The translations under genes and the position numbers were made by a program. This document shows, in pieces, positions 1 to 45,637 of a stretch of 45,637 bases of DNA (position 1 is the first letter of the stretch; the number at the start of each line of letters is the position of its first letter). Source of the DNA: Candidatus Jingweiarchaeum tengchongense (GTDB lineage Archaea > Nanobdellota > Nanobdellia > Jingweiarchaeales > Jingweiarchaeaceae); assembly GCA_025920705.1 (NCBI GenBank), contig JAPDLJ010000008.1, positions 1 through 45,637 on the forward strand, written 5' to 3'. The notes below the pieces were generated by a model. That model was not told the DNA's origin. It saw nothing but the letters and a program-made list of their open reading frames with translations, and ran no database searches.

Positions 1-2
1 CC

Positions 3-734
3 CACCTCGTTAATTTATTGAAAGAGATGGGTTATGAATGGATAATAGGTGAGGATGAGTGGCTCAGATTAATTAAAAGTAATTTTAGCGAGGAAGAAAT
101 GAGGAGAGTGCATTATGTGCTTGGTCTGGGTGGAGAAAAAATAAAGATTTTATTTAGACATAGGGAAGCATCATTGTTGCTTTGGAAATTAGGTGAAGAT
201 TGGGCAAAGAAGAGGATGATTCAAATATTTAATGCATTCGAAAAAAAAGATGTTTGTCTGTTAATTTGTTTGGATGCTGAGGTTTGGGGTTTATATGGAG
301 GAGATAATCTAGGAAACTTGAAATGGTTAATTGACATTGTTAGAATGTTTAATATGGATTTCAAGCTCATCTCCGAGGTCGTCTCGAGTGGTAGAATCGA
401 TGACAATGGAATTTACATACCTTCATTCACATGGGCCCACCCTGAAGAGAGATATGGTTTAGAAAGTAAAGAAAATTGCACATTTTACAATTGGATGGAT
501 AATGATAGAGAAAAAATATTATTTCGTTTGATAGGATATGCCAGGGATGAGATCAAAAGAGCTGAAATTCTTTCAAAAAATGCTGAAAAAATAGAGGAAG
601 CATGGAAGTATTTATTGTTATCAGAAGCAAGTGATTGGTTTGGATGGCAACACGTACCGTTTAGAGCACTCCTAGGTAGAGAATTTGCACTCAAAGCATA
701 TGAAACAGCGAAGGAAGCAATCGAGAGAAGATGA
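3..734 (+). CDS. Glycoside hydrolase family 57-like enzyme, C-terminal part (cut by window edge)
   Basis: The reading frame is open to the left edge, so only about 243 C-terminal residues are present; the first in-window start codon (TTG at 18) is probably internal. Near residue 85 there is a hydrophobic strand ending in DAEVWG. This resembles the DGEKFG-type motif that carries the catalytic aspartate in GH57 amylases and 4-alpha-glucanotransferases. The C-terminal helical part contains LLLSEASDWFGWQ, similar to the (A/S)SDWxWW segment common near the end of this fold. GH57 enzymes hydrolyse or transfer alpha-glucans, which fits the neighbouring debranching enzyme and glycogen-synthase-like transferases. 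The exact activity (amylase, glucanotransferase, branching) cannot be told because the nucleophile region is outside the window. Confidence 0.6.
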   Translation, partial: HLVNLLKEMGYEWIIGEDEWLRLIKSNFSEEEMRRVHYVLGLGGEKIKILFRHREASLLLWKLGEDWAKKRMIQIFNAFEKKDVCLLICLDAEVWGLYGGDNLGNLKWLIDIVRMFNMDFKLISEVVSSGRIDDNGIYIPSFTWAHPEERYGLESKENCTFYNWMDNDREKILFRLIGYARDEIKRAEILSKNAEKIEEAWKYLLLSEASDWFGWQHVPFRALLGREFALKAYETAKEAIERR

Positions 735-914
735 TCATTCACTTTTTTCTATGATTCCAAACCTCTCAAGCATGAACCAAGTTGAGAAGAAAAGGAGGAG
801 TAGTGCTGACACTAGTAGTTTTATTTTATCATAATTGTTTGTAATTATTGATATGATTATTATGACTGCAACATACATTGAAAGAACATCTTTTATGAAA
901 CCTCTTATTCCCAT
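735..914 (-). CDS. Small membrane protein, 59 residues
   Basis: An ATG at 912-914 overlaps the last codons of the debranching enzyme, and the frame runs 59 codons to a TGA at 735-737, directly abutting the stop of the convergent GH57 gene. The protein has a short basic N-terminus (MGIRGFIKDV), a hydrophobic stretch around residues 13-25, a polar hinge with NNYDK, a second hydrophobic stretch around residues 33-48, and a charged tail. This predicts two membrane helices. The overlap with the upstream gene suggests translational coupling in one transcript. I do not recognise a family and no function can be assigned; the clean fit between two stop codons and the membrane-like composition are the evidence that it is real. 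Confidence 0.5.
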   Translation of the reverse strand: MGIRGFIKDVLSMYVAVIIIISIITNNYDKIKLLVSALLLLFFSTWFMLERFGIIEKSE

Positions 915-2998
915 TCAATCACCAAGTTCCTCTTGTTCTTTATTTCAGCATTTTTTTTATAAATTTCACCATTTACTTTTATTATTTCCTTTCCAGGAAC
1001 CGATACCTTCACATTTTCCAGACTTAAATTCATTACCTTGAGTATTTTTTTGTCTCCATATCTCTCAAAATTGTAAGAAAAGAATTCATTGTTTACCCTG
1101 AATTTTTGCCTTGAAAAACTTTTGATTTCCTCGCAAATCTTAGGCTCAATTAACAGTTCATTCTTCATCGCATTTGGTTTAATTCCAAAAATCAACTCAT
1201 CATAAATCCTTGGAATGAAACATATACTCCATGCCTGACTCACAGCCCCCTGCGGCTTTCCACTCGAATCGTACACTTCATCAATCGAATTTATACATCT
1301 CCTTCCAAAATTCTTTTTTATCACATTAAGGTAATACATTGCCTTCTCTTTTCTATCATAATTGAACTCAGCAAATATCATTAAATTTGTGAGGAGACCC
1401 CACACCATACCTTTGTGATACGAATCTGGATTGAAATCAACGTTCTTGCTTGAATATGCCCTTATTCCGTAAGGTGTAGTGAACTCATCACTTTCCAACA
1501 CATTCAGTATTTTATTTGCCTTTTCATCTTCTATTTCTTTTAAGTACAGTGCAAATAGAGGATTTGCTGTTCTTTGCTCCGATTTATTACCATTCAAAAG
1601 AATTCTATCATAATAAAAATCATTGTTATTCCAAAATTCACTTATCCTCTTTTTAATCATTTCGCGCTTATTCAAAATTTCCTTTCTATCATAAATCTCA
1701 AAAAAATTTAAAAATTCATAAGCTGAGCTAAATGCATTCATCCAGAGCACTTGTAGTTCAAATGGCTTAAGGCTTCTATCGAAATTGTCCATCCACGTGG
1801 TACTGTCATGGTACTTTGGACTGAGCTTAGATCCCTTATCTGCCTCAACTAAATGGTCACCATCGATATCAAGCTCTTCGAATAAATTTAATGCATTTTC
1901 AATTTTATCTTTGATCCTTGAAAAAAGTGCATTATCAGCATTGAATCTAAAATAATGATTTAAAGCGATCAGCCAAAGGGGAGTAGCATCACTACTTTCA
2001 TAATCTACTTTACCGTTCACCATGATATTATTTGGTATTATACCCTTAGGATAATTTTCACCATTGCTCTGAAATTTTGCAAATAATAGGATCGTATCTA
2101 CTACTTCTTCGAATCTCCCAAGTGTTACGTAACTTGGCAATATTAAGAAAGTGTCCCTGCCCCAGAACATTGTGAAATAAGGATAACCAGCAAAGTAGCC
2201 ATTACCTATGTCAGACTCGTGACGAAACGAATGGATAGCATCTAAAGTTGAATTGAAAAATTCATTATCAGTTATATTCTCTATTTTTTGTTCGATCGGT
2301 ATGATTCTTGCCCTATCTACCTCGGTCATCAAAATTTCTTTTGATTTTTTTTCGCTTCCAAAGAAGAAGAATGGGATGCTTTTCTCTTCATTTGACCCGA
2401 TTTTGATATTAACTAAGATGCGAATCACAAAGCATCTCTGAGGTAACTCATAAAAAAATTTCCATTTGAGTGGGTTTATGTAATTTCCTGGGAAGTGCTC
2501 TTTATAACCATCCAAAATCACTTTGAATTCGTATGGTGATGAGACCAGAAGCATACCGATATCATTTTCAATAAATAGAGAATTTCCATCGATTGAGTAG
2601 TGATATTCTCGCAATGAATAATCTTCCTCATACATGCGAATATTTGCTGCAAATTCCAACATTACATTAACTTCCTTTTCTATGTTTGTGTTGTTTCTAA
2701 GAGAAATTTCAGAGACAATGCAAGAACCCTTTGGATACACTTTTTCCTTTATACTGATTTGATTTGATTCATAAGAGTGTATCGCCAAATTCTTTGAGAA
2801 ATTGAAATCAGTTTGGTTTCCAGCAGATAACCACCATTCCTTCTCATCAAGGCGGATCTTGTATGCAAAATAATCGATCAATTTTATTGGCATTTTCCAT
2901 ATTCCACACCACTTTGATCCAAAGTAGGAATTTGCGAATCTGAAAATGAAGCTTTTTCCACTTGTGATTACATAACACTTCTCATTATCAATTTGCAT
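905..2998 (-). CDS. Glycogen debranching enzyme (amylo-alpha-1,6-glucosidase type)
   Basis: The 697-residue product has the two-part layout of archaeal and bacterial glycogen debranching enzymes: an N-terminal beta-rich domain (about residues 1-220) and a C-terminal (alpha/alpha)6-barrel (about 245-660). The barrel contains the hallmark AGYPYFTMFWGRDTF segment (about 270-284) and a later STTWMDN stretch followed by LQVLWMNAF, both typical of amylo-alpha-1,6-glucosidases that remove alpha-1,6 branches from glycogen. No signal peptide is visible, so it should act in the cytoplasm. The ATG at 2998 is about 26 bp from an ATTTTAAAAT box, consistent with a leaderless transcript. It lies next to a GH57 enzyme and is divergent from the gluconeogenic FBP aldolase/phosphatase, pointing to glucan turnover. 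Confidence 0.9.
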   Translation of the reverse strand: MQIDNEKCYVITSGKSFIFRFANSYFGSKWCGIWKMPIKLIDYFAYKIRLDEKEWWLSAGNQTDFNFSKNLAIHSYESNQISIKEKVYPKGSCIVSEISLRNNTNIEKEVNVMLEFAANIRMYEEDYSLREYHYSIDGNSLFIENDIGMLLVSSPYEFKVILDGYKEHFPGNYINPLKWKFFYELPQRCFVIRILVNIKIGSNEEKSIPFFFFGSEKKSKEILMTEVDRARIIPIEQKIENITDNEFFNSTLDAIHSFRHESDIGNGYFAGYPYFTMFWGRDTFLILPSYVTLGRFEEVVDTILLFAKFQSNGENYPKGIIPNNIMVNGKVDYESSDATPLWLIALNHYFRFNADNALFSRIKDKIENALNLFEELDIDGDHLVEADKGSKLSPKYHDSTTWMDNFDRSLKPFELQVLWMNAFSSAYEFLNFFEIYDRKEILNKREMIKKRISEFWNNNDFYYDRILLNGNKSEQRTANPLFALYLKEIEDEKANKILNVLESDEFTTPYGIRAYSSKNVDFNPDSYHKGMVWGLLTNLMIFAEFNYDRKEKAMYYLNVIKKNFGRRCINSIDEVYDSSGKPQGAVSQAWSICFIPRIYDELIFGIKPNAMKNELLIEPKICEEIKSFSRQKFRVNNEFFSYNFERYGDKKILKVMNLSLENVKVSVPGKEIIKVNGEIYKKNAEIKNKRNLVIEWE

Positions 2999-3020
2999 TA
3001 CATATAAGAATAGTTACTGT

Positions 3021-3030
3021 ATTTTAAAAT
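3021..3030 (-). promoter_or_regulatory. TATA-like box of the debranching-enzyme gene
   Basis: ATTTTAAAAT centred about 26 bp upstream of the ATG at 2998, which would place transcription start at or next to the start codon (leaderless). Confidence 0.45.
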
Positions 3031-3090
3031 TATTTCTTGAGATCGTTTTGAAATAATATTTTTACTTTGAAGTTGTAAATACATTTATTA

Positions 3091-3125
3091 CTTTAAATAT
3101 GACGATGGATTAGTATTTAAAATAG
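3091..3125 (+). promoter_or_regulatory. TATA-like boxes upstream of FBP aldolase/phosphatase
   Basis: Two candidates: CTTTAAATAT (3091-3100) and TATTTAAAATA (3114-3124). The first would give a leader of about 30 nt that includes an AAGGATGA Shine-Dalgarno-like stretch (3142-3149) before the ATG at 3153; the second would give a very short leader. Confidence 0.4.
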
Positions 3126-3152
3126 AAATTTCTCAAATATTAAGGATGAAAA

Positions 3153-4247
3153 ATGGTAACACTTAGCGTAATAAAAGCAGATATTGGGGGTTTTGTTGGT
3201 CACAGCAACACGCATCCAGAAATACTGGAAATAGCAAAAAAAAGACTTGAGGAAGCGAAAGGCAACGGAATACTGATTGATTACTATGTCACAAGATGTG
3301 GGGATGATTTGCAATTGATCATGACACACAACAAGGGCATCGAGAACAAAGAGATAAATACACTTGCTTGGAACATATTTTTGGAATGCGCTGAAAAAGC
3401 AAAGGAACTGAAATTGTATGGAGCAGGCCAAGACATTCTCTCGACAGCATTCTCAGGAAATTTGAAGGGAATGGGGCCAGGATACGCTGAGATTGATTTT
3501 GAAGAGAGAAAGAGCGAGCCAGTGCTCATATTTATGGCAGATAAAACAGAACCTGGTGCATGGAATCTTCCATTGTTTAGGATATTTGCGGACCCATTCA
3601 ATACTGCAGGTTTGGTGATCGACCCAGAAATGCACGATGGATTCACTTTCGAAGTGCACGATGTAATTGAACATAAAAAAGTAATTTTCAGATGTCCAGA
3701 AGAGATGTACGACTTGCTCGCGTTGATTGGACAACCTGGAAGATACATAATAAAGTATGTGAGAAGAAAGAGTGACAATGAGATCGTAGCCGCCACGAGC
3801 ACAACAAGATTGAGTTTGATTGCAGGGAAATATGTTGGGAAAGATGATCCAGTAATGATCGTGAGAGCACAAAAAGGATTACCAGCAGTTGGAGAAGTAC
3901 TGGAACCATTCGCTTTTCCACATCTAGTCGCAGGTTGGATGAGAGGTTCCCATCAAGGACCATTTATGCCGTGCAGCTATGAAGATGCACATCCCACTAG
4001 ATTCGATGGACCACCAAGAGTCATGTGTTTTGGATTCCAGCTCTCAAACGGGAAATTGATCGGACCAATTGATATGTTTAAAGATCCAGCATTTGATAGA
4101 GCAAGAGAACAAGCGAATCTAATCGCAGATTACATGCGCAGACATGGACCATTCCAACCACACTTACTCGGAGCAGATGAGCTTGAGTATACAACGTTAA
4201 AGGAAGTGATGAACAAATTCAAGGATAGATTCCAACCACTGGAATAG
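3153..4247 (+). CDS. fbp: Fructose-1,6-bisphosphate aldolase/phosphatase (archaeal, bifunctional)
   Basis: The 364-residue protein matches the class V FBPase family throughout. Metal ligands are visible as KAD (D10), the following H17, and the CGDD pair (D51, D52). The YVGK segment (Y227, K230) corresponds to the tyrosine and Schiff-base lysine used in the aldolase half-reaction of the family. The enzyme makes fructose-1,6-bisphosphate from triose phosphates and then removes the 1-phosphate, the committed gluconeogenic step. Length is normal for the family. Divergent from the debranching enzyme and convergent, one base apart, with phosphoglucose isomerase. Together with the nearby tpi and pgi genes it supplies glucose-6-phosphate for glucan synthesis. 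Confidence 0.96.
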   Translation: MVTLSVIKADIGGFVGHSNTHPEILEIAKKRLEEAKGNGILIDYYVTRCGDDLQLIMTHNKGIENKEINTLAWNIFLECAEKAKELKLYGAGQDILSTAFSGNLKGMGPGYAEIDFEERKSEPVLIFMADKTEPGAWNLPLFRIFADPFNTAGLVIDPEMHDGFTFEVHDVIEHKKVIFRCPEEMYDLLALIGQPGRYIIKYVRRKSDNEIVAATSTTRLSLIAGKYVGKDDPVMIVRAQKGLPAVGEVLEPFAFPHLVAGWMRGSHQGPFMPCSYEDAHPTRFDGPPRVMCFGFQLSNGKLIGPIDMFKDPAFDRAREQANLIADYMRRHGPFQPHLLGADELEYTTLKEVMNKFKDRFQPLE

Positions 4248-4248
4248 A

Positions 4249-4965
4249 TCACAAAGAATAAAATTTTTTGTATTTTTTTGGATTATGTAGTATATCCTTC
4301 AATTTTTCAGTATTTTTGAGAAAAGTTTTAATTACATCAAATTTCATCTTTTTTGAATTTTTCACTATGAGTTTTTTTACACCATACTTTTCATTGCAAA
4401 CAAATTCTATTTTCCCATCACTGAAAATGTGATACGGAAAGCCCTTGTTTTTTATTATATCATAATCATGTCCTGCTTCCTTTGGAACGAATCCCAAAAC
4501 AAGCGAATCCGCATTCTTCACAGTTAATCGATGCATGTATCTTGGATGGATGAAGACAACATCCCCCACACCCATTTTTATTATTTTCGTGTCCATTTTC
4601 TCTTTATCAGTTAGAATCAAAAAAACATCATTTTTCAAGCATACATAGCATTCACCAAATTCTTTATTGTGTGCATGTCCATACGTGGAAAACAGTTCTC
4701 CACCTTTATTTACTGGGATCTTACCAAATCTTAATAATGTGAGATCGCAACAAATTCCTTCCCTTTCATCAAGATGGAATACTTCGTACGCAATCAAGTC
4801 TCCTTCTTTCTCCACAAGTTTTTTACCCTCTTCACGTGCCAGGACAACTTGATCATCAATCATTTTTTTTAGAGTTCTTTCCCACTTTTCAACGTGCTTA
4901 TTAAATTTGACTTGAATTTTTTTCCTACCAAATATCTTCTTAATCCCTATCTCGTGCAGCTTCAT
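4249..4965 (-). CDS. pgiA: Glucose-6-phosphate isomerase, archaeal cupin type
   Basis: The 238-residue product has the cupin metal-site pattern of archaeal phosphoglucose isomerases: GHAHNKEFGE (residues 96-105) supplies the HxH and glutamate ligands, and a second motif with PRYMH (141-145) supplies the last histidine. This family interconverts glucose-6-phosphate and fructose-6-phosphate using a bound metal and is unrelated to the bacterial/eukaryotic enzyme. An N-terminal extension of about 60 residues precedes the cupin core, somewhat longer than I expect. The ATG overlaps the end of the upstream sugar kinase by four bases, so it is the last gene of the tpi-MoaD-PfkB-pgi operon. Confidence 0.85.
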   Translation of the reverse strand: MKLHEIGIKKIFGRKKIQVKFNKHVEKWERTLKKMIDDQVVLAREEGKKLVEKEGDLIAYEVFHLDEREGICCDLTLLRFGKIPVNKGGELFSTYGHAHNKEFGECYVCLKNDVFLILTDKEKMDTKIIKMGVGDVVFIHPRYMHRLTVKNADSLVLGFVPKEAGHDYDIIKNKGFPYHIFSDGKIEFVCNEKYGVKKLIVKNSKKMKFDVIKTFLKNTEKLKDILHNPKKYKKFYSL

Positions 4966-5885
4966 TTTTGTTGCTCCAAAAATCTATTTGTTTCATTGAT
5001 CGTTGGGAACCTTTGCCAGTTTCTCGTGATGTACACGCTAGCATTCGCGATCGCAAATTTTGTCGCGTAATCCAATCTTTTCTTGTTCAAGAAACAATAA
5101 ATGAAACCAGCATTAAAAACATCACCAGCACCCGTCGGATTTAGTACTTTTATCTTGAATGCCTTTGATTTGAAAATTTTTCCTTTATTGACCGTTATTG
5201 CACCTTTTCTACCAAGATGAATCGATAGTATATCAACTTTATCCCTCAACTCATTTATCCCATTCTCCAAATTTTTCCTTGTCAAAAATTTTAATTCCAA
5301 TTCATTTAAAAAAAGTATGTCAATATATCTCAAGAAATCATATAATATTTCCCAATTTTCCTCCTTTATCGTTGCACCAACATCAAGAGATGTTGTTAGA
5401 TCGTGCTCTTTTGCAAATCTTAGTATTCTTTTAATGTGTGGTATTATCCTTGTGATGTGCCAAATACCAGCGATGTGTAGGTGTCTACTTAGTTCAATCA
5501 ATTCAAAATTGATATCGCTTAATTCGAGCTCAGAATTTGCACCCCTCCTCGTAATAAAAGATCTTGATCCATCCTGAAAGGTAATTGCGATCGTTAGCGC
5601 AGTCCTTTCACTCTTGCTTAGATTCGCATGTACATTGTAACTTCTTAGTTTTTCTAATAGAAGCGAATAGAAATCACTACCACACTTCCCAATGAAACTT
5701 GTTCTTAATCCGAGCGTGGATGAAGCACATGCGCAAAGCGCGCTTGATCCACCTATGTTCAATTTTATGTCATCCACTATTATTTGCTCATCCTTTGATG
5801 GATACTTTTTGATCGCATCCGTGATGATATCCAGGTTTATGTCACCAACACAAGTTAAATCAAATTCAGCGATGTTAACCACCAC
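4962..5885 (-). CDS. PfkB/ribokinase-family sugar kinase
   Basis: The 307-residue protein has the ribokinase fold signatures: an N-terminal VGDINLDI strand, a glycine-rich NIGGSSAL segment (about 43-50) and the C-terminal TGAGD anion-hole/catalytic motif (251-255, D255 the likely base). Members phosphorylate sugars or nucleosides; in archaea this family includes phosphofructokinases and fructokinases. The operon with tpi and pgi suggests a hexose or fructose-6-phosphate substrate, but that is inference. The start is a GTG at 5885 (another GTG follows at once), overlapping the final Gly-Gly codons of the MoaD-like gene, so translation is probably coupled. Confidence 0.85.
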   Translation of the reverse strand: MVVNIAEFDLTCVGDINLDIITDAIKKYPSKDEQIIVDDIKLNIGGSSALCACASSTLGLRTSFIGKCGSDFYSLLLEKLRSYNVHANLSKSERTALTIAITFQDGSRSFITRRGANSELELSDINFELIELSRHLHIAGIWHITRIIPHIKRILRFAKEHDLTTSLDVGATIKEENWEILYDFLRYIDILFLNELELKFLTRKNLENGINELRDKVDILSIHLGRKGAITVNKGKIFKSKAFKIKVLNPTGAGDVFNAGFIYCFLNKKRLDYATKFAIANASVYITRNWQRFPTINETNRFLEQQK

Positions 5886-6129
5886 TTATCATCGGTAAAA
5901 ATGAAATTTTATCATTTTTTTTGACTTCTGACTTCAAATCAGCTCTTCTACCATTAATGAGTATGAGATAATTTTCATCTGAAATTATTTCTTTTTTAAA
6001 ATCAGGATCAATTGCATTTATTTTGTTGATCAGATCTATCAACTTCGTTTTTTTCTCTACTTCAAATTCATGTTCAATTTTTCTCCCAAGACTTTTGAAT
6101 ATTAAAATGTGTACTTTCAATTTTATCAC
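5875..6129 (-). CDS. MoaD/ThiS-like ubiquitin-fold protein (SAMP-like)
   Basis: The 84-residue protein has the beta-grasp pattern of MoaD/ThiS proteins and ends in a free Gly-Gly (MISGG), the C-terminus that is adenylated by an E1-like enzyme. Such proteins carry sulfur for molybdopterin, thiamine or tRNA thiolation, or act as small archaeal modifier proteins joined to lysines. No Moa, Thi or E1-like gene is nearby. It is instead locked by overlaps on both sides between tpi (start GTG overlapping the TGA of tpi) and a PfkB kinase, so it is made together with sugar-metabolism enzymes. That context does not say which role it has. Confidence 0.75.
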   Translation of the reverse strand: MIKLKVHILIFKSLGRKIEHEFEVEKKTKLIDLINKINAIDPDFKKEIISDENYLILINGRRADLKSEVKKNDKISFLPMISGG

Positions 6130-6785
6130 TTCATCCCAGAGATGAGTTCCAGTATTGCTTTCTCCTTGTCACTTGCCTTGACTACTCCAGATGCGAGTAG
6201 GACACCCTTTGCTCCCAATTTCAATGCTCTTCTAACATCTTCAGCTGTTTTTATGCCAGCACCAACCAACAACGGTATCTTTCCACATGCTTTCACACCA
6301 TCAGAAATCAATGTTGGCTTTGCTGTTGACACAGAGAGATCACCACCAATAAGCTCCGGTGGTTCAATTGCAATGAAATCTGGTTTCAATTGCGCAATTG
6401 CACATGCCCTTGTTACGTCCCTTTCACAACAAACCGTAATTAAACTGTATTTTTTTGCCATTGAAATACATAGTGATAATGAATCAAATATCATCTTTTT
6501 TTCCGAGTGATTTAATAATGTACCTTTTGCACCTGCCTCTTTAATTGAAAATGCACTTATGTGACCAGTAAATGCACCTGGTTCAATTGGGTCAATGTGC
6601 TGTGCAAATACAGGTATCTTCACTTTCCTTGCGATCACTGGTATATCCATGAACTGGGGACAGATGATTATGTTAACATCCTCCTTGATTGCAATTTTTT
6701 CACAAATCTTTGCAAGCTCGAGTGCATTTTTACCAGTACTTTCAGCATATGCTTTAAAATTAATCATCAAGATAGGCATCTTCAT
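6126..6785 (-). CDS. tpiA: Triosephosphate isomerase, archaeal type
   Basis: The roughly 219-residue protein is the short archaeal form of the enzyme. The catalytic lysine is in INFKAY (K11), the histidine in LNHSEKK (H93), and the catalytic glutamate in IEPPELIG (E141), followed by the flexible loop and the phosphate-binding VGAGIK and GVLLASGV segments. It interconverts dihydroxyacetone phosphate and glyceraldehyde-3-phosphate, feeding the FBP aldolase/phosphatase next door. Three closely spaced start codons exist. I chose the ATG at 6785 because a GGGTGA Shine-Dalgarno ends five bases before it, whereas the upstream ATG at 6794 would abut that site. First gene of a four-gene operon. Confidence 0.93.
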   Translation of the reverse strand: MKMPILMINFKAYAESTGKNALELAKICEKIAIKEDVNIIICPQFMDIPVIARKVKIPVFAQHIDPIEPGAFTGHISAFSIKEAGAKGTLLNHSEKKMIFDSLSLCISMAKKYSLITVCCERDVTRACAIAQLKPDFIAIEPPELIGGDLSVSTAKPTLISDGVKACGKIPLLVGAGIKTAEDVRRALKLGAKGVLLASGVVKASDKEKAILELISGMK

Positions 6786-6794
6786 CGCATTCAC

Positions 6795-6834
6795 CCTGTT
6801 TTTTGATACCTGGGTTACAAAACTTTTTAAATAG
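6795..6834 (-). promoter_or_regulatory. Promoter and Shine-Dalgarno of the tpi operon
   Basis: CTATTTAAAAAG (6823-6834 on the - strand) is a TATA-like box; transcription would begin near 6803. GGGTGA at 6795-6800 is complementary to the archaeal 16S tail and favours the ATG at 6785 as start. Confidence 0.45.
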
Positions 6835-6910
6835 ATACATTCTCTAAATTTAAAATCTTTTAGTGAAGAAAAAGATTTAAAAGAACTAAATATTTTATAA
6901 GAATGGCAAA

Positions 6911-7228
6911 ATGATACCTTTTGTCAAGAGAGAGGGGAAGAGCTACAAAATTGGGATTAGATGTAAGGATAAAATAGAACTTTCAATCATAATTGAGGAC
7001 CCAAACGGGAATGTTGAGATATTCTTACCAGACATAAAAGATTTGCAAGCAAATTCTTTTTATGACCTCACCTATCTTTGTAATGTAAATTTGAAAAAAG
7101 TTAGAAAAAGTGGTGATGATTACTTCGTATTCTTTGAGCCTGAAAAGAAAGGTAAATTCATTGCAAAGTTCTTGATAAACAAGGGCAACGAGAAACTCAT
7201 GTTGAAACAAGACTTTTATATAAATTGA
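6911..7228 (+). CDS. Hypothetical protein, 105 residues, beta-rich
   Basis: No family recognised. The product is short, without signal peptide or membrane helix, and alternates hydrophobic and polar residues in short strands (YKIGIRCK, ELSIIIED, YFVFFEPE, GKFIAKFLI), suggesting a small beta-sandwich of Ig/transthyretin-like type. A TATA-like TTTAAAA box lies at 6876-6882, giving a very short or absent leader. It is divergent from the tpi operon, and its last 32 bases overlap the end of a convergent glycosyltransferase gene. The pattern GKFIAKFLINKGNEKL near the end could suit a carbohydrate-binding or scaffolding role, but this is speculation. Confidence 0.6.
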   Translation: MIPFVKREGKSYKIGIRCKDKIELSIIIEDPNGNVEIFLPDIKDLQANSFYDLTYLCNVNLKKVRKSGDDYFVFFEPEKKGKFIAKFLINKGNEKLMLKQDFYIN

Positions 7229-8321
7229 ATGTCTTCAATGCAATTTCCTTCCAACTTATCTCATTTGTTAACATGTATCCATTCATACCAATTCTTTTTC
7301 TTAAACCTTCATCTTTTAAGTATCGGTATATTGCATCGCGGAATTCATTTGTATTCATTGGATCAACAAGTATCGTATTTTCCCCATCTTTTAACATTTC
7401 AACTACACCAGCCCTTTTTGAGATTATCGTTGGCACTTTGTACTTCATCGCTTCCAATGCAACAATTCCAAATGGCTCATACAATGATGGCATTGCAAGT
7501 AATTTTGCTCCCTTGTAATATTCCACCAATTTCTCATCACTTACGAAACCTAGAAATTTAACATTTCTTTTGATGCCCAACAATTCAGTCAATTTTTCCA
7601 AGCTTTTTTTAAGATGTCCCTTACCAACCACATAAAGTTTCAGTTTCTTATATTTCTTAAATATTGGTAATAGTGCATAGATGAGGTACTCAACACCCTT
7701 TTGCTCCGTGAGTCTTCCAACAAACAGCACATAGTCCTTCTCTTTTCTGACTATGTCCTCCTTTGCCGGATCAATTCCATTGTACACGACTTGGATATCC
7801 CTTTTTACTTTAAACACATTTTTTATCTGCTCAGCCATGTGTTTACTCACAGTGATAACCAAATCAGCATTCTTTATTCCAATGCCCTCGACCTTCAATA
7901 CTCTACTTTTCTTTAAGAGTACTCCACCGCTCCTATCCAGTTCTGAACTGTGTATCGTGAGAACAAAAGGTATGTTGAAAAACTTCTTGATTTTTATCGC
8001 AGCATTCACATTCATCCAATCATGCGCATGCACGATATCAAATTTTACTCCAAGATTTTTTATACAATTGAAAACATTTTTTGGATACTTGTATATGATT
8101 GTGTTGACTTCATCTGTGTATGTCTTCTTTTCAAACTTATAATCCACTTTAACTATTTTTATTCCATCGACTTCATTCTCTTTGGGTGCATTTTTTCTTG
8201 GTATCGTGATGTAAACATCATTTCCAAGTAGAACAAGTTCTCTCGCAAGTGCGTAGCAATGCCTAGCTAGACCACCAGATATCTTCGGTGGGAACTCCCA
8301 ACCAAGCATGCAAATTTTCAT
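7197..8321 (-). CDS. GT-B glycosyltransferase, glycogen/starch-synthase-like (GT4/GT5)
   Basis: The N-terminus MKICMLGWEFPPKISGGLARH has the KxGGL-type nucleotide-sugar loop of starch and glycogen synthases, a central HAHDWMN motif, and a C-terminal EPFGIVALE motif (the E-x7-E of retaining GT-B enzymes). About 374 residues, shorter than classical glycogen synthases and typical of archaeal ones. It should transfer a glucosyl unit from a nucleotide sugar to a growing glucan or other glycan in the cytoplasm. I chose the ATG at 8321, where the conserved MKIxML start begins, over a TTG 12 bases upstream. A T/A-rich box about 30 bases upstream may give it its own promoter. One of three similar transferases here. 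Confidence 0.85.
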   Translation of the reverse strand: MKICMLGWEFPPKISGGLARHCYALARELVLLGNDVYITIPRKNAPKENEVDGIKIVKVDYKFEKKTYTDEVNTIIYKYPKNVFNCIKNLGVKFDIVHAHDWMNVNAAIKIKKFFNIPFVLTIHSSELDRSGGVLLKKSRVLKVEGIGIKNADLVITVSKHMAEQIKNVFKVKRDIQVVYNGIDPAKEDIVRKEKDYVLFVGRLTEQKGVEYLIYALLPIFKKYKKLKLYVVGKGHLKKSLEKLTELLGIKRNVKFLGFVSDEKLVEYYKGAKLLAMPSLYEPFGIVALEAMKYKVPTIISKRAGVVEMLKDGENTILVDPMNTNEFRDAIYRYLKDEGLRKRIGMNGYMLTNEISWKEIALKTFNLYKSLVST

Positions 8322-8366
8322 TACTTTAAACAAAGAAGGATAAAAATAAATTTGTTTCTAAACGCA

Positions 8367-9572
8367 TTAAAGCAGCTTTTGGTAGACTTCTATCGTCTTC
8401 ATTGCGATCTTATCCCATGTAAAATTTTCTTCAACTCTTTTCCTACCCTCTTCTCCGAACTGGATCATCTTTTTTTCATCGCTGAGCAATTCGATGATTG
8501 CATTCGCTATATCATCACTATTTCCAGGCCTAACGTGAAGCCCAGTCTTTTCATGAATGACGATTTCTTGTAATCCGCCTGTTTTTCCAACGATCACGGG
8601 CTTCTTCATTGCCATCGCTTCCAATGCAACAATCCCAAATGGCTCATACAAAGAAGGAAAAATACATATATCGCTTGCAGCATAGAACTTTATTCTCTCC
8701 TCCTCTGAAACAAACTCATTTACCATTATCACATTTCCAGATATCTTCAAATTTTCAACCATTTTTTTGATATAATCTTGCATTCCACCAATTCCAAGAA
8801 TCAAGAACTTTGTATTCGGAAATTTTTCGATTATTTTTGGTATTGAAAGCACGAGGTACTCAACACCCTTAACCCTCTCAAGTCTACCTACAAAGAACAC
8901 AAGCCTTTCATTCTCTTTTATCCCGTACCTTCTCCTTATCTCACCACCATCGATTCTATAGTCATACTTTTTTTCATCAATACCATTGTAAACCACATTT
9001 ATTTTTTCTTCAGGATAACCGAGCATCTTAAGTTCTTCTTTCATATGCTCACTCACAGTGATTATCATGTCAGCTTCCCTTGCACCGATTGCCTCGATGT
9101 CTTTGATCTCTTGAATGCCACTGCCCATGCTTCTTCCGTATTCGGTCGAATGATATGTAACAACGAGCGGAATTCCAAGTTCTTTCTTCGCCATTACACC
9201 AGCAATTATACCTAACCAATCATGCGCATGTACAATGTAATTGTCAGCATATTCACTGGTTAATTTTATAATTTCATTGTATGTTTGTAAATTGAATGAG
9301 ATGATATTCAGGAAAAATTCCTCAAAATCTCCAAGCCTTTGTATACTTTCCTTAAACAAAATCTTATCAAGCCATTTTAAGTTCGGAAATTTAATTCTTT
9401 TTACATCAATTCCTCTCACGAGCTCATTGCTCTCTGCCCTTTCCACATGTGGCGTTATCACATGTACCTCCTTACCATTTCTCACAAGCGCTTTTGAGAT
9501 TTCGAATCCATGTATACCTAACCCGCCAACGATGTTCGGTGGAAACTCCTTTAACACCATGATTATCTTCAT
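8367..9572 (-). CDS. GT-B glycosyltransferase, glycogen/starch-synthase-like (GT4/GT5)
   Basis: The 401-residue product shows the same layout as the transferases on either side: MKIIMVLKEFPPNIVGGLGIH at the N-terminus, HAHDWLG in the first Rossmann half, a GRLERVKGVEYL nucleotide-binding segment, and EPFGIVALEAM near the C-terminus. It is close enough to the 10147-11334 gene in sequence pattern (FPPNIVGGLG versus FPNIVGGLGMH) to be a probable paralogue. Role: retaining transfer of a sugar, likely glucose, from a nucleotide sugar. It follows the HIT gene by eight bases and is probably in the same operon. Whether it is the true glycogen synthase or a surface-glycan enzyme cannot be decided from sequence alone. 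Confidence 0.85.
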   Translation of the reverse strand: MKIIMVLKEFPPNIVGGLGIHGFEISKALVRNGKEVHVITPHVERAESNELVRGIDVKRIKFPNLKWLDKILFKESIQRLGDFEEFFLNIISFNLQTYNEIIKLTSEYADNYIVHAHDWLGIIAGVMAKKELGIPLVVTYHSTEYGRSMGSGIQEIKDIEAIGAREADMIITVSEHMKEELKMLGYPEEKINVVYNGIDEKKYDYRIDGGEIRRRYGIKENERLVFFVGRLERVKGVEYLVLSIPKIIEKFPNTKFLILGIGGMQDYIKKMVENLKISGNVIMVNEFVSEEERIKFYAASDICIFPSLYEPFGIVALEAMAMKKPVIVGKTGGLQEIVIHEKTGLHVRPGNSDDIANAIIELLSDEKKMIQFGEEGRKRVEENFTWDKIAMKTIEVYQKLL

Positions 9573-9580
9573 TTTCTCAC

Positions 9581-10141
9581 TTAAGGTTCTTCACCAAGTA
9601 ATACACCCACATATCTTCTCAAATGGTTTAAAACATCATCAAGAGAAGAAGGTATAACTCTTGTACCCGTGGCCTCCATGAATCCTGCTTCAACCGTATA
9701 TCTTGGAACAACATGTATATGGAGATGCTCAATGCTGGCACCACCAACTTTTCCAAGATTAATACCAATGTCAAATCCTTCTGGATTGTAGGCTGCTTTC
9801 AAGAGTTTTATACTCCTTTGCACCATCTTGAATAAGTAAAGTAAATCATCATCAGTCAGATCTAATATACTTATGTAATGTCTCTTTGGAACGACCATGA
9901 TGTGTCCCAATGTGTACGGAAAAACATTTAACATTACCATCAATTTCTCATCTTCATAAACAACCTTTCTTTCAATCCTAGGATCATTATTTGCAATCGC
10001 ACAGAATACACAACCAATCGATTCGTGCTCTCTTCTATAATATGTTTTCCTGCTTTTTGCCCATATGTAATCTTTGTATACACCCGCATAGCTTATTTGT
10101 TCTTCTTTTTTATCCTTTTTTTTACTCACCTTTTTTTTCAT
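9581..10141 (-). CDS. HIT-family protein, diadenosine-polyphosphate phosphorylase/hydrolase-like
   Basis: The protein has the histidine triad HLHIHVV (about residues 139-145), preceded by a zinc-type CVFC pair and the NxFPYTxGHIMVVPKRH strand of HIT proteins. The C-terminal part (GFMEATGTRVIPSSLDDV) is the extension seen in Ap4A phosphorylase-type HIT enzymes rather than plain HINT hydrolases. Family members act on dinucleoside polyphosphates or transfer AMP. The first 20 residues are a lysine-rich tail, unusual for the family. I chose the ATG at 10141 because a perfect AGGTGATC Shine-Dalgarno lies just upstream; a GTG three codons earlier is part of that site. Located between two glycosyltransferase genes in one operon. 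Confidence 0.85.
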   Translation of the reverse strand: MKKKVSKKKDKKEEQISYAGVYKDYIWAKSRKTYYRREHESIGCVFCAIANNDPRIERKVVYEDEKLMVMLNVFPYTLGHIMVVPKRHYISILDLTDDDLLYLFKMVQRSIKLLKAAYNPEGFDIGINLGKVGGASIEHLHIHVVPRYTVEAGFMEATGTRVIPSSLDDVLNHLRRYVGVLLGEEP

Positions 10142-10144
10142 CTT

Positions 10145-10152
10145 GATCACCT
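10145..10152 (-). promoter_or_regulatory. Strong Shine-Dalgarno (AGGTGATC) that sets the HIT start
   Basis: The - strand reads AGGTGATC ending three bases before the ATG at 10141, fully complementary to the archaeal anti-Shine-Dalgarno. It also overlaps the stop codon of the upstream glycosyltransferase (10147-10149), so translation of the two genes is likely coupled. Confidence 0.6.
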
Positions 10153-11334
10153 ATATAAAATTTCATTATAAACATTTAAGGTTTTTTCATAGCTTTTTTC
10201 CCAGGAAAAAATATACGCCCTTTTTCTAGCACAATCTCCCAATGCTTTTCTTCTGTCTTCATCGATTATCAAATAAGATATCTTTTCTGCCAATTCATTC
10301 ACATTACCTGGTTCAAAAAGAATGCCATTTCTCTCATTGTTTATTATTTCTCTTATTCCACCTGTGTTGCTTGCAATCACGGGCTTCTTCATTGCCATAC
10401 CTTCAAGTACGACAATTCCAAATGGCTCATACAAAGAAGGAACGACATATATATCACATGCATTTATCAAGTTTATCTTTGTGAATTCATCAATAAATTC
10501 TTTGATGAAGATAACATTTTTCTGTATCCCCAATTGATTTATCATTTCCTCAGCCATTGATTGCATTTCACCACCACTTCTCATTACCAATACTGCATTT
10601 TCATGTTTACTCAGAACAATTGAAAATGCCCTCAAAAGTACATCAAATCCCTTTACATACGCAGCTCTACCAAGAAATAATATCACTGGTCCATCTCCAA
10701 TTCCAAACTTCTTCTTCACTTCGTCTTTATTCAAGTCACTTCTTTCTGGATTGTATCTTTCAATGTCTATTCCATTGTAAATGACTTCTATTCTTTCAGG
10801 TTCGTAACCCAATTTAATTAGTTCGTTTTTCATGAAATCGCTATTTGTTATCACTTTGTCCGCGTTCTTCCCCATCTTTTCAAGCTCGATCACATTTGCA
10901 TTCGGGAATTTTGTCCTTCCTGTTTCAAGACTATGCACTGTAAAAATTAGTTTCTTGTTTAAGTGTGATTTTGCAATTAAACCAGCTTTTAGACAGAGCC
11001 AATCGTGTGCATGAATTAGATCAATTTTAACCGAATCATCGATGTGTTTGAGAACCTCTAAACATTGTATGTTATAATCTTCGTAATCTCCTTCGTACCA
11101 CCACTTCCATGTGTCCTTCAGAAAAAGACCATATATTCCTTTATTATCACAACTCTTTATTCTATAGACCTTCACACCTTCCACATAATCTTTATTTTTT
11201 TCATCACCTCTTGCCAAGCAAAGCACATAAACATCATTCTCCCTTGCCATCCTTCGATATAATTCGTAACTGTGCATACCTAACCCGCCAACGATGTTCG
11301 GGAAGAATTCCCAGGTAAGTGCTGCTATTTTCAT
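10147..11334 (-). CDS. GT-B glycosyltransferase, glycogen/starch-synthase-like (GT4/GT5)
   Basis: The 395-residue product begins MKIAALTWEFFPNIVGGLGMH, has HAHDWLCLKAG in the first half, a nucleotide-binding FLGRAAYVKGFDVL strand, and EPFGIVVLEGM (E-x7-E) near the C-terminus. This is the architecture of retaining GT-B glucosyltransferases related to glycogen synthase. It is the first gene of a - strand operon that continues through HIT and two more such transferases. A GTGATAG Shine-Dalgarno-like stretch precedes the ATG, and a TTTTTAAAT box lies about 30 bases upstream. It is divergent from the MazG-like gene. The three paralogues may make different linkages or act on different acceptors. 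Confidence 0.85.
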   Translation of the reverse strand: MKIAALTWEFFPNIVGGLGMHSYELYRRMARENDVYVLCLARGDEKNKDYVEGVKVYRIKSCDNKGIYGLFLKDTWKWWYEGDYEDYNIQCLEVLKHIDDSVKIDLIHAHDWLCLKAGLIAKSHLNKKLIFTVHSLETGRTKFPNANVIELEKMGKNADKVITNSDFMKNELIKLGYEPERIEVIYNGIDIERYNPERSDLNKDEVKKKFGIGDGPVILFLGRAAYVKGFDVLLRAFSIVLSKHENAVLVMRSGGEMQSMAEEMINQLGIQKNVIFIKEFIDEFTKINLINACDIYVVPSLYEPFGIVVLEGMAMKKPVIASNTGGIREIINNERNGILFEPGNVNELAEKISYLIIDEDRRKALGDCARKRAYIFSWEKSYEKTLNVYNEILYR

Positions 11335-11441
11335 TTTGCTATCACTATTTTAAAAATTCATCATTTAAAAATACAACTATACTTCTCTTCGATAGTAATT
11401 TTATTTTAAAGTATTTATTTATCCAAATTTTATTATTAATC

Positions 11442-11753
11442 ATGATCAAAATAGGATTTCAAGAAAAAACAGAGTTATTCGTCAAGAAACATCATCTTGA
11501 GATGAAACCAGAATTCATCGCCTTGGATCTAGTTTCCGAGATCGGCGAGATAGCAAAAGAGATACTTTTGATGAGTGATTATGGTAGAAGCGAATCAAAA
11601 TTTAGGGAGGAAATATTTTTGGAGATTGGAGACGCTTTTTACTCACTAATAAACCTGGCAAATTACTACAAAATCGACTTGTTAAAAGCATTGGATTCAG
11701 TGCTCCAAAAATATGAAAAGCGGATTATCGGAAAACATGCTAAAAGATATTAA
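11442..11753 (+). CDS. MazG-like nucleotide pyrophosphohydrolase
   Basis: About 103 residues, all-alpha, with the EIGEIAKEIL and EEIFLEIGDAF segments that form the paired ExxE / ExxD metal-binding motifs of MazG-type enzymes. These hydrolyse nucleoside triphosphates to monophosphates and are thought to cleanse the nucleotide pool or act in stress responses. The open frame extends 41 codons further upstream into the divergent glycosyltransferase, but the conserved region begins after the ATG at 11442, and TATTTATTTATCC-type T/A-rich promoter sequence lies in between, so the shorter start is chosen. It sits just ahead of the primase gene (24 bases). Confidence 0.8.
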   Translation: MIKIGFQEKTELFVKKHHLEMKPEFIALDLVSEIGEIAKEILLMSDYGRSESKFREEIFLEIGDAFYSLINLANYYKIDLLKALDSVLQKYEKRIIGKHAKRY

Positions 11754-11777
11754 ACTTATTCTTTCTTATTCTTAAGC

Positions 11778-13067
11778 ATGAAAGTTTCAGAAATAATAAA
11801 GTACTATTCAAAAAAAGAAATAAAAGAAGAGATTTTTAGGGTGGTGAAACAAAGGGAAGTTGTTCCATATTATGGAAGTAACTTTGGTTCTAGACCCCAA
11901 GCCATAAATTATCCGAGCGAAATTGACGATTATGTAATTTCTGGTGCTACAAGTTTTCATATAAGCGAAGAGAGATGGAGTAATCCACTGTTATTGAAAC
12001 AAGACATGAGCAAAAAAGAATTGGATAAAATTAGGGTTGGTTGGGACTTATTAATAGACATTGATTCAAACTTTTTAGAATACTCAAAAATATGTGCTAG
12101 TTTGATCGTCGAGGCCCTACAATTCCATGGTGTTTCTTCTTGTGTTTCAATAAAATTCTCAGGAAGGGCGGGTTTTCACATTGCGATTCCATTTGAGGCC
12201 TTCCCAACAAAAATAAATAACCGACCAACAACAATTCTATTTCCAGATGCTGCAAGAACGATAATCAATTACTTAAAAACAATGATAAAAGAACATCTTT
12301 CCCATGAAATACTCCAGAGCGATGACATAAAGAAAATTTCAGCTAAGACGAACAAGAAGTATGAGGAGTTGATTGAGACAGATGAAGATGGAACGTCTGT
12401 GTTTAATCCATTCAAGGTCGTTGACATTGATTCAAATCTCATTTCTTCAAGGCACCTTTTTAGATCGCCATTTTCATTAAATGAAAAAGTTTGGCTAGTT
12501 AGTCTACCAATTGAAAAATCTCAAATAATGGATTTTGATTTGAAGGATGCAAGACCAGAGAATGTGAGCACCGAAGTAAAGTTTCTAGACACAGAAAAAA
12601 CGAGAAATAACGAGGCAAGAATGCTTTTCATTCAAGCATATGACTGGGAGACAAGGACAAAAAAAGAGATAATTGAAGAACTGGAAGGCAAGATAAAGTT
12701 ACCTGAAAAAGCAATACCTTCTCATTTTTTTCCACCTTGTATTAAAGGTATTTTGAGGGGGTTGAGTGATGGTAGGAAAAGGAGCGTGTTCATCTTAATA
12801 AATTTCTTAAGGAACATGGGTTGGAGTTGGGACAGCATTGAGAAGGAGTTGATGGAGTGGAATCAAAGGAATGTGGAGCCGCTAAGAGAGGGATATATTA
12901 AGACACAACTCAGATGGCACGCTCGTTTGAAGGACATATACCTTCCACCAAACTGTGACAACCAGAACTACTATAAAGATATAGGTGTATGTATTAAGGA
13001 TAATTTATGTGAAAAAGTTAAAAATCCTGTTGTGTATTCTTTAAAGAAGGTGAGGCATAAAAAATGA
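11778..13067 (+). CDS. priS: DNA primase: PriS catalytic domain fused to a PriL-type Fe-S domain
   Basis: Residues 1 to about 290 form the archaeo-eukaryotic primase small subunit: IDID (D94, D96) metal ligands, SGRAGFH (128-134) with the nucleotide-binding histidine, a later VVDID strand, and SSRHLFRSPFS. From about residue 311 the sequence changes to a PriL C-terminal domain: FFPPC (C321), an all-helical stretch with FLRNMGW, then PPNC (C393), GVC (C405) and C411, four cysteines spaced as the 4Fe-4S ligands of the large subunit. At 429 residues it is thus a single-chain primase as reported for Nanoarchaeum and other DPANN archaea. It synthesises RNA/DNA primers at the fork. Overlaps the GINS gene by ATGA. 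Confidence 0.88.
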   Translation: MKVSEIIKYYSKKEIKEEIFRVVKQREVVPYYGSNFGSRPQAINYPSEIDDYVISGATSFHISEERWSNPLLLKQDMSKKELDKIRVGWDLLIDIDSNFLEYSKICASLIVEALQFHGVSSCVSIKFSGRAGFHIAIPFEAFPTKINNRPTTILFPDAARTIINYLKTMIKEHLSHEILQSDDIKKISAKTNKKYEELIETDEDGTSVFNPFKVVDIDSNLISSRHLFRSPFSLNEKVWLVSLPIEKSQIMDFDLKDARPENVSTEVKFLDTEKTRNNEARMLFIQAYDWETRTKKEIIEELEGKIKLPEKAIPSHFFPPCIKGILRGLSDGRKRSVFILINFLRNMGWSWDSIEKELMEWNQRNVEPLREGYIKTQLRWHARLKDIYLPPNCDNQNYYKDIGVCIKDNLCEKVKNPVVYSLKKVRHKK

Positions 13068-13738
13068 ATGAGAAAAAAATGGAGATCTTCACATATGAGG
13101 AGCTTAGGAAAATACAACAGAAGGAGAGAGAAGAAGGCAAACTTCAAAAATTAGAAAAAGATTTTCTAGAAAAGTTAGTAAATTATCTTAAAGAAAAAAA
13201 AGAAATGCTCGCTGAAAAAGAAAAGGATGAAAATGTCTTTTCAAGAGATATGAGAATAAAATTAAAGAATGAATTGGAGAATGCATCAAAGATAATTATG
13301 GATATTTATGAGAGAAGAGAAAGGAAGATATTGAATGAGGCGATCATTGCTTCTAGAATGCAGCATGAGATACCCGACTATTCGAGAATGTTAGATTTTG
13401 AAGAAAAACTTTTTAATGAAGTTCTCGAGATATTGAAAAAATACAGAAAGGAAATATTGGAAAAAACTTTAAAAGGAGAAAATATTAGAGAAGAGGGTCA
13501 GACAGTAGACAAAGACATCACGAAAAAAGAAGAAACAACAGAAAAACATGAGCTAAAAGAGCCGGAATTAGGAAACACAAAGCTAATAAAAATTACATCT
13601 ACAGTTCCAAGCTTCATTTGGACAGACGGAAAAACATATGGTCCTTTTGAAAAGGAAGACGTGGTCAATATCGACAAGGAAATTGCAGAAATATTGCTTA
13701 ATACAGGTAAAGCAATTGAAATAAAGGTGATAGAATGA
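13064..13738 (+). CDS. GINS complex subunit, Gins51-like
   Basis: The 224-residue protein has an N-terminal helical A domain rich in charged residues (starting near [13 protein letters not shown]), a lysine/glutamate-rich linker (about 140-175), and a C-terminal small beta B domain ([26 protein letters not shown]) in the A-B order of archaeal Gins51/15. GINS joins MCM and Cdc45/GAN in the replicative helicase. Adjacent, overlapping primase and GINS genes are a recurrent archaeal arrangement, supporting the call. The linker is longer and more acidic/basic than usual. Start overlaps the primase stop and its own stop overlaps the L44e start, both as ATGA. Confidence 0.82.
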
Positions 13739-14028
13739 AAATTCCAAAGCAAATAAAAAGGTATTGTCCATATTGTAGGAAACACACATTACATAAAGTG
13801 ATACAGGTGAAATCTGGGAAGAAAAGAAGTAGCTTGAGTAAGGGACAAAGGAGATTCAAAAAAATAATGAAAGGTTACGGTGGATTTCCAAGACCAAAGA
13901 TGGAAAAGGGGTCAAAGTATGGTGCAAAGGTAACAAAGAAATTGGATCTTAGATTTAAGTGTACGGTATGCAACAAGACACATACACAGAAGTATGGTAG
14001 AAGGACAAAAAAATTCGAGCTCGTGTAG
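13735..14028 (+). CDS. rpl44e: Ribosomal protein L44e (eL42)
   Basis: The 97-residue product starts [18 protein letters not shown], has the highly basic [16 protein letters not shown] stretch and the KLDLRFKC..C zinc-ribbon second half, all diagnostic of L44e. Two CxxC pairs bind zinc. It binds near the E site of the large subunit. First of the conserved archaeal L44e-S27e-aIF2-alpha-Nop10 gene string. Confidence 0.97.
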
Positions 14029-14036
14029 GTGAGAAA

Positions 14037-14222
14037 ATGGAACTTGTACCAACACCAAAAAGTAAGTTCGTGCGTGTGAAATGCAATAAGTGTAAGAATG
14101 AGCAGATAATATTTGGTAAAGCAGCAAATGAAATAAAGTGTTTGGTTTGCAATACAACGATTGCTTCACCAACAGGTGGAAAGACAAAGATAAAGACAAA
14201 AGTACTTGAATTATTAGAATAG
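14037..14222 (+). CDS. rps27e: Ribosomal protein S27e (eS27)
   Basis: The 61-residue protein has the VKCNKCKNEQIIF and IKCLVCNTTIASPTGGK halves of a four-cysteine zinc ribbon, exactly as in S27e. A GGTGAG Shine-Dalgarno lies just before the ATG. Small-subunit protein, co-transcribed with L44e and aIF2-alpha. Confidence 0.97.
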   Translation: MELVPTPKSKFVRVKCNKCKNEQIIFGKAANEIKCLVCNTTIASPTGGKTKIKTKVLELLE

Positions 14223-14225
14223 GTG
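14221..14225 (+). promoter_or_regulatory. Shine-Dalgarno (AGGTG) supporting a TTG start of aIF2-alpha
   Basis: AGGTG overlaps the S27e stop (14220-14222) and lies six bases before the TTG at 14232, deciding a non-ATG start. Confidence 0.55.
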
Positions 14226-14231
14226 TAAAAT

Positions 14232-15017
14232 TTGTTTTATAAAAAGAAAGAATTTCCTGAGGAGGGAGAACTTGTAATATGCACGGTTAAGAGGATATTA
14301 CCACACTGCGCATTTGTCATTCTTGATGAGTATGAGAGTAAAGAAGGGATGTTACACATTTCAGAGATATCCACAAAGTGGGTGAAGAACATCAAAGACC
14401 ACATAAATGAAGGTAAAAAGATCGTTTGTAAAGTACTGAGCGTCGATAAGGAGAAAAATTACATTGATGTTTCTCTGAAGAGAGTTACTCCAGCAGAGCT
14501 GAAGATGAAAATGAATCAGTGGAAATTTGAGAATAGAGTTGAGAAGATGTTGGAGATTATTGGAAAGAAGTTCAATATGAATCTGGACCAAGTTTATGAG
14601 GAGATCGGTGATCAGCTAATTCAAAAATATGGTAATTTGGGTTTGCTTATTGAGGATGTAAAGAATAAAGGATATGCAGCATTTGATGACATTAAAATTC
14701 CTGATGAATGGAAAAAAGAACTTTATAGACTGATCGAAGAAAGCATAAAGACTTCGATGGTAACGATCAAAGGTTCTCTGAGTGTGAAATGCATGGAAGG
14801 TGATGGAGTCGAGAGAATAAAAAAATTGTTTGAATCTATGAAAGAAATTGCAAAAAAAGATGGAAGCGAGATAAGTTTCTTATACGCTGGCAGTGGAAAA
14901 TATTTATACAGCATAAAAGCAAAGACGTATAAAGAGGGAGAGAATAAAAGAACAAAAATATTTGAGGAAGCAGATAAAATAGCAAAGCAAAATAAAATCG
15001 AATTTTCAATAAAATGA
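14232..15017 (+). CDS. Translation initiation factor aIF2 subunit alpha
   Basis: The 261-residue product has the three domains of aIF2-alpha: an N-terminal S1/OB fold (about 10-85, with EGELVICTVK, GMLHISEIS and VSLKRV), a helical middle domain (about 90-170), and a C-terminal alpha/beta domain (from about 175). It binds the gamma subunit and helps deliver initiator Met-tRNA. The start is TTG at 14232: AGGTG at 14221-14225 lies six bases upstream, the first following methionine is far inside the S1 fold, and the protein aligns well from this codon. Its stop overlaps the Nop10 start (ATGA). Confidence 0.95.
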   Translation: MFYKKKEFPEEGELVICTVKRILPHCAFVILDEYESKEGMLHISEISTKWVKNIKDHINEGKKIVCKVLSVDKEKNYIDVSLKRVTPAELKMKMNQWKFENRVEKMLEIIGKKFNMNLDQVYEEIGDQLIQKYGNLGLLIEDVKNKGYAAFDDIKIPDEWKKELYRLIEESIKTSMVTIKGSLSVKCMEGDGVERIKKLFESMKEIAKKDGSEISFLYAGSGKYLYSIKAKTYKEGENKRTKIFEEADKIAKQNKIEFSIK

Positions 15018-15190
15018 GAAGAATTAGATTTTGTGAAATTTGTAGGGAATACACAATGGAGGAAAAATGCCCGAGGTGTGGGTCAAGCACCATATTAAAG
15101 AAATCAATATTCAAAATCGATGATAAATTTTTTGAATATAGGATGAAGGCGAAGATAGAGGAGTTAAAAGAAAGGGGATTGTATGGCTAA
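15014..15190 (+). CDS. nop10: Nop10, H/ACA ribonucleoprotein zinc-ribbon protein
   Basis: A 58-residue frame starts at the ATG overlapping the aIF2-alpha stop and ends eight bases inside the next gene. It begins MRRIRFCEICREYTMEEKCP and continues with a second RCG knuckle, the four-cysteine zinc ribbon typical of archaeal Nop10. Nop10 joins Cbf5, Gar1 and L7Ae in guide-RNA-directed pseudouridylation. The position directly after aIF2-alpha and before a PAC2 protein is the conserved archaeal order. The C-terminal half is a lysine/glutamate-rich helix rather than the usual proline-containing PPRFSPxD stretch, a departure from the canonical protein. Confidence 0.88.
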   Translation: MRRIRFCEICREYTMEEKCPRCGSSTILKKSIFKIDDKFFEYRMKAKIEELKERGLYG

Positions 15191-15965
15191 GTACATCATA
15201 AAAATGAACAAGATAGGAAAGTTGAATAAGCCCGTACTAATTGAGGGATTGCCAGGCATAGGAAATGTTGCTAGAATCGCTGTTGATTATCTGATACATA
15301 AACTTAGGGCAAAGGAATTTGTTACAATATATTCATATTCTTTCCCAAATTCGGTCTTTTTGAATGAGGACAATACAATAGACCTACCAAAAGTGCAGCT
15401 TTTCTACTGGAAGAATAGGAAAGGTAGGGATCTCATTCTTCTGACAGGTGACGTTCAACCACCGAATGAAGAAGACAGTTATTTGTTAGCTGAGAAAATA
15501 CTGGAAATATCAAAAAAATTGGGCGTAAGAGAAGTGATTACACTTGGTGGAATTGGATTAATGTCTGAGCCAAAGGAATCAAGAGTACACGGTGCTGTGA
15601 CTGATAAAAAATATAAAGATGAACTCAAAAAACTTGGCGTTGTGATGAATGGTAATGGAGTTGTCGGTGCAATTGTTGGAGCAGCAGGACTGCTTCTTGG
15701 TCTGGGTAAGTTGAAAGGAATGAAGGGTATATCGCTCCTTGCTGAAACATTTGCACATCCAGCTTACATTGGGATAAGAGGCTCGAAATCCATCCTACAG
15801 ATTCTTTCTAAATATTTGAAACTTGATATAGATTTTCGAGAACTTGACAAGGAAATACACAAGATAGAGGAAGTAAAGATAAAAAGAGAAAGCGAGCGAA
15901 TGAAGAAGATAACGGGAGAGATCGGAATCTTAAAAGAGGAAGAGGAGCACAGATACATCGGATAA
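15183..15965 (+). CDS. PAC2-family protein, proteasome-assembly-chaperone-like
   Basis: The 260-residue protein has the family's LIEGLPGIGNVARIAVDYL start, a LLTGDVQPPNEEDSYLLAEKILE segment and the VITLGGIG strand of PAC2 proteins. In archaea, PbaA/PbaB of this family help assemble proteasome alpha rings; the gene is regularly found behind Nop10 in the translation operon, as here. The C-terminus (about 225-258) is a highly charged coiled-coil-like helix ending YIG. That is close to, but not, a standard C-terminal HbYX motif, so proteasome docking cannot be claimed. Cytoplasmic; overlaps the Nop10 end by eight bases. Confidence 0.85.
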   Translation: MAKYIIKMNKIGKLNKPVLIEGLPGIGNVARIAVDYLIHKLRAKEFVTIYSYSFPNSVFLNEDNTIDLPKVQLFYWKNRKGRDLILLTGDVQPPNEEDSYLLAEKILEISKKLGVREVITLGGIGLMSEPKESRVHGAVTDKKYKDELKKLGVVMNGNGVVGAIVGAAGLLLGLGKLKGMKGISLLAETFAHPAYIGIRGSKSILQILSKYLKLDIDFRELDKEIHKIEEVKIKRESERMKKITGEIGILKEEEEHRYIG

Positions 15966-15967
15966 AA

Positions 15968-17251
15968 ATGCAAATCATTGCTGATTTACACATTCATAGC
16001 AAATATGCAAGAGCTACGAGTAAAGAGATGGATTTGGAACATCTTTCTACTTATTCCAAGATCAAGGGAATCAATCTGTTAGGCACGGGCGATTGTACAC
16101 ACCCAAGCTGGTTTTCTGAGATAAAGAAAAAATTGAAGGAGAGAAGAGATGGCATTTACGATTACAATCAGACAAATTTCATTATCACAGGCGAAATAAG
16201 GACGATTTATAAAAAAAATGATAAATTGAGAAAGGTAGACCATCTAATTCTGGTTCCAAACATCGAAGTATGCGAGCAAATGAACGATTCATTGAAAAAT
16301 CTTGGGAATTTGAGATTGGACGGAAGAGCATCGTTTTATAAAAGTGCACCAGAGATTGTCGAAAAAATAATAGAGATATCCAAAGACATTATGATAATTC
16401 CGGCACACATTTGGACAAGCTGGTATGGTGTGTTGGGTGAATTTTCAGATTTTAATAAAATAGATGAATGTTACGAAGATCAGACGAAGCACATACATGC
16501 ATTGGAGACTGGACTTAGTTCAGATCCAATGATGAATTGGAGATTATCTTCACTCGATAAATTTACACTTGTATCAAACAGCGATTCACATTCACCATGG
16601 CCATGGCGCTTGGGCAGAGAAGTAAATGTTTTTGAGATCAATGACGAGAAATTTAGTTACAAGGAAATCGTCGATGCAATCAAGAAAAAAGATAGGAGGC
16701 GCTTTCTATTCACGATTGAATGTAATCCAGAATATGGTAAATACCACTTTGATGGACATAGAAAATGTAACGTTTCCTTGTCACCAAAAGAAGCAATAAA
16801 AAATAACAACATTTGTCCTGTTTGTGGTAAAAAGCTTACGATTGGTGTGTTACATCGGGTTGAATTACTTGCAGATAGGGAAGAAGGCTTCGTTCCAAAA
16901 GATGCAATTCCATTCAAGACTTTATTACCACTTTATGAGATAATTTCACACGCATTGAAGGTGAATCAACTTTATTCAAAAAAAGTGATTGAGGAACAAG
17001 ACAAATTGATAAAACATTTTAAGAACGAATTTAATGTCTTGTTGAATGTTGATAAAGAAGAGTTAATGAAAGTTACGGATGAGGTAATAGTGGATGCAAT
17101 TATGAAGGTCAGAAACAACGAAGTTAAGGTGATTCCAGGTTATGATGGTGTATACGGGAAACCTGTTTTTTCTGAATCAGAGTTTAATAAATTTGAGGAA
17201 AATAGAAGAAAAGTATTAAGAAGGCAAAGTAAGCTTGGAGATTATTCTTAA
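15968..17251 (+). CDS. Endonuclease Q (EndoQ), PHP-domain DNA repair nuclease
   Basis: The 427-residue product starts with DLHIHSKYA (D6, H8, H10), the metal site of a PHP phosphoesterase domain, with further histidines in GDCTHPSW, PAHIWTSWYG and SNSDSHSPWP. A four-cysteine zinc site follows (C252 in IECNPEYGKYHFDGH, C267, and CPVC at 283-286), then the GVLHRVELLADR stretch. This domain order and length match EndoQ of Thermococcales, which nicks DNA on the 5' side of deaminated bases and abasic sites. It closes the information-processing run and is convergent with the lipoprotein genes, sharing three bases. Confidence 0.9.
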   Translation: MQIIADLHIHSKYARATSKEMDLEHLSTYSKIKGINLLGTGDCTHPSWFSEIKKKLKERRDGIYDYNQTNFIITGEIRTIYKKNDKLRKVDHLILVPNIEVCEQMNDSLKNLGNLRLDGRASFYKSAPEIVEKIIEISKDIMIIPAHIWTSWYGVLGEFSDFNKIDECYEDQTKHIHALETGLSSDPMMNWRLSSLDKFTLVSNSDSHSPWPWRLGREVNVFEINDEKFSYKEIVDAIKKKDRRRFLFTIECNPEYGKYHFDGHRKCNVSLSPKEAIKNNNICPVCGKKLTIGVLHRVELLADREEGFVPKDAIPFKTLLPLYEIISHALKVNQLYSKKVIEEQDKLIKHFKNEFNVLLNVDKEELMKVTDEVIVDAIMKVRNNEVKVIPGYDGVYGKPVFSESEFNKFEENRRKVLRRQSKLGDYS

Positions 17252-18135
17252 CCCTTTATTACTTGGAAGGTAATCTGTGGAGAATCAAAGCAGTAAGTGT
17301 AAGTTGTATTCGCTTTAATTCTCAAAACAACATCGCTACTTGCTTGTTTAAGATTATTCAGTGTGAAAGGTAATCTTGCCTCGTAACTCTCACCATAGAG
17401 CAATAATTGTATGGGTATACCATTTTTACAATAGAAAACTTTTGTCCCTTCGTTTTTTGTACAAGTAAAATCCCATTGCGATTGGAGTGCTGGTGAAGCT
17501 TGGGCATCGAATAGGTCATTGCTTGGAATTTCAATGTTGAACTCCCTTATCTTATCGTCCAGTAAATTGAACCCAAGCGATGTTGGTCTTCCCTTGTATT
17601 TGTTGGATAAAACAATCGTGAACGGAATGCTCCTCAATGATTTCGTTGATTTTGCGTCTTCCAATCCGATGAATTCGAGTGATATCGGTGCAACATTCTG
17701 TCCTTTTTCTATGCTTGCATTGCTAGTCAGAGGAGTGATGAGCAAATCATGGTAACTTATCGTTGTGTAATTGAAGCAAACTCTTACATTTTGATTATAC
17801 TCTGAGTTCTCCTGTGCATTTTCAGTAACATGAAGCGTCCAATAAAAGCGCACAGGCACCTTTGGTCTTATTTCTGGAATTGTTTGCGGGTTCTCTTCAG
17901 GGATCGTAATATCAGATGAAACATATTTAACAATTCCTGCTTGCACATCATAAAGTGATTGATCCAAATAGTTCGTCACAACTGCCTGTAATGTTGTGTC
18001 AGCACCTCTTGCTAATTTGTACAAAGTAAGATTAACACTTATTTCAATGCCTTCCTTTACTGTTGGTTTCTGGTTTATACATCCCAAAATTAATATAGCT
18101 AGTAGGGCTGTGATAACTATTGTTGTCTTTTTCAT
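17248..18135 (-). CDS. Lipoprotein with two beta-sandwich-like domains (tandem paralogue 1)
   Basis: No named family recognised. About 295 residues with a lipoprotein signal: MKKTTIV, hydrophobic core, lipobox LILGC (C19 of the chosen start). The ATG at 18135 is used because GAGTGAT lies about six bases upstream; the longest frame would add nine residues that spoil the signal peptide. The first mature half has VNLTLYKLARGADTTLQAVVTNY and a VPVRFYWTLHV segment followed by VRVCFNYTTISYHDL. The second half has PISLEFIGLE and ends TTYTYCFDSPQITFQVIK. The same landmarks recur in the next three genes and in the ectodomain of the 748-residue protein. Probably anchored outside the membrane. Last gene of the surface operon. 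Confidence 0.75.
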   Translation of the reverse strand: MKKTTIVITALLAILILGCINQKPTVKEGIEISVNLTLYKLARGADTTLQAVVTNYLDQSLYDVQAGIVKYVSSDITIPEENPQTIPEIRPKVPVRFYWTLHVTENAQENSEYNQNVRVCFNYTTISYHDLLITPLTSNASIEKGQNVAPISLEFIGLEDAKSTKSLRSIPFTIVLSNKYKGRPTSLGFNLLDDKIREFNIEIPSNDLFDAQASPALQSQWDFTCTKNEGTKVFYCKNGIPIQLLLYGESYEARLPFTLNNLKQASSDVVLRIKANTTYTYCFDSPQITFQVIKG

Positions 18136-18178
18136 TTCCATCACTCTAAAATAAAAAATCACAATTTAATAATTTTTT

Positions 18179-19060
18179 CTATTCAGTAACTTCTATTCTC
18201 AAAAAGTTAGAATCTATTTGGTATCTATAATTTACCCTTACCTTTATTCTAGTGACCAAACCATCATGCGCTCTTGGATGATTCATTTCCATTCTTATCC
18301 TGAGATAATCCGCAGAGACTAGACGAGTGCAAGGATCAAATAAATTGGACGAAGCATTGTAGGTGTATAGTTTAACTTCACCCACTACTTGCTCGCCCCA
18401 ATTATTCGGACAATTATGAGAAACAATGCTCACATCCTTTGGAACCTCAATTACAATGCTGTTTATATTGTCATTGAAAACCTTTCCCTTACCTGTGTTT
18501 TTTAAATTGATTACTAAGGTGAATGGAGCATCCCCAGTATCTTCATGTATTACGATTGGATTATCCGTGCTTAGATTCACAGGGAGAGGCCCTCGTTCGC
18601 TTCCATAAGTACAGGCACTACATGTTCTGAACAACGATTCATTCACGAAAAGGGCATCCACGTAACCCTCAGTTGAATAATCATAAAAAATTCTTGCTTG
18701 CATGCTGTTTATTACTTTATAAGAAGGTGCTTTGATGCGCCAAATTACGTATACAGTGCCATTTGGGCGGGCAGTATTTGTATTTAATCTTGATTCAGTA
18801 ATATTAAAAGCACCAAAACCAAGTAGTGTTGCATTTATTCCAGACGCAATTTCATCACCATTATTTAACATCGTGAGTGTAAGCGTAACGGTTTCATTCT
18901 TACCTATCGTATCCCTTGTCGTTGAGAAAGAAGTAATGACCAGACCATAAATTCCTTGAGGTATTACTGTCTGGTTTTGGGAAACGCCCTGATTCGTACA
19001 TCCAAAATTAAAAATAAGAATAATTAGAAATAATAAAAAAATAAAATTCATTTTTTTCAT
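18179..19060 (-). CDS. Lipoprotein with two beta-sandwich-like domains (tandem paralogue 2)
   Basis: The 293-residue product starts MKKMNFIFLL and has a lipobox NFGC (C21). The mature part begins with an Ig-like strand pattern (GLVITSFSTTRDTIGKNETV and LTLTMLNNGDEIASG) and a TVYVIWRIKAP strand followed by ARIFYDYSTEGYVDALF. The second domain has PFTLVINLKNTGKGKVF and ends RVNYRYQIDSNFLRIEV. These match the corresponding landmarks of the flanking genes, so the group looks like a gene duplication series. The NTGKGKV pattern resembles CARDB/Ig-type adhesion domains. Function unknown; predicted extracellular and lipid-anchored. Ten bases after the preceding gene in the same transcript. Confidence 0.75.
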   Translation of the reverse strand: MKKMNFIFLLFLIILIFNFGCTNQGVSQNQTVIPQGIYGLVITSFSTTRDTIGKNETVTLTLTMLNNGDEIASGINATLLGFGAFNITESRLNTNTARPNGTVYVIWRIKAPSYKVINSMQARIFYDYSTEGYVDALFVNESLFRTCSACTYGSERGPLPVNLSTDNPIVIHEDTGDAPFTLVINLKNTGKGKVFNDNINSIVIEVPKDVSIVSHNCPNNWGEQVVGEVKLYTYNASSNLFDPCTRLVSADYLRIRMEMNHPRAHDGLVTRIKVRVNYRYQIDSNFLRIEVTE

Positions 19061-19070
19061 TTTGGCTCAT

Positions 19071-19967
19071 TTATCTTCCTGTTACATAAAATACTAGTTG
19101 TTGGGAATTCATGCAGTATCTGTATCTAACTTCAGCTGATAGTCTCTTTGAGAAGTCCCTGTTTATGTTATTTGCATTCAAGTTGATTACGAATGGTATG
19201 TCAAGTTTTCCTTCCCATGTTTCTATGTTTGTACCAGTACATGTCCATCCATTGTCCGCATCTCCAGAACATGTGATACCTAAGTTTGAAGGTATGCTAG
19301 ACGTGTTTAATGTGTATTCAGGAGCAGCAGATTTACCATCTGGTGCCGGTATGTTAATTGTGACAGAGGTTATGTTACCACTTACAATGCCTTGTATTTT
19401 TCCAGGACCAACATTTGAGATCGATAGTGTTGGATAAACGCTCGTTTGAGCCCATTTCGGGAACGATGTTTCCAATCCGACAAATGAGACTGCAACAGGT
19501 CCTGATGTGCTTCCTTTATCTGGTGTGATCGTTGTTGTCTCTTCCAATGTAACAGCAAAGTCATTGTATGCTTTTGTCAAGTAGTCATAACAAATTGTTA
19601 CGTATGGTTTATATGAGCTTCCTTTTATTGCATTGGTTGTTGCTGTTATTGTCCATCCAATTCTCACTCTTGTGTTCGGAGCGACATTGAATGTGCTTGA
19701 AGTGTAGTTTGGCGGGCTTCCTGGTGAAACTTCGAGGTCTGGTGTTATTATTCCGTTCAAGTAACCAACAAGATTTGTTAATGTATCCTCATAGTTGTTC
19801 TCAACTACCACAGTAATTGCTGTTCTTCCATTCTGCGTGATTCTGTTACTACTTAGCGTAGTGTTCATTACTACCCCTGTACCTGTAGGTCCTGCCGGTG
19901 TCTGTCCAACGCATCCAAACGCTAGTAATACTACCAACACAGATACAAACAAAGTTGTTTTATTCAT
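19071..19967 (-). CDS. Lipoprotein with two beta-sandwich-like domains (tandem paralogue 3)
   Basis: The 298-residue product starts MNKTTLFVSV, with a lipobox LAFGC (C19) and then a Gly/Pro/Thr-rich linker. The first domain has NRITQNGRTAITVVVENNYEDTL, RVRIGWTITATT and VTICYDYLTKAYNDFAV. The second has GPVAVSFVGLE, SISNVGPGKIQG, and ends VRYRYCMNSQQLVFYVTG. Asparagine and threonine are abundant, consistent with a glycosylated surface protein. A strong AAGGTGA Shine-Dalgarno lies six bases before the ATG. It is the clearest example of the repeated architecture in this cluster: signal, Ig-like domain, FxGLE junction, Ig-like domain, YRYC tail. No function can be assigned. Confidence 0.75.
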   Translation of the reverse strand: MNKTTLFVSVLVVLLAFGCVGQTPAGPTGTGVVMNTTLSSNRITQNGRTAITVVVENNYEDTLTNLVGYLNGIITPDLEVSPGSPPNYTSSTFNVAPNTRVRIGWTITATTNAIKGSSYKPYVTICYDYLTKAYNDFAVTLEETTTITPDKGSTSGPVAVSFVGLETSFPKWAQTSVYPTLSISNVGPGKIQGIVSGNITSVTINIPAPDGKSAAPEYTLNTSSIPSNLGITCSGDADNGWTCTGTNIETWEGKLDIPFVINLNANNINRDFSKRLSAEVRYRYCMNSQQLVFYVTGR

Positions 19968-19992
19968 TTTTTCACCTTTTTAACTTTTCTAT

Positions 19993-20958
19993 CTAATATA
20001 CTTTTAAAGGTGCTACTACTATTTTAGCATTTCCCTCCAGTGTATACTCATAAGTAATATCAAAATAAAAAGGTAACGATATAAATGTTTCTGTTGTAGA
20101 TTTAATGTCACAAGGTATGCCTATTCTTATACCAACCGCTAGCTCCTCAGGTGTTATCGCATCATTCGTACATCTTCTATGTGTATAATCGCAATGCCAT
20201 CCCTGGGATGGAGTTGGTATAGAGCAATTTATCTTATCTGAATAATTAAAACTCAATGTTAAATTCGTTCCAGGCTTCAGCATTCCTTTACCAATATTTT
20301 TCATGTCAAACGCATACGTGAAACTACTCACTTCATTTGGATTAAATATCACATGTGCTTGAGTTGCAGGTACAACACTAATCGGACCAGCACTTATGAG
20401 TGCTGCAGGCGTTGGTAATGCGTTCCTTTCTCTGCGATAACTATACTCACTTTCTGTCATTGCAATTACCTCTTGATATGCATTCATCTTATACGCATAA
20501 TCCAATGTGTAGTATATTGTATGCTCATACCACATGTTTGCGATTTCGCTCGCATTTGGTGCTTTCAATATCCAAAAAAATTCCATTTCTTGGTCAGGGA
20601 AGAACTTTGTGATCCTATGTTGCCTATATGATAAACCAGCATCACCATCATAATACGTGTTATTCGTTCTTATGTCATCTGGTCCATGGGGTACGTTACC
20701 TTCGATGATTTTAAATGGATAAACATTATCAAGACTTGCAGTCACATTACTCGCCATTTCACCAAGCAGATTATTTCTGATCACGAGTGAGATGTAAGCG
20801 TATCTGCCCGGTGGCACTTTATCAACTTTTGGTCCAAAACTCAACACACCAATGTCCTGGAATTTCTGTAATTTTGGATCTTGTTCCTCTTCCTGGCTGA
20901 CACAACCATACGTAGCTAGTAAAAACAAAATCATCAAAACTAGTAATTTTTTATTCAT
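19993..20958 (-). CDS. Lipoprotein with two beta-sandwich-like domains (tandem paralogue 4)
   Basis: The 321-residue product starts MNKKLLVLMI, lipobox ATYGC (C19), then an acidic EEEQDP linker. It carries GRYAYISLVIRNNLLGEMASNVTASL, an MEFFWILKAP strand and IYYTLDYAYKMNAYQEV, equivalent to the other three lipoproteins. The second half has TYAFDMKNIGKGMLKPG and a cysteine-rich loop (DKINCS, WHCDY, RRCTND), and ends FDITYEYTLEGNAKIVV. The four cysteines in the second half suggest disulfides, in keeping with an extracellular site. It is the most diverged of the four. It follows the 748-residue gene by six bases with GTGATA as a Shine-Dalgarno. Confidence 0.75.
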   Translation of the reverse strand: MNKKLLVLMILFLLATYGCVSQEEEQDPKLQKFQDIGVLSFGPKVDKVPPGRYAYISLVIRNNLLGEMASNVTASLDNVYPFKIIEGNVPHGPDDIRTNNTYYDGDAGLSYRQHRITKFFPDQEMEFFWILKAPNASEIANMWYEHTIYYTLDYAYKMNAYQEVIAMTESEYSYRRERNALPTPAALISAGPISVVPATQAHVIFNPNEVSSFTYAFDMKNIGKGMLKPGTNLTLSFNYSDKINCSIPTPSQGWHCDYTHRRCTNDAITPEELAVGIRIGIPCDIKSTTETFISLPFYFDITYEYTLEGNAKIVVAPLKVY

Positions 20959-20964
20959 TTTTTA

Positions 20965-23211
20965 TCACACACTTTGACATAAATGAGCATCTATGTACGC
21001 ATCTTGTATCGTTGCATATCTATAAAATATATCTGCTCTGAATAACAAAGACCTCCTATTTGTCACATTTATTTCTGACCACTTACTTCTCAATCCCTTA
21101 CCATCAGCATCTAATGTACATGGATAAAGCCCGAATTCTTTTAATTTGTATCCATCCCCAACACAAAAAACATTATAGTCATCGCCAAGCTCACTTACCT
21201 CATTTATGAATTTTGAGAGATATCCACCACCAGTGAAGAATTCACATATTGGAGAATATGGTCTATCTGTGATTGTGAAATAGATCGTGTTCCATTGGTC
21301 TATTGTTTGGGATGGCTTGTCCGTATATTTAAATTCTATTATGAAACTATAAGTTGTATTTGGACAAAGACCGATACCTATACTTTTTTTGTCAATCGGT
21401 AACACTAATTTTCCATCCTTGTCTATTACACCGTACCAGTTTCTTGTGAGATTCATTTTGACTGATGGGTCTTTACAAGTTTCGTTCGTAGGTGCACCGT
21501 CTAAAGTGACATTTAAATTACTTATTGTGTAAGCCTGTGTTTTATTCGTATTGTGTAATACAACGATGAAAAACCCATAATCTAAAATTGCTTTCACCTC
21601 GCATTTTATTTGTGAGTCTCCACCTGTACAACTGGTTAGATCCTGGGTCGTTCTTGCAGCATTGTATCCACTACAATAAGAAGCGTTGAAATCTAATGGT
21701 TTAAAAACATCACCCTTACAGCTTCCCAGTATTTTTGGTACTACTAAACAGAGCTCTTTTAATTCAGTGATCTCTCCTGATCCTTTGTTTGAGAAGCTCA
21801 CAACAACAGTCATCTTATCAGAACTATTTGGTCCGGCCAATATTGGTTGGGGACCAGGATCTATGTTTAATAAAATTGGACCTCTTGATGATGTCGCAGG
21901 AACGCTTTGTTGACTGAACATATTCTGCATCATGAGCACATGCGCATAAGTGTCATTGATAAATTGTGTGTAAGAGATGGAAGTCGTTGAGAAATCGGCT
22001 TCAGCGATGATTGAGAGCGGGCAATTCATAAATGTCCTACCTGCACCAGGATCACTTACTGTGATTTCAGGACATGAATGTAAAATTATTTCATTCGGTC
22101 CTAGCTTTGTTGTTCTTAATGGTCCACAAGTTTGTCCTTGTTCATTTGGAATGTTTAGATATTCGCAATAGAAATATGAAGTGAGTGAGAAGGTTGGATT
22201 GAACAAAACAATAGCTACGAGTGTATTGAATACCTCTTCTTCCCATCCACCTAGCTTTGTGCTAAGTGGATTTGCATATCTCACTGTCACATTGAATATA
22301 TCATAGGGCGCGTTGTTTTGTATCTGTGAGATTACTTGATATGTGGTTAGATCAAAACAACCCTTACTTGGCACCACATCAAATTTTTTTACTGATAAAC
22401 CAGCAGTCGGGGAAGTTTGGGTTGGCGCTTCTTGGAATTCCCACATTGCTTCTTGTTGGTGCACATATGCTTGGAAATCCAAGCTTCTTAATATATCACT
22501 TTGTTTCTTGCCAGCTGCTGTTAATTGTGTGAATGACCTACCAATGATTGGGAAAAATCCACCCACATAACCCATGATCAATGGCCACACGAGGAACCAG
22601 AATATACCCATCAATGAGCCATACATAAGTAAAAATCTTAACCAGGGAGCAGATTGCGAGAGTGTGGGTCCCCATATGATAAAAATTGGTAGGTCCATGA
22701 TTAAGAAAGCTAATATGAAAACAAAGACACCAATCGGCCACCAACCAAAAAAATATCCAGCCGCCCATGAAATAACAAAAACACCAATGAATTTCCATAG
22801 CCAAGGTATTGCCATTGCAAAGCGCTTTCCAAGAAAACCAGCGAGACCCCAAGCAGCAACTCTTGCCATTCCAGTTCCTTTACAAGCAGAACAAACAACA
22901 TATCTGATAACTTGGCCACTTTCGCAATTTGGGCAGTCCATTAATGGACCTTCCACCCACTTGCGTTGATTCACATCATAGACCCATCTGTGAACTTTTC
23001 CAGTGCCTCCACAGTTCTTACAGGTGCTTACTTTGACAATAACTCCCCTACCACCACACTTAGGACAATTACCCCTTCTTTCCGGTATCTCTTCCTCCTT
23101 TTTCTTTCCTTCCTCCTCCTTTTCAGTAGATGGAGGTGTCTCTTCTTTTCTCCCTCTTATCCTGTTACCAACCTTCTTGAATCTATCTTTTATGTTATCC
23201 CATCTACCCAT
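20965..23211 (-). CDS. Membrane protein joining a DnaJ-type zinc finger to an extracellular beta-domain region
   Basis: The 748-residue product has three parts. Residues 1-46 are highly charged. Residues 47-115 carry four CxxC knuckles (C49/C52, C64/C67, C93/C96, C107/C110), several as CxxCxGxG, the pattern of the DnaJ central zinc finger. About residues 130-217 contain three or four hydrophobic helices (FIGVFVISWAAGYFFGWW, GVFVFILAFLIMDL, FLLMYGSLMGIFWFLVW). The remaining 500 residues are rich in N, T and S with paired cysteines and landmarks like those of the lipoproteins downstream (VRYANPL, VSFSNKGSGEI, ADIFYRYATIQDAYI). So the zinc finger would face the cytoplasm and the beta-rich part the outside. 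GAGTGAT precedes the ATG. I know no named family with this order. Confidence 0.75.
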   Translation of the reverse strand: MGRWDNIKDRFKKVGNRIRGRKEETPPSTEKEEEGKKKEEEIPERRGNCPKCGGRGVIVKVSTCKNCGGTGKVHRWVYDVNQRKWVEGPLMDCPNCESGQVIRYVVCSACKGTGMARVAAWGLAGFLGKRFAMAIPWLWKFIGVFVISWAAGYFFGWWPIGVFVFILAFLIMDLPIFIIWGPTLSQSAPWLRFLLMYGSLMGIFWFLVWPLIMGYVGGFFPIIGRSFTQLTAAGKKQSDILRSLDFQAYVHQQEAMWEFQEAPTQTSPTAGLSVKKFDVVPSKGCFDLTTYQVISQIQNNAPYDIFNVTVRYANPLSTKLGGWEEEVFNTLVAIVLFNPTFSLTSYFYCEYLNIPNEQGQTCGPLRTTKLGPNEIILHSCPEITVSDPGAGRTFMNCPLSIIAEADFSTTSISYTQFINDTYAHVLMMQNMFSQQSVPATSSRGPILLNIDPGPQPILAGPNSSDKMTVVVSFSNKGSGEITELKELCLVVPKILGSCKGDVFKPLDFNASYCSGYNAARTTQDLTSCTGGDSQIKCEVKAILDYGFFIVVLHNTNKTQAYTISNLNVTLDGAPTNETCKDPSVKMNLTRNWYGVIDKDGKLVLPIDKKSIGIGLCPNTTYSFIIEFKYTDKPSQTIDQWNTIYFTITDRPYSPICEFFTGGGYLSKFINEVSELGDDYNVFCVGDGYKLKEFGLYPCTLDADGKGLRSKWSEINVTNRRSLLFRADIFYRYATIQDAYIDAHLCQSV

Positions 23212-23216
23212 CTAAA

Positions 23217-24386
23217 TCACTCATAAACAATTTGTAATTCACCAATCTCAAATTCGCCGTTGGGTGAGGATATTCGGATTGTGTTTCCAAGGTTGGCCAA
23301 ATCCTTCTTGTTTATAACGAAGTGATTGAATCCTTCACCAACACTTCTTTCATAAGTCACATGGCCTGGCATGAATGTGAAATCTAGCATTCCAGGAACA
23401 TTGATCCTTTTCACATTCACCATCAATTTCACGATCGTTGTGTTCGATTCTAAAACATCCTTTGGAACATTGAAACTATATGTTCTCTCAACTCTTGATA
23501 CTTCAGGTAAATAAAATTCAATTTTGATATTGGAAAGTGAATAAACAGTGCCTTCTTGCGCAATGAAGCTCAATGTATTAGCTCCTTCCACCAAACCCAA
23601 TGCGATCGTGCCACTTTCCATTGTAAAATTTGAAGAGAGCTTACCAGTATATATCGGCTTGCCATTTATGTCTATCTTAGCAGTACCATCCCCTCTTGCT
23701 TCACCAATGTTTAATCTTAATATCGTGGCTCTCAAATTATCTCGCGTGAGCACGAGTGTTCTTAAATCAATTGCATTTTCCTGCTTGTACTTCATTTGAT
23801 AAATACTAATTGAAAGGTCACATGACTGAGTTGTCCAAAAATAGAATCCTTGGAATGAACATATCACGTTTATTGTATCATTCCCAGTCAACATGTTTGC
23901 AGGTATTACAACTTTCTCAGTTTCACCTTCACTAATTGCTTTATCAAAGATTACATTTTCACCCATTATTGCCTTTATCTTTGGTATGCCTTCTTTCTTA
24001 TTCAATGTGATTTCCAAAACTACTTCCTTTGTGTTCGTTGAATTCAAATTTAGAATGTTAAAAGATTTACTTCCACTTGAAATGATGTTCGAATACAATG
24101 TTGTTTTTGAAGCATCAATGAGTAATTGTACAAGCGGATAAGAGAGATAAACATCACCAATCGAATAGGAACCAATTCTTTGACCTTGACTCCCACCAAT
24201 TAAACCAACATTTCTTATATCCAACAAATAGTTGTCATGTGCGGTTATTGGTTCAACACCCCCACTTGGTGGCGTTTCATTCAGTATTCTTGCCCTCTCA
24301 GATGCTGGGACCCACATGAGATATAAGAGAATTAACCCTAATAGCGCTAGTATGATAATTGTTGTAGCATACTGCGCTTTTCTCAT
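23217..24386 (-). CDS. Membrane-anchored extracellular beta-rich protein
   Basis: About 389 residues with one N-terminal helix (residues 8-25, TTIIILALLGLILLYLMW) and no lipobox, so a signal anchor with the bulk outside. The rest is beta-rich with repeated short modules (VLEITLNKKEGIPKIKAIMGENVIF; GTAKIDINGKPIYTGKL; NTLSFIAQEGTVYSLSNIKIEF), like carbohydrate-binding or jelly-roll domains that recur two or three times. I chose the ATG at 24386: GAGGAG lies just upstream and a TATA-like box about 36 bases upstream; the longer frame would start at the box itself. Second gene of the surface operon. No named family recognised. Confidence 0.7.
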   Translation of the reverse strand: MRKAQYATTIIILALLGLILLYLMWVPASERARILNETPPSGGVEPITAHDNYLLDIRNVGLIGGSQGQRIGSYSIGDVYLSYPLVQLLIDASKTTLYSNIISSGSKSFNILNLNSTNTKEVVLEITLNKKEGIPKIKAIMGENVIFDKAISEGETEKVVIPANMLTGNDTINVICSFQGFYFWTTQSCDLSISIYQMKYKQENAIDLRTLVLTRDNLRATILRLNIGEARGDGTAKIDINGKPIYTGKLSSNFTMESGTIALGLVEGANTLSFIAQEGTVYSLSNIKIEFYLPEVSRVERTYSFNVPKDVLESNTTIVKLMVNVKRINVPGMLDFTFMPGHVTYERSVGEGFNHFVINKKDLANLGNTIRISSPNGEFEIGELQIVYE

Positions 24387-24414
24387 ATACTCCTCTTTAA
24401 ATAATACCACTCCC

Positions 24415-24429
24415 AAGTTTATAAAACTT
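24415..24429 (-). promoter_or_regulatory. TATA-like box inside the surface operon
   Basis: AAGTTTTATAAACTT, a near-palindrome, lies across the stop region of the zinc-peptidase-like gene and about 36 bases before the ATG at 24386. With the GAGGAG at 24390-24395 it suggests an additional promoter for the downstream membrane and lipoprotein genes. Confidence 0.4.
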
Positions 24430-24431
24430 TT

Positions 24432-27400
24432 TTATTGAATTGCATTAGCTACTTGATGAAGCGCTTTAATTGTATTAATTAGCTCAGCTAGATTTTCATC
24501 ATTCGGATTTCTAGAATAATGAGAAATTTTGTTCATCGTTTCTATCAAAATGTTTGAATAATTATCATAGTTGGAAGCCAATGAAGGATCAATTATTTCT
24601 TCCATCCCACCAACATATTCAGAAACAAATTCAACAATTTTTTCCATACCTTCATCAGATTCATTCAGTATCCTTAAAATTTTTTCGATCCCATTGATAT
24701 TGACAAAATTTGGATCTTGTAATATAGTGTTTATCTCATTTATATCCTCATTTATGTTTTTTTCAGCTTCAATGCATAAATCAACCACTTCCTTCTCATC
24801 CTTATACATACTTCTTGTTTTTGACAACAGATTTTGATAAGAATGATAAATCCTAACACTTGTTTCCTTTAACATGTTTAATGCATCCAAGAAAATGGAG
24901 GTGTAAGTTACTTTAGGTGTTTCTGGTATCTTCATTTCTTCAGTCAATGTTTTTGGAACAGAGAATTTAGACTCAACTTGTTGCATGATTGGAACACAAG
25001 TCAGTCCACATATACCCTCATTTCCAATGCGCCCAAGTCCTTTCAAATAATCATCTTCACTCATCAATTTCTGCGCCATTGATGGATCAAATGAATAAAG
25101 GAAGGAATAAGCATCGTTCAATTCCTTCATGAAGTACTGATCCCTCATCCTACCCTCAACAATTTTAGAAATTGATGATAAGTTAAATTTCGCCATTTCC
25201 TCCGGTGTAAATTTTATGTTCTCACCAATCGCTTCGCGCTCAAGAAAGAGTAAATTGTTTAAGTAATATATTGTCTCAGGAACTGTTCTAGCACTCATCA
25301 AACCACTTAGATATTTCTCTCTTTCTTCAATCGGTATTTTTGTGGAACTCAATAAATATTTTGGACTGAAGTGCTTTGCTTCCTCTATCAAACTCATCTG
25401 TATTTCTTGCGGTACTGATTTGTTATGATAGCAGATGATTAACTTCGCCAGTACATCCTCATACTTGCTCATCGTGATCAGGTGCTTACCGAGCTCAGAA
25501 TCTCTACCAAGCATACTTGCCCATGCAAGTGACATCGCAGCGCCATTGGCTACGCAAAAAATTCTATCTGACAGTGAATTTGATTCCCAAATTCTTCGCT
25601 TCACATATGCTTCTGCAATTTCTTTTGGTATCTCGAATGCTGGAAGTGCGCTGACAAAACCCATGTCAGTGCGAATCTTGCTGATCTCTTTGAAGAGTGT
25701 CGAATCCTCGATTTTTCCGGAAAAAAATGTCCTGAAAATCTCAGGATCCTTTTTCAATGTTTCCCAGACCTCTGGCACGATCCAGTGATACCTAGTCGCA
25801 ACTTCCTTTTCATATTGCTCCCCCAAACCGTAAGAATAAGCATAATACTGCGCAAAGAATTCAGCGAATGATTCAAATGACCTGAGTATCGGAGCAGAAT
25901 TCGCTTTAAATTTTTTGAACACGTAATTATCATAGCTCATCGCAGTGCTCTGCATCATCGCGATCTTTTTACTTAGCTCTTCATATTTTTCACTTGGTAT
26001 CTTGTCCTTTAGAATTTCCAGATATTGTAATAACGTTGAAATCTTCGTGTTTATGTCGATTTCATTTTTTTCATTCAAATATTCCCAGAACGAATCGCTT
26101 CGATGGTACAGAAATCCGACATAGTCTTTGAGCTGAAGCTTTGATAATTTCAGAATGTCATTTGATGCATCACTTTGTATTTTATCAATGTCTGCAATGA
26201 GCTCCGGATTACCCATACTCAACGATTTCAATTCTTGGCATACATCCAAGAATTCTGAATTTAATGAAGATGTATATTTGTACATGTCCTCAAATGATGA
26301 CATGAAAAATTTGTAAACAGTGTTGTTTGCATTCTTCCACATTGCATATGAGGCTTTGTTCTCGAACTCATGCACATGTGTTAGCTCGTGCGCGAATATA
26401 CATTCCATCGCTTTTGGTGTGTATGTGAAGAACTGATTCAAATTTGTAGTTACCACTTCTTCACTTATGAGCTCGCTTGGACCCACCTTCACTTTTGTCT
26501 CAAGACCATACGAAGCCATCTTAGTATCATCACTGAACCATATCGCAAGTTTAGGTTTGTGCACTCCAGCACCCTCCTCAGGTATTAACCGCATTATTAA
26601 TGCATTGAACCTTCCATGTGTTTGATTATAAACATCAGAAATTCTTGACAGTGATTTCCGATATGAAACCAAAAATTCACCAAGCGTATCCAAAGATTCC
26701 TTCGGAAGCACTTCTTGGATGTAAGGATTGAACTCAGCCACTTCCCCAATTTTACCGAATTTGTCAATGCAAGACTGAGCATATGAATAGAGCAAAGGAG
26801 GACGACATGTTGACAAGTCTATTAACGATTCTCCACATTCAATCAACTCCATTGAATTTTTTTGTTCCCCAACTCTTTTCAAATATGTACCAAGTTCCCT
26901 TGCCCAAGGCATCAACTCAACTATCCTTCTGCCTTCTTCATCGACATATACTTCCTCAGCTTTCGCAGCAATTGCTGCTGGTCCAGCAACACTTCTCCCT
27001 TCACCTAATTTTTTAATGACTTGGATGAATCCAACTTTATCAGGAAGCTCAGGGCAGTTCTCCAAAATTTTATTTATATATTCTTCGTACGCTGTTTCCT
27101 CACTTCCCATGTTGAACTTTCTTCTTATTGCCTCACGGGCAATCACGTAATCAGCATCGGTATACTTCTTTCTCCAATTCAGATATTCTTTAATTAGATT
27201 CTCCTTCTTTACACCAAGCACCGATGTCAGCTTCTCTATCACAAAGAGATCCGCAACGTATTCTTTCAATGGTCCAGCCAGTTTTACATTTTTTCCGAAG
27301 TTGAACAGTATTCTTGCCCAACTTTGATCGCTTGGCAATGTGTAAAGATGTCCGAACTCATGTGCGATTTTGAAGGTGAGCTCGATTGGAGTGTAGATAT

Positions 27401-27653
27401 CCAGCGAATCCTTTGAAACTTGCACTTCCCCAACAATTTTTCCATCTACAACTCTTCTCCATCCAAACGCGCTTTTTGGTGGAATGTTCGTTGATTTGTC
27501 ATAAAAAATGAGGTTCACGGGTATCTTCACTTCTGATTCTAATTTCTCTATGATTGGTGAGATTTTTGCCAAATTCTTATGATATTTTTTCGGATCAATG
27601 TCACTTAATTGGACATTTCCAAGAATCCTTTTTGCTTCCTTATATTTTACCAT
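24432..27653 (-). CDS. Large protein with two HExxH zinc-metallopeptidase motifs
   Basis: The 1073-residue product has no signal peptide or membrane helix. A first zincin motif HEFGH (98-102) is followed by EYVAD (131-135), and a second HELTH (422-426) by ESFAEFF (594-600); glutamates there are candidate third zinc ligands as in gluzincins. The region between and after is helical, with long acidic/basic helices. Two HExxH modules in one chain could mean two active sites, or one active and one structural. The N-terminal part (about 1-145) resembles small IrrE/ImmA-like peptidases only in its motif. It heads the operon of surface proteins, so processing of the exported products is possible, yet a cytoplasmic location fits the sequence better. 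No named family recognised. Confidence 0.7.
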   Translation of the reverse strand: MVKYKEAKRILGNVQLSDIDPKKYHKNLAKISPIIEKLESEVKIPVNLIFYDKSTNIPPKSAFGWRRVVDGKIVGEVQVSKDSLDIYTPIELTFKIAHEFGHLYTLPSDQSWARILFNFGKNVKLAGPLKEYVADLFVIEKLTSVLGVKKENLIKEYLNWRKKYTDADYVIAREAIRRKFNMGSEETAYEEYINKILENCPELPDKVGFIQVIKKLGEGRSVAGPAAIAAKAEEVYVDEEGRRIVELMPWARELGTYLKRVGEQKNSMELIECGESLIDLSTCRPPLLYSYAQSCIDKFGKIGEVAEFNPYIQEVLPKESLDTLGEFLVSYRKSLSRISDVYNQTHGRFNALIMRLIPEEGAGVHKPKLAIWFSDDTKMASYGLETKVKVGPSELISEEVVTTNLNQFFTYTPKAMECIFAHELTHVHEFENKASYAMWKNANNTVYKFFMSSFEDMYKYTSSLNSEFLDVCQELKSLSMGNPELIADIDKIQSDASNDILKLSKLQLKDYVGFLYHRSDSFWEYLNEKNEIDINTKISTLLQYLEILKDKIPSEKYEELSKKIAMMQSTAMSYDNYVFKKFKANSAPILRSFESFAEFFAQYYAYSYGLGEQYEKEVATRYHWIVPEVWETLKKDPEIFRTFFSGKIEDSTLFKEISKIRTDMGFVSALPAFEIPKEIAEAYVKRRIWESNSLSDRIFCVANGAAMSLAWASMLGRDSELGKHLITMSKYEDVLAKLIICYHNKSVPQEIQMSLIEEAKHFSPKYLLSSTKIPIEEREKYLSGLMSARTVPETIYYLNNLLFLEREAIGENIKFTPEEMAKFNLSSISKIVEGRMRDQYFMKELNDAYSFLYSFDPSMAQKLMSEDDYLKGLGRIGNEGICGLTCVPIMQQVESKFSVPKTLTEEMKIPETPKVTYTSIFLDALNMLKETSVRIYHSYQNLLSKTRSMYKDEKEVVDLCIEAEKNINEDINEINTILQDPNFVNINGIEKILRILNESDEGMEKIVEFVSEYVGGMEEIIDPSLASNYDNYSNILIETMNKISHYSRNPNDENLAELINTIKALHQVANAIQ

Positions 27654-27689
27654 TTTCCTTGATATTAAATAAAAATTTATTAATAAAAA

Positions 27690-27720
27690 ACTTAGTGACC
27701 ATCACTTAGTTTTTAAATAT
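27690..27720. promoter_or_regulatory. Divergent promoter region between hel308 and the zinc-peptidase gene
   Basis: Two ACTTAGT direct repeats (27690-27696, 27704-27710) frame an AGTGA-CCA-TCACT inverted repeat (27694-27706). TTTTTAAATAT at 27710-27720 is a TATA-like box about 26 bases before the ATG at 27741, which fits a leaderless hel308 transcript. Confidence 0.4.
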
Positions 27721-27740
27721 CGTTTTTAATGATATTAAAG

Positions 27741-29960
27741 ATGAAGTTAGTTGAAATTAAGGATAAAATACCTTCAAAGTTGTACAAAGTACTTGAAGAA
27801 AGATTTGAAGAGCTTAGACCACCGCAAGAGATTGCGATAAAGAAAGGTTTGTTGGAAGGAAAGAACATCGTTGTTTCGTCACCAACAGCGAGCGGAAAAA
27901 CAATCGTTGCTGAAATCGCTTGCATAAAGAACATCCTTGAAGGAAAGGGAAAGGCAGTTTATGTCGTTCCACTAAAAGCACTTGCAAATGAAAAATTTGA
28001 AGACTTCAAAAAATTTTATGAGAAAATTGGAATAAAAATTGCGATTTCAATTGGTGATTTGGATTCAAGTGATCCATGGTTGGAAAAATATGACTTGATC
28101 ATCGTTACGAGCGAGAAGCTCGATTCATTAATTAGACATGGTGCGAATTGGTTGAGTGAGATAGGAACGATCGTGATTGATGAGATTCATCTTTTGGATG
28201 ACATATCGAGAGGTCCGACGCTTGAAGTGTTAATCACAAGATTGAGGGAAATTGTTTCCAATGCACAGATCATTGCACTTTCAGCAACGATAAAGAATGC
28301 AAGTGACATCGCTACTTGGCTTGGGGCGGAAATCGTTGAGAGTGACTATCGACCTGTCAAACTCTTTGAAGGCATATTTTACAAAAACAAGATTGAACTT
28401 TGGGAGAAAAAGAAAAAGGTTGCTGAGGAAAAGATAAATGAAAAAGGTAAGGCTGAATTCTTGTTGATAAAAAACACGCTCGAAAAGAGGAAACAAGTGC
28501 TATTCTTCCTCAGTTCTAGAAGATTTGCTGAATCATTGGCAAAAAAATCTTGCAACATCGTTGATAATTTTCTAAGCATCGGTGAAAAAGTAAAGCTTAA
28601 CGAGATAGCAGATAAAGTACTGAATGCACTCGAAAGACCAACAGAACAATGTGAAAAATTGTCCGAGTGCATAAGACATGGTGTTGCATTCCATCACGCT
28701 GGTCTACTCTATTCGCAAAGGATTGAGATAGAGAATGCATTCAGAAAGCACTTGATCAAGGTTGTTTGCTGCACTCCAACGCTTTCGCTAGGTGTCAATC
28801 TACCTTCACATACATGCGTGATCAGGGATTTGAAAAGGTACTCAGAGGAGTATGGGTATGAGTGGATTTCAGTGCTTGAGTTCAAGCAATATGGTGGAAG
28901 GGCTGGAAGGCCAGGTTATGACACAGAGGGAAGAGCGCTGGCAATCGCATCAAGCGAAGGTGACAGGGAAGAAATAATTGACCGGTACATCAAAGGTGAG
29001 CCAGAAGAGATCACATCAAAACTCAGCGTTGAACCACTTCTTAGGATGCACCTACTAGCACTGATCGCAAGTTTCGCGATAAGAAACATCGAAAATGCCA
29101 AACACTTCTTTTCAAAGACATTTTATGCGCTACAATACAAGAGAATGGATGAGCTCGAGGAGAAGATATTGAGGATAATCAGAGAGTTGCAACAATTTGG
29201 TTTCATTGAAATAAATGAAAGGAAGATTGCCCCAACACAAATCGGCAAGCGAGTTTCCGAGCTTTACATAGACCCATTAAGTGCGCATAAAATCATTCTT
29301 GCACTAAAGAAAACAGAAAAAGTGAAGACAAGGGAAATTTCCTATTTACAGGTGCTTTGTAATACTGTGGAGATGTATCCATTGCTATCAGTGAGACCAA
29401 GAGAGTTCATGGAAATCCAAAATAAGTTAATTGAGAATGAAGAATTTTTGCTTCAAGATGAGCCAAACCCATGGGATTATGAATATGAGGATTTCATTCG
29501 CTCCTTCAAGACATCACTTCTTTTCTACGATTGGATCAATGAGAAGAGCGAGGAGGAGATTCTCGAAAGGTACAGGGTTGCGCCTGGTGAGCTTAGAACG
29601 AGACTTGTCAACATGGATTGGCTCATTTATGCAAGTGAAGAACTCGCAAGATTACTTGGAATGAAAAACTGCATAAAAGATCTCGTGAGACTGAGACTTA
29701 GAATTCAGCATGGTGTGAAGGAAGAACTCTTGAATCTAGTGAAGCTTGAGCAGATTGGTAGGGTGAGAGCAAGAATTTTATATGATGCTGGAATAAAGAA
29801 CATAAGGGACATAAAGAAGGTGAGCTTTCAGAGAATATCAAGATTGCTCGGGGAAGGAATTGCAGCCAAGATAAAAAAACAAGTTGGGGAAGAGGTAAAG
29901 ATCAGCGAGAAAAAATTTAAAAAACCCCAGACTGAAATTTTAGATTTTGAGGGGCGATAG
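27741..29960 (+). CDS. hel308: ATP-dependent DNA helicase Hel308
   Basis: About 739 residues, superfamily 2. Walker A SPTASGKT (47-54), DEIH box (147-150), SAT in LSATIKNA, and QYGGRAGRPGYD (motif VI), followed by winged-helix, ratchet and C-terminal helix-hairpin-helix-like parts (GRVRARILYDAGIKNIRDI). Hel308 unwinds lagging-strand-like forks and removes proteins from DNA at stalled replication. I chose the ATG at 27741 (MKLVEIKDK) because the family aligns from there and the TATA-like box is 26 bases upstream; an ATG 12 bases earlier is possible. The last two codons and the stop lie inside the tRNA-Pro gene. A deeper C-terminal tail is lysine-rich. Confidence 0.95.
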   Translation: MKLVEIKDKIPSKLYKVLEERFEELRPPQEIAIKKGLLEGKNIVVSSPTASGKTIVAEIACIKNILEGKGKAVYVVPLKALANEKFEDFKKFYEKIGIKIAISIGDLDSSDPWLEKYDLIIVTSEKLDSLIRHGANWLSEIGTIVIDEIHLLDDISRGPTLEVLITRLREIVSNAQIIALSATIKNASDIATWLGAEIVESDYRPVKLFEGIFYKNKIELWEKKKKVAEEKINEKGKAEFLLIKNTLEKRKQVLFFLSSRRFAESLAKKSCNIVDNFLSIGEKVKLNEIADKVLNALERPTEQCEKLSECIRHGVAFHHAGLLYSQRIEIENAFRKHLIKVVCCTPTLSLGVNLPSHTCVIRDLKRYSEEYGYEWISVLEFKQYGGRAGRPGYDTEGRALAIASSEGDREEIIDRYIKGEPEEITSKLSVEPLLRMHLLALIASFAIRNIENAKHFFSKTFYALQYKRMDELEEKILRIIRELQQFGFIEINERKIAPTQIGKRVSELYIDPLSAHKIILALKKTEKVKTREISYLQVLCNTVEMYPLLSVRPREFMEIQNKLIENEEFLLQDEPNPWDYEYEDFIRSFKTSLLFYDWINEKSEEEILERYRVAPGELRTRLVNMDWLIYASEELARLLGMKNCIKDLVRLRLRIQHGVKEELLNLVKLEQIGRVRARILYDAGIKNIRDIKKVSFQRISRLLGEGIAAKIKKQVGEEVKISEKKFKKPQTEILDFEGR

Positions 29961-30024
29961 TTCAGCTTGGTAGAATGTCGGTCTCGGGCACCGATGGTCT
30001 TGGGTTCAAATCCCAATCGCCCCA
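29951..30024 (+). tRNA. tRNA-Pro (anticodon CGG)
   Basis: A 74-nt cloverleaf: acceptor GGGGCGA pairs with TCGCCCC; U8 A9; D-stem GTTC/GAAT; anticodon stem TCGGT/ACCGA with loop CTCGGGC, anticodon CGG; five-base variable loop; T-stem TTGGG/CCCAA with loop TTCAAAT; discriminator A. No intron, and CCA is not encoded. G37 follows the anticodon as usual in tRNA-Pro. The first ten bases (29951-29960) are also the end of hel308, including its TAG stop. Confidence 0.93.
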
Positions 30025-30041
30025 GTACGCGAATATAAGCA

Positions 30042-30049
30042 TTTATATT
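30042..30049 (+). promoter_or_regulatory. TATA-like box of the 30072 gene
   Basis: TTTATATT centred about 26 bases before the ATG at 30072, supporting a leaderless start there rather than at the TTG at 30060. Confidence 0.4.
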
Positions 30050-30071
30050 TGTATTTCATTTGTTTTCAGAG

Positions 30072-30953
30072 ATGAAGACCGGAGAAATCAGGGACTTTTA
30101 CGTACTGAACGATTTATTTGGAAAGGGAAACTTTGATACTGTGAACTACATCGCTAAGGAGATGCTTAATTTAACACCAAAGCAATTGCACACGCTCGGG
30201 GAGAGAGCGCTTGAAAATCTCAAGAAGATGGAATCGAGAACAGAATTGGAAAATCTTGTTTCTGCGATTGTACTGGCGTGCAAGCGCAGGGAGCTGAACA
30301 GGCAAAGGGATGAGCTTGAGAGGGCATTGAAGGCATATGAAAAAGAACTATTGGAAGCCGGAGAGAAAGCATTGAAGAAAAGCGAGAGCACGAGAACGTT
30401 TAAACAGTTCAGACGCCTCTATGAGCCGATTAAAAAGTTCTCTGATGCACTACGAAGGAGATTCGCCGATGAGATAAGGATAGTTGAGGAAAAGTTAAAA
30501 ACAAGCCAAGAAGAGTTAAAAAACTTTGTTTATAGAATCATGTCCCATCCTTATTGGAGCGATGGTGAATACAGCAAGAAGATTGATCGAAAGTTTAGGA
30601 GGATGTATCTTGAGTTGAAGTCGAACGTTATCAATTTTTTCAAAGCAAGAAGCAAGTACGATAAAAAAGCAAGGGAGATTCTGATGCTACAAAATCTTCT
30701 TGATGAAAATTTATATTACCAGAACATTGATCAAAAGAATGAAAAGTCCGAGTTTATGTATATACAAAAATTTCTTAGAAAGATATGTTCACACGAACAC
30801 TCGATTTTGACTTGTCCGAATTTAATTAGGTATGCAAAAATAGACAAAGAGACGAAAGAAGCAATATCAAAGACCGAGGAAATGCGGCTTGTATCTTTAT
30901 TTAAAAAACAAGAGAGTAAGAAATTTCTCTTCTTCAAATTTAGACAATTTTAA
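30072..30953 (+). CDS. Hypothetical coiled-coil protein
   Basis: About 293 residues, almost entirely helical and charged, with long heptad-like stretches (residues about 55-100 and 110-160: RRELNRQRDELERALKAY, KALKKSESTRTFKQF, VEEKLKTSQEELKNF). Two close cysteine/histidine groups near the C-terminal third (KICSHEHSILTC) could form a weak metal site. No signal peptide or membrane helix. The ATG at 30072 is preferred on the TATA-box distance. It lies behind the tRNA-Pro gene and is convergent, overlapping by four bases, with a DUF131-like membrane gene. I recognise no family; a structural or DNA/RNA-associated role would be a guess. Confidence 0.65.
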   Translation: MKTGEIRDFYVLNDLFGKGNFDTVNYIAKEMLNLTPKQLHTLGERALENLKKMESRTELENLVSAIVLACKRRELNRQRDELERALKAYEKELLEAGEKALKKSESTRTFKQFRRLYEPIKKFSDALRRRFADEIRIVEEKLKTSQEELKNFVYRIMSHPYWSDGEYSKKIDRKFRRMYLELKSNVINFFKARSKYDKKAREILMLQNLLDENLYYQNIDQKNEKSEFMYIQKFLRKICSHEHSILTCPNLIRYAKIDKETKEAISKTEEMRLVSLFKKQESKKFLFFKFRQF

Positions 30954-31183
30954 TATTTTTTGATAAAGAAAATTAAGATAAGTAGAAAGATGATGAGTCC
31001 GATCGCAATCGAGAAATACAGCATCTCCTTGCTGTTACTGAATCCGAATGGAAATGGGCCGATGAATCCAACAAAGCTGAATTTAACATCTTCCTTTGTT
31101 CCGGTGAGCAGGGAGCCAATGAGTAATAATATAAAACCTATGAAAATGAATACAATACCAAAACTTATTAATTTGTATTCCAT
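30950..31183 (-). CDS. Small membrane protein, DUF131/TIGR00304-like
   Basis: About 77 residues with two membrane helices (FGIVFIFIGFILLLIGSLL and YFSIAIGLIIFLLILIFF) around a GFIGPFPFGFSNSKEM loop. The helix-(GGxVxIGPxPxxF)-helix layout matches the archaeal DUF131/TIGR00304 membrane proteins of unknown function. I chose the ATG at 31183 (MEYKLI), about 28 bases after a TTTTTAAT box; a further in-frame ATG lies 24 bases upstream. Divergent from the SecD-like gene. Confidence 0.65.
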   Translation of the reverse strand: MEYKLISFGIVFIFIGFILLLIGSLLTGTKEDVKFSFVGFIGPFPFGFSNSKEMLYFSIAIGLIIFLLILIFFIKKY

Positions 31184-31228
31184 AAAAGATTTAATCTTAA
31201 AACACATTAAAAATTTTTTGGTGAATCC

Positions 31229-32629
31229 ATGAAAATAGAGAATTTGATGGTGAGATGGAGGGAGATATTACTAGTATTGTTAGTCATATGTTCAATTTGT
31301 TGGATTCATCCAAACACCCAAAGCGGTGTGGTTACAATCGCAGCAAACCCACCTGCTTCTCTTTCAATAAAACGTGGAGACATCATCTATGAAGTAAATG
31401 GGATCAGGATAGAGAAGATGGAAGATTTTCAACGCGCCATAGCAGCAATAAAACCGAATGACACAGTTAGGATCACAGTACTAAGAGAAGCATTCCCATT
31501 CCTATATTTTAAAGAGGAGACATACCCATTCCTAGCAGAAATCAAAGACAATAATACCTACCTGGGTCTTTCTGTTTCCAGCATCCAAAAGATGAATGCA
31601 CTCTTCGAGAACATCGTTGTGTTCAAGGAAGTAATTCTTGGCTCAAACAATACAGTGAACATGAATGAAATAAAAGATATCATAGAAAAGAGATTGTCAA
31701 TTTTTGGCCTCAGGAACTTTTGGTTGAATGTTGATGACCAAAAAATTTCACTCAGATTCATCAAAGGAAACATCGATGCAATAAAGGACCTGCTTACAAA
31801 AAAAGGAAGATTCGAAGCAAAGATAAATGAAACGCTCATTTTCTCAACAAACGATGTTTTGAAAGTTTGCCTGAATCCGCAAGCATGCACTTTTCAGATG
31901 TTCAGGGAATATGAGGCGGAGAATGAAACGTACGGTAAGGTAATTTGGAGATATTATATTCAAGTAATCACAAACAAGGAATCCTATCAGAGATTTAAGG
32001 CAGCAATTGCAAATCTCAGCATAAAGGAATGTTTATTGGAGATCTGTTATTTGAATGAGACGTTGGATTATTACTTAGACAATGAGAAGATAGAGGGTGG
32101 CTCTACCAGGATATCGAACACATCAAAAACAAGGGAAATAGATTCATTTTTAATTACAGGAAAGGGAATGTCATTTGAAGAAATTTTCACGAAGGCAAGA
32201 GAAATACAAGCATTCCTATCTTCGAAAGAGCTTCCTACTGAGCTTCAAATTCTGGAAGAGAAGGAAATAAAGTCTGAGAAGAACTTGCTATTGGGCCTAA
32301 CAATACTATTTCTATCAACCATCGCATATCCAGTCTATGGGATTATTAAGAACAAGGACACAAAGAAAGAGATCAAGCGAATTTTCATCCTACTCATCCT
32401 GATTTTCATCACGATTGGATTCTTGAGTCTTTCAGAAGTTTTGATAAATGAATTTACATTCTATGGTATATCACTCGCACTCTTAACACAATTCTTGAAA
32501 GGAAACAAGTTCAGGAAATGGATTTTGATCGCTGCTTCAATCGTGTTCATTATACTCATGATCAGCTTTTCAATATTTTCATTCCCATTCCTGATAATGC
32601 TTGTTCTTATCGAGCTCTTTCTCAAATAG
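31229..32629 (+). CDS. Membrane protein with PDZ-like and SecD-like domains
   Basis: The 466-residue product has an N-terminal helix (EILLVLLVICSICWI), then a PDZ-like module (about 35-115, with SLSIKRGDIIYEVNGIRI), then a SecD first-periplasmic-domain pattern (about 140-190: IKDIIEKRLSIFGLRNFWL and LLTKKGRFEAKINE) and four or five hydrophobic helices from about residue 350 (LLLGLTILFLSTIAY, FILLILIFITIGFL, WILIAASIVFIILMISFSI). SecD helps complete export through the Sec channel. Here the usual GLDLxGG start of SecD is replaced by the PDZ region, so this is either a diverged SecD of this lineage or a SecD-like paralogue. GGTGAATCC precedes the ATG. No secF follows. Convergent with the ATPase gene. 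Confidence 0.65.
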   Translation: MKIENLMVRWREILLVLLVICSICWIHPNTQSGVVTIAANPPASLSIKRGDIIYEVNGIRIEKMEDFQRAIAAIKPNDTVRITVLREAFPFLYFKEETYPFLAEIKDNNTYLGLSVSSIQKMNALFENIVVFKEVILGSNNTVNMNEIKDIIEKRLSIFGLRNFWLNVDDQKISLRFIKGNIDAIKDLLTKKGRFEAKINETLIFSTNDVLKVCLNPQACTFQMFREYEAENETYGKVIWRYYIQVITNKESYQRFKAAIANLSIKECLLEICYLNETLDYYLDNEKIEGGSTRISNTSKTREIDSFLITGKGMSFEEIFTKAREIQAFLSSKELPTELQILEEKEIKSEKNLLLGLTILFLSTIAYPVYGIIKNKDTKKEIKRIFILLILIFITIGFLSLSEVLINEFTFYGISLALLTQFLKGNKFRKWILIAASIVFIILMISFSIFSFPFLIMLVLIELFLK

Positions 32630-33818
32630 ACCTTTTGCGATAGTTTTGTAGTATTCTGAACAATTCCAGCGCTTTGAATGGTTGTGGAATGAGGCTCTTC
32701 AAGAAGTCTCTTCTCTCTTCCAAAATTTTATCAAATTCCGAAAGCGTTATTCCAGCTTCCTCAGAAATTCTTTCCCTCAAAATACTTGGTGTTCTTGTAC
32801 TAACCAGTGACCTTCCATCGAATTTAAATATTGTATTTAAGGTTGGTCTATCCTGCTCGAATTCGCCAATCTCACAGATTTCGATTACTTTACGATCATA
32901 TTTATCACCTGAAACGAACTTGTCTTGTGATAAAATCAAATGCAATGCACCAAGCATTATTGGTGCAACATTCATTGGTTTTGAAATTAATCTTGTGATC
33001 GTTTCTCTTGCATTATTTGCATGTATTGTGCTCATGCAGCCTTTCTGTCCAGTATTCATTGCGGCAAATAAGATCTCAGCTTCTTCGCCTCGCACCTCAC
33101 CGATGATGATCCTGTCCGGCCTCATCCTGAGCGCGTTTTTCAGCAGCTCGGTAAGACTCAGATGGCTTAGGGAGGCTTCCAATCTCACCCAGTTTTCATG
33201 CAGCAATCTGAGCTCGGAAACATCCTCAATTGTGATGACCCTTTCCCTTTCTGGAATAAAGAAAGTGAGCGCATTTAACATCGTTGTCTTACCGCTATCC
33301 ACACCACCAGAAATCAGCAAATTGCAGGGGCTTCTTCCCAATCCATCGACGATGATCCATAAGAACGCAGCGGCATCCAAGCTTATAGTACCGTTCCTTA
33401 TCAAATCGATGATTGTGAACTGCTCTGCTGGGAACTTCCTTATCGTCACTGTGATTCCCTCTGGTGATATAGGTGGGAAGGTGACATTCATCCTGCCATA
33501 CTCTGGCAATTCCAAATTGAGCATTGGACTTTCAACATCAATCACTCTCCCGAATTTCCTTGCTATCCTTTGTACAATTTCAGCAATTTCGCTTTCATCA
33601 ATGAATAAATTTGTATCGCACATTCCATGCTTTCTATGACAAACCTTGAGTGTTCTTTTTGCACCATTGTACATGATCTCCTCGAGCATGTCATCCTCGA
33701 TGAATGCCTGCAATTTGCCAAATTCACCCTGCTTTATGATTGTTTGGTAAATTGGCAATGTTTTACCTTCAACAGAATAAATCGTGACATTACCATACTT
33801 GTCTATTATTCTCCCCAT
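32622..33818 (-). CDS. Type II/IV secretion or archaeal pilus ATPase (VirB11/TadA/FlaI-like)
   Basis: About 398 residues. An N-terminal domain with CHRKHGMC..N precedes the ATPase core: Walker A GGVDSGKTT (171-179), the Asp box EDVSELRL, a Walker B stretch RIIIGEVRGEEAE and the His box MSTIHANNARE. This is the GSPII_E/PulE-like secretion ATPase superfamily that powers pilin assembly or retraction. The Walker A has VD instead of the usual TA/SG. ATG at 33818 is used; the longest frame starts at a TTG two codons upstream, overlapping the stop of the previous gene. It follows two platform-protein genes and completes a minimal assembly machine. Confidence 0.88.
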   Translation of the reverse strand: MGRIIDKYGNVTIYSVEGKTLPIYQTIIKQGEFGKLQAFIEDDMLEEIMYNGAKRTLKVCHRKHGMCDTNLFIDESEIAEIVQRIARKFGRVIDVESPMLNLELPEYGRMNVTFPPISPEGITVTIRKFPAEQFTIIDLIRNGTISLDAAAFLWIIVDGLGRSPCNLLISGGVDSGKTTMLNALTFFIPERERVITIEDVSELRLLHENWVRLEASLSHLSLTELLKNALRMRPDRIIIGEVRGEEAEILFAAMNTGQKGCMSTIHANNARETITRLISKPMNVAPIMLGALHLILSQDKFVSGDKYDRKVIEICEIGEFEQDRPTLNTIFKFDGRSLVSTRTPSILRERISEEAGITLSEFDKILEERRDFLKSLIPQPFKALELFRILQNYRKRSI

Positions 33819-33820
33819 TT

Positions 33821-34534
33821 TCAAATCAAAGGAATGTGTAAATAAATTTTTATTGGAAGCAAAAATGAGAAAGAGGCAAGGAAAATACCAATCGGTATTA
33901 ATAATGCTGCCTCATACAATTTGTTCTTTATCACACAATATATCAACACCGAGATGATCATTGAGGACATGATAAAAAATTGGACTGATGGATAAACAGT
34001 GCTTAGGAAAATTCCTTGAATGATGCCAATGGCCAAAGGTGTAAACACCATTCCGTTTATGAGCACCATGTTCGCGATTAGATTCAGTTTCTCATCCCTT
34101 TCTTTTTCGAGCAACCACATTGACCAAAGCTCGGATGAAATGCTCTCCAATGCTTGCGACAACTCCACCTTACTGTTTTTCAATGTGATGATTAAGTTGG
34201 TGATTGAGGATATTTTCTTTGAATTCATTCTTTTTGAGAAATCATCCAACACTTGTTCAAAGGAGTAGTTTGGTTTGAAACTTTTTTTGAATTCGGTTCC
34301 AAGCTCATCTTTTCTTAGTCCAATTGATTCGTACACCGCTTGCTCCAATGCAACTTTTTGTTTCAATTTTCCAGAAATCGTGTAAAGAAAATTTAGAAAC
34401 TGCTCCTCAATCTTCCTCTTCTTATTCTCTTTGAATTTGATGAAAATGATCACAAAGATGAGCAATAGAATTGGTATTGGCATGTAAAGCGAAATGTAAT
34501 TGAAAATTTCCAAACCACTTAATGAGCTCAGCAT
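33821..34534 (-). CDS. Pilus/secretion platform protein, second half (T2SF/TadC/FlaJ-like)
   Basis: The 237-residue product has an N-terminal helix (YMPIPILLLIFVIIFI), a cytoplasmic helical domain with FLYTISGKLKQKVALEQAVYESI, SFEQVLDDFSKRM and VELSQALESISSELW, i.e. one T2SF repeat, then three or four C-terminal helices (LINGMVFTPLAIGIIQG, FIMSSMIISVLIYCVI, ALLIPIGIFLASFSFLL). With the 181-residue protein upstream it would make one archaeal FlaJ-type platform of two T2SF repeats. Its ATG overlaps the upstream stop (TAATG) with GGTGG just before. Confidence 0.78.
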   Translation of the reverse strand: MLSSLSGLEIFNYISLYMPIPILLLIFVIIFIKFKENKKRKIEEQFLNFLYTISGKLKQKVALEQAVYESIGLRKDELGTEFKKSFKPNYSFEQVLDDFSKRMNSKKISSITNLIITLKNSKVELSQALESISSELWSMWLLEKERDEKLNLIANMVLINGMVFTPLAIGIIQGIFLSTVYPSVQFFIMSSMIISVLIYCVIKNKLYEAALLIPIGIFLASFSFLLPIKIYLHIPLI

Positions 34535-35079
34535 TACTTACCACCTAAAATTTTTACGTATATCAATATGGCGATGAGTGCAACTAGATTGAAATAAAGT
34601 AGCAGATCAATTAGTATCGAGAATGTAGCAATGCCTTCGAAGAATGGAAAATCCTTCAGTATGTCAAATGCCCCGTAAGCAGATATCACACATATCGGCA
34701 AAATAGCAGCAAACACCAAATAAACGTTACCAGCACCATACATCTTCTCAACTACGCCCTTATTCGAAACTTTCTTCTTTTCAAGCATATTTTTCGACAT
34801 CCTTTCAATTACCACATTCAAATTTCCAGTCCCAAGGTTCTGGACCAATTCAAACATCACTTCACCGAGCACATTTTTTCTGTTCCTGTCAACCAGGTTT
34901 TGCATTGCGCCCCCAATCCCAACCGTTCTTGCCTCTTCTAATGCCCTTGAGAACTCCTTTGAAACATTTCCATAATTCGAGGAGGCAATTTGCTGAAGCG
35001 CGCTTTCAAAACTCATTCCAGATTTTAGCATTGCATCCATTGCCACTAATGCACTATGTAGCTCATCTATGTCCTGCAT
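34534..35079 (-). CDS. Pilus/secretion platform protein, first half (T2SF/TadB/FlaJ-like)
   Basis: The 181-residue product has the T2SF signature MLKSGMSFESALQQIA, ARTVGIGGAMQNLVDRN, FELVQNLGTGNLNVVIERMSKNM, followed by two or three C-terminal helices (VYLVFAAILPICVISAYG, FSILIDLLLYFNLVALIAILIYV). It lacks the N-terminal membrane segment usual in whole FlaJ proteins. First gene of an operon with the second platform half and the ATPase. An AATTTTATTACC box lies about 30 bases upstream of the ATG, suggesting a leaderless start. No pilin or prepilin peptidase was found in this window. Confidence 0.78.
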   Translation of the reverse strand: MQDIDELHSALVAMDAMLKSGMSFESALQQIASSNYGNVSKEFSRALEEARTVGIGGAMQNLVDRNRKNVLGEVMFELVQNLGTGNLNVVIERMSKNMLEKKKVSNKGVVEKMYGAGNVYLVFAAILPICVISAYGAFDILKDFPFFEGIATFSILIDLLLYFNLVALIAILIYVKILGGK

Positions 35080-35203
35080 TGATTATAAGTAAAATTCTCA
35101 AGGTAATAAAATTAATGTTAGTGAATCATAGATCTCATTTTGTAGTTATTTAATAGTAATAAAATTAATAAATAGATGGTGACTAAAATTAGAGGTATTG
35201 AAA

Positions 35204-35764
35204 ATGATGCGGAGGAAAGATGTAGAAGAAATGCTTGGCAGGAGAATTGTTGGATACGAGCCAATCAAACCAAACATAGAACGCGTGCTGCTCTCCCAAA
35301 AATCCCTTGAAGATTATGTGAAAATTTTTGATGTACCAAGGTTGGCCAAGAAGGTAATAACAGGTAAGCCATTGATCGTCGTTCATCCAGGATTTTCAAT
35401 TTTTTTTAATTTCCAAGATTCGAAATCGAGGGAGTATGAGACTTACATGAAAAATATGAAGAAAAAAGTGGATGAGGCGCTCTCCAATCATAGATGCGTC
35501 ATCATCACATATCCAAATTCTCCAGATATAGAGGCCAGGACAAGGAAACTATTCAATGATCCAAAAAATGTGATATGGGTACCGGACCCAACAATTGATC
35601 ACGGTTTTAGTGTCATAGACTTCTATGAAAGGTTGGGTAGATATGTGGACAGCGTTGATTTGGCAGGTGAAAGGGGTTGCGCAGAAACGCATGAGCATAT
35701 TTTGAAACAAAATAAGATAAAAGTTAATAGACTGGAAGATTGCTTGTTCATACCTCGTTACTAG
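35204..35764 (+). CDS. Hypothetical protein, 186 residues
   Basis: No family recognised. The sequence looks alpha/beta and soluble: PLIVVHPGFSIFF, CVIITYPNSPDIEARTRKLF and VIWVPDPTIDHGFSVIDFYERLG suggest two Rossmann-like strands, followed by an ETHEHIL segment and two C-terminal cysteines (GC..., DCLF). ATG at 35204 is chosen because AGAGGT lies seven bases upstream; the longest frame starts at a TTG within the spacer. Divergent from the pilus operon and convergent with the beta-CASP gene. A predicted enzyme is possible but untested. Confidence 0.6.
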   Translation: MMRRKDVEEMLGRRIVGYEPIKPNIERVLLSQKSLEDYVKIFDVPRLAKKVITGKPLIVVHPGFSIFFNFQDSKSREYETYMKNMKKKVDEALSNHRCVIITYPNSPDIEARTRKLFNDPKNVIWVPDPTIDHGFSVIDFYERLGRYVDSVDLAGERGCAETHEHILKQNKIKVNRLEDCLFIPRY

Positions 35765-35814
35765 AATTACCATTTTACTATGCATCATCTAGAACGAACA
35801 ATGAGAGTAAAAGG

Positions 35815-37242
35815 TTAAATTTTGTACTCCCTTCCCTTCTCTATTTGTACCGCATTCTTCGCAATTTTCTTGAAGATATCAACATGATCAGTGTGCACAG
35901 GAAACAAAATCTTCGGATTTATCTCATTCACCATTTTCTCTATTTCTTTACCGCAAGCATGACCACTTGCATGTGCTCTTCTCATCGGAAGCTTGAAATG
36001 TGCTAGCCAATTCTTCATTCTGTTATAATCTATCTCCTGCTCCTCATCGAATGGCTCGCTTAGTGAGTAAATGTAGGTGCTTCCAATCATCGGCCTGATA
36101 TCAATCAGTTCATTCAGATCAAAGTAATTGCAGTAGAAAACAAACTTTTCCTGTTTCTTTCTTATATCATTACAATTCACGAGTTTTTCATGTTTCAGAA
36201 ATTCTCTTGCCCATTTGTCGTAGTCCTTTTCTATTTCGCTTATCGGGTAGTCTTCTGTTATTAATCCCCATCCACTCCTCGGTGCATATATTGACACTTC
36301 ATCCAATCTTGGTACCTTCAATCTTTTGTCAGACGAAAGAAGCTTCAATAGATACGCCATCTTCAATGAAATGACAAATTCTCTTCCATTTCGCTTAGAA
36401 ACATCGAAGAATGAGTTTAGTCTATCTATGTCTCTCGGTGAGAAATTCACGATCACGAGTTTTTTCGTTTCCTTTACAATTCCATCGATCTTCCTCTTCA
36501 CCTCATCTTCGCTAGGTCCAATTCTCCTTGACTTTACTCTCGTTCCTTCACATATCATCGCAATCGGTTTCTCCTTTTTAGCAGCTTCGATGAATTCATA
36601 AGTGAATTCCTTCATTGGCCCATGCATTCGAAAATCACCAGTGTAAACAATCGCACCTTTTGATGTATGAATAATGAAACCGTATGCTCCAGGAATTGAG
36701 TGATCGATGTGTATCGGCAATATTTCCAATGAGTCGATCTTTATTTTATCACCCGTTCTAAAAGTATTGAACTTTCGCTCAAACTTTGGTTTTTCCCTCC
36801 TGTTAACGAAACACTCCCGATACATGAAGAAATCCGTGTAATAGACACCCTGGCTCGTTTCCTGTACTGCTTGTAGGATGAATTTCGTCGTTTCACCACA
36901 ATATATCGGCACATCCTTATGAAGCAAGGAAACATGCCAGCAGTGGTCAGCATGCGCATGCGAGATGAGCACGCCGTCTATCCTTGGCTTGCCAGTGATT
37001 CTCCTTCCCTCTTTTTTCAACAAGTCATCCCTGTATATTCCATCGATATCAGGGATGATTCCAAATTCGAGTAAGTCTCCAAGACCATTCAATGTCCTTG
37101 GTTGTAGGAATTCACCATAATACTTCTTGCTCATTGAGAAGTTCATTCCAAAGTCCAGGAATATTTTTGTTTCCTTGTCTTCCAGAAGAATTTTGTTCCC
37201 ACCAATCTCATTAACTCCGCCATAAAAGGTGAGCGATGTCAA
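35815..37242 (-). CDS. Beta-CASP metallo-beta-lactamase nuclease (RNase J/CPSF-like)
   Basis: The 475-residue protein has the metallo-beta-lactamase core with SHAHADH (94-100), a downstream HIDHSIPGAYG, YTGDFRMHG and the beta-CASP insert (about 200-400), ending with HASGHACGKEI and LFPVHTDH, the motifs of RNase J/CPSF-type nucleases. It should cleave RNA, or possibly single-stranded DNA, from the 5' end or internally. Start is a TTG at 37242 (MTSLTFYGGVNEIGG), one base after the HerA stop; it matches the family's FYGGVNEIGGN opening. Last gene of the CARF-NurA-HerA operon. Archaeal genomes often carry such nucleases elsewhere, so its role here is inferred only from position. Confidence 0.85.
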   Translation of the reverse strand: MTSLTFYGGVNEIGGNKILLEDKETKIFLDFGMNFSMSKKYYGEFLQPRTLNGLGDLLEFGIIPDIDGIYRDDLLKKEGRRITGKPRIDGVLISHAHADHCWHVSLLHKDVPIYCGETTKFILQAVQETSQGVYYTDFFMYRECFVNRREKPKFERKFNTFRTGDKIKIDSLEILPIHIDHSIPGAYGFIIHTSKGAIVYTGDFRMHGPMKEFTYEFIEAAKKEKPIAMICEGTRVKSRRIGPSEDEVKRKIDGIVKETKKLVIVNFSPRDIDRLNSFFDVSKRNGREFVISLKMAYLLKLLSSDKRLKVPRLDEVSIYAPRSGWGLITEDYPISEIEKDYDKWAREFLKHEKLVNCNDIRKKQEKFVFYCNYFDLNELIDIRPMIGSTYIYSLSEPFDEEQEIDYNRMKNWLAHFKLPMRRAHASGHACGKEIEKMVNEINPKILFPVHTDHVDIFKKIAKNAVQIEKGREYKI

Positions 37243-37243
37243 T

Positions 37244-38743
37244 TCAAATCAACTCTTCCTTCACATACTTACCCTCAAACTTCCAAGCATGTATTGGAAC
37301 GGGAAATACGTAACCATCTTCAACTTCGCACATCAACTGCGCATCACCTTTGTCCTGCTGCATCAATTCTTCATCTGTCTGTATTGATGTAGCATCTTTT
37401 AGCGCCTGTATCTCGTCCTTGTGTATCAGGGTCATCGCTAACTTCGTTCCGACCTGTTTCAATATATCCACCTCTATTCCAGATGGATCTTGCTCAATGA
37501 AAAACAAGCAGATGTTGTTCTTCCTTGCTTCCTTCACAAAGTTTATGAAGAATTCATTTTCTCTGAGCAATCGATGCGCCTCCTCAATCACCAACCATAT
37601 TGGTTTTGTTTCGTTCAAAAACTGGTCTTGCGTGTGGTAATTGTCCCTCATCTTGAATCTCTCTTTGAATATCACCCTGGCGATGTAATTACATACCAAG
37701 AGCTCAATTCTTTCATCCATTATTCCGCTCAAATCCATGATGATTGACTTCGTCCTATTACAAACACTCATCAACTTCGAATAGAAATAACCATGCTGTT
37801 TATTTATATCAAATATTTTTTCATCGAGCACCAAGTTCAATCTCCTCATCACAGCATAGAAAGATTCCAATTCCCTCTTTGTTCTCACAATTTCACCGTC
37901 AGGACTTTTCTCCCTTTCTATGAATTCCTCAGCCTTTTTTAATTCCCCAATCCAATTTCTCCAATCTTTTTTATGCGCCCTTTGCATGATGTTCAGCTGT
38001 GGATCAGAGATCATGAATATGTCTCTCCAGTCATCTCTCGGATGGAACTCACTTGGATTTATCCTAATAATCTCAGAATTTGTTAACTTCCCTTCAACAC
38101 TCATCACTTCCATCCTGTCACTGAATTTTCGCTGTATTCCAAATTCAGTGAGTTTTTTTGATAGATCAGCATGCGTATCTATCACGATCACGTTCGCGTA
38201 CAGATTCGATATCGCTTCTGCAATAATATTTGCCGCAAGATTTGTTTTTCCACAACCAGTCATTCCAAAGATACCGATGTGCCTATTGAATGCTGCCTTC
38301 GGAATTCCAACCGAAATGTTATCGTTTCCTTTCAGCGCACCAATTGTGAGCGTTTTATTAAAAAATCTTGAATAGCTCTCATCCACATCCAAGACCTGGG
38401 TCTCTGCAGGGGAAGGTAATGTTCTAACGCGCTCAAAATCTCTGTCTCCGATTTTTGCGACAATCTTACCCTCATTTATGATGTAATACTCAAAAAAAGG
38501 ATTCTCTTTGAAGAATTCACCATAATCGACTTCCTCGCCCTTAAACCATTCCTTCACAATGAAGCTAAGCGGATTCTGAGAAACACTTTCTACCCGATGT
38601 GATGTGATCTTTGCAAGCCATCTCTCATTATTTTTCTTATCGTGTAAAACGACCAACTTGTTTGTTTCTATTGGCTTATCAATTGAGATCAGCTCAATCG
38701 TTGTTCCATCAATCCTAAACGCCTTAAATGGAATTTCATTCAT
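37244..38743 (-). CDS. herA: HerA DNA translocase/helicase
   Basis: The 499-residue product has the N-terminal HAS-barrel (about 1-130), Walker A GMTGCGKT (160-167), a VIVIDTHAD segment, the Walker B-type WLVIEEAHRLL and a C-terminal arginine region, typical of HerA/FtsK-type hexameric translocases. HerA works with the NurA nuclease to resect DNA ends ahead of recombination, usually beside Mre11-Rad50. Here NurA is directly upstream, overlapping by ATGA, but Mre11 and Rad50 are absent from the window. GGGTG lies seven bases before the ATG. The C-terminal half contains an EDGYVFPVPIHAW segment. Confidence 0.92.
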   Translation of the reverse strand: MNEIPFKAFRIDGTTIELISIDKPIETNKLVVLHDKKNNERWLAKITSHRVESVSQNPLSFIVKEWFKGEEVDYGEFFKENPFFEYYIINEGKIVAKIGDRDFERVRTLPSPAETQVLDVDESYSRFFNKTLTIGALKGNDNISVGIPKAAFNRHIGIFGMTGCGKTNLAANIIAEAISNLYANVIVIDTHADLSKKLTEFGIQRKFSDRMEVMSVEGKLTNSEIIRINPSEFHPRDDWRDIFMISDPQLNIMQRAHKKDWRNWIGELKKAEEFIEREKSPDGEIVRTKRELESFYAVMRRLNLVLDEKIFDINKQHGYFYSKLMSVCNRTKSIIMDLSGIMDERIELLVCNYIARVIFKERFKMRDNYHTQDQFLNETKPIWLVIEEAHRLLRENEFFINFVKEARKNNICLFFIEQDPSGIEVDILKQVGTKLAMTLIHKDEIQALKDATSIQTDEELMQQDKGDAQLMCEVEDGYVFPVPIHAWKFEGKYVKEELI

Positions 38744-39546
38744 TCCCAGACACCCCTAAAATTTGTCATCCAATTATTATATATTTTCGTTGCAATGTCC
38801 AATGCAGCATCTTCCACCTCTTCAGTTTCACCATACTTTGCGCTGTAGTATTCCATGTCATTTATGTGTGATCCCTTATGAACTAAAAACAAAGGTAGCG
38901 GATAGCCCGGGGAGATTGGATTCAATGCGTAGTAAAATAAAATTTTGAATGCGTCAATTTCATTCAAGTTCAAGAAATCAATCCTGAATGCAGGTACTTT
39001 TCGATTGAAATTCGCGATCATCGTGTCCCAGAAATAAACATTCTCATTTTTCTCAGCGATGAATGGATAAAAAATCCAAGGTTTCCTCATTCCCTTCTTC
39101 AATGCACTTCCATGCAAATAAATTGGGACAGGTAAATTGTCAATCGATATGCTCGTCTCCTTCGAAAGTCCAATTATCTTCTTTTCCCTCATCCACTCAT
39201 AATCCCTTCTTCTCATTCCACTGAGTGAACCATCTATAACTATCGCACATTCTGGATTCTCCTCAGCCAACTCCCTTGCGACATCCATTTCAAAAAATCT
39301 CATCACGTGAGAAGATTTCTTTTCACTGACTTCCTCTTTCTTTAACTTCACTCCCCTTTTAATTACGTTCCAATTTTTGAAAATTAGATAAGCAACCTTG
39401 AAGAGATATACATTTTTCCATAATACTTCCATCGAACCATCGACGAATATCACATTAAAATCTCCTGTTTTCTCAACCTTTTCAATTTCCTTGAAATTCT
39501 CAGCATTCAAATCAACAGTTTTAAAATACTTTGTGACCACATTCAT
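38740..39546 (-). CDS. nurA: NurA-family nuclease
   Basis: The 268-residue product has an IFVDGSME strand (D36) and a VIDGSLSG strand (D105), the aspartates that bind manganese in the RNase H-like NurA fold, then IGLSKETS and a C-terminal acidic/histidine region (HKGSHINDMEYY). NurA is a 5'-3' nuclease that works with HerA. The ATG is preceded by TAGGTG, which overlaps the stop of the CARF regulator eight bases upstream, so the CARF, nurA and herA genes are almost certainly one transcript. Confidence 0.85.
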   Translation of the reverse strand: MNVVTKYFKTVDLNAENFKEIEKVEKTGDFNVIFVDGSMEVLWKNVYLFKVAYLIFKNWNVIKRGVKLKKEEVSEKKSSHVMRFFEMDVARELAEENPECAIVIDGSLSGMRRRDYEWMREKKIIGLSKETSISIDNLPVPIYLHGSALKKGMRKPWIFYPFIAEKNENVYFWDTMIANFNRKVPAFRIDFLNLNEIDAFKILFYYALNPISPGYPLPLFLVHKGSHINDMEYYSAKYGETEEVEDAALDIATKIYNNWMTNFRGVWE

Positions 39547-39554
39547 TTTTACAC

Positions 39555-40214
39555 CTAGAGCAATATCCTCCCAAGCTCACTGATCTCGAACACCTTCTCC
39601 TTCCCTTTCTTTTCTGAGACAACGAAACCCTTTTCCTCCAAGTCACTCAAGTGCTGGTGACAAATCGGTATCGATTTCTTTGTTAGCTTGCTCACTTCTT
39701 TTATCGTCAGCCTCCTTTTTCTTCCCAACAGTTGCAATATCTCAAACTTCTCTTTTGTCAGGATTGAGGTCGATTCCAATGGGAGTATTGGTAATTCCAC
39801 AATCTTGTTTCCTTCCTCAGCAACGTAAAATATTTTTTTCACGTGTTGGCTTTCGAAGAATCCAGCGAGCATAACTGCAAACGGTAAAGTTTTCCTTCCA
39901 CCAGTCAAGTTCAAGTAAATTTCATTACCCTTCGCGCCTTCCTTTCTTATCAAATCCCTTATCTTTCTCACAATCGAAGGGATGTTATAGACATCGACTT
40001 CAATCATCTCAGTCTTTATGTTAAAAGGCTCTATCATCTTCATTACTTTCTCTCCAGTTTCTCTTGAGAACTCGTTCACGATCAAGTATAATACTTCGCA
40101 TCCAAACTTCTTTATTCCTTCGATTGGTGGCTCTGGTGGAGCGCCAACTGTGACAATATGTACTTTCACCATTGAAGATATCCTAAAAACTTCCTCTTTA
40201 TTAATATTTCGCAT
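39555..40214 (-). CDS. CARF-domain winged-helix regulator, Csa3-like
   Basis: The 219-residue protein starts with a Rossmann-like CARF fold (VKVHIVTVGAPPEPP...; YLIVNEF; about 15-145). It contains the NLTGGRKTL segment (102-110), the conserved ligand-loop motif of CARF domains that bind cyclic oligoadenylates. A winged-helix domain follows (about 150-219: FEILQLLGRKRRLTIKEV, SKLTKKSIPICHQHLSDLEEKGFV). This is the layout of Csa3-type regulators of CRISPR-Cas genes. Start at 40214 is leaderless-compatible: a TTTATAAA box is centred about 24 bases upstream. An ATG 42 bases further in is the alternative. It heads an operon with nurA, herA and a beta-CASP gene. Confidence 0.85.
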   Translation of the reverse strand: MRNINKEEVFRISSMVKVHIVTVGAPPEPPIEGIKKFGCEVLYLIVNEFSRETGEKVMKMIEPFNIKTEMIEVDVYNIPSIVRKIRDLIRKEGAKGNEIYLNLTGGRKTLPFAVMLAGFFESQHVKKIFYVAEEGNKIVELPILPLESTSILTKEKFEILQLLGRKRRLTIKEVSKLTKKSIPICHQHLSDLEEKGFVVSEKKGKEKVFEISELGRILL

Positions 40215-40222
40215 ATTATTTG

Positions 40223-40247
40223 AACTTATTTTTTTTATAAATAAGTT
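40223..40247. promoter_or_regulatory. Inverted repeat 1, candidate operator at the CARF regulator promoter
   Basis: Perfect arms AACTTATTT (40223-40231) and AAATAAGTT (40239-40247) with a 7-bp spacer. The arms enclose the TATA-like box of the CARF regulator (about 40234-40242), so a protein bound here would block or loop that promoter. Autoregulation by the wHTH protein is the obvious candidate, but this is inference. Confidence 0.55.
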
Positions 40248-40264
40248 ATTGTTTTAAACAATAA
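40246..40264. promoter_or_regulatory. Inverted repeat 2, candidate operator for the divergent Cas4-like operon
   Basis: Perfect arms TTATTGTTT and AAACAATAA around a single T. It touches inverted repeat 1 and lies just upstream of the TATTTAAATA box (40267-40276) of the + strand operon. Confidence 0.55.
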
Positions 40265-40266
40265 AA

Positions 40267-40276
40267 TATTTAAATA
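40267..40276 (+). promoter_or_regulatory. TATA-like box of the + strand Cas4-like operon
   Basis: TATTTAAATA centred about 25 bases before the ATG at 40297, fitting a leaderless transcript. Confidence 0.5.
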
Positions 40277-40296
40277 AGGAATAACTTTAAATTTGC

Positions 40297-40611
40297 ATGA
40301 AAAATAGGAAAATTTCCGAGTTGAACCTCATGATCACAAGGCACGCTGCGCAGAGGATATTGGATAGATGGAGGATTCCAGTAAATGAAGCCAGGACTTA
40401 CATTGAAAGAGTAATATGTGAGGGATCTGCATTCCTGGAAAAGAAGAGTGGTGCGTTGATCTTCTTTTGGAATGGTTGGAAGGTCGTTCTCGCAAGTAGA
40501 AATGGGATTGACTTCGCTGTTGTCACGATCGCGAATGACGGCTATTATTACAAAGAAGGAAGACTGCGCGAATTGAAGTTGAATGTTAAAAAAATAAAGT
40601 GGATCGGTTGA
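40297..40611 (+). CDS. Hypothetical protein, possibly DUF4258/RelE-like
   Basis: The 104-residue product has an early TRHAAQRILDRWRI stretch, weakly resembling the HAxxRxxxR motif of DUF4258/RelE-superfamily proteins, then an LIFFWNGWKVVLASR beta-hairpin and FAVVTIANDGYYY. The proteins of that group are often toxins or small nucleic-acid-binding proteins, but the match is loose. First gene of a four-gene operon, leaderless-compatible, and opposite the CARF regulator across the double inverted repeat. No antitoxin-like partner is evident, though an unrecognised small protein follows. Confidence 0.5.
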   Translation: MKNRKISELNLMITRHAAQRILDRWRIPVNEARTYIERVICEGSAFLEKKSGALIFFWNGWKVVLASRNGIDFAVVTIANDGYYYKEGRLRELKLNVKKIKWIG

Positions 40612-40625
40612 AAGTGGTGATGAAC

Positions 40626-40862
40626 ATGAAAAAAATTGAAAACACACAATGCTTGGATAGTGAATTGGGAAAGATTGTTAAAGGAATTAGGAAAGGTATG
40701 GGGAAAAGATTGAAGAAGGGGAGAGAAGCGATTCTATTTGAATTTGTTGTTGAGTCAGATGGTAGAATCGTTGAAGTCTCGGCAACATTGCTCAAGAACA
40801 AGAATGAGTTTTTGAGGGAAATCGGAATTAAACCAATATCACAATTGAGATACATCGGGTGA
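40626..40862 (+). CDS. Hypothetical protein, 78 residues
   Basis: No family recognised. The chosen ATG at 40626 follows a GGTGAT Shine-Dalgarno at 40616-40621; the longer frame starts inside the previous gene. The N-terminal half is lysine-rich (KIVKGIRKGMGKRLKKGR), and the C-terminal half is a beta-rich segment (ILFEFVVESDGRIVEVSATLL). It ends just before the Cas4-like gene in the same transcript. Confidence 0.5.
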   Translation: MKKIENTQCLDSELGKIVKGIRKGMGKRLKKGREAILFEFVVESDGRIVEVSATLLKNKNEFLREIGIKPISQLRYIG

Positions 40863-40866
40863 TCAG

Positions 40867-41463
40867 ATGAAGGTAAAAGCTAGCTGGTTGACGATTTGGG
40901 CATGCTGTCAGTACCAGTTTCACCTTCATTTGAAATACGGCCCAATGTTCACAAGCAGGATGCTCGAAGGAAAGAAAAGGCATGAAAAGCTTTATTCTGA
41001 TTTCCTGAAAGATGCAGTTGAGCTTCCAGAAGGAACCGACATCATGAAATATTCACTCAAAAACACATTTTATACGCGGGAAATATTCTTAGAATGTGAT
41101 GAGTTGGTTGGTCGGTTGGATGGGCTTTTCGTTGATAATGGTCTTTTCATTCCGATAGAAGACAAGTTCACAAGAGCAGGTAACGGAGGACCTTTCTACC
41201 ACCACGTTCTCCAACTCTGGGCATACTGCTTCATCATCGAGAAAAAGAAAGGTGAGGTTGATTATGGTCTCATAAGGTACATTGACAATGTATTCAAAGT
41301 CAAGTATGATGAGAAGGCAAGGAGTACCGTGGCCAAGGCAATTAAGCAAATAAATTTATTCCTGAAGGGAAAGATAGCACCCGATGATTTGGAAGTATCG
41401 AGGGATGCTACGTACTGCAAGTATTGCGCTTACAATTCACTTTGCGATAGAAAACTCGGGTGA
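40867..41463 (+). CDS. Cas4-like/RecB-family PD-(D/E)XK nuclease
   Basis: The 198-residue protein has the Cas4 layout: an N-terminal cysteine pair (C13, C14), H39 in GKKRHE, D85 in GRLDGL, the ExK pair in IEDKF (E98, K100), a QLWAY motif (about 116-120) and a C-terminal C184/C187/C193 triad that with an N-terminal cysteine can hold an Fe-S cluster. Cas4 trims prespacers during adaptation; related proteins occur in archaeal viruses. This one is not beside cas1/cas2 (a separate Cas4 is) but lies in an operon of unrecognised small genes at the far side of the array, so it may be a standalone or virus-derived Cas4-like nuclease. Confidence 0.78.
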   Translation: MKVKASWLTIWACCQYQFHLHLKYGPMFTSRMLEGKKRHEKLYSDFLKDAVELPEGTDIMKYSLKNTFYTREIFLECDELVGRLDGLFVDNGLFIPIEDKFTRAGNGGPFYHHVLQLWAYCFIIEKKKGEVDYGLIRYIDNVFKVKYDEKARSTVAKAIKQINLFLKGKIAPDDLEVSRDATYCKYCAYNSLCDRKLG

Positions 41464-41469
41464 GAAGAT

Positions 41470-41859
41470 ATGGGGCGGAGGAGGAGGAACATCCCTGTGT
41501 TTGCTTACAAAGTGGTCTGTAATGTTCCTGGTAACTCTTCTGTTGTTGATCTGATTGGAACGAAGAAGTTGAGTAAGCAAGAATTCGAAATACTGATAAA
41601 AAGAGCATTGATTGTTGGTGCAAGAGCGTTGATCAAAAGACCGAATTCACCAATAACAGCAAAGAACATGTTGGACAAGGCACTCGAATTCCTGGACAAG
41701 AAGCACAAGCTTAAGAAAATCAATTACACATACATTTACAAGATACAGGCAAGACACAAGTACATTGATTTTGACATTGAGGCGTGGAGTAAGCATTTAC
41801 CAATGAACTTGATAAAAAGGATCAAGCGCTTCAATTCCAAGTTCTACAACGTGTATTGA
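41470..41859 (+). CDS. Hypothetical basic protein, 129 residues
   Basis: No family recognised. Highly basic (MGRRRRNIPVF; KKHKLKKIN; RIKRFNSK) with mostly helical pattern and no signal peptide, suggesting nucleic-acid contact. It follows the Cas4-like gene by six bases in the same operon and is the last gene before the CRISPR array. Function unknown. Confidence 0.5.
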   Translation: MGRRRRNIPVFAYKVVCNVPGNSSVVDLIGTKKLSKQEFEILIKRALIVGARALIKRPNSPITAKNMLDKALEFLDKKHKLKKINYTYIYKIQARHKYIDFDIEAWSKHLPMNLIKRIKRFNSKFYNVY

Positions 41860-41971
41860 ATTTTCATGAAGCTGATGAAGAGAGCGAACACTACTCAGCA
41901 ATTTACGTGACTTCTCAATAATTTCTATTTAGACCTTTCTTATTCATATTCATATACCATACTTTCTTGCT
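41860..41971. other. Spacer between the Cas4-like operon and the CRISPR array
   Basis: 112 bases, T/A-rich, without an open frame of note. It borders the leader-distal (oldest) end of the array; T-runs (around 41925-41965) could act as a terminator of the + strand operon. Nothing else supported. Confidence 0.4.
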
Positions 41972-42936
41972 ATTTCAATTCTACACTAGTTCTATTCAAA
42001 CATGGTATAAATAGAATATGTAAAGAACACCTAGGTAAATTTCAATTCTACACTAGTTCTATTCAAACTTCAAACAAGAAAGGTATGGGAAATATTTCCA
42101 CATCTGTATACATTTCAATTCTACACTAGTTCTATTCAAACTGTTTGAATTCAACAGTATAGTTGAATGCCCTGAGACATTTCAATTCTACACTAGTTCT
42201 ATTCAAACCAAAATTTCCAGGTGCTGAAATAATTGAGCATCTGGAATTTCAATTCTACACTAGTTCTATTCAAACAAGTTTTCCACTACCGCCTTCAAAT
42301 TATTTTATCATATTTCAATTCTACACTAGTTCTATTCAAACCAGAATGGTGCTTCAGCACAGACATTTACAATTACAGTATTTCAATTCTACACTAGTTC
42401 TATTCAAACCAGCTTTTATAATTTTGATTGGTAGAAGTATAACAGATTTCAATTCTACACTAGTTCTATTCAAACAATAATATTAACAAGACTTAAAAAT
42501 AAGAATTTAAGATTTCAATTCTACACTAGTTCTATTCAAACCGAGAGGTGTGTGTGGGAATACTTGAACATAAATAATTTCAATTCTACACTAGTTCTAT
42601 TCAAACTATTTTGATGATTGGGAGCTAGATTTGATTTTTGAAATTTCAATTCTACACTAGTTCTATTCAAACAGAAAGAGAAGAATGCGAAGAAATGCAT
42701 GGATGGGCATTTCAATTCTACACTAGTTCTATTCAAACGATAATGCATTCTTTGTATTCTATATTTGTAGTGGAATTTCAATTCTACACTAGTTCTATTC
42801 AAACAAAGAATATGAAGGAGACTATGAATTTGCTTTCTTCATTTCAATTCTACACTAGTTCTATTCAAACCATTCTAATTTATCCACCTAATAAATTTTA
42901 TTTTTTATTTCAATTCTACACTAGTTCTATTCAAAC
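41972..42936 (-). CRISPR. CRISPR array, 15 repeats and 14 spacers
   Basis: Fifteen identical 30-bp repeats, reading ATTTCAATTC at the + strand 5' end and ending TTCTATTCAAAC. Repeat starts: 41972, 42039, 42112, 42179, 42246, 42312, 42380, 42446, 42512, 42577, 42643, 42709, 42775, 42841, 42907. Spacers are 35-38 nt except one of 43 nt (42069-42111). On the - strand the repeat ends ATTGAAAT, the usual eight-base 5' handle of archaeal crRNAs, so transcription runs leftwards from the leader next to cas2 and the newest spacers are on the right. No repeat is degenerate, even at the leader-distal end. The repeat has little dyad symmetry. Confidence 0.98.
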
Positions 42937-43031
42937 CCTTCAATAAACTGTAGTAAAATGCGCAAATATTTAAGTTTTATGAAATCAAGCTAAGTTAGGT
43001 TTTGATTGTGTAGTTAATTTATAAAGGTTGA
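42937..43031 (-). promoter_or_regulatory. CRISPR leader
   Basis: 95 bases between cas2 and the first transcribed repeat, T/A-rich. On the - strand a TTAAATATTT box (about 42964-42973) would start transcription about 8 bases before the first repeat. A second TATA-like TTTATAAATT lies near the cas2 end (about 43015-43025). The location and composition fit a leader with integration and promoter function. Confidence 0.65.
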
Positions 43032-43295
43032 CTAAATTATCGTTGAGATTCTACTTTTTTCAATTCCTATGACTTCCTTTCTCATCAATCTTTTATGTGG
43101 TAGGATAAAAAATAGTATGGAATCCTCATCCAATTTAATAATCTCTTTGAGTCCAATTTTAATCTGTTCTAGTTCAGCTTCTGTCAATTCACCTTCGAAT
43201 GCTGAATTTTGTATCCAATGTAAATATTGTCTTAAAAACTTACATACATTATTTACCCTATCAATTGAAATGTCATAAACAATTATTACATACAA
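43032..43295 (-). CDS. cas2: Cas2 adaptation endonuclease subunit
   Basis: The 87-residue product starts MYVIIVYDISIDR, the ferredoxin-like first strand with the conserved aspartate of Cas2, with R13 and a later FLRQYLHWIQNSAFEGEL stretch and FFILPHKR strand. Cas2 bridges two Cas1 dimers in the spacer integrase. A GGTGG lies before the ATG, overlapping the end of cas1. Directly upstream of the leader. Confidence 0.95.
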   Translation of the reverse strand: MYVIIVYDISIDRVNNVCKFLRQYLHWIQNSAFEGELTEAELEQIKIGLKEIIKLDEDSILFFILPHKRLMRKEVIGIEKSRISTII

Positions 43296-43298
43296 TTT

Positions 43299-44288
43299 TT
43301 ACCACCCCGACTTAAATCCTTCATATTCTTTTTCACCAATTAAGTGTTTGATTAATTTGTAGCATTCCAATCTAATCAATTTTTGATAAGAAACCTTCCT
43401 TTTCAGTTCTTTATGCATTATCGTTGTCTTTAGTTTTTCATCGTACATTGAAATAAATGTCCTTCTACCCTCCTCGTTTAGGTAACAAAAGTTGAGTTCA
43501 TCTAAAAAATGACTTTCCTTTATTATTCTGTTATTTACCAAACTGAAGATTATCCTATCAGTGATTATTGGCTTAAAAATCTCGCTTATGTCCAAACTTA
43601 ATGAAAATCTTCTTTCCCCAGGTTCATGTAAATAACTGATAGTCGGATTCAGTTGTGTGTGATATATTTCAGTTAATGTAGTTGTATAGAGTAATGAATT
43701 CCCAAAAGATATTAAACAATTTATCATATTATCTGGGGGTCTTTTCACTCTTTTTTCAAATTCAAATCCCGCTCTTAATACAACATTAAAACTCTGATAA
43801 TAATACTCTCTTACTCTTCCTTCGATACCCATTAAATTTGGGATATCCTTCACTTCACCTAACTGTTTCCTCTCGCTTTCTATTTCTTTGATGCTTTCGG
43901 AGACATCTTTACCCTGTTTCTCATAGTATTGAAGATTTTTTAATATGTTATGAATTGCAGAATTTACGATTTCTTTTGCAATTTTAAGCCTTTTCTCTTT
44001 GTCTAGATAACTCTCAACTTGTTTAACGATTAGAAATCCAGAATTTAAGTATTCCCTAGGATAATAAGTACCAACATAATAACCATAATAATTGAAGAAG
44101 TGTATAGGGATTCTCTTCTGGGAGAGAAAGACAAGGAGTTTTGTGTTGATGTCAAGTTCACCCATTACAAATATAGCATTAACTTCATTGATCGGAATTG
44201 GTTTTTTTTCTTCCTTTGTTTCCAAATATAACGTATTTTGTTTTCTTTTCAATCTTCCACTTTTCAATATGTAATAATCTTTTTTCAT
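43299..44288 (-). CDS. cas1: Cas1 integrase
   Basis: About 329 residues. The active-site glutamate is in MGIEGRVREYYY (E156 from the chosen start), the histidine in SYLHEPGERRFSLSLD (H221) and the acidic pair in DISE nearby, as in Cas1. It inserts new spacers at the leader end. I chose the ATG at 44288 because a GGTG lies about seven bases upstream and the longer frame starts inside the cas4 stop. The PDNMINCLISFGNSLLY helix and the small N-terminal beta domain are typical of type I-associated Cas1. Confidence 0.97.
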   Translation of the reverse strand: MKKDYYILKSGRLKRKQNTLYLETKEEKKPIPINEVNAIFVMGELDINTKLLVFLSQKRIPIHFFNYYGYYVGTYYPREYLNSGFLIVKQVESYLDKEKRLKIAKEIVNSAIHNILKNLQYYEKQGKDVSESIKEIESERKQLGEVKDIPNLMGIEGRVREYYYQSFNVVLRAGFEFEKRVKRPPDNMINCLISFGNSLLYTTTLTEIYHTQLNPTISYLHEPGERRFSLSLDISEIFKPIITDRIIFSLVNNRIIKESHFLDELNFCYLNEEGRRTFISMYDEKLKTTIMHKELKRKVSYQKLIRLECYKLIKHLIGEKEYEGFKSGW

Positions 44289-44290
44289 AT

Positions 44291-44785
44291 TCAGCACCAG
44301 CACAATTCATAATAACTGCACTTCTTACAGTAAGGTTTTCTTTCAGCTCTGGGAATCATATTAGAAGACACGATCTTCTTTATCTCCATAATTATTTTTT
44401 TAAGCTCTTTCTCTTTTTCTGGCGTTAAAATGACCTTGACTCTTTTCCTTAGAATTGGATAATTTATTATTCCAGTGGCTGTTATACCTAAATCCTTTAA
44501 ATAAAACAAATAGTAAAGCATCTGCCATTCATGCGCTTTTTCCATTTTTCTCGACTTTTTTACTTCATGCACTTCACATTTACTTTCTAGAAAATCTATT
44601 TTAATGCTTCCGATTTCAATCTCTTTTAATTTTCTTGAATAACTTTTTTCATGAATGATTTTTCCAAGAGCAACAGCATCTGAAGTCTGTTCCATTTCTA
44701 TTTTCTTAGATGAGAGCCATAGCTGTCTCTTGCATACAAAATACTGATTTATTTTTGCACCTGTAATTCTATAAAATTTGTACAT
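44291..44785 (-). CDS. cas4: Cas4 nuclease of the adaptation module
   Basis: The 164-residue product has C18 (FVCKRQLWL), H45 in GKIIHE, D64 (IDFLE), E74 and K76 (HEVKKS), a QMLYY motif and a C-terminal cysteine group (C153, C156, C162, C164) for an Fe-S cluster. Cas4 selects and trims prespacers with a proper PAM. Two bases from cas1 and in the order cas4-cas1-cas2, the normal adaptation module. The sequence is a different paralogue from the Cas4-like protein at 40867-41463. Confidence 0.92.
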   Translation of the reverse strand: MYKFYRITGAKINQYFVCKRQLWLSSKKIEMEQTSDAVALGKIIHEKSYSRKLKEIEIGSIKIDFLESKCEVHEVKKSRKMEKAHEWQMLYYLFYLKDLGITATGIINYPILRKRVKVILTPEKEKELKKIIMEIKKIVSSNMIPRAERKPYCKKCSYYELCWC

Positions 44786-44789
44786 AATT

Positions 44790-45637
44790 TTAGTGGTGTA
44801 TATATGATTTCAGAAAATCATTTTCATTATAGATTTTAAGTTTTGTGATTTCTCTATACTCATTAAACTTTGATCCAAACTGATGCTTTAAGAAATTATA
44901 ATATTGCCCAATTATTTTATCTAATAATTTGGTATCAATTTTTTTTTCTGAACCACCGTGTATTAAAGGATGGAAATTTCTCCAATTTCGAAGTACCTCA
45001 ACATAATCCTTCTCACTCATTAAATATTTTTTGAATTCTAAGTATAATTCATCGTCAAGTGCTTCCAAGATTGCTTCCATTTCCTTCAAATATATGGGTA
45101 ATTTTAGTAGTCTTGTCTTTGCCCCTTCATAATCTATTTTTATATCCTCTTTCTGCATTTTTTCCTTGTATGTTCTAATTATTTTATCCAACTTTTCGTT
45201 TGGGAATACATTATTAATTTCTTTATCTCTTGCGTAATTATATTTGTCCAGTAGTCTCCACTCCATCAAACTTTCAATTGATCTGTAAAGAGGTAGCACT
45301 ACTTCTTTCAGTTCACTTTTTCTAAACTTGCGAAGTGCATTTTCAAATAAATCAAAAGTAAAGAATAACTTAAAAAGTTTGGAATTATTCAAGATGCTTG
45401 ATAGAAAATTGATTTTTTTATCAATAAAATTATACCATTCTTCATATAATTTCTCATACTTAAATTTTTCAATTATTTCTTTAGCGCTTTTTAAATGATT
45501 TAATGAAGTTCCATATTCAAATTGGTCCCACTCTAAAAAAGCCTTGGATAATTCATAAAAAAAATTTGCCTTTTCACTTTCAAAAACATTCAGAATTTTC
45601 CTACCATGTTTAAATAATACGATGGCCGTACTGAAAT
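44790..45637 (-). CDS. CRISPR-associated CARF protein resembling TIGR02710 (partial)
   Basis: The frame is open to the right edge, so only the C-terminal roughly 280 residues are visible; the in-window TTG at 45392 is probably internal. Motifs: TAIVLFKHGR near the visible start, an LFFTFDLFENALRKFRKSELKEVVLPLYRSIESLMEWRLL helix pair, and a NFHPLIHGG segment. These resemble the Cas02710 family C-terminal region, where the Rxx..LYRALE helix and RN..HG motif recur, sharing CARF folds that respond to cyclic oligoadenylate. It lies just ahead of cas4. Without the N-terminal CARF domain the assignment is provisional, and other all-helical effector families remain possible. Confidence 0.5.
   Translation of the reverse strand, partial: FSTAIVLFKHGRKILNVFESEKANFFYELSKAFLEWDQFEYGTSLNHLKSAKEIIEKFKYEKLYEEWYNFIDKKINFLSSILNNSKLFKLFFTFDLFENALRKFRKSELKEVVLPLYRSIESLMEWRLLDKYNYARDKEINNVFPNEKLDKIIRTYKEKMQKEDIKIDYEGAKTRLLKLPIYLKEMEAILEALDDELYLEFKKYLMSEKDYVEVLRNWRNFHPLIHGGSEKKIDTKLLDKIIGQYYNFLKHQFGSKFNEYREITKLKIYNENDFLKSYIHH

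Follow-up and report, generated by a model that had tools for sequence, protein, structure and literature searches.

A Csa3-like CARF-wHTH gene at the head of a predicted nurA-herA-beta-CASP operon beside a CRISPR array in Candidatus Jingweiarchaeum tengchongense

The window, by which we mean the whole 45,637-nucleotide stretch of contig JAPDLJ010000008.1 (assembly GCA_025920705.1) of the archaeon Candidatus Jingweiarchaeum tengchongense, contains four genes in the interval 35815–40214 that lie on the - strand in the order CARF-nurA-herA-beta-CASP (Table 1). Recomputed from the coordinates, the junctions are 8 bases between the CARF gene and nurA, a 4-base overlap between nurA and herA, and a single base between herA and the beta-CASP gene, in agreement with the original prediction made from the DNA letters; the gene identities given there also hold, with each of the four products over at least one profile cut-off and all four retaining intact catalytic or ligand motifs. 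The proposed proximity to a CRISPR locus is borne out by a 15-repeat array 1.76 kb from the CARF start. The four genes may form one operon transcribed as a unit, a reading that we regard as finely balanced when taken as part of the overall explanation given below.

Table 1. Features of the operon, its upstream region and the adjoining CRISPR locus (window coordinates).
Feature	Coordinates	Strand	Evidence or remark
MBL/beta-CASP nuclease, RNase J-like, 475 aa	35815..37242	-	Profile matches and motifs
HerA-type DNA translocase, 499 aa	37244..38743	-	PF01935, Walker motifs, tree
NurA nuclease, 268 aa	38740..39546	-	PF09376, alignment, fold match
CARF-wHTH regulator, Csa3-like / HFX_2341-type, 219 aa	39555..40214	-	Profiles, AlphaFold model, motif
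TATA-like box TTTATAAA, centre ~24 nt from CARF start codon	40234..40241	-	Position computed
Candidate operator, perfect inverted repeat TTATTGTTT-T-AAACAATAA (9-1-9)	40246..40264	.	Between two divergent promoters
104-aa ORF, gene 1 of divergent run	40297..40611	+	No Pfam match
87-aa ORF, gene 2 of divergent run	40599..40862	+	No Pfam match
Second Cas4 nuclease, gene 3 of divergent run	40867..41463	+	TIGR00372 73.0 vs 65; PF01930
CRISPR array, 15 identical 30-bp repeats, 14 spacers	41972..42936	+	Repeat detection
cas2	43032..43295	-	TIGR01573 45.0
cas1, I-B type sequence family	43299..44303	-	TIGR03641 492
cas4 of adaptation module	44291..44785	-	TIGR00372 91.1
Csm6-type gene, 3' part, HEPN RNWRNFH	44790..45635	-	5'-open frame, truncated by contig end

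The product of the first gene scores above the cut-offs of TIGR01884 (Csa3; 78.5 bits, cut-off 60.2, residues 48–214), PF19810 (HFX_2341_N; 53.9, cut-off 30) and PF09651 (APE2256 family; 37.7, cut-off 24.8), the Csa3 and HFX_2341 models fitting better than the last of these and a wHTH being present. The Csa3_N domain model PF22662 falls below its cut-off (24.8 vs 27), and PF19810 is the better fit. The AlphaFold model (pLDDT 89.6) has Csa3 (2wte) as its top PDB match over the full length (E 1.3e-10), and the segment NLTGGRK fits the pattern (D/N)-x-(S/T)-x3-(R/K), cited for ligand binding by CARF domains in general (PMC8844856). The Csa3-specific cA4-binding motif 1 (hydrophobic-G-F-(N/D)-x-polar-F, i.e. 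GF(N/D)xxF; PMC8844856) is absent, and the equivalent loop reads VGAPPEPP; we therefore class the protein as Csa3-like rather than as Csa3, and because of this replacement its ligand may differ. Cyclic oligoadenylate, the signal that regulators of this kind detect during infection in type III CRISPR, is a candidate ligand. The most likely role of the protein is to regulate transcription, and any switch thus probably acts on gene expression and not by direct activation of the enzymes. The original prediction suggested that DNA processing by NurA-HerA and RNA processing by the beta-CASP enzyme might be switched by a signal nucleotide; the gene layout and NLTGGRK, together with the Cas10 GGDD, Csm6-type HEPN and candidate operator described below, speak for such a switch, but control of expression is likelier than the direct switching of the enzymes. 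The CARF and NurA alignments are too diverse for use in pattern scans.

Upstream of the CARF gene the TATA-like box is placed as would fit a leaderless archaeal transcript, and we read it as a putative promoter; sigma-70 and terminator scans are uninformative for archaeal DNA. The perfect inverted repeat beyond it, a candidate operator, is the only exact palindrome in the window with an arm of at least 9 and a spacer of 0–1, and it is unique in the genome. Its probability of arising by chance in the AT-rich 82-nt spacer is 0.04, which counts against the operator reading. We rejected the palindrome as the mark of a regulon that includes cas10, there being no such site on the contig that carries cas10 (C26). 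The run of three genes that diverges from the operon ends with a second cas4.

Beyond the array, at the right end of the window, a Csm6-type HEPN gene (PF09670 27.0, at the cut-off of 27; PADLOC CARF_HEPN/Csx1) heads the cas4-cas1-cas2 run. Contig C26 encodes a Cas10/Csm1 with HD and YSGGDD (Csm1_B 104 bits, palm2 95.7) and also carries cas6, csm2 and the beginning of csm3; the GGDD cyclase motif of this Cas10 is intact, so the genome has a predicted source of cyclic oligoadenylate. C26 and the contig of the window (C39) both end inside csm genes, csm3 and the Csm6-type HEPN gene respectively. The type III effector and the operon are on separate contigs and may be far apart, which counts against our best explanation.

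NurA matches PF09376 (28.4, cut-off 21), and its predicted fold, RNase H-like, matches Sulfolobus NurA (SsoNurA, 2ygk; E 6.8e-10) as well as TkNurA. It is only 15–23% identical to its relatives, and a single-protein scan of genome contigs and viral contigs found no close ones; it keeps the conserved D35, E85, D104, K128 and Y214 (numbered without the Met), the first three being the D-E-D catalytic residues and invariant in the alignment. HerA scores 80.7 against PF01935 (cut-off 23.2) and has a Walker A (GMTGCGKT) and a Walker B (LVIEEAH). It matches the PADLOC HerA and mad8 models, falls far below the cut-offs of the NCBIfam antiphage HerA models (60.6 vs 850 and 35.8 vs 800), and was found neither in phages nor in viral contigs in single-protein scans. 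An assignment as CedD was not adopted, with a model score of 85 against a cut-off of 600 and no Ced context seen.

Targeted searches of the genome returned one PF09376 match over the cut-off and one clear HerA, and the operon therefore holds the only NurA-HerA pair detected, in a MAG that is 92.5% complete and from which another could be missing. The rnhB-mre11-rad50 genes are on another contig (C1) with neither nurA nor herA, whereas relatives carry both inside that locus. In a tree, the operon's HerA lies outside the phylum's housekeeping clade on a very long branch (6.56), with even a bacterial HerA closer to that clade than it is, a placement subject to long-branch effects. The operon thus lacks both housekeeping features, linkage to mre11-rad50 and clustering with the HerA of its lineage, and the suggestion that it is a housekeeping operon placed here by chance fits poorly. 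A related possibility is that the pair is the ordinary resection machine working with Mre11-Rad50 that has moved beside the CRISPR locus, where the CARF protein would do no more than tie the capacity for repair to infection or stress, in the manner of Csa3a and Csa3b acting in trans in Sulfolobus. It would account for a genome with mre11-rad50 on its own and a single NurA-HerA elsewhere, and it is in keeping with the finding that Csa3b overexpression in Sulfolobus islandicus raises nurA-rad50-mre11-herA transcripts (PMC7480081); with the position of HerA in the tree and the low identity of NurA against it, we consider it possible but doubtful.

The last gene product is over the cut-off for Lactamase_B_2 (36.7) and RMMBL (26.6), and all metal motifs and the motif C His are intact, the latter suggesting an RNA-type enzyme. 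The RNase J model TIGR00649 is below its cut-off (115.6 vs 400), with the beta-CASP motifs present. A beta-CASP nuclease near CRISPR recalls Cas14 of type VII systems, but there is no Cas7-Cas5 operon partner here and identity as Cas14 was rejected (NCBIfam model 23.8, cut-off 800). Also rejected was a role as constant partner of NurA-HerA, since the 80 family loci have mostly other neighbours; the family is widespread and elsewhere mostly unlinked to NurA, HerA or CARF, which counts against our best explanation. Scans of viral contigs found neither the beta-CASP nor the CARF protein. Some relatives of the beta-CASP gene are on plasmids near restriction-modification genes, and elsewhere in the phylum CARF-wHTH genes head nuclease-helicase runs (L052, L194 and L195), which also serve as a precedent for our best explanation, and restriction-modification runs. 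These contexts, and the missing Csa3 motif 1, favour a CARF protein that only represses its own operon locally and responds to no cyclic oligoadenylate, in which case the four genes would be a general defence or anti-plasmid island set; with the general CARF ligand motif intact and both Cas10 GGDD and a Csm6-type HEPN in the genome, we think this unlikely.

The original prediction took the combination to be new, but clusters of nurA, 'csm6' (a CARF gene) and herA beside CRISPR arrays were described in the Thermoproteales by Bernick et al. in 2012 (PMC3396285). They are carried by Pyrobaculum, Thermoproteus and Vulcanisaeta, and nurA is apparently co-transcribed with the 'csm6' (APE2256 family) gene (PMC3396285); the CRISPR-linked pairs named there are PAE0122/PAE0128, Pcal_1294/Pcal_1296 and Vdis_1157/Vdis_1158. 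The two arrangements share a divergent nurA and herA pair grouped with a CARF-family gene beside a CRISPR array and differ in several respects. In the Thermoproteales the order is nurA-CARF-herA, whereas here the CARF gene stands first and its product has a wHTH, the cluster includes a beta-CASP nuclease, no other NurA-HerA pair was detected in the genome, and the host comes from a different archaeal phylum, one of small genomes. The operon is thus a variant of a CRISPR-nurA-herA-CARF association known since 2012 and not wholly new.

A CARF-wHTH factor is tied to nurA-herA in Sulfolobus too, where it raises their expression along with that of CRISPR genes; Csa3a and Csa3b regulate DNA-repair genes in S. 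islandicus according to a passage of PMC8616872 citing Liu et al. 2017. In that species the target is an essential nurA-rad50-mre11-herA operon controlled in trans, whereas here the regulator is encoded by the first gene of the operon and mre11-rad50 is elsewhere. With the canonical archaeal herA-mre11-rad50-nurA repair operon the present one shares the NurA fold and catalytic residues and the HerA Walker motifs, but it has no mre11-rad50, carries CARF and beta-CASP genes, and has a HerA from outside the clade of its lineage. Antiviral systems such as HerA-DUF4297 and HerA-Sir2 likewise join a HerA-type ATPase to a nuclease, although here the partner is NurA and the regulator a CARF-wHTH protein.

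The original prediction held that a lack of conservation of the CARF gene beside nurA-herA in relatives would speak against it, and no other CARF gene is near nurA or herA in 371 genomes of the phylum, a weak test because this genome is the sole member of its family in the sample and no sampled genome is closer than class level. This lack of conservation, like the usual contexts of beta-CASP genes, is what would be seen if the CARF gene and nurA-herA-beta-CASP were functionally uncoupled and adjacent by chance in a compact genome. The closeness of all three junctions and the independent report of CARF-nurA-herA linkage at CRISPR loci argue otherwise, as do rough estimates, which assume uniform placement and are not a rigorous test, of ~0.6% for the pair coming to sit as operon neighbours beside either of the two PF19810 CARF genes that the genome carries, and ~1% for it lying within 6 kb of the sole array with this repeat. 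We regard chance adjacency as very improbable.

Our best explanation, to which we would give an even chance, is that the four genes are one operon encoding a CRISPR type III-A-linked DNA-end-processing module under CARF-wHTH control. The Csa3-like protein would act at the palindrome to regulate its own operon and probably also the divergent cas4-containing run. Upon infection, Cas10 would make cyclic oligoadenylate, and its presence on the CARF dimer would alter DNA binding and raise or release expression of the three genes that follow in the operon. A HerA ring and NurA dimer would then form a translocase-nuclease that resects or degrades the double-stranded DNA ends of the invader, and would also serve host repair with Mre11-Rad50 or provide prespacers for Cas4-Cas1-Cas2, and the beta-CASP enzyme would trim RNA or R-loop/DNA products. 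In a more far-reaching form, which we offer with considerable doubt, the sole NurA-HerA pair would be under an infection second messenger, and a CARF-wHTH protein, a beta-CASP enzyme and a divergent cas4 run linked by a shared operator would join DNA-end processing, prespacer supply and the type III alarm in one circuit.

The operon bears on the source of DNA fragments and the end processing for archaeal CRISPR adaptation, and on the link between CRISPR signalling and DNA repair; with a CARF-wHTH gene atop NurA-HerA, that link can be tested directly with four genes and one operator. We take the operon to be a real DNA-end-processing unit, probably one regulated by infection. It parallels the Thermoproteales finding in a phylum of archaea far removed from them, which argues that CARF genes and NurA-HerA come together at CRISPR loci for a functional reason and that the grouping is not peculiar to Pyrobaculum and its kin. 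The layout suggests that this archaeon switches its DNA-end processing in response to infection.

There is good sequence support for the layout of the four-gene operon and for assigning the CARF-wHTH protein to the transcription regulators, and the coordinates, order and spacing of the minus-strand cluster are all as originally described, with junctions of +8 (CARF/nurA), -4 (nurA/herA) and +1 (herA/beta-CASP) bases. The AlphaFold model of the CARF-wHTH protein (pLDDT 89.6) has Sulfolobus Csa3 as its top solved structure (2wte, E 1.3e-10), followed by Sulfolobus SSO1393 and Sis0811, then Csm6. The protein contains the general CARF ligand motif (NLTGGRK), and VGAPPEPP stands in place of the Csa3-specific adenine-binding motif 1 (PMC8844856). 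The host has a second CARF-family gene on contig C1 (L187 5265-5996, ~55.3 kb) with a degenerate ligand motif, DVSSTTK. The NurA model fits Sulfolobus NurA (2ygk, E 6.8e-10) and the Thermococcus NurA of the HerA-NurA complex, and all 12 other NurAs aligned with it share its D35, E85, D104, K128 and Y214. HerA has Walker A (GMTGCGKT) and Walker B (LVIEEAH) motifs. The beta-CASP protein carries HAHADH, GDF, SGHA and PVH motifs, aligns with relatives over its full length, and has a His at motif C, the residue of RNA-type members of the family.

Features of the operon and the adjoining CRISPR locus
Feature	Position	Strand	Basis or remark
beta-CASP	35815-37242	-	MBL and RMMBL domains, both above curated cut-offs
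herA	37244-38743	-	HerA central domain PF01935 80.7 (cut-off 23.2)
nurA	38740-39546	-	PF09376 28.4 (cut-off 21)
CARF-wHTH	39555-40214	-	TIGR01884 78.5 (cut-off 60.2), PF19810 53.9 (30), PF09651 37.7 (24.8)
Second cas4	40867-41463	+	Member of divergent run
CRISPR array	41972-42936		15 repeats

The CARF start is separated by 82 bases from a divergent ORF (40297), and TTTATAAA at 40234-40241, ~24 nt from the CARF ATG, would be a leaderless archaeal promoter of the CARF gene. The same spacer includes a perfect 9-1-9 palindrome (40246-40264), the only one in the window with arms of at least 9 and a spacer of 0-1; because random sequence matched in composition would yield such a palindrome with a chance of 3.75%, it is suggestive, not proof. 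Its exact sequence is found once in the genome, with weaker matches at background (14 places vs 10 for the reversed control). The divergent run (40297-41859, +) extends from the shared promoter to the array and comprises two small unknown ORFs, the second cas4 and an unknown 129-aa ORF. In the array, spacers 2 and 3 (42002-42178) open with repeat-like letters (TTCAAACAAG and TGTTTGAATT), and spacer 2 is unusually long (43 bases). Elsewhere in the window, three ~380-400-aa paralogs (7197-11334, -) contain 45-base stretches that are almost identical and seem to stem from a local triplication.

Beyond the array are minus-strand cas2, cas1 and cas4 genes, and in line with them a frame (44790-45635, -) 5'-truncated by the contig end, with RNWRNFH and a Csm6 HEPN match exactly at cut-off (27.0/27). 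Contig C26 of the same genome encodes cas6, cas10/csm1 with HD and YSGGDD, and csm2, as well as a csm3 of which the contig end leaves just the start. Both contigs terminate within csm genes and would join via csm4-csm5. Given Cas10/csm1 with its YSGGDD motif, a predicted source of cyclic oligoadenylate is present in the genome.

The combination was originally thought to be new, but Bernick et al. (2012, PMC3396285) described how Pyrobaculum, Thermoproteus and Vulcanisaeta carry nurA-csm6-herA clusters adjoining CRISPR arrays, with NurA-HerA paralogs that are CRISPR-specific, and proposed a role in adaptation; the csm6 of that study belongs to the APE2256 family, a CARF family. Regulation by Csa3 is also published: in Sulfolobus islandicus nurA, rad50, mre11 and herA are up 2.4- to 3.0-fold on Csa3b overexpression (PMC7480081), and Csa3a is reported to activate the NurA and HerA genes (PMC8616872). 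The legend of a figure on putative CRISPR auxiliary genes in PMC10910872 also mentions NurA and HerA. The association is therefore known, and only the arrangement seen here is new.

Among 371 phylum genomes, 76 have PF19810 CARF genes, 121 have NurA and 156 have HerA (E 1e-8), and judged from the listed places by contig and position, only the host has CARF beside NurA or HerA, the relatives being sampled at class level or wider. Taken at face value, the operon is no product of chance, but its linkage may not be conserved. In related genomes CARF-wHTH genes lead other nuclease-helicase or restriction-modification runs: one (L052, 436-8820) continues with NucS-like and PD-(D/E)XK nucleases, an Eco57I-type methylase and a helicase, a second (L194, 5742-10490) with a PD-(D/E)XK nuclease and ResIII helicase, and a third (L195, 2535-4505) includes a weak NucS-like match. 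Archaea and Chloroflexi widely carry the beta-CASP family, which is also present on thermophile plasmids; its neighbours usually do not include NurA, HerA or CARF, and several are repair or restriction genes. In three Dehalococcoidia loci (L124 8001-11703, L126 8001-12099, L137 2310-5975) a co-oriented Rad50-like ATPase directly follows a beta-CASP of this family and no Mre11 was detected within the stretches examined; beta-CASP could be a nuclease partner of Rad50 there.

As to whether this is a housekeeping nurA-herA pair, the host assembly (1.12 Mb, 40 contigs, the window being complete contig C39) has one NurA that passes the family cut-off and a second match on C37 that scores 14.1 vs 21, and a search of this 92.5% complete (estimated) assembly found no further HerA except one weak match. 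Relatives place nurA and herA between rnhB and mre11 (behind rnhB in relative G010); mre11 adjoins them in L047-L049, L082-L084 and L089, with rad50 also there in L047-L049 and L082. Both are absent from the inspected rnhB-mre11-rad50 locus on host C1 (181.6-185.5 kb; L197 7634-11553; mre11 at 182365-183540). In a 40-sequence tree, whose long branches call for caution over exact placement, the phylum's HerA proteins form a clade that leaves out the window HerA; the latter sits on a branch of 6.56 changes per column, and the HerA of Priestia lies nearer to the clade than it does. The window pair is therefore a divergent replacement, or else a pair that was relocated and evolves very fast. We infer the ligand, the direction of control and the biological target; the most likely reading of the operon is a DNA-end-processing unit that is linked to type III CRISPR and regulated by the CARF protein.
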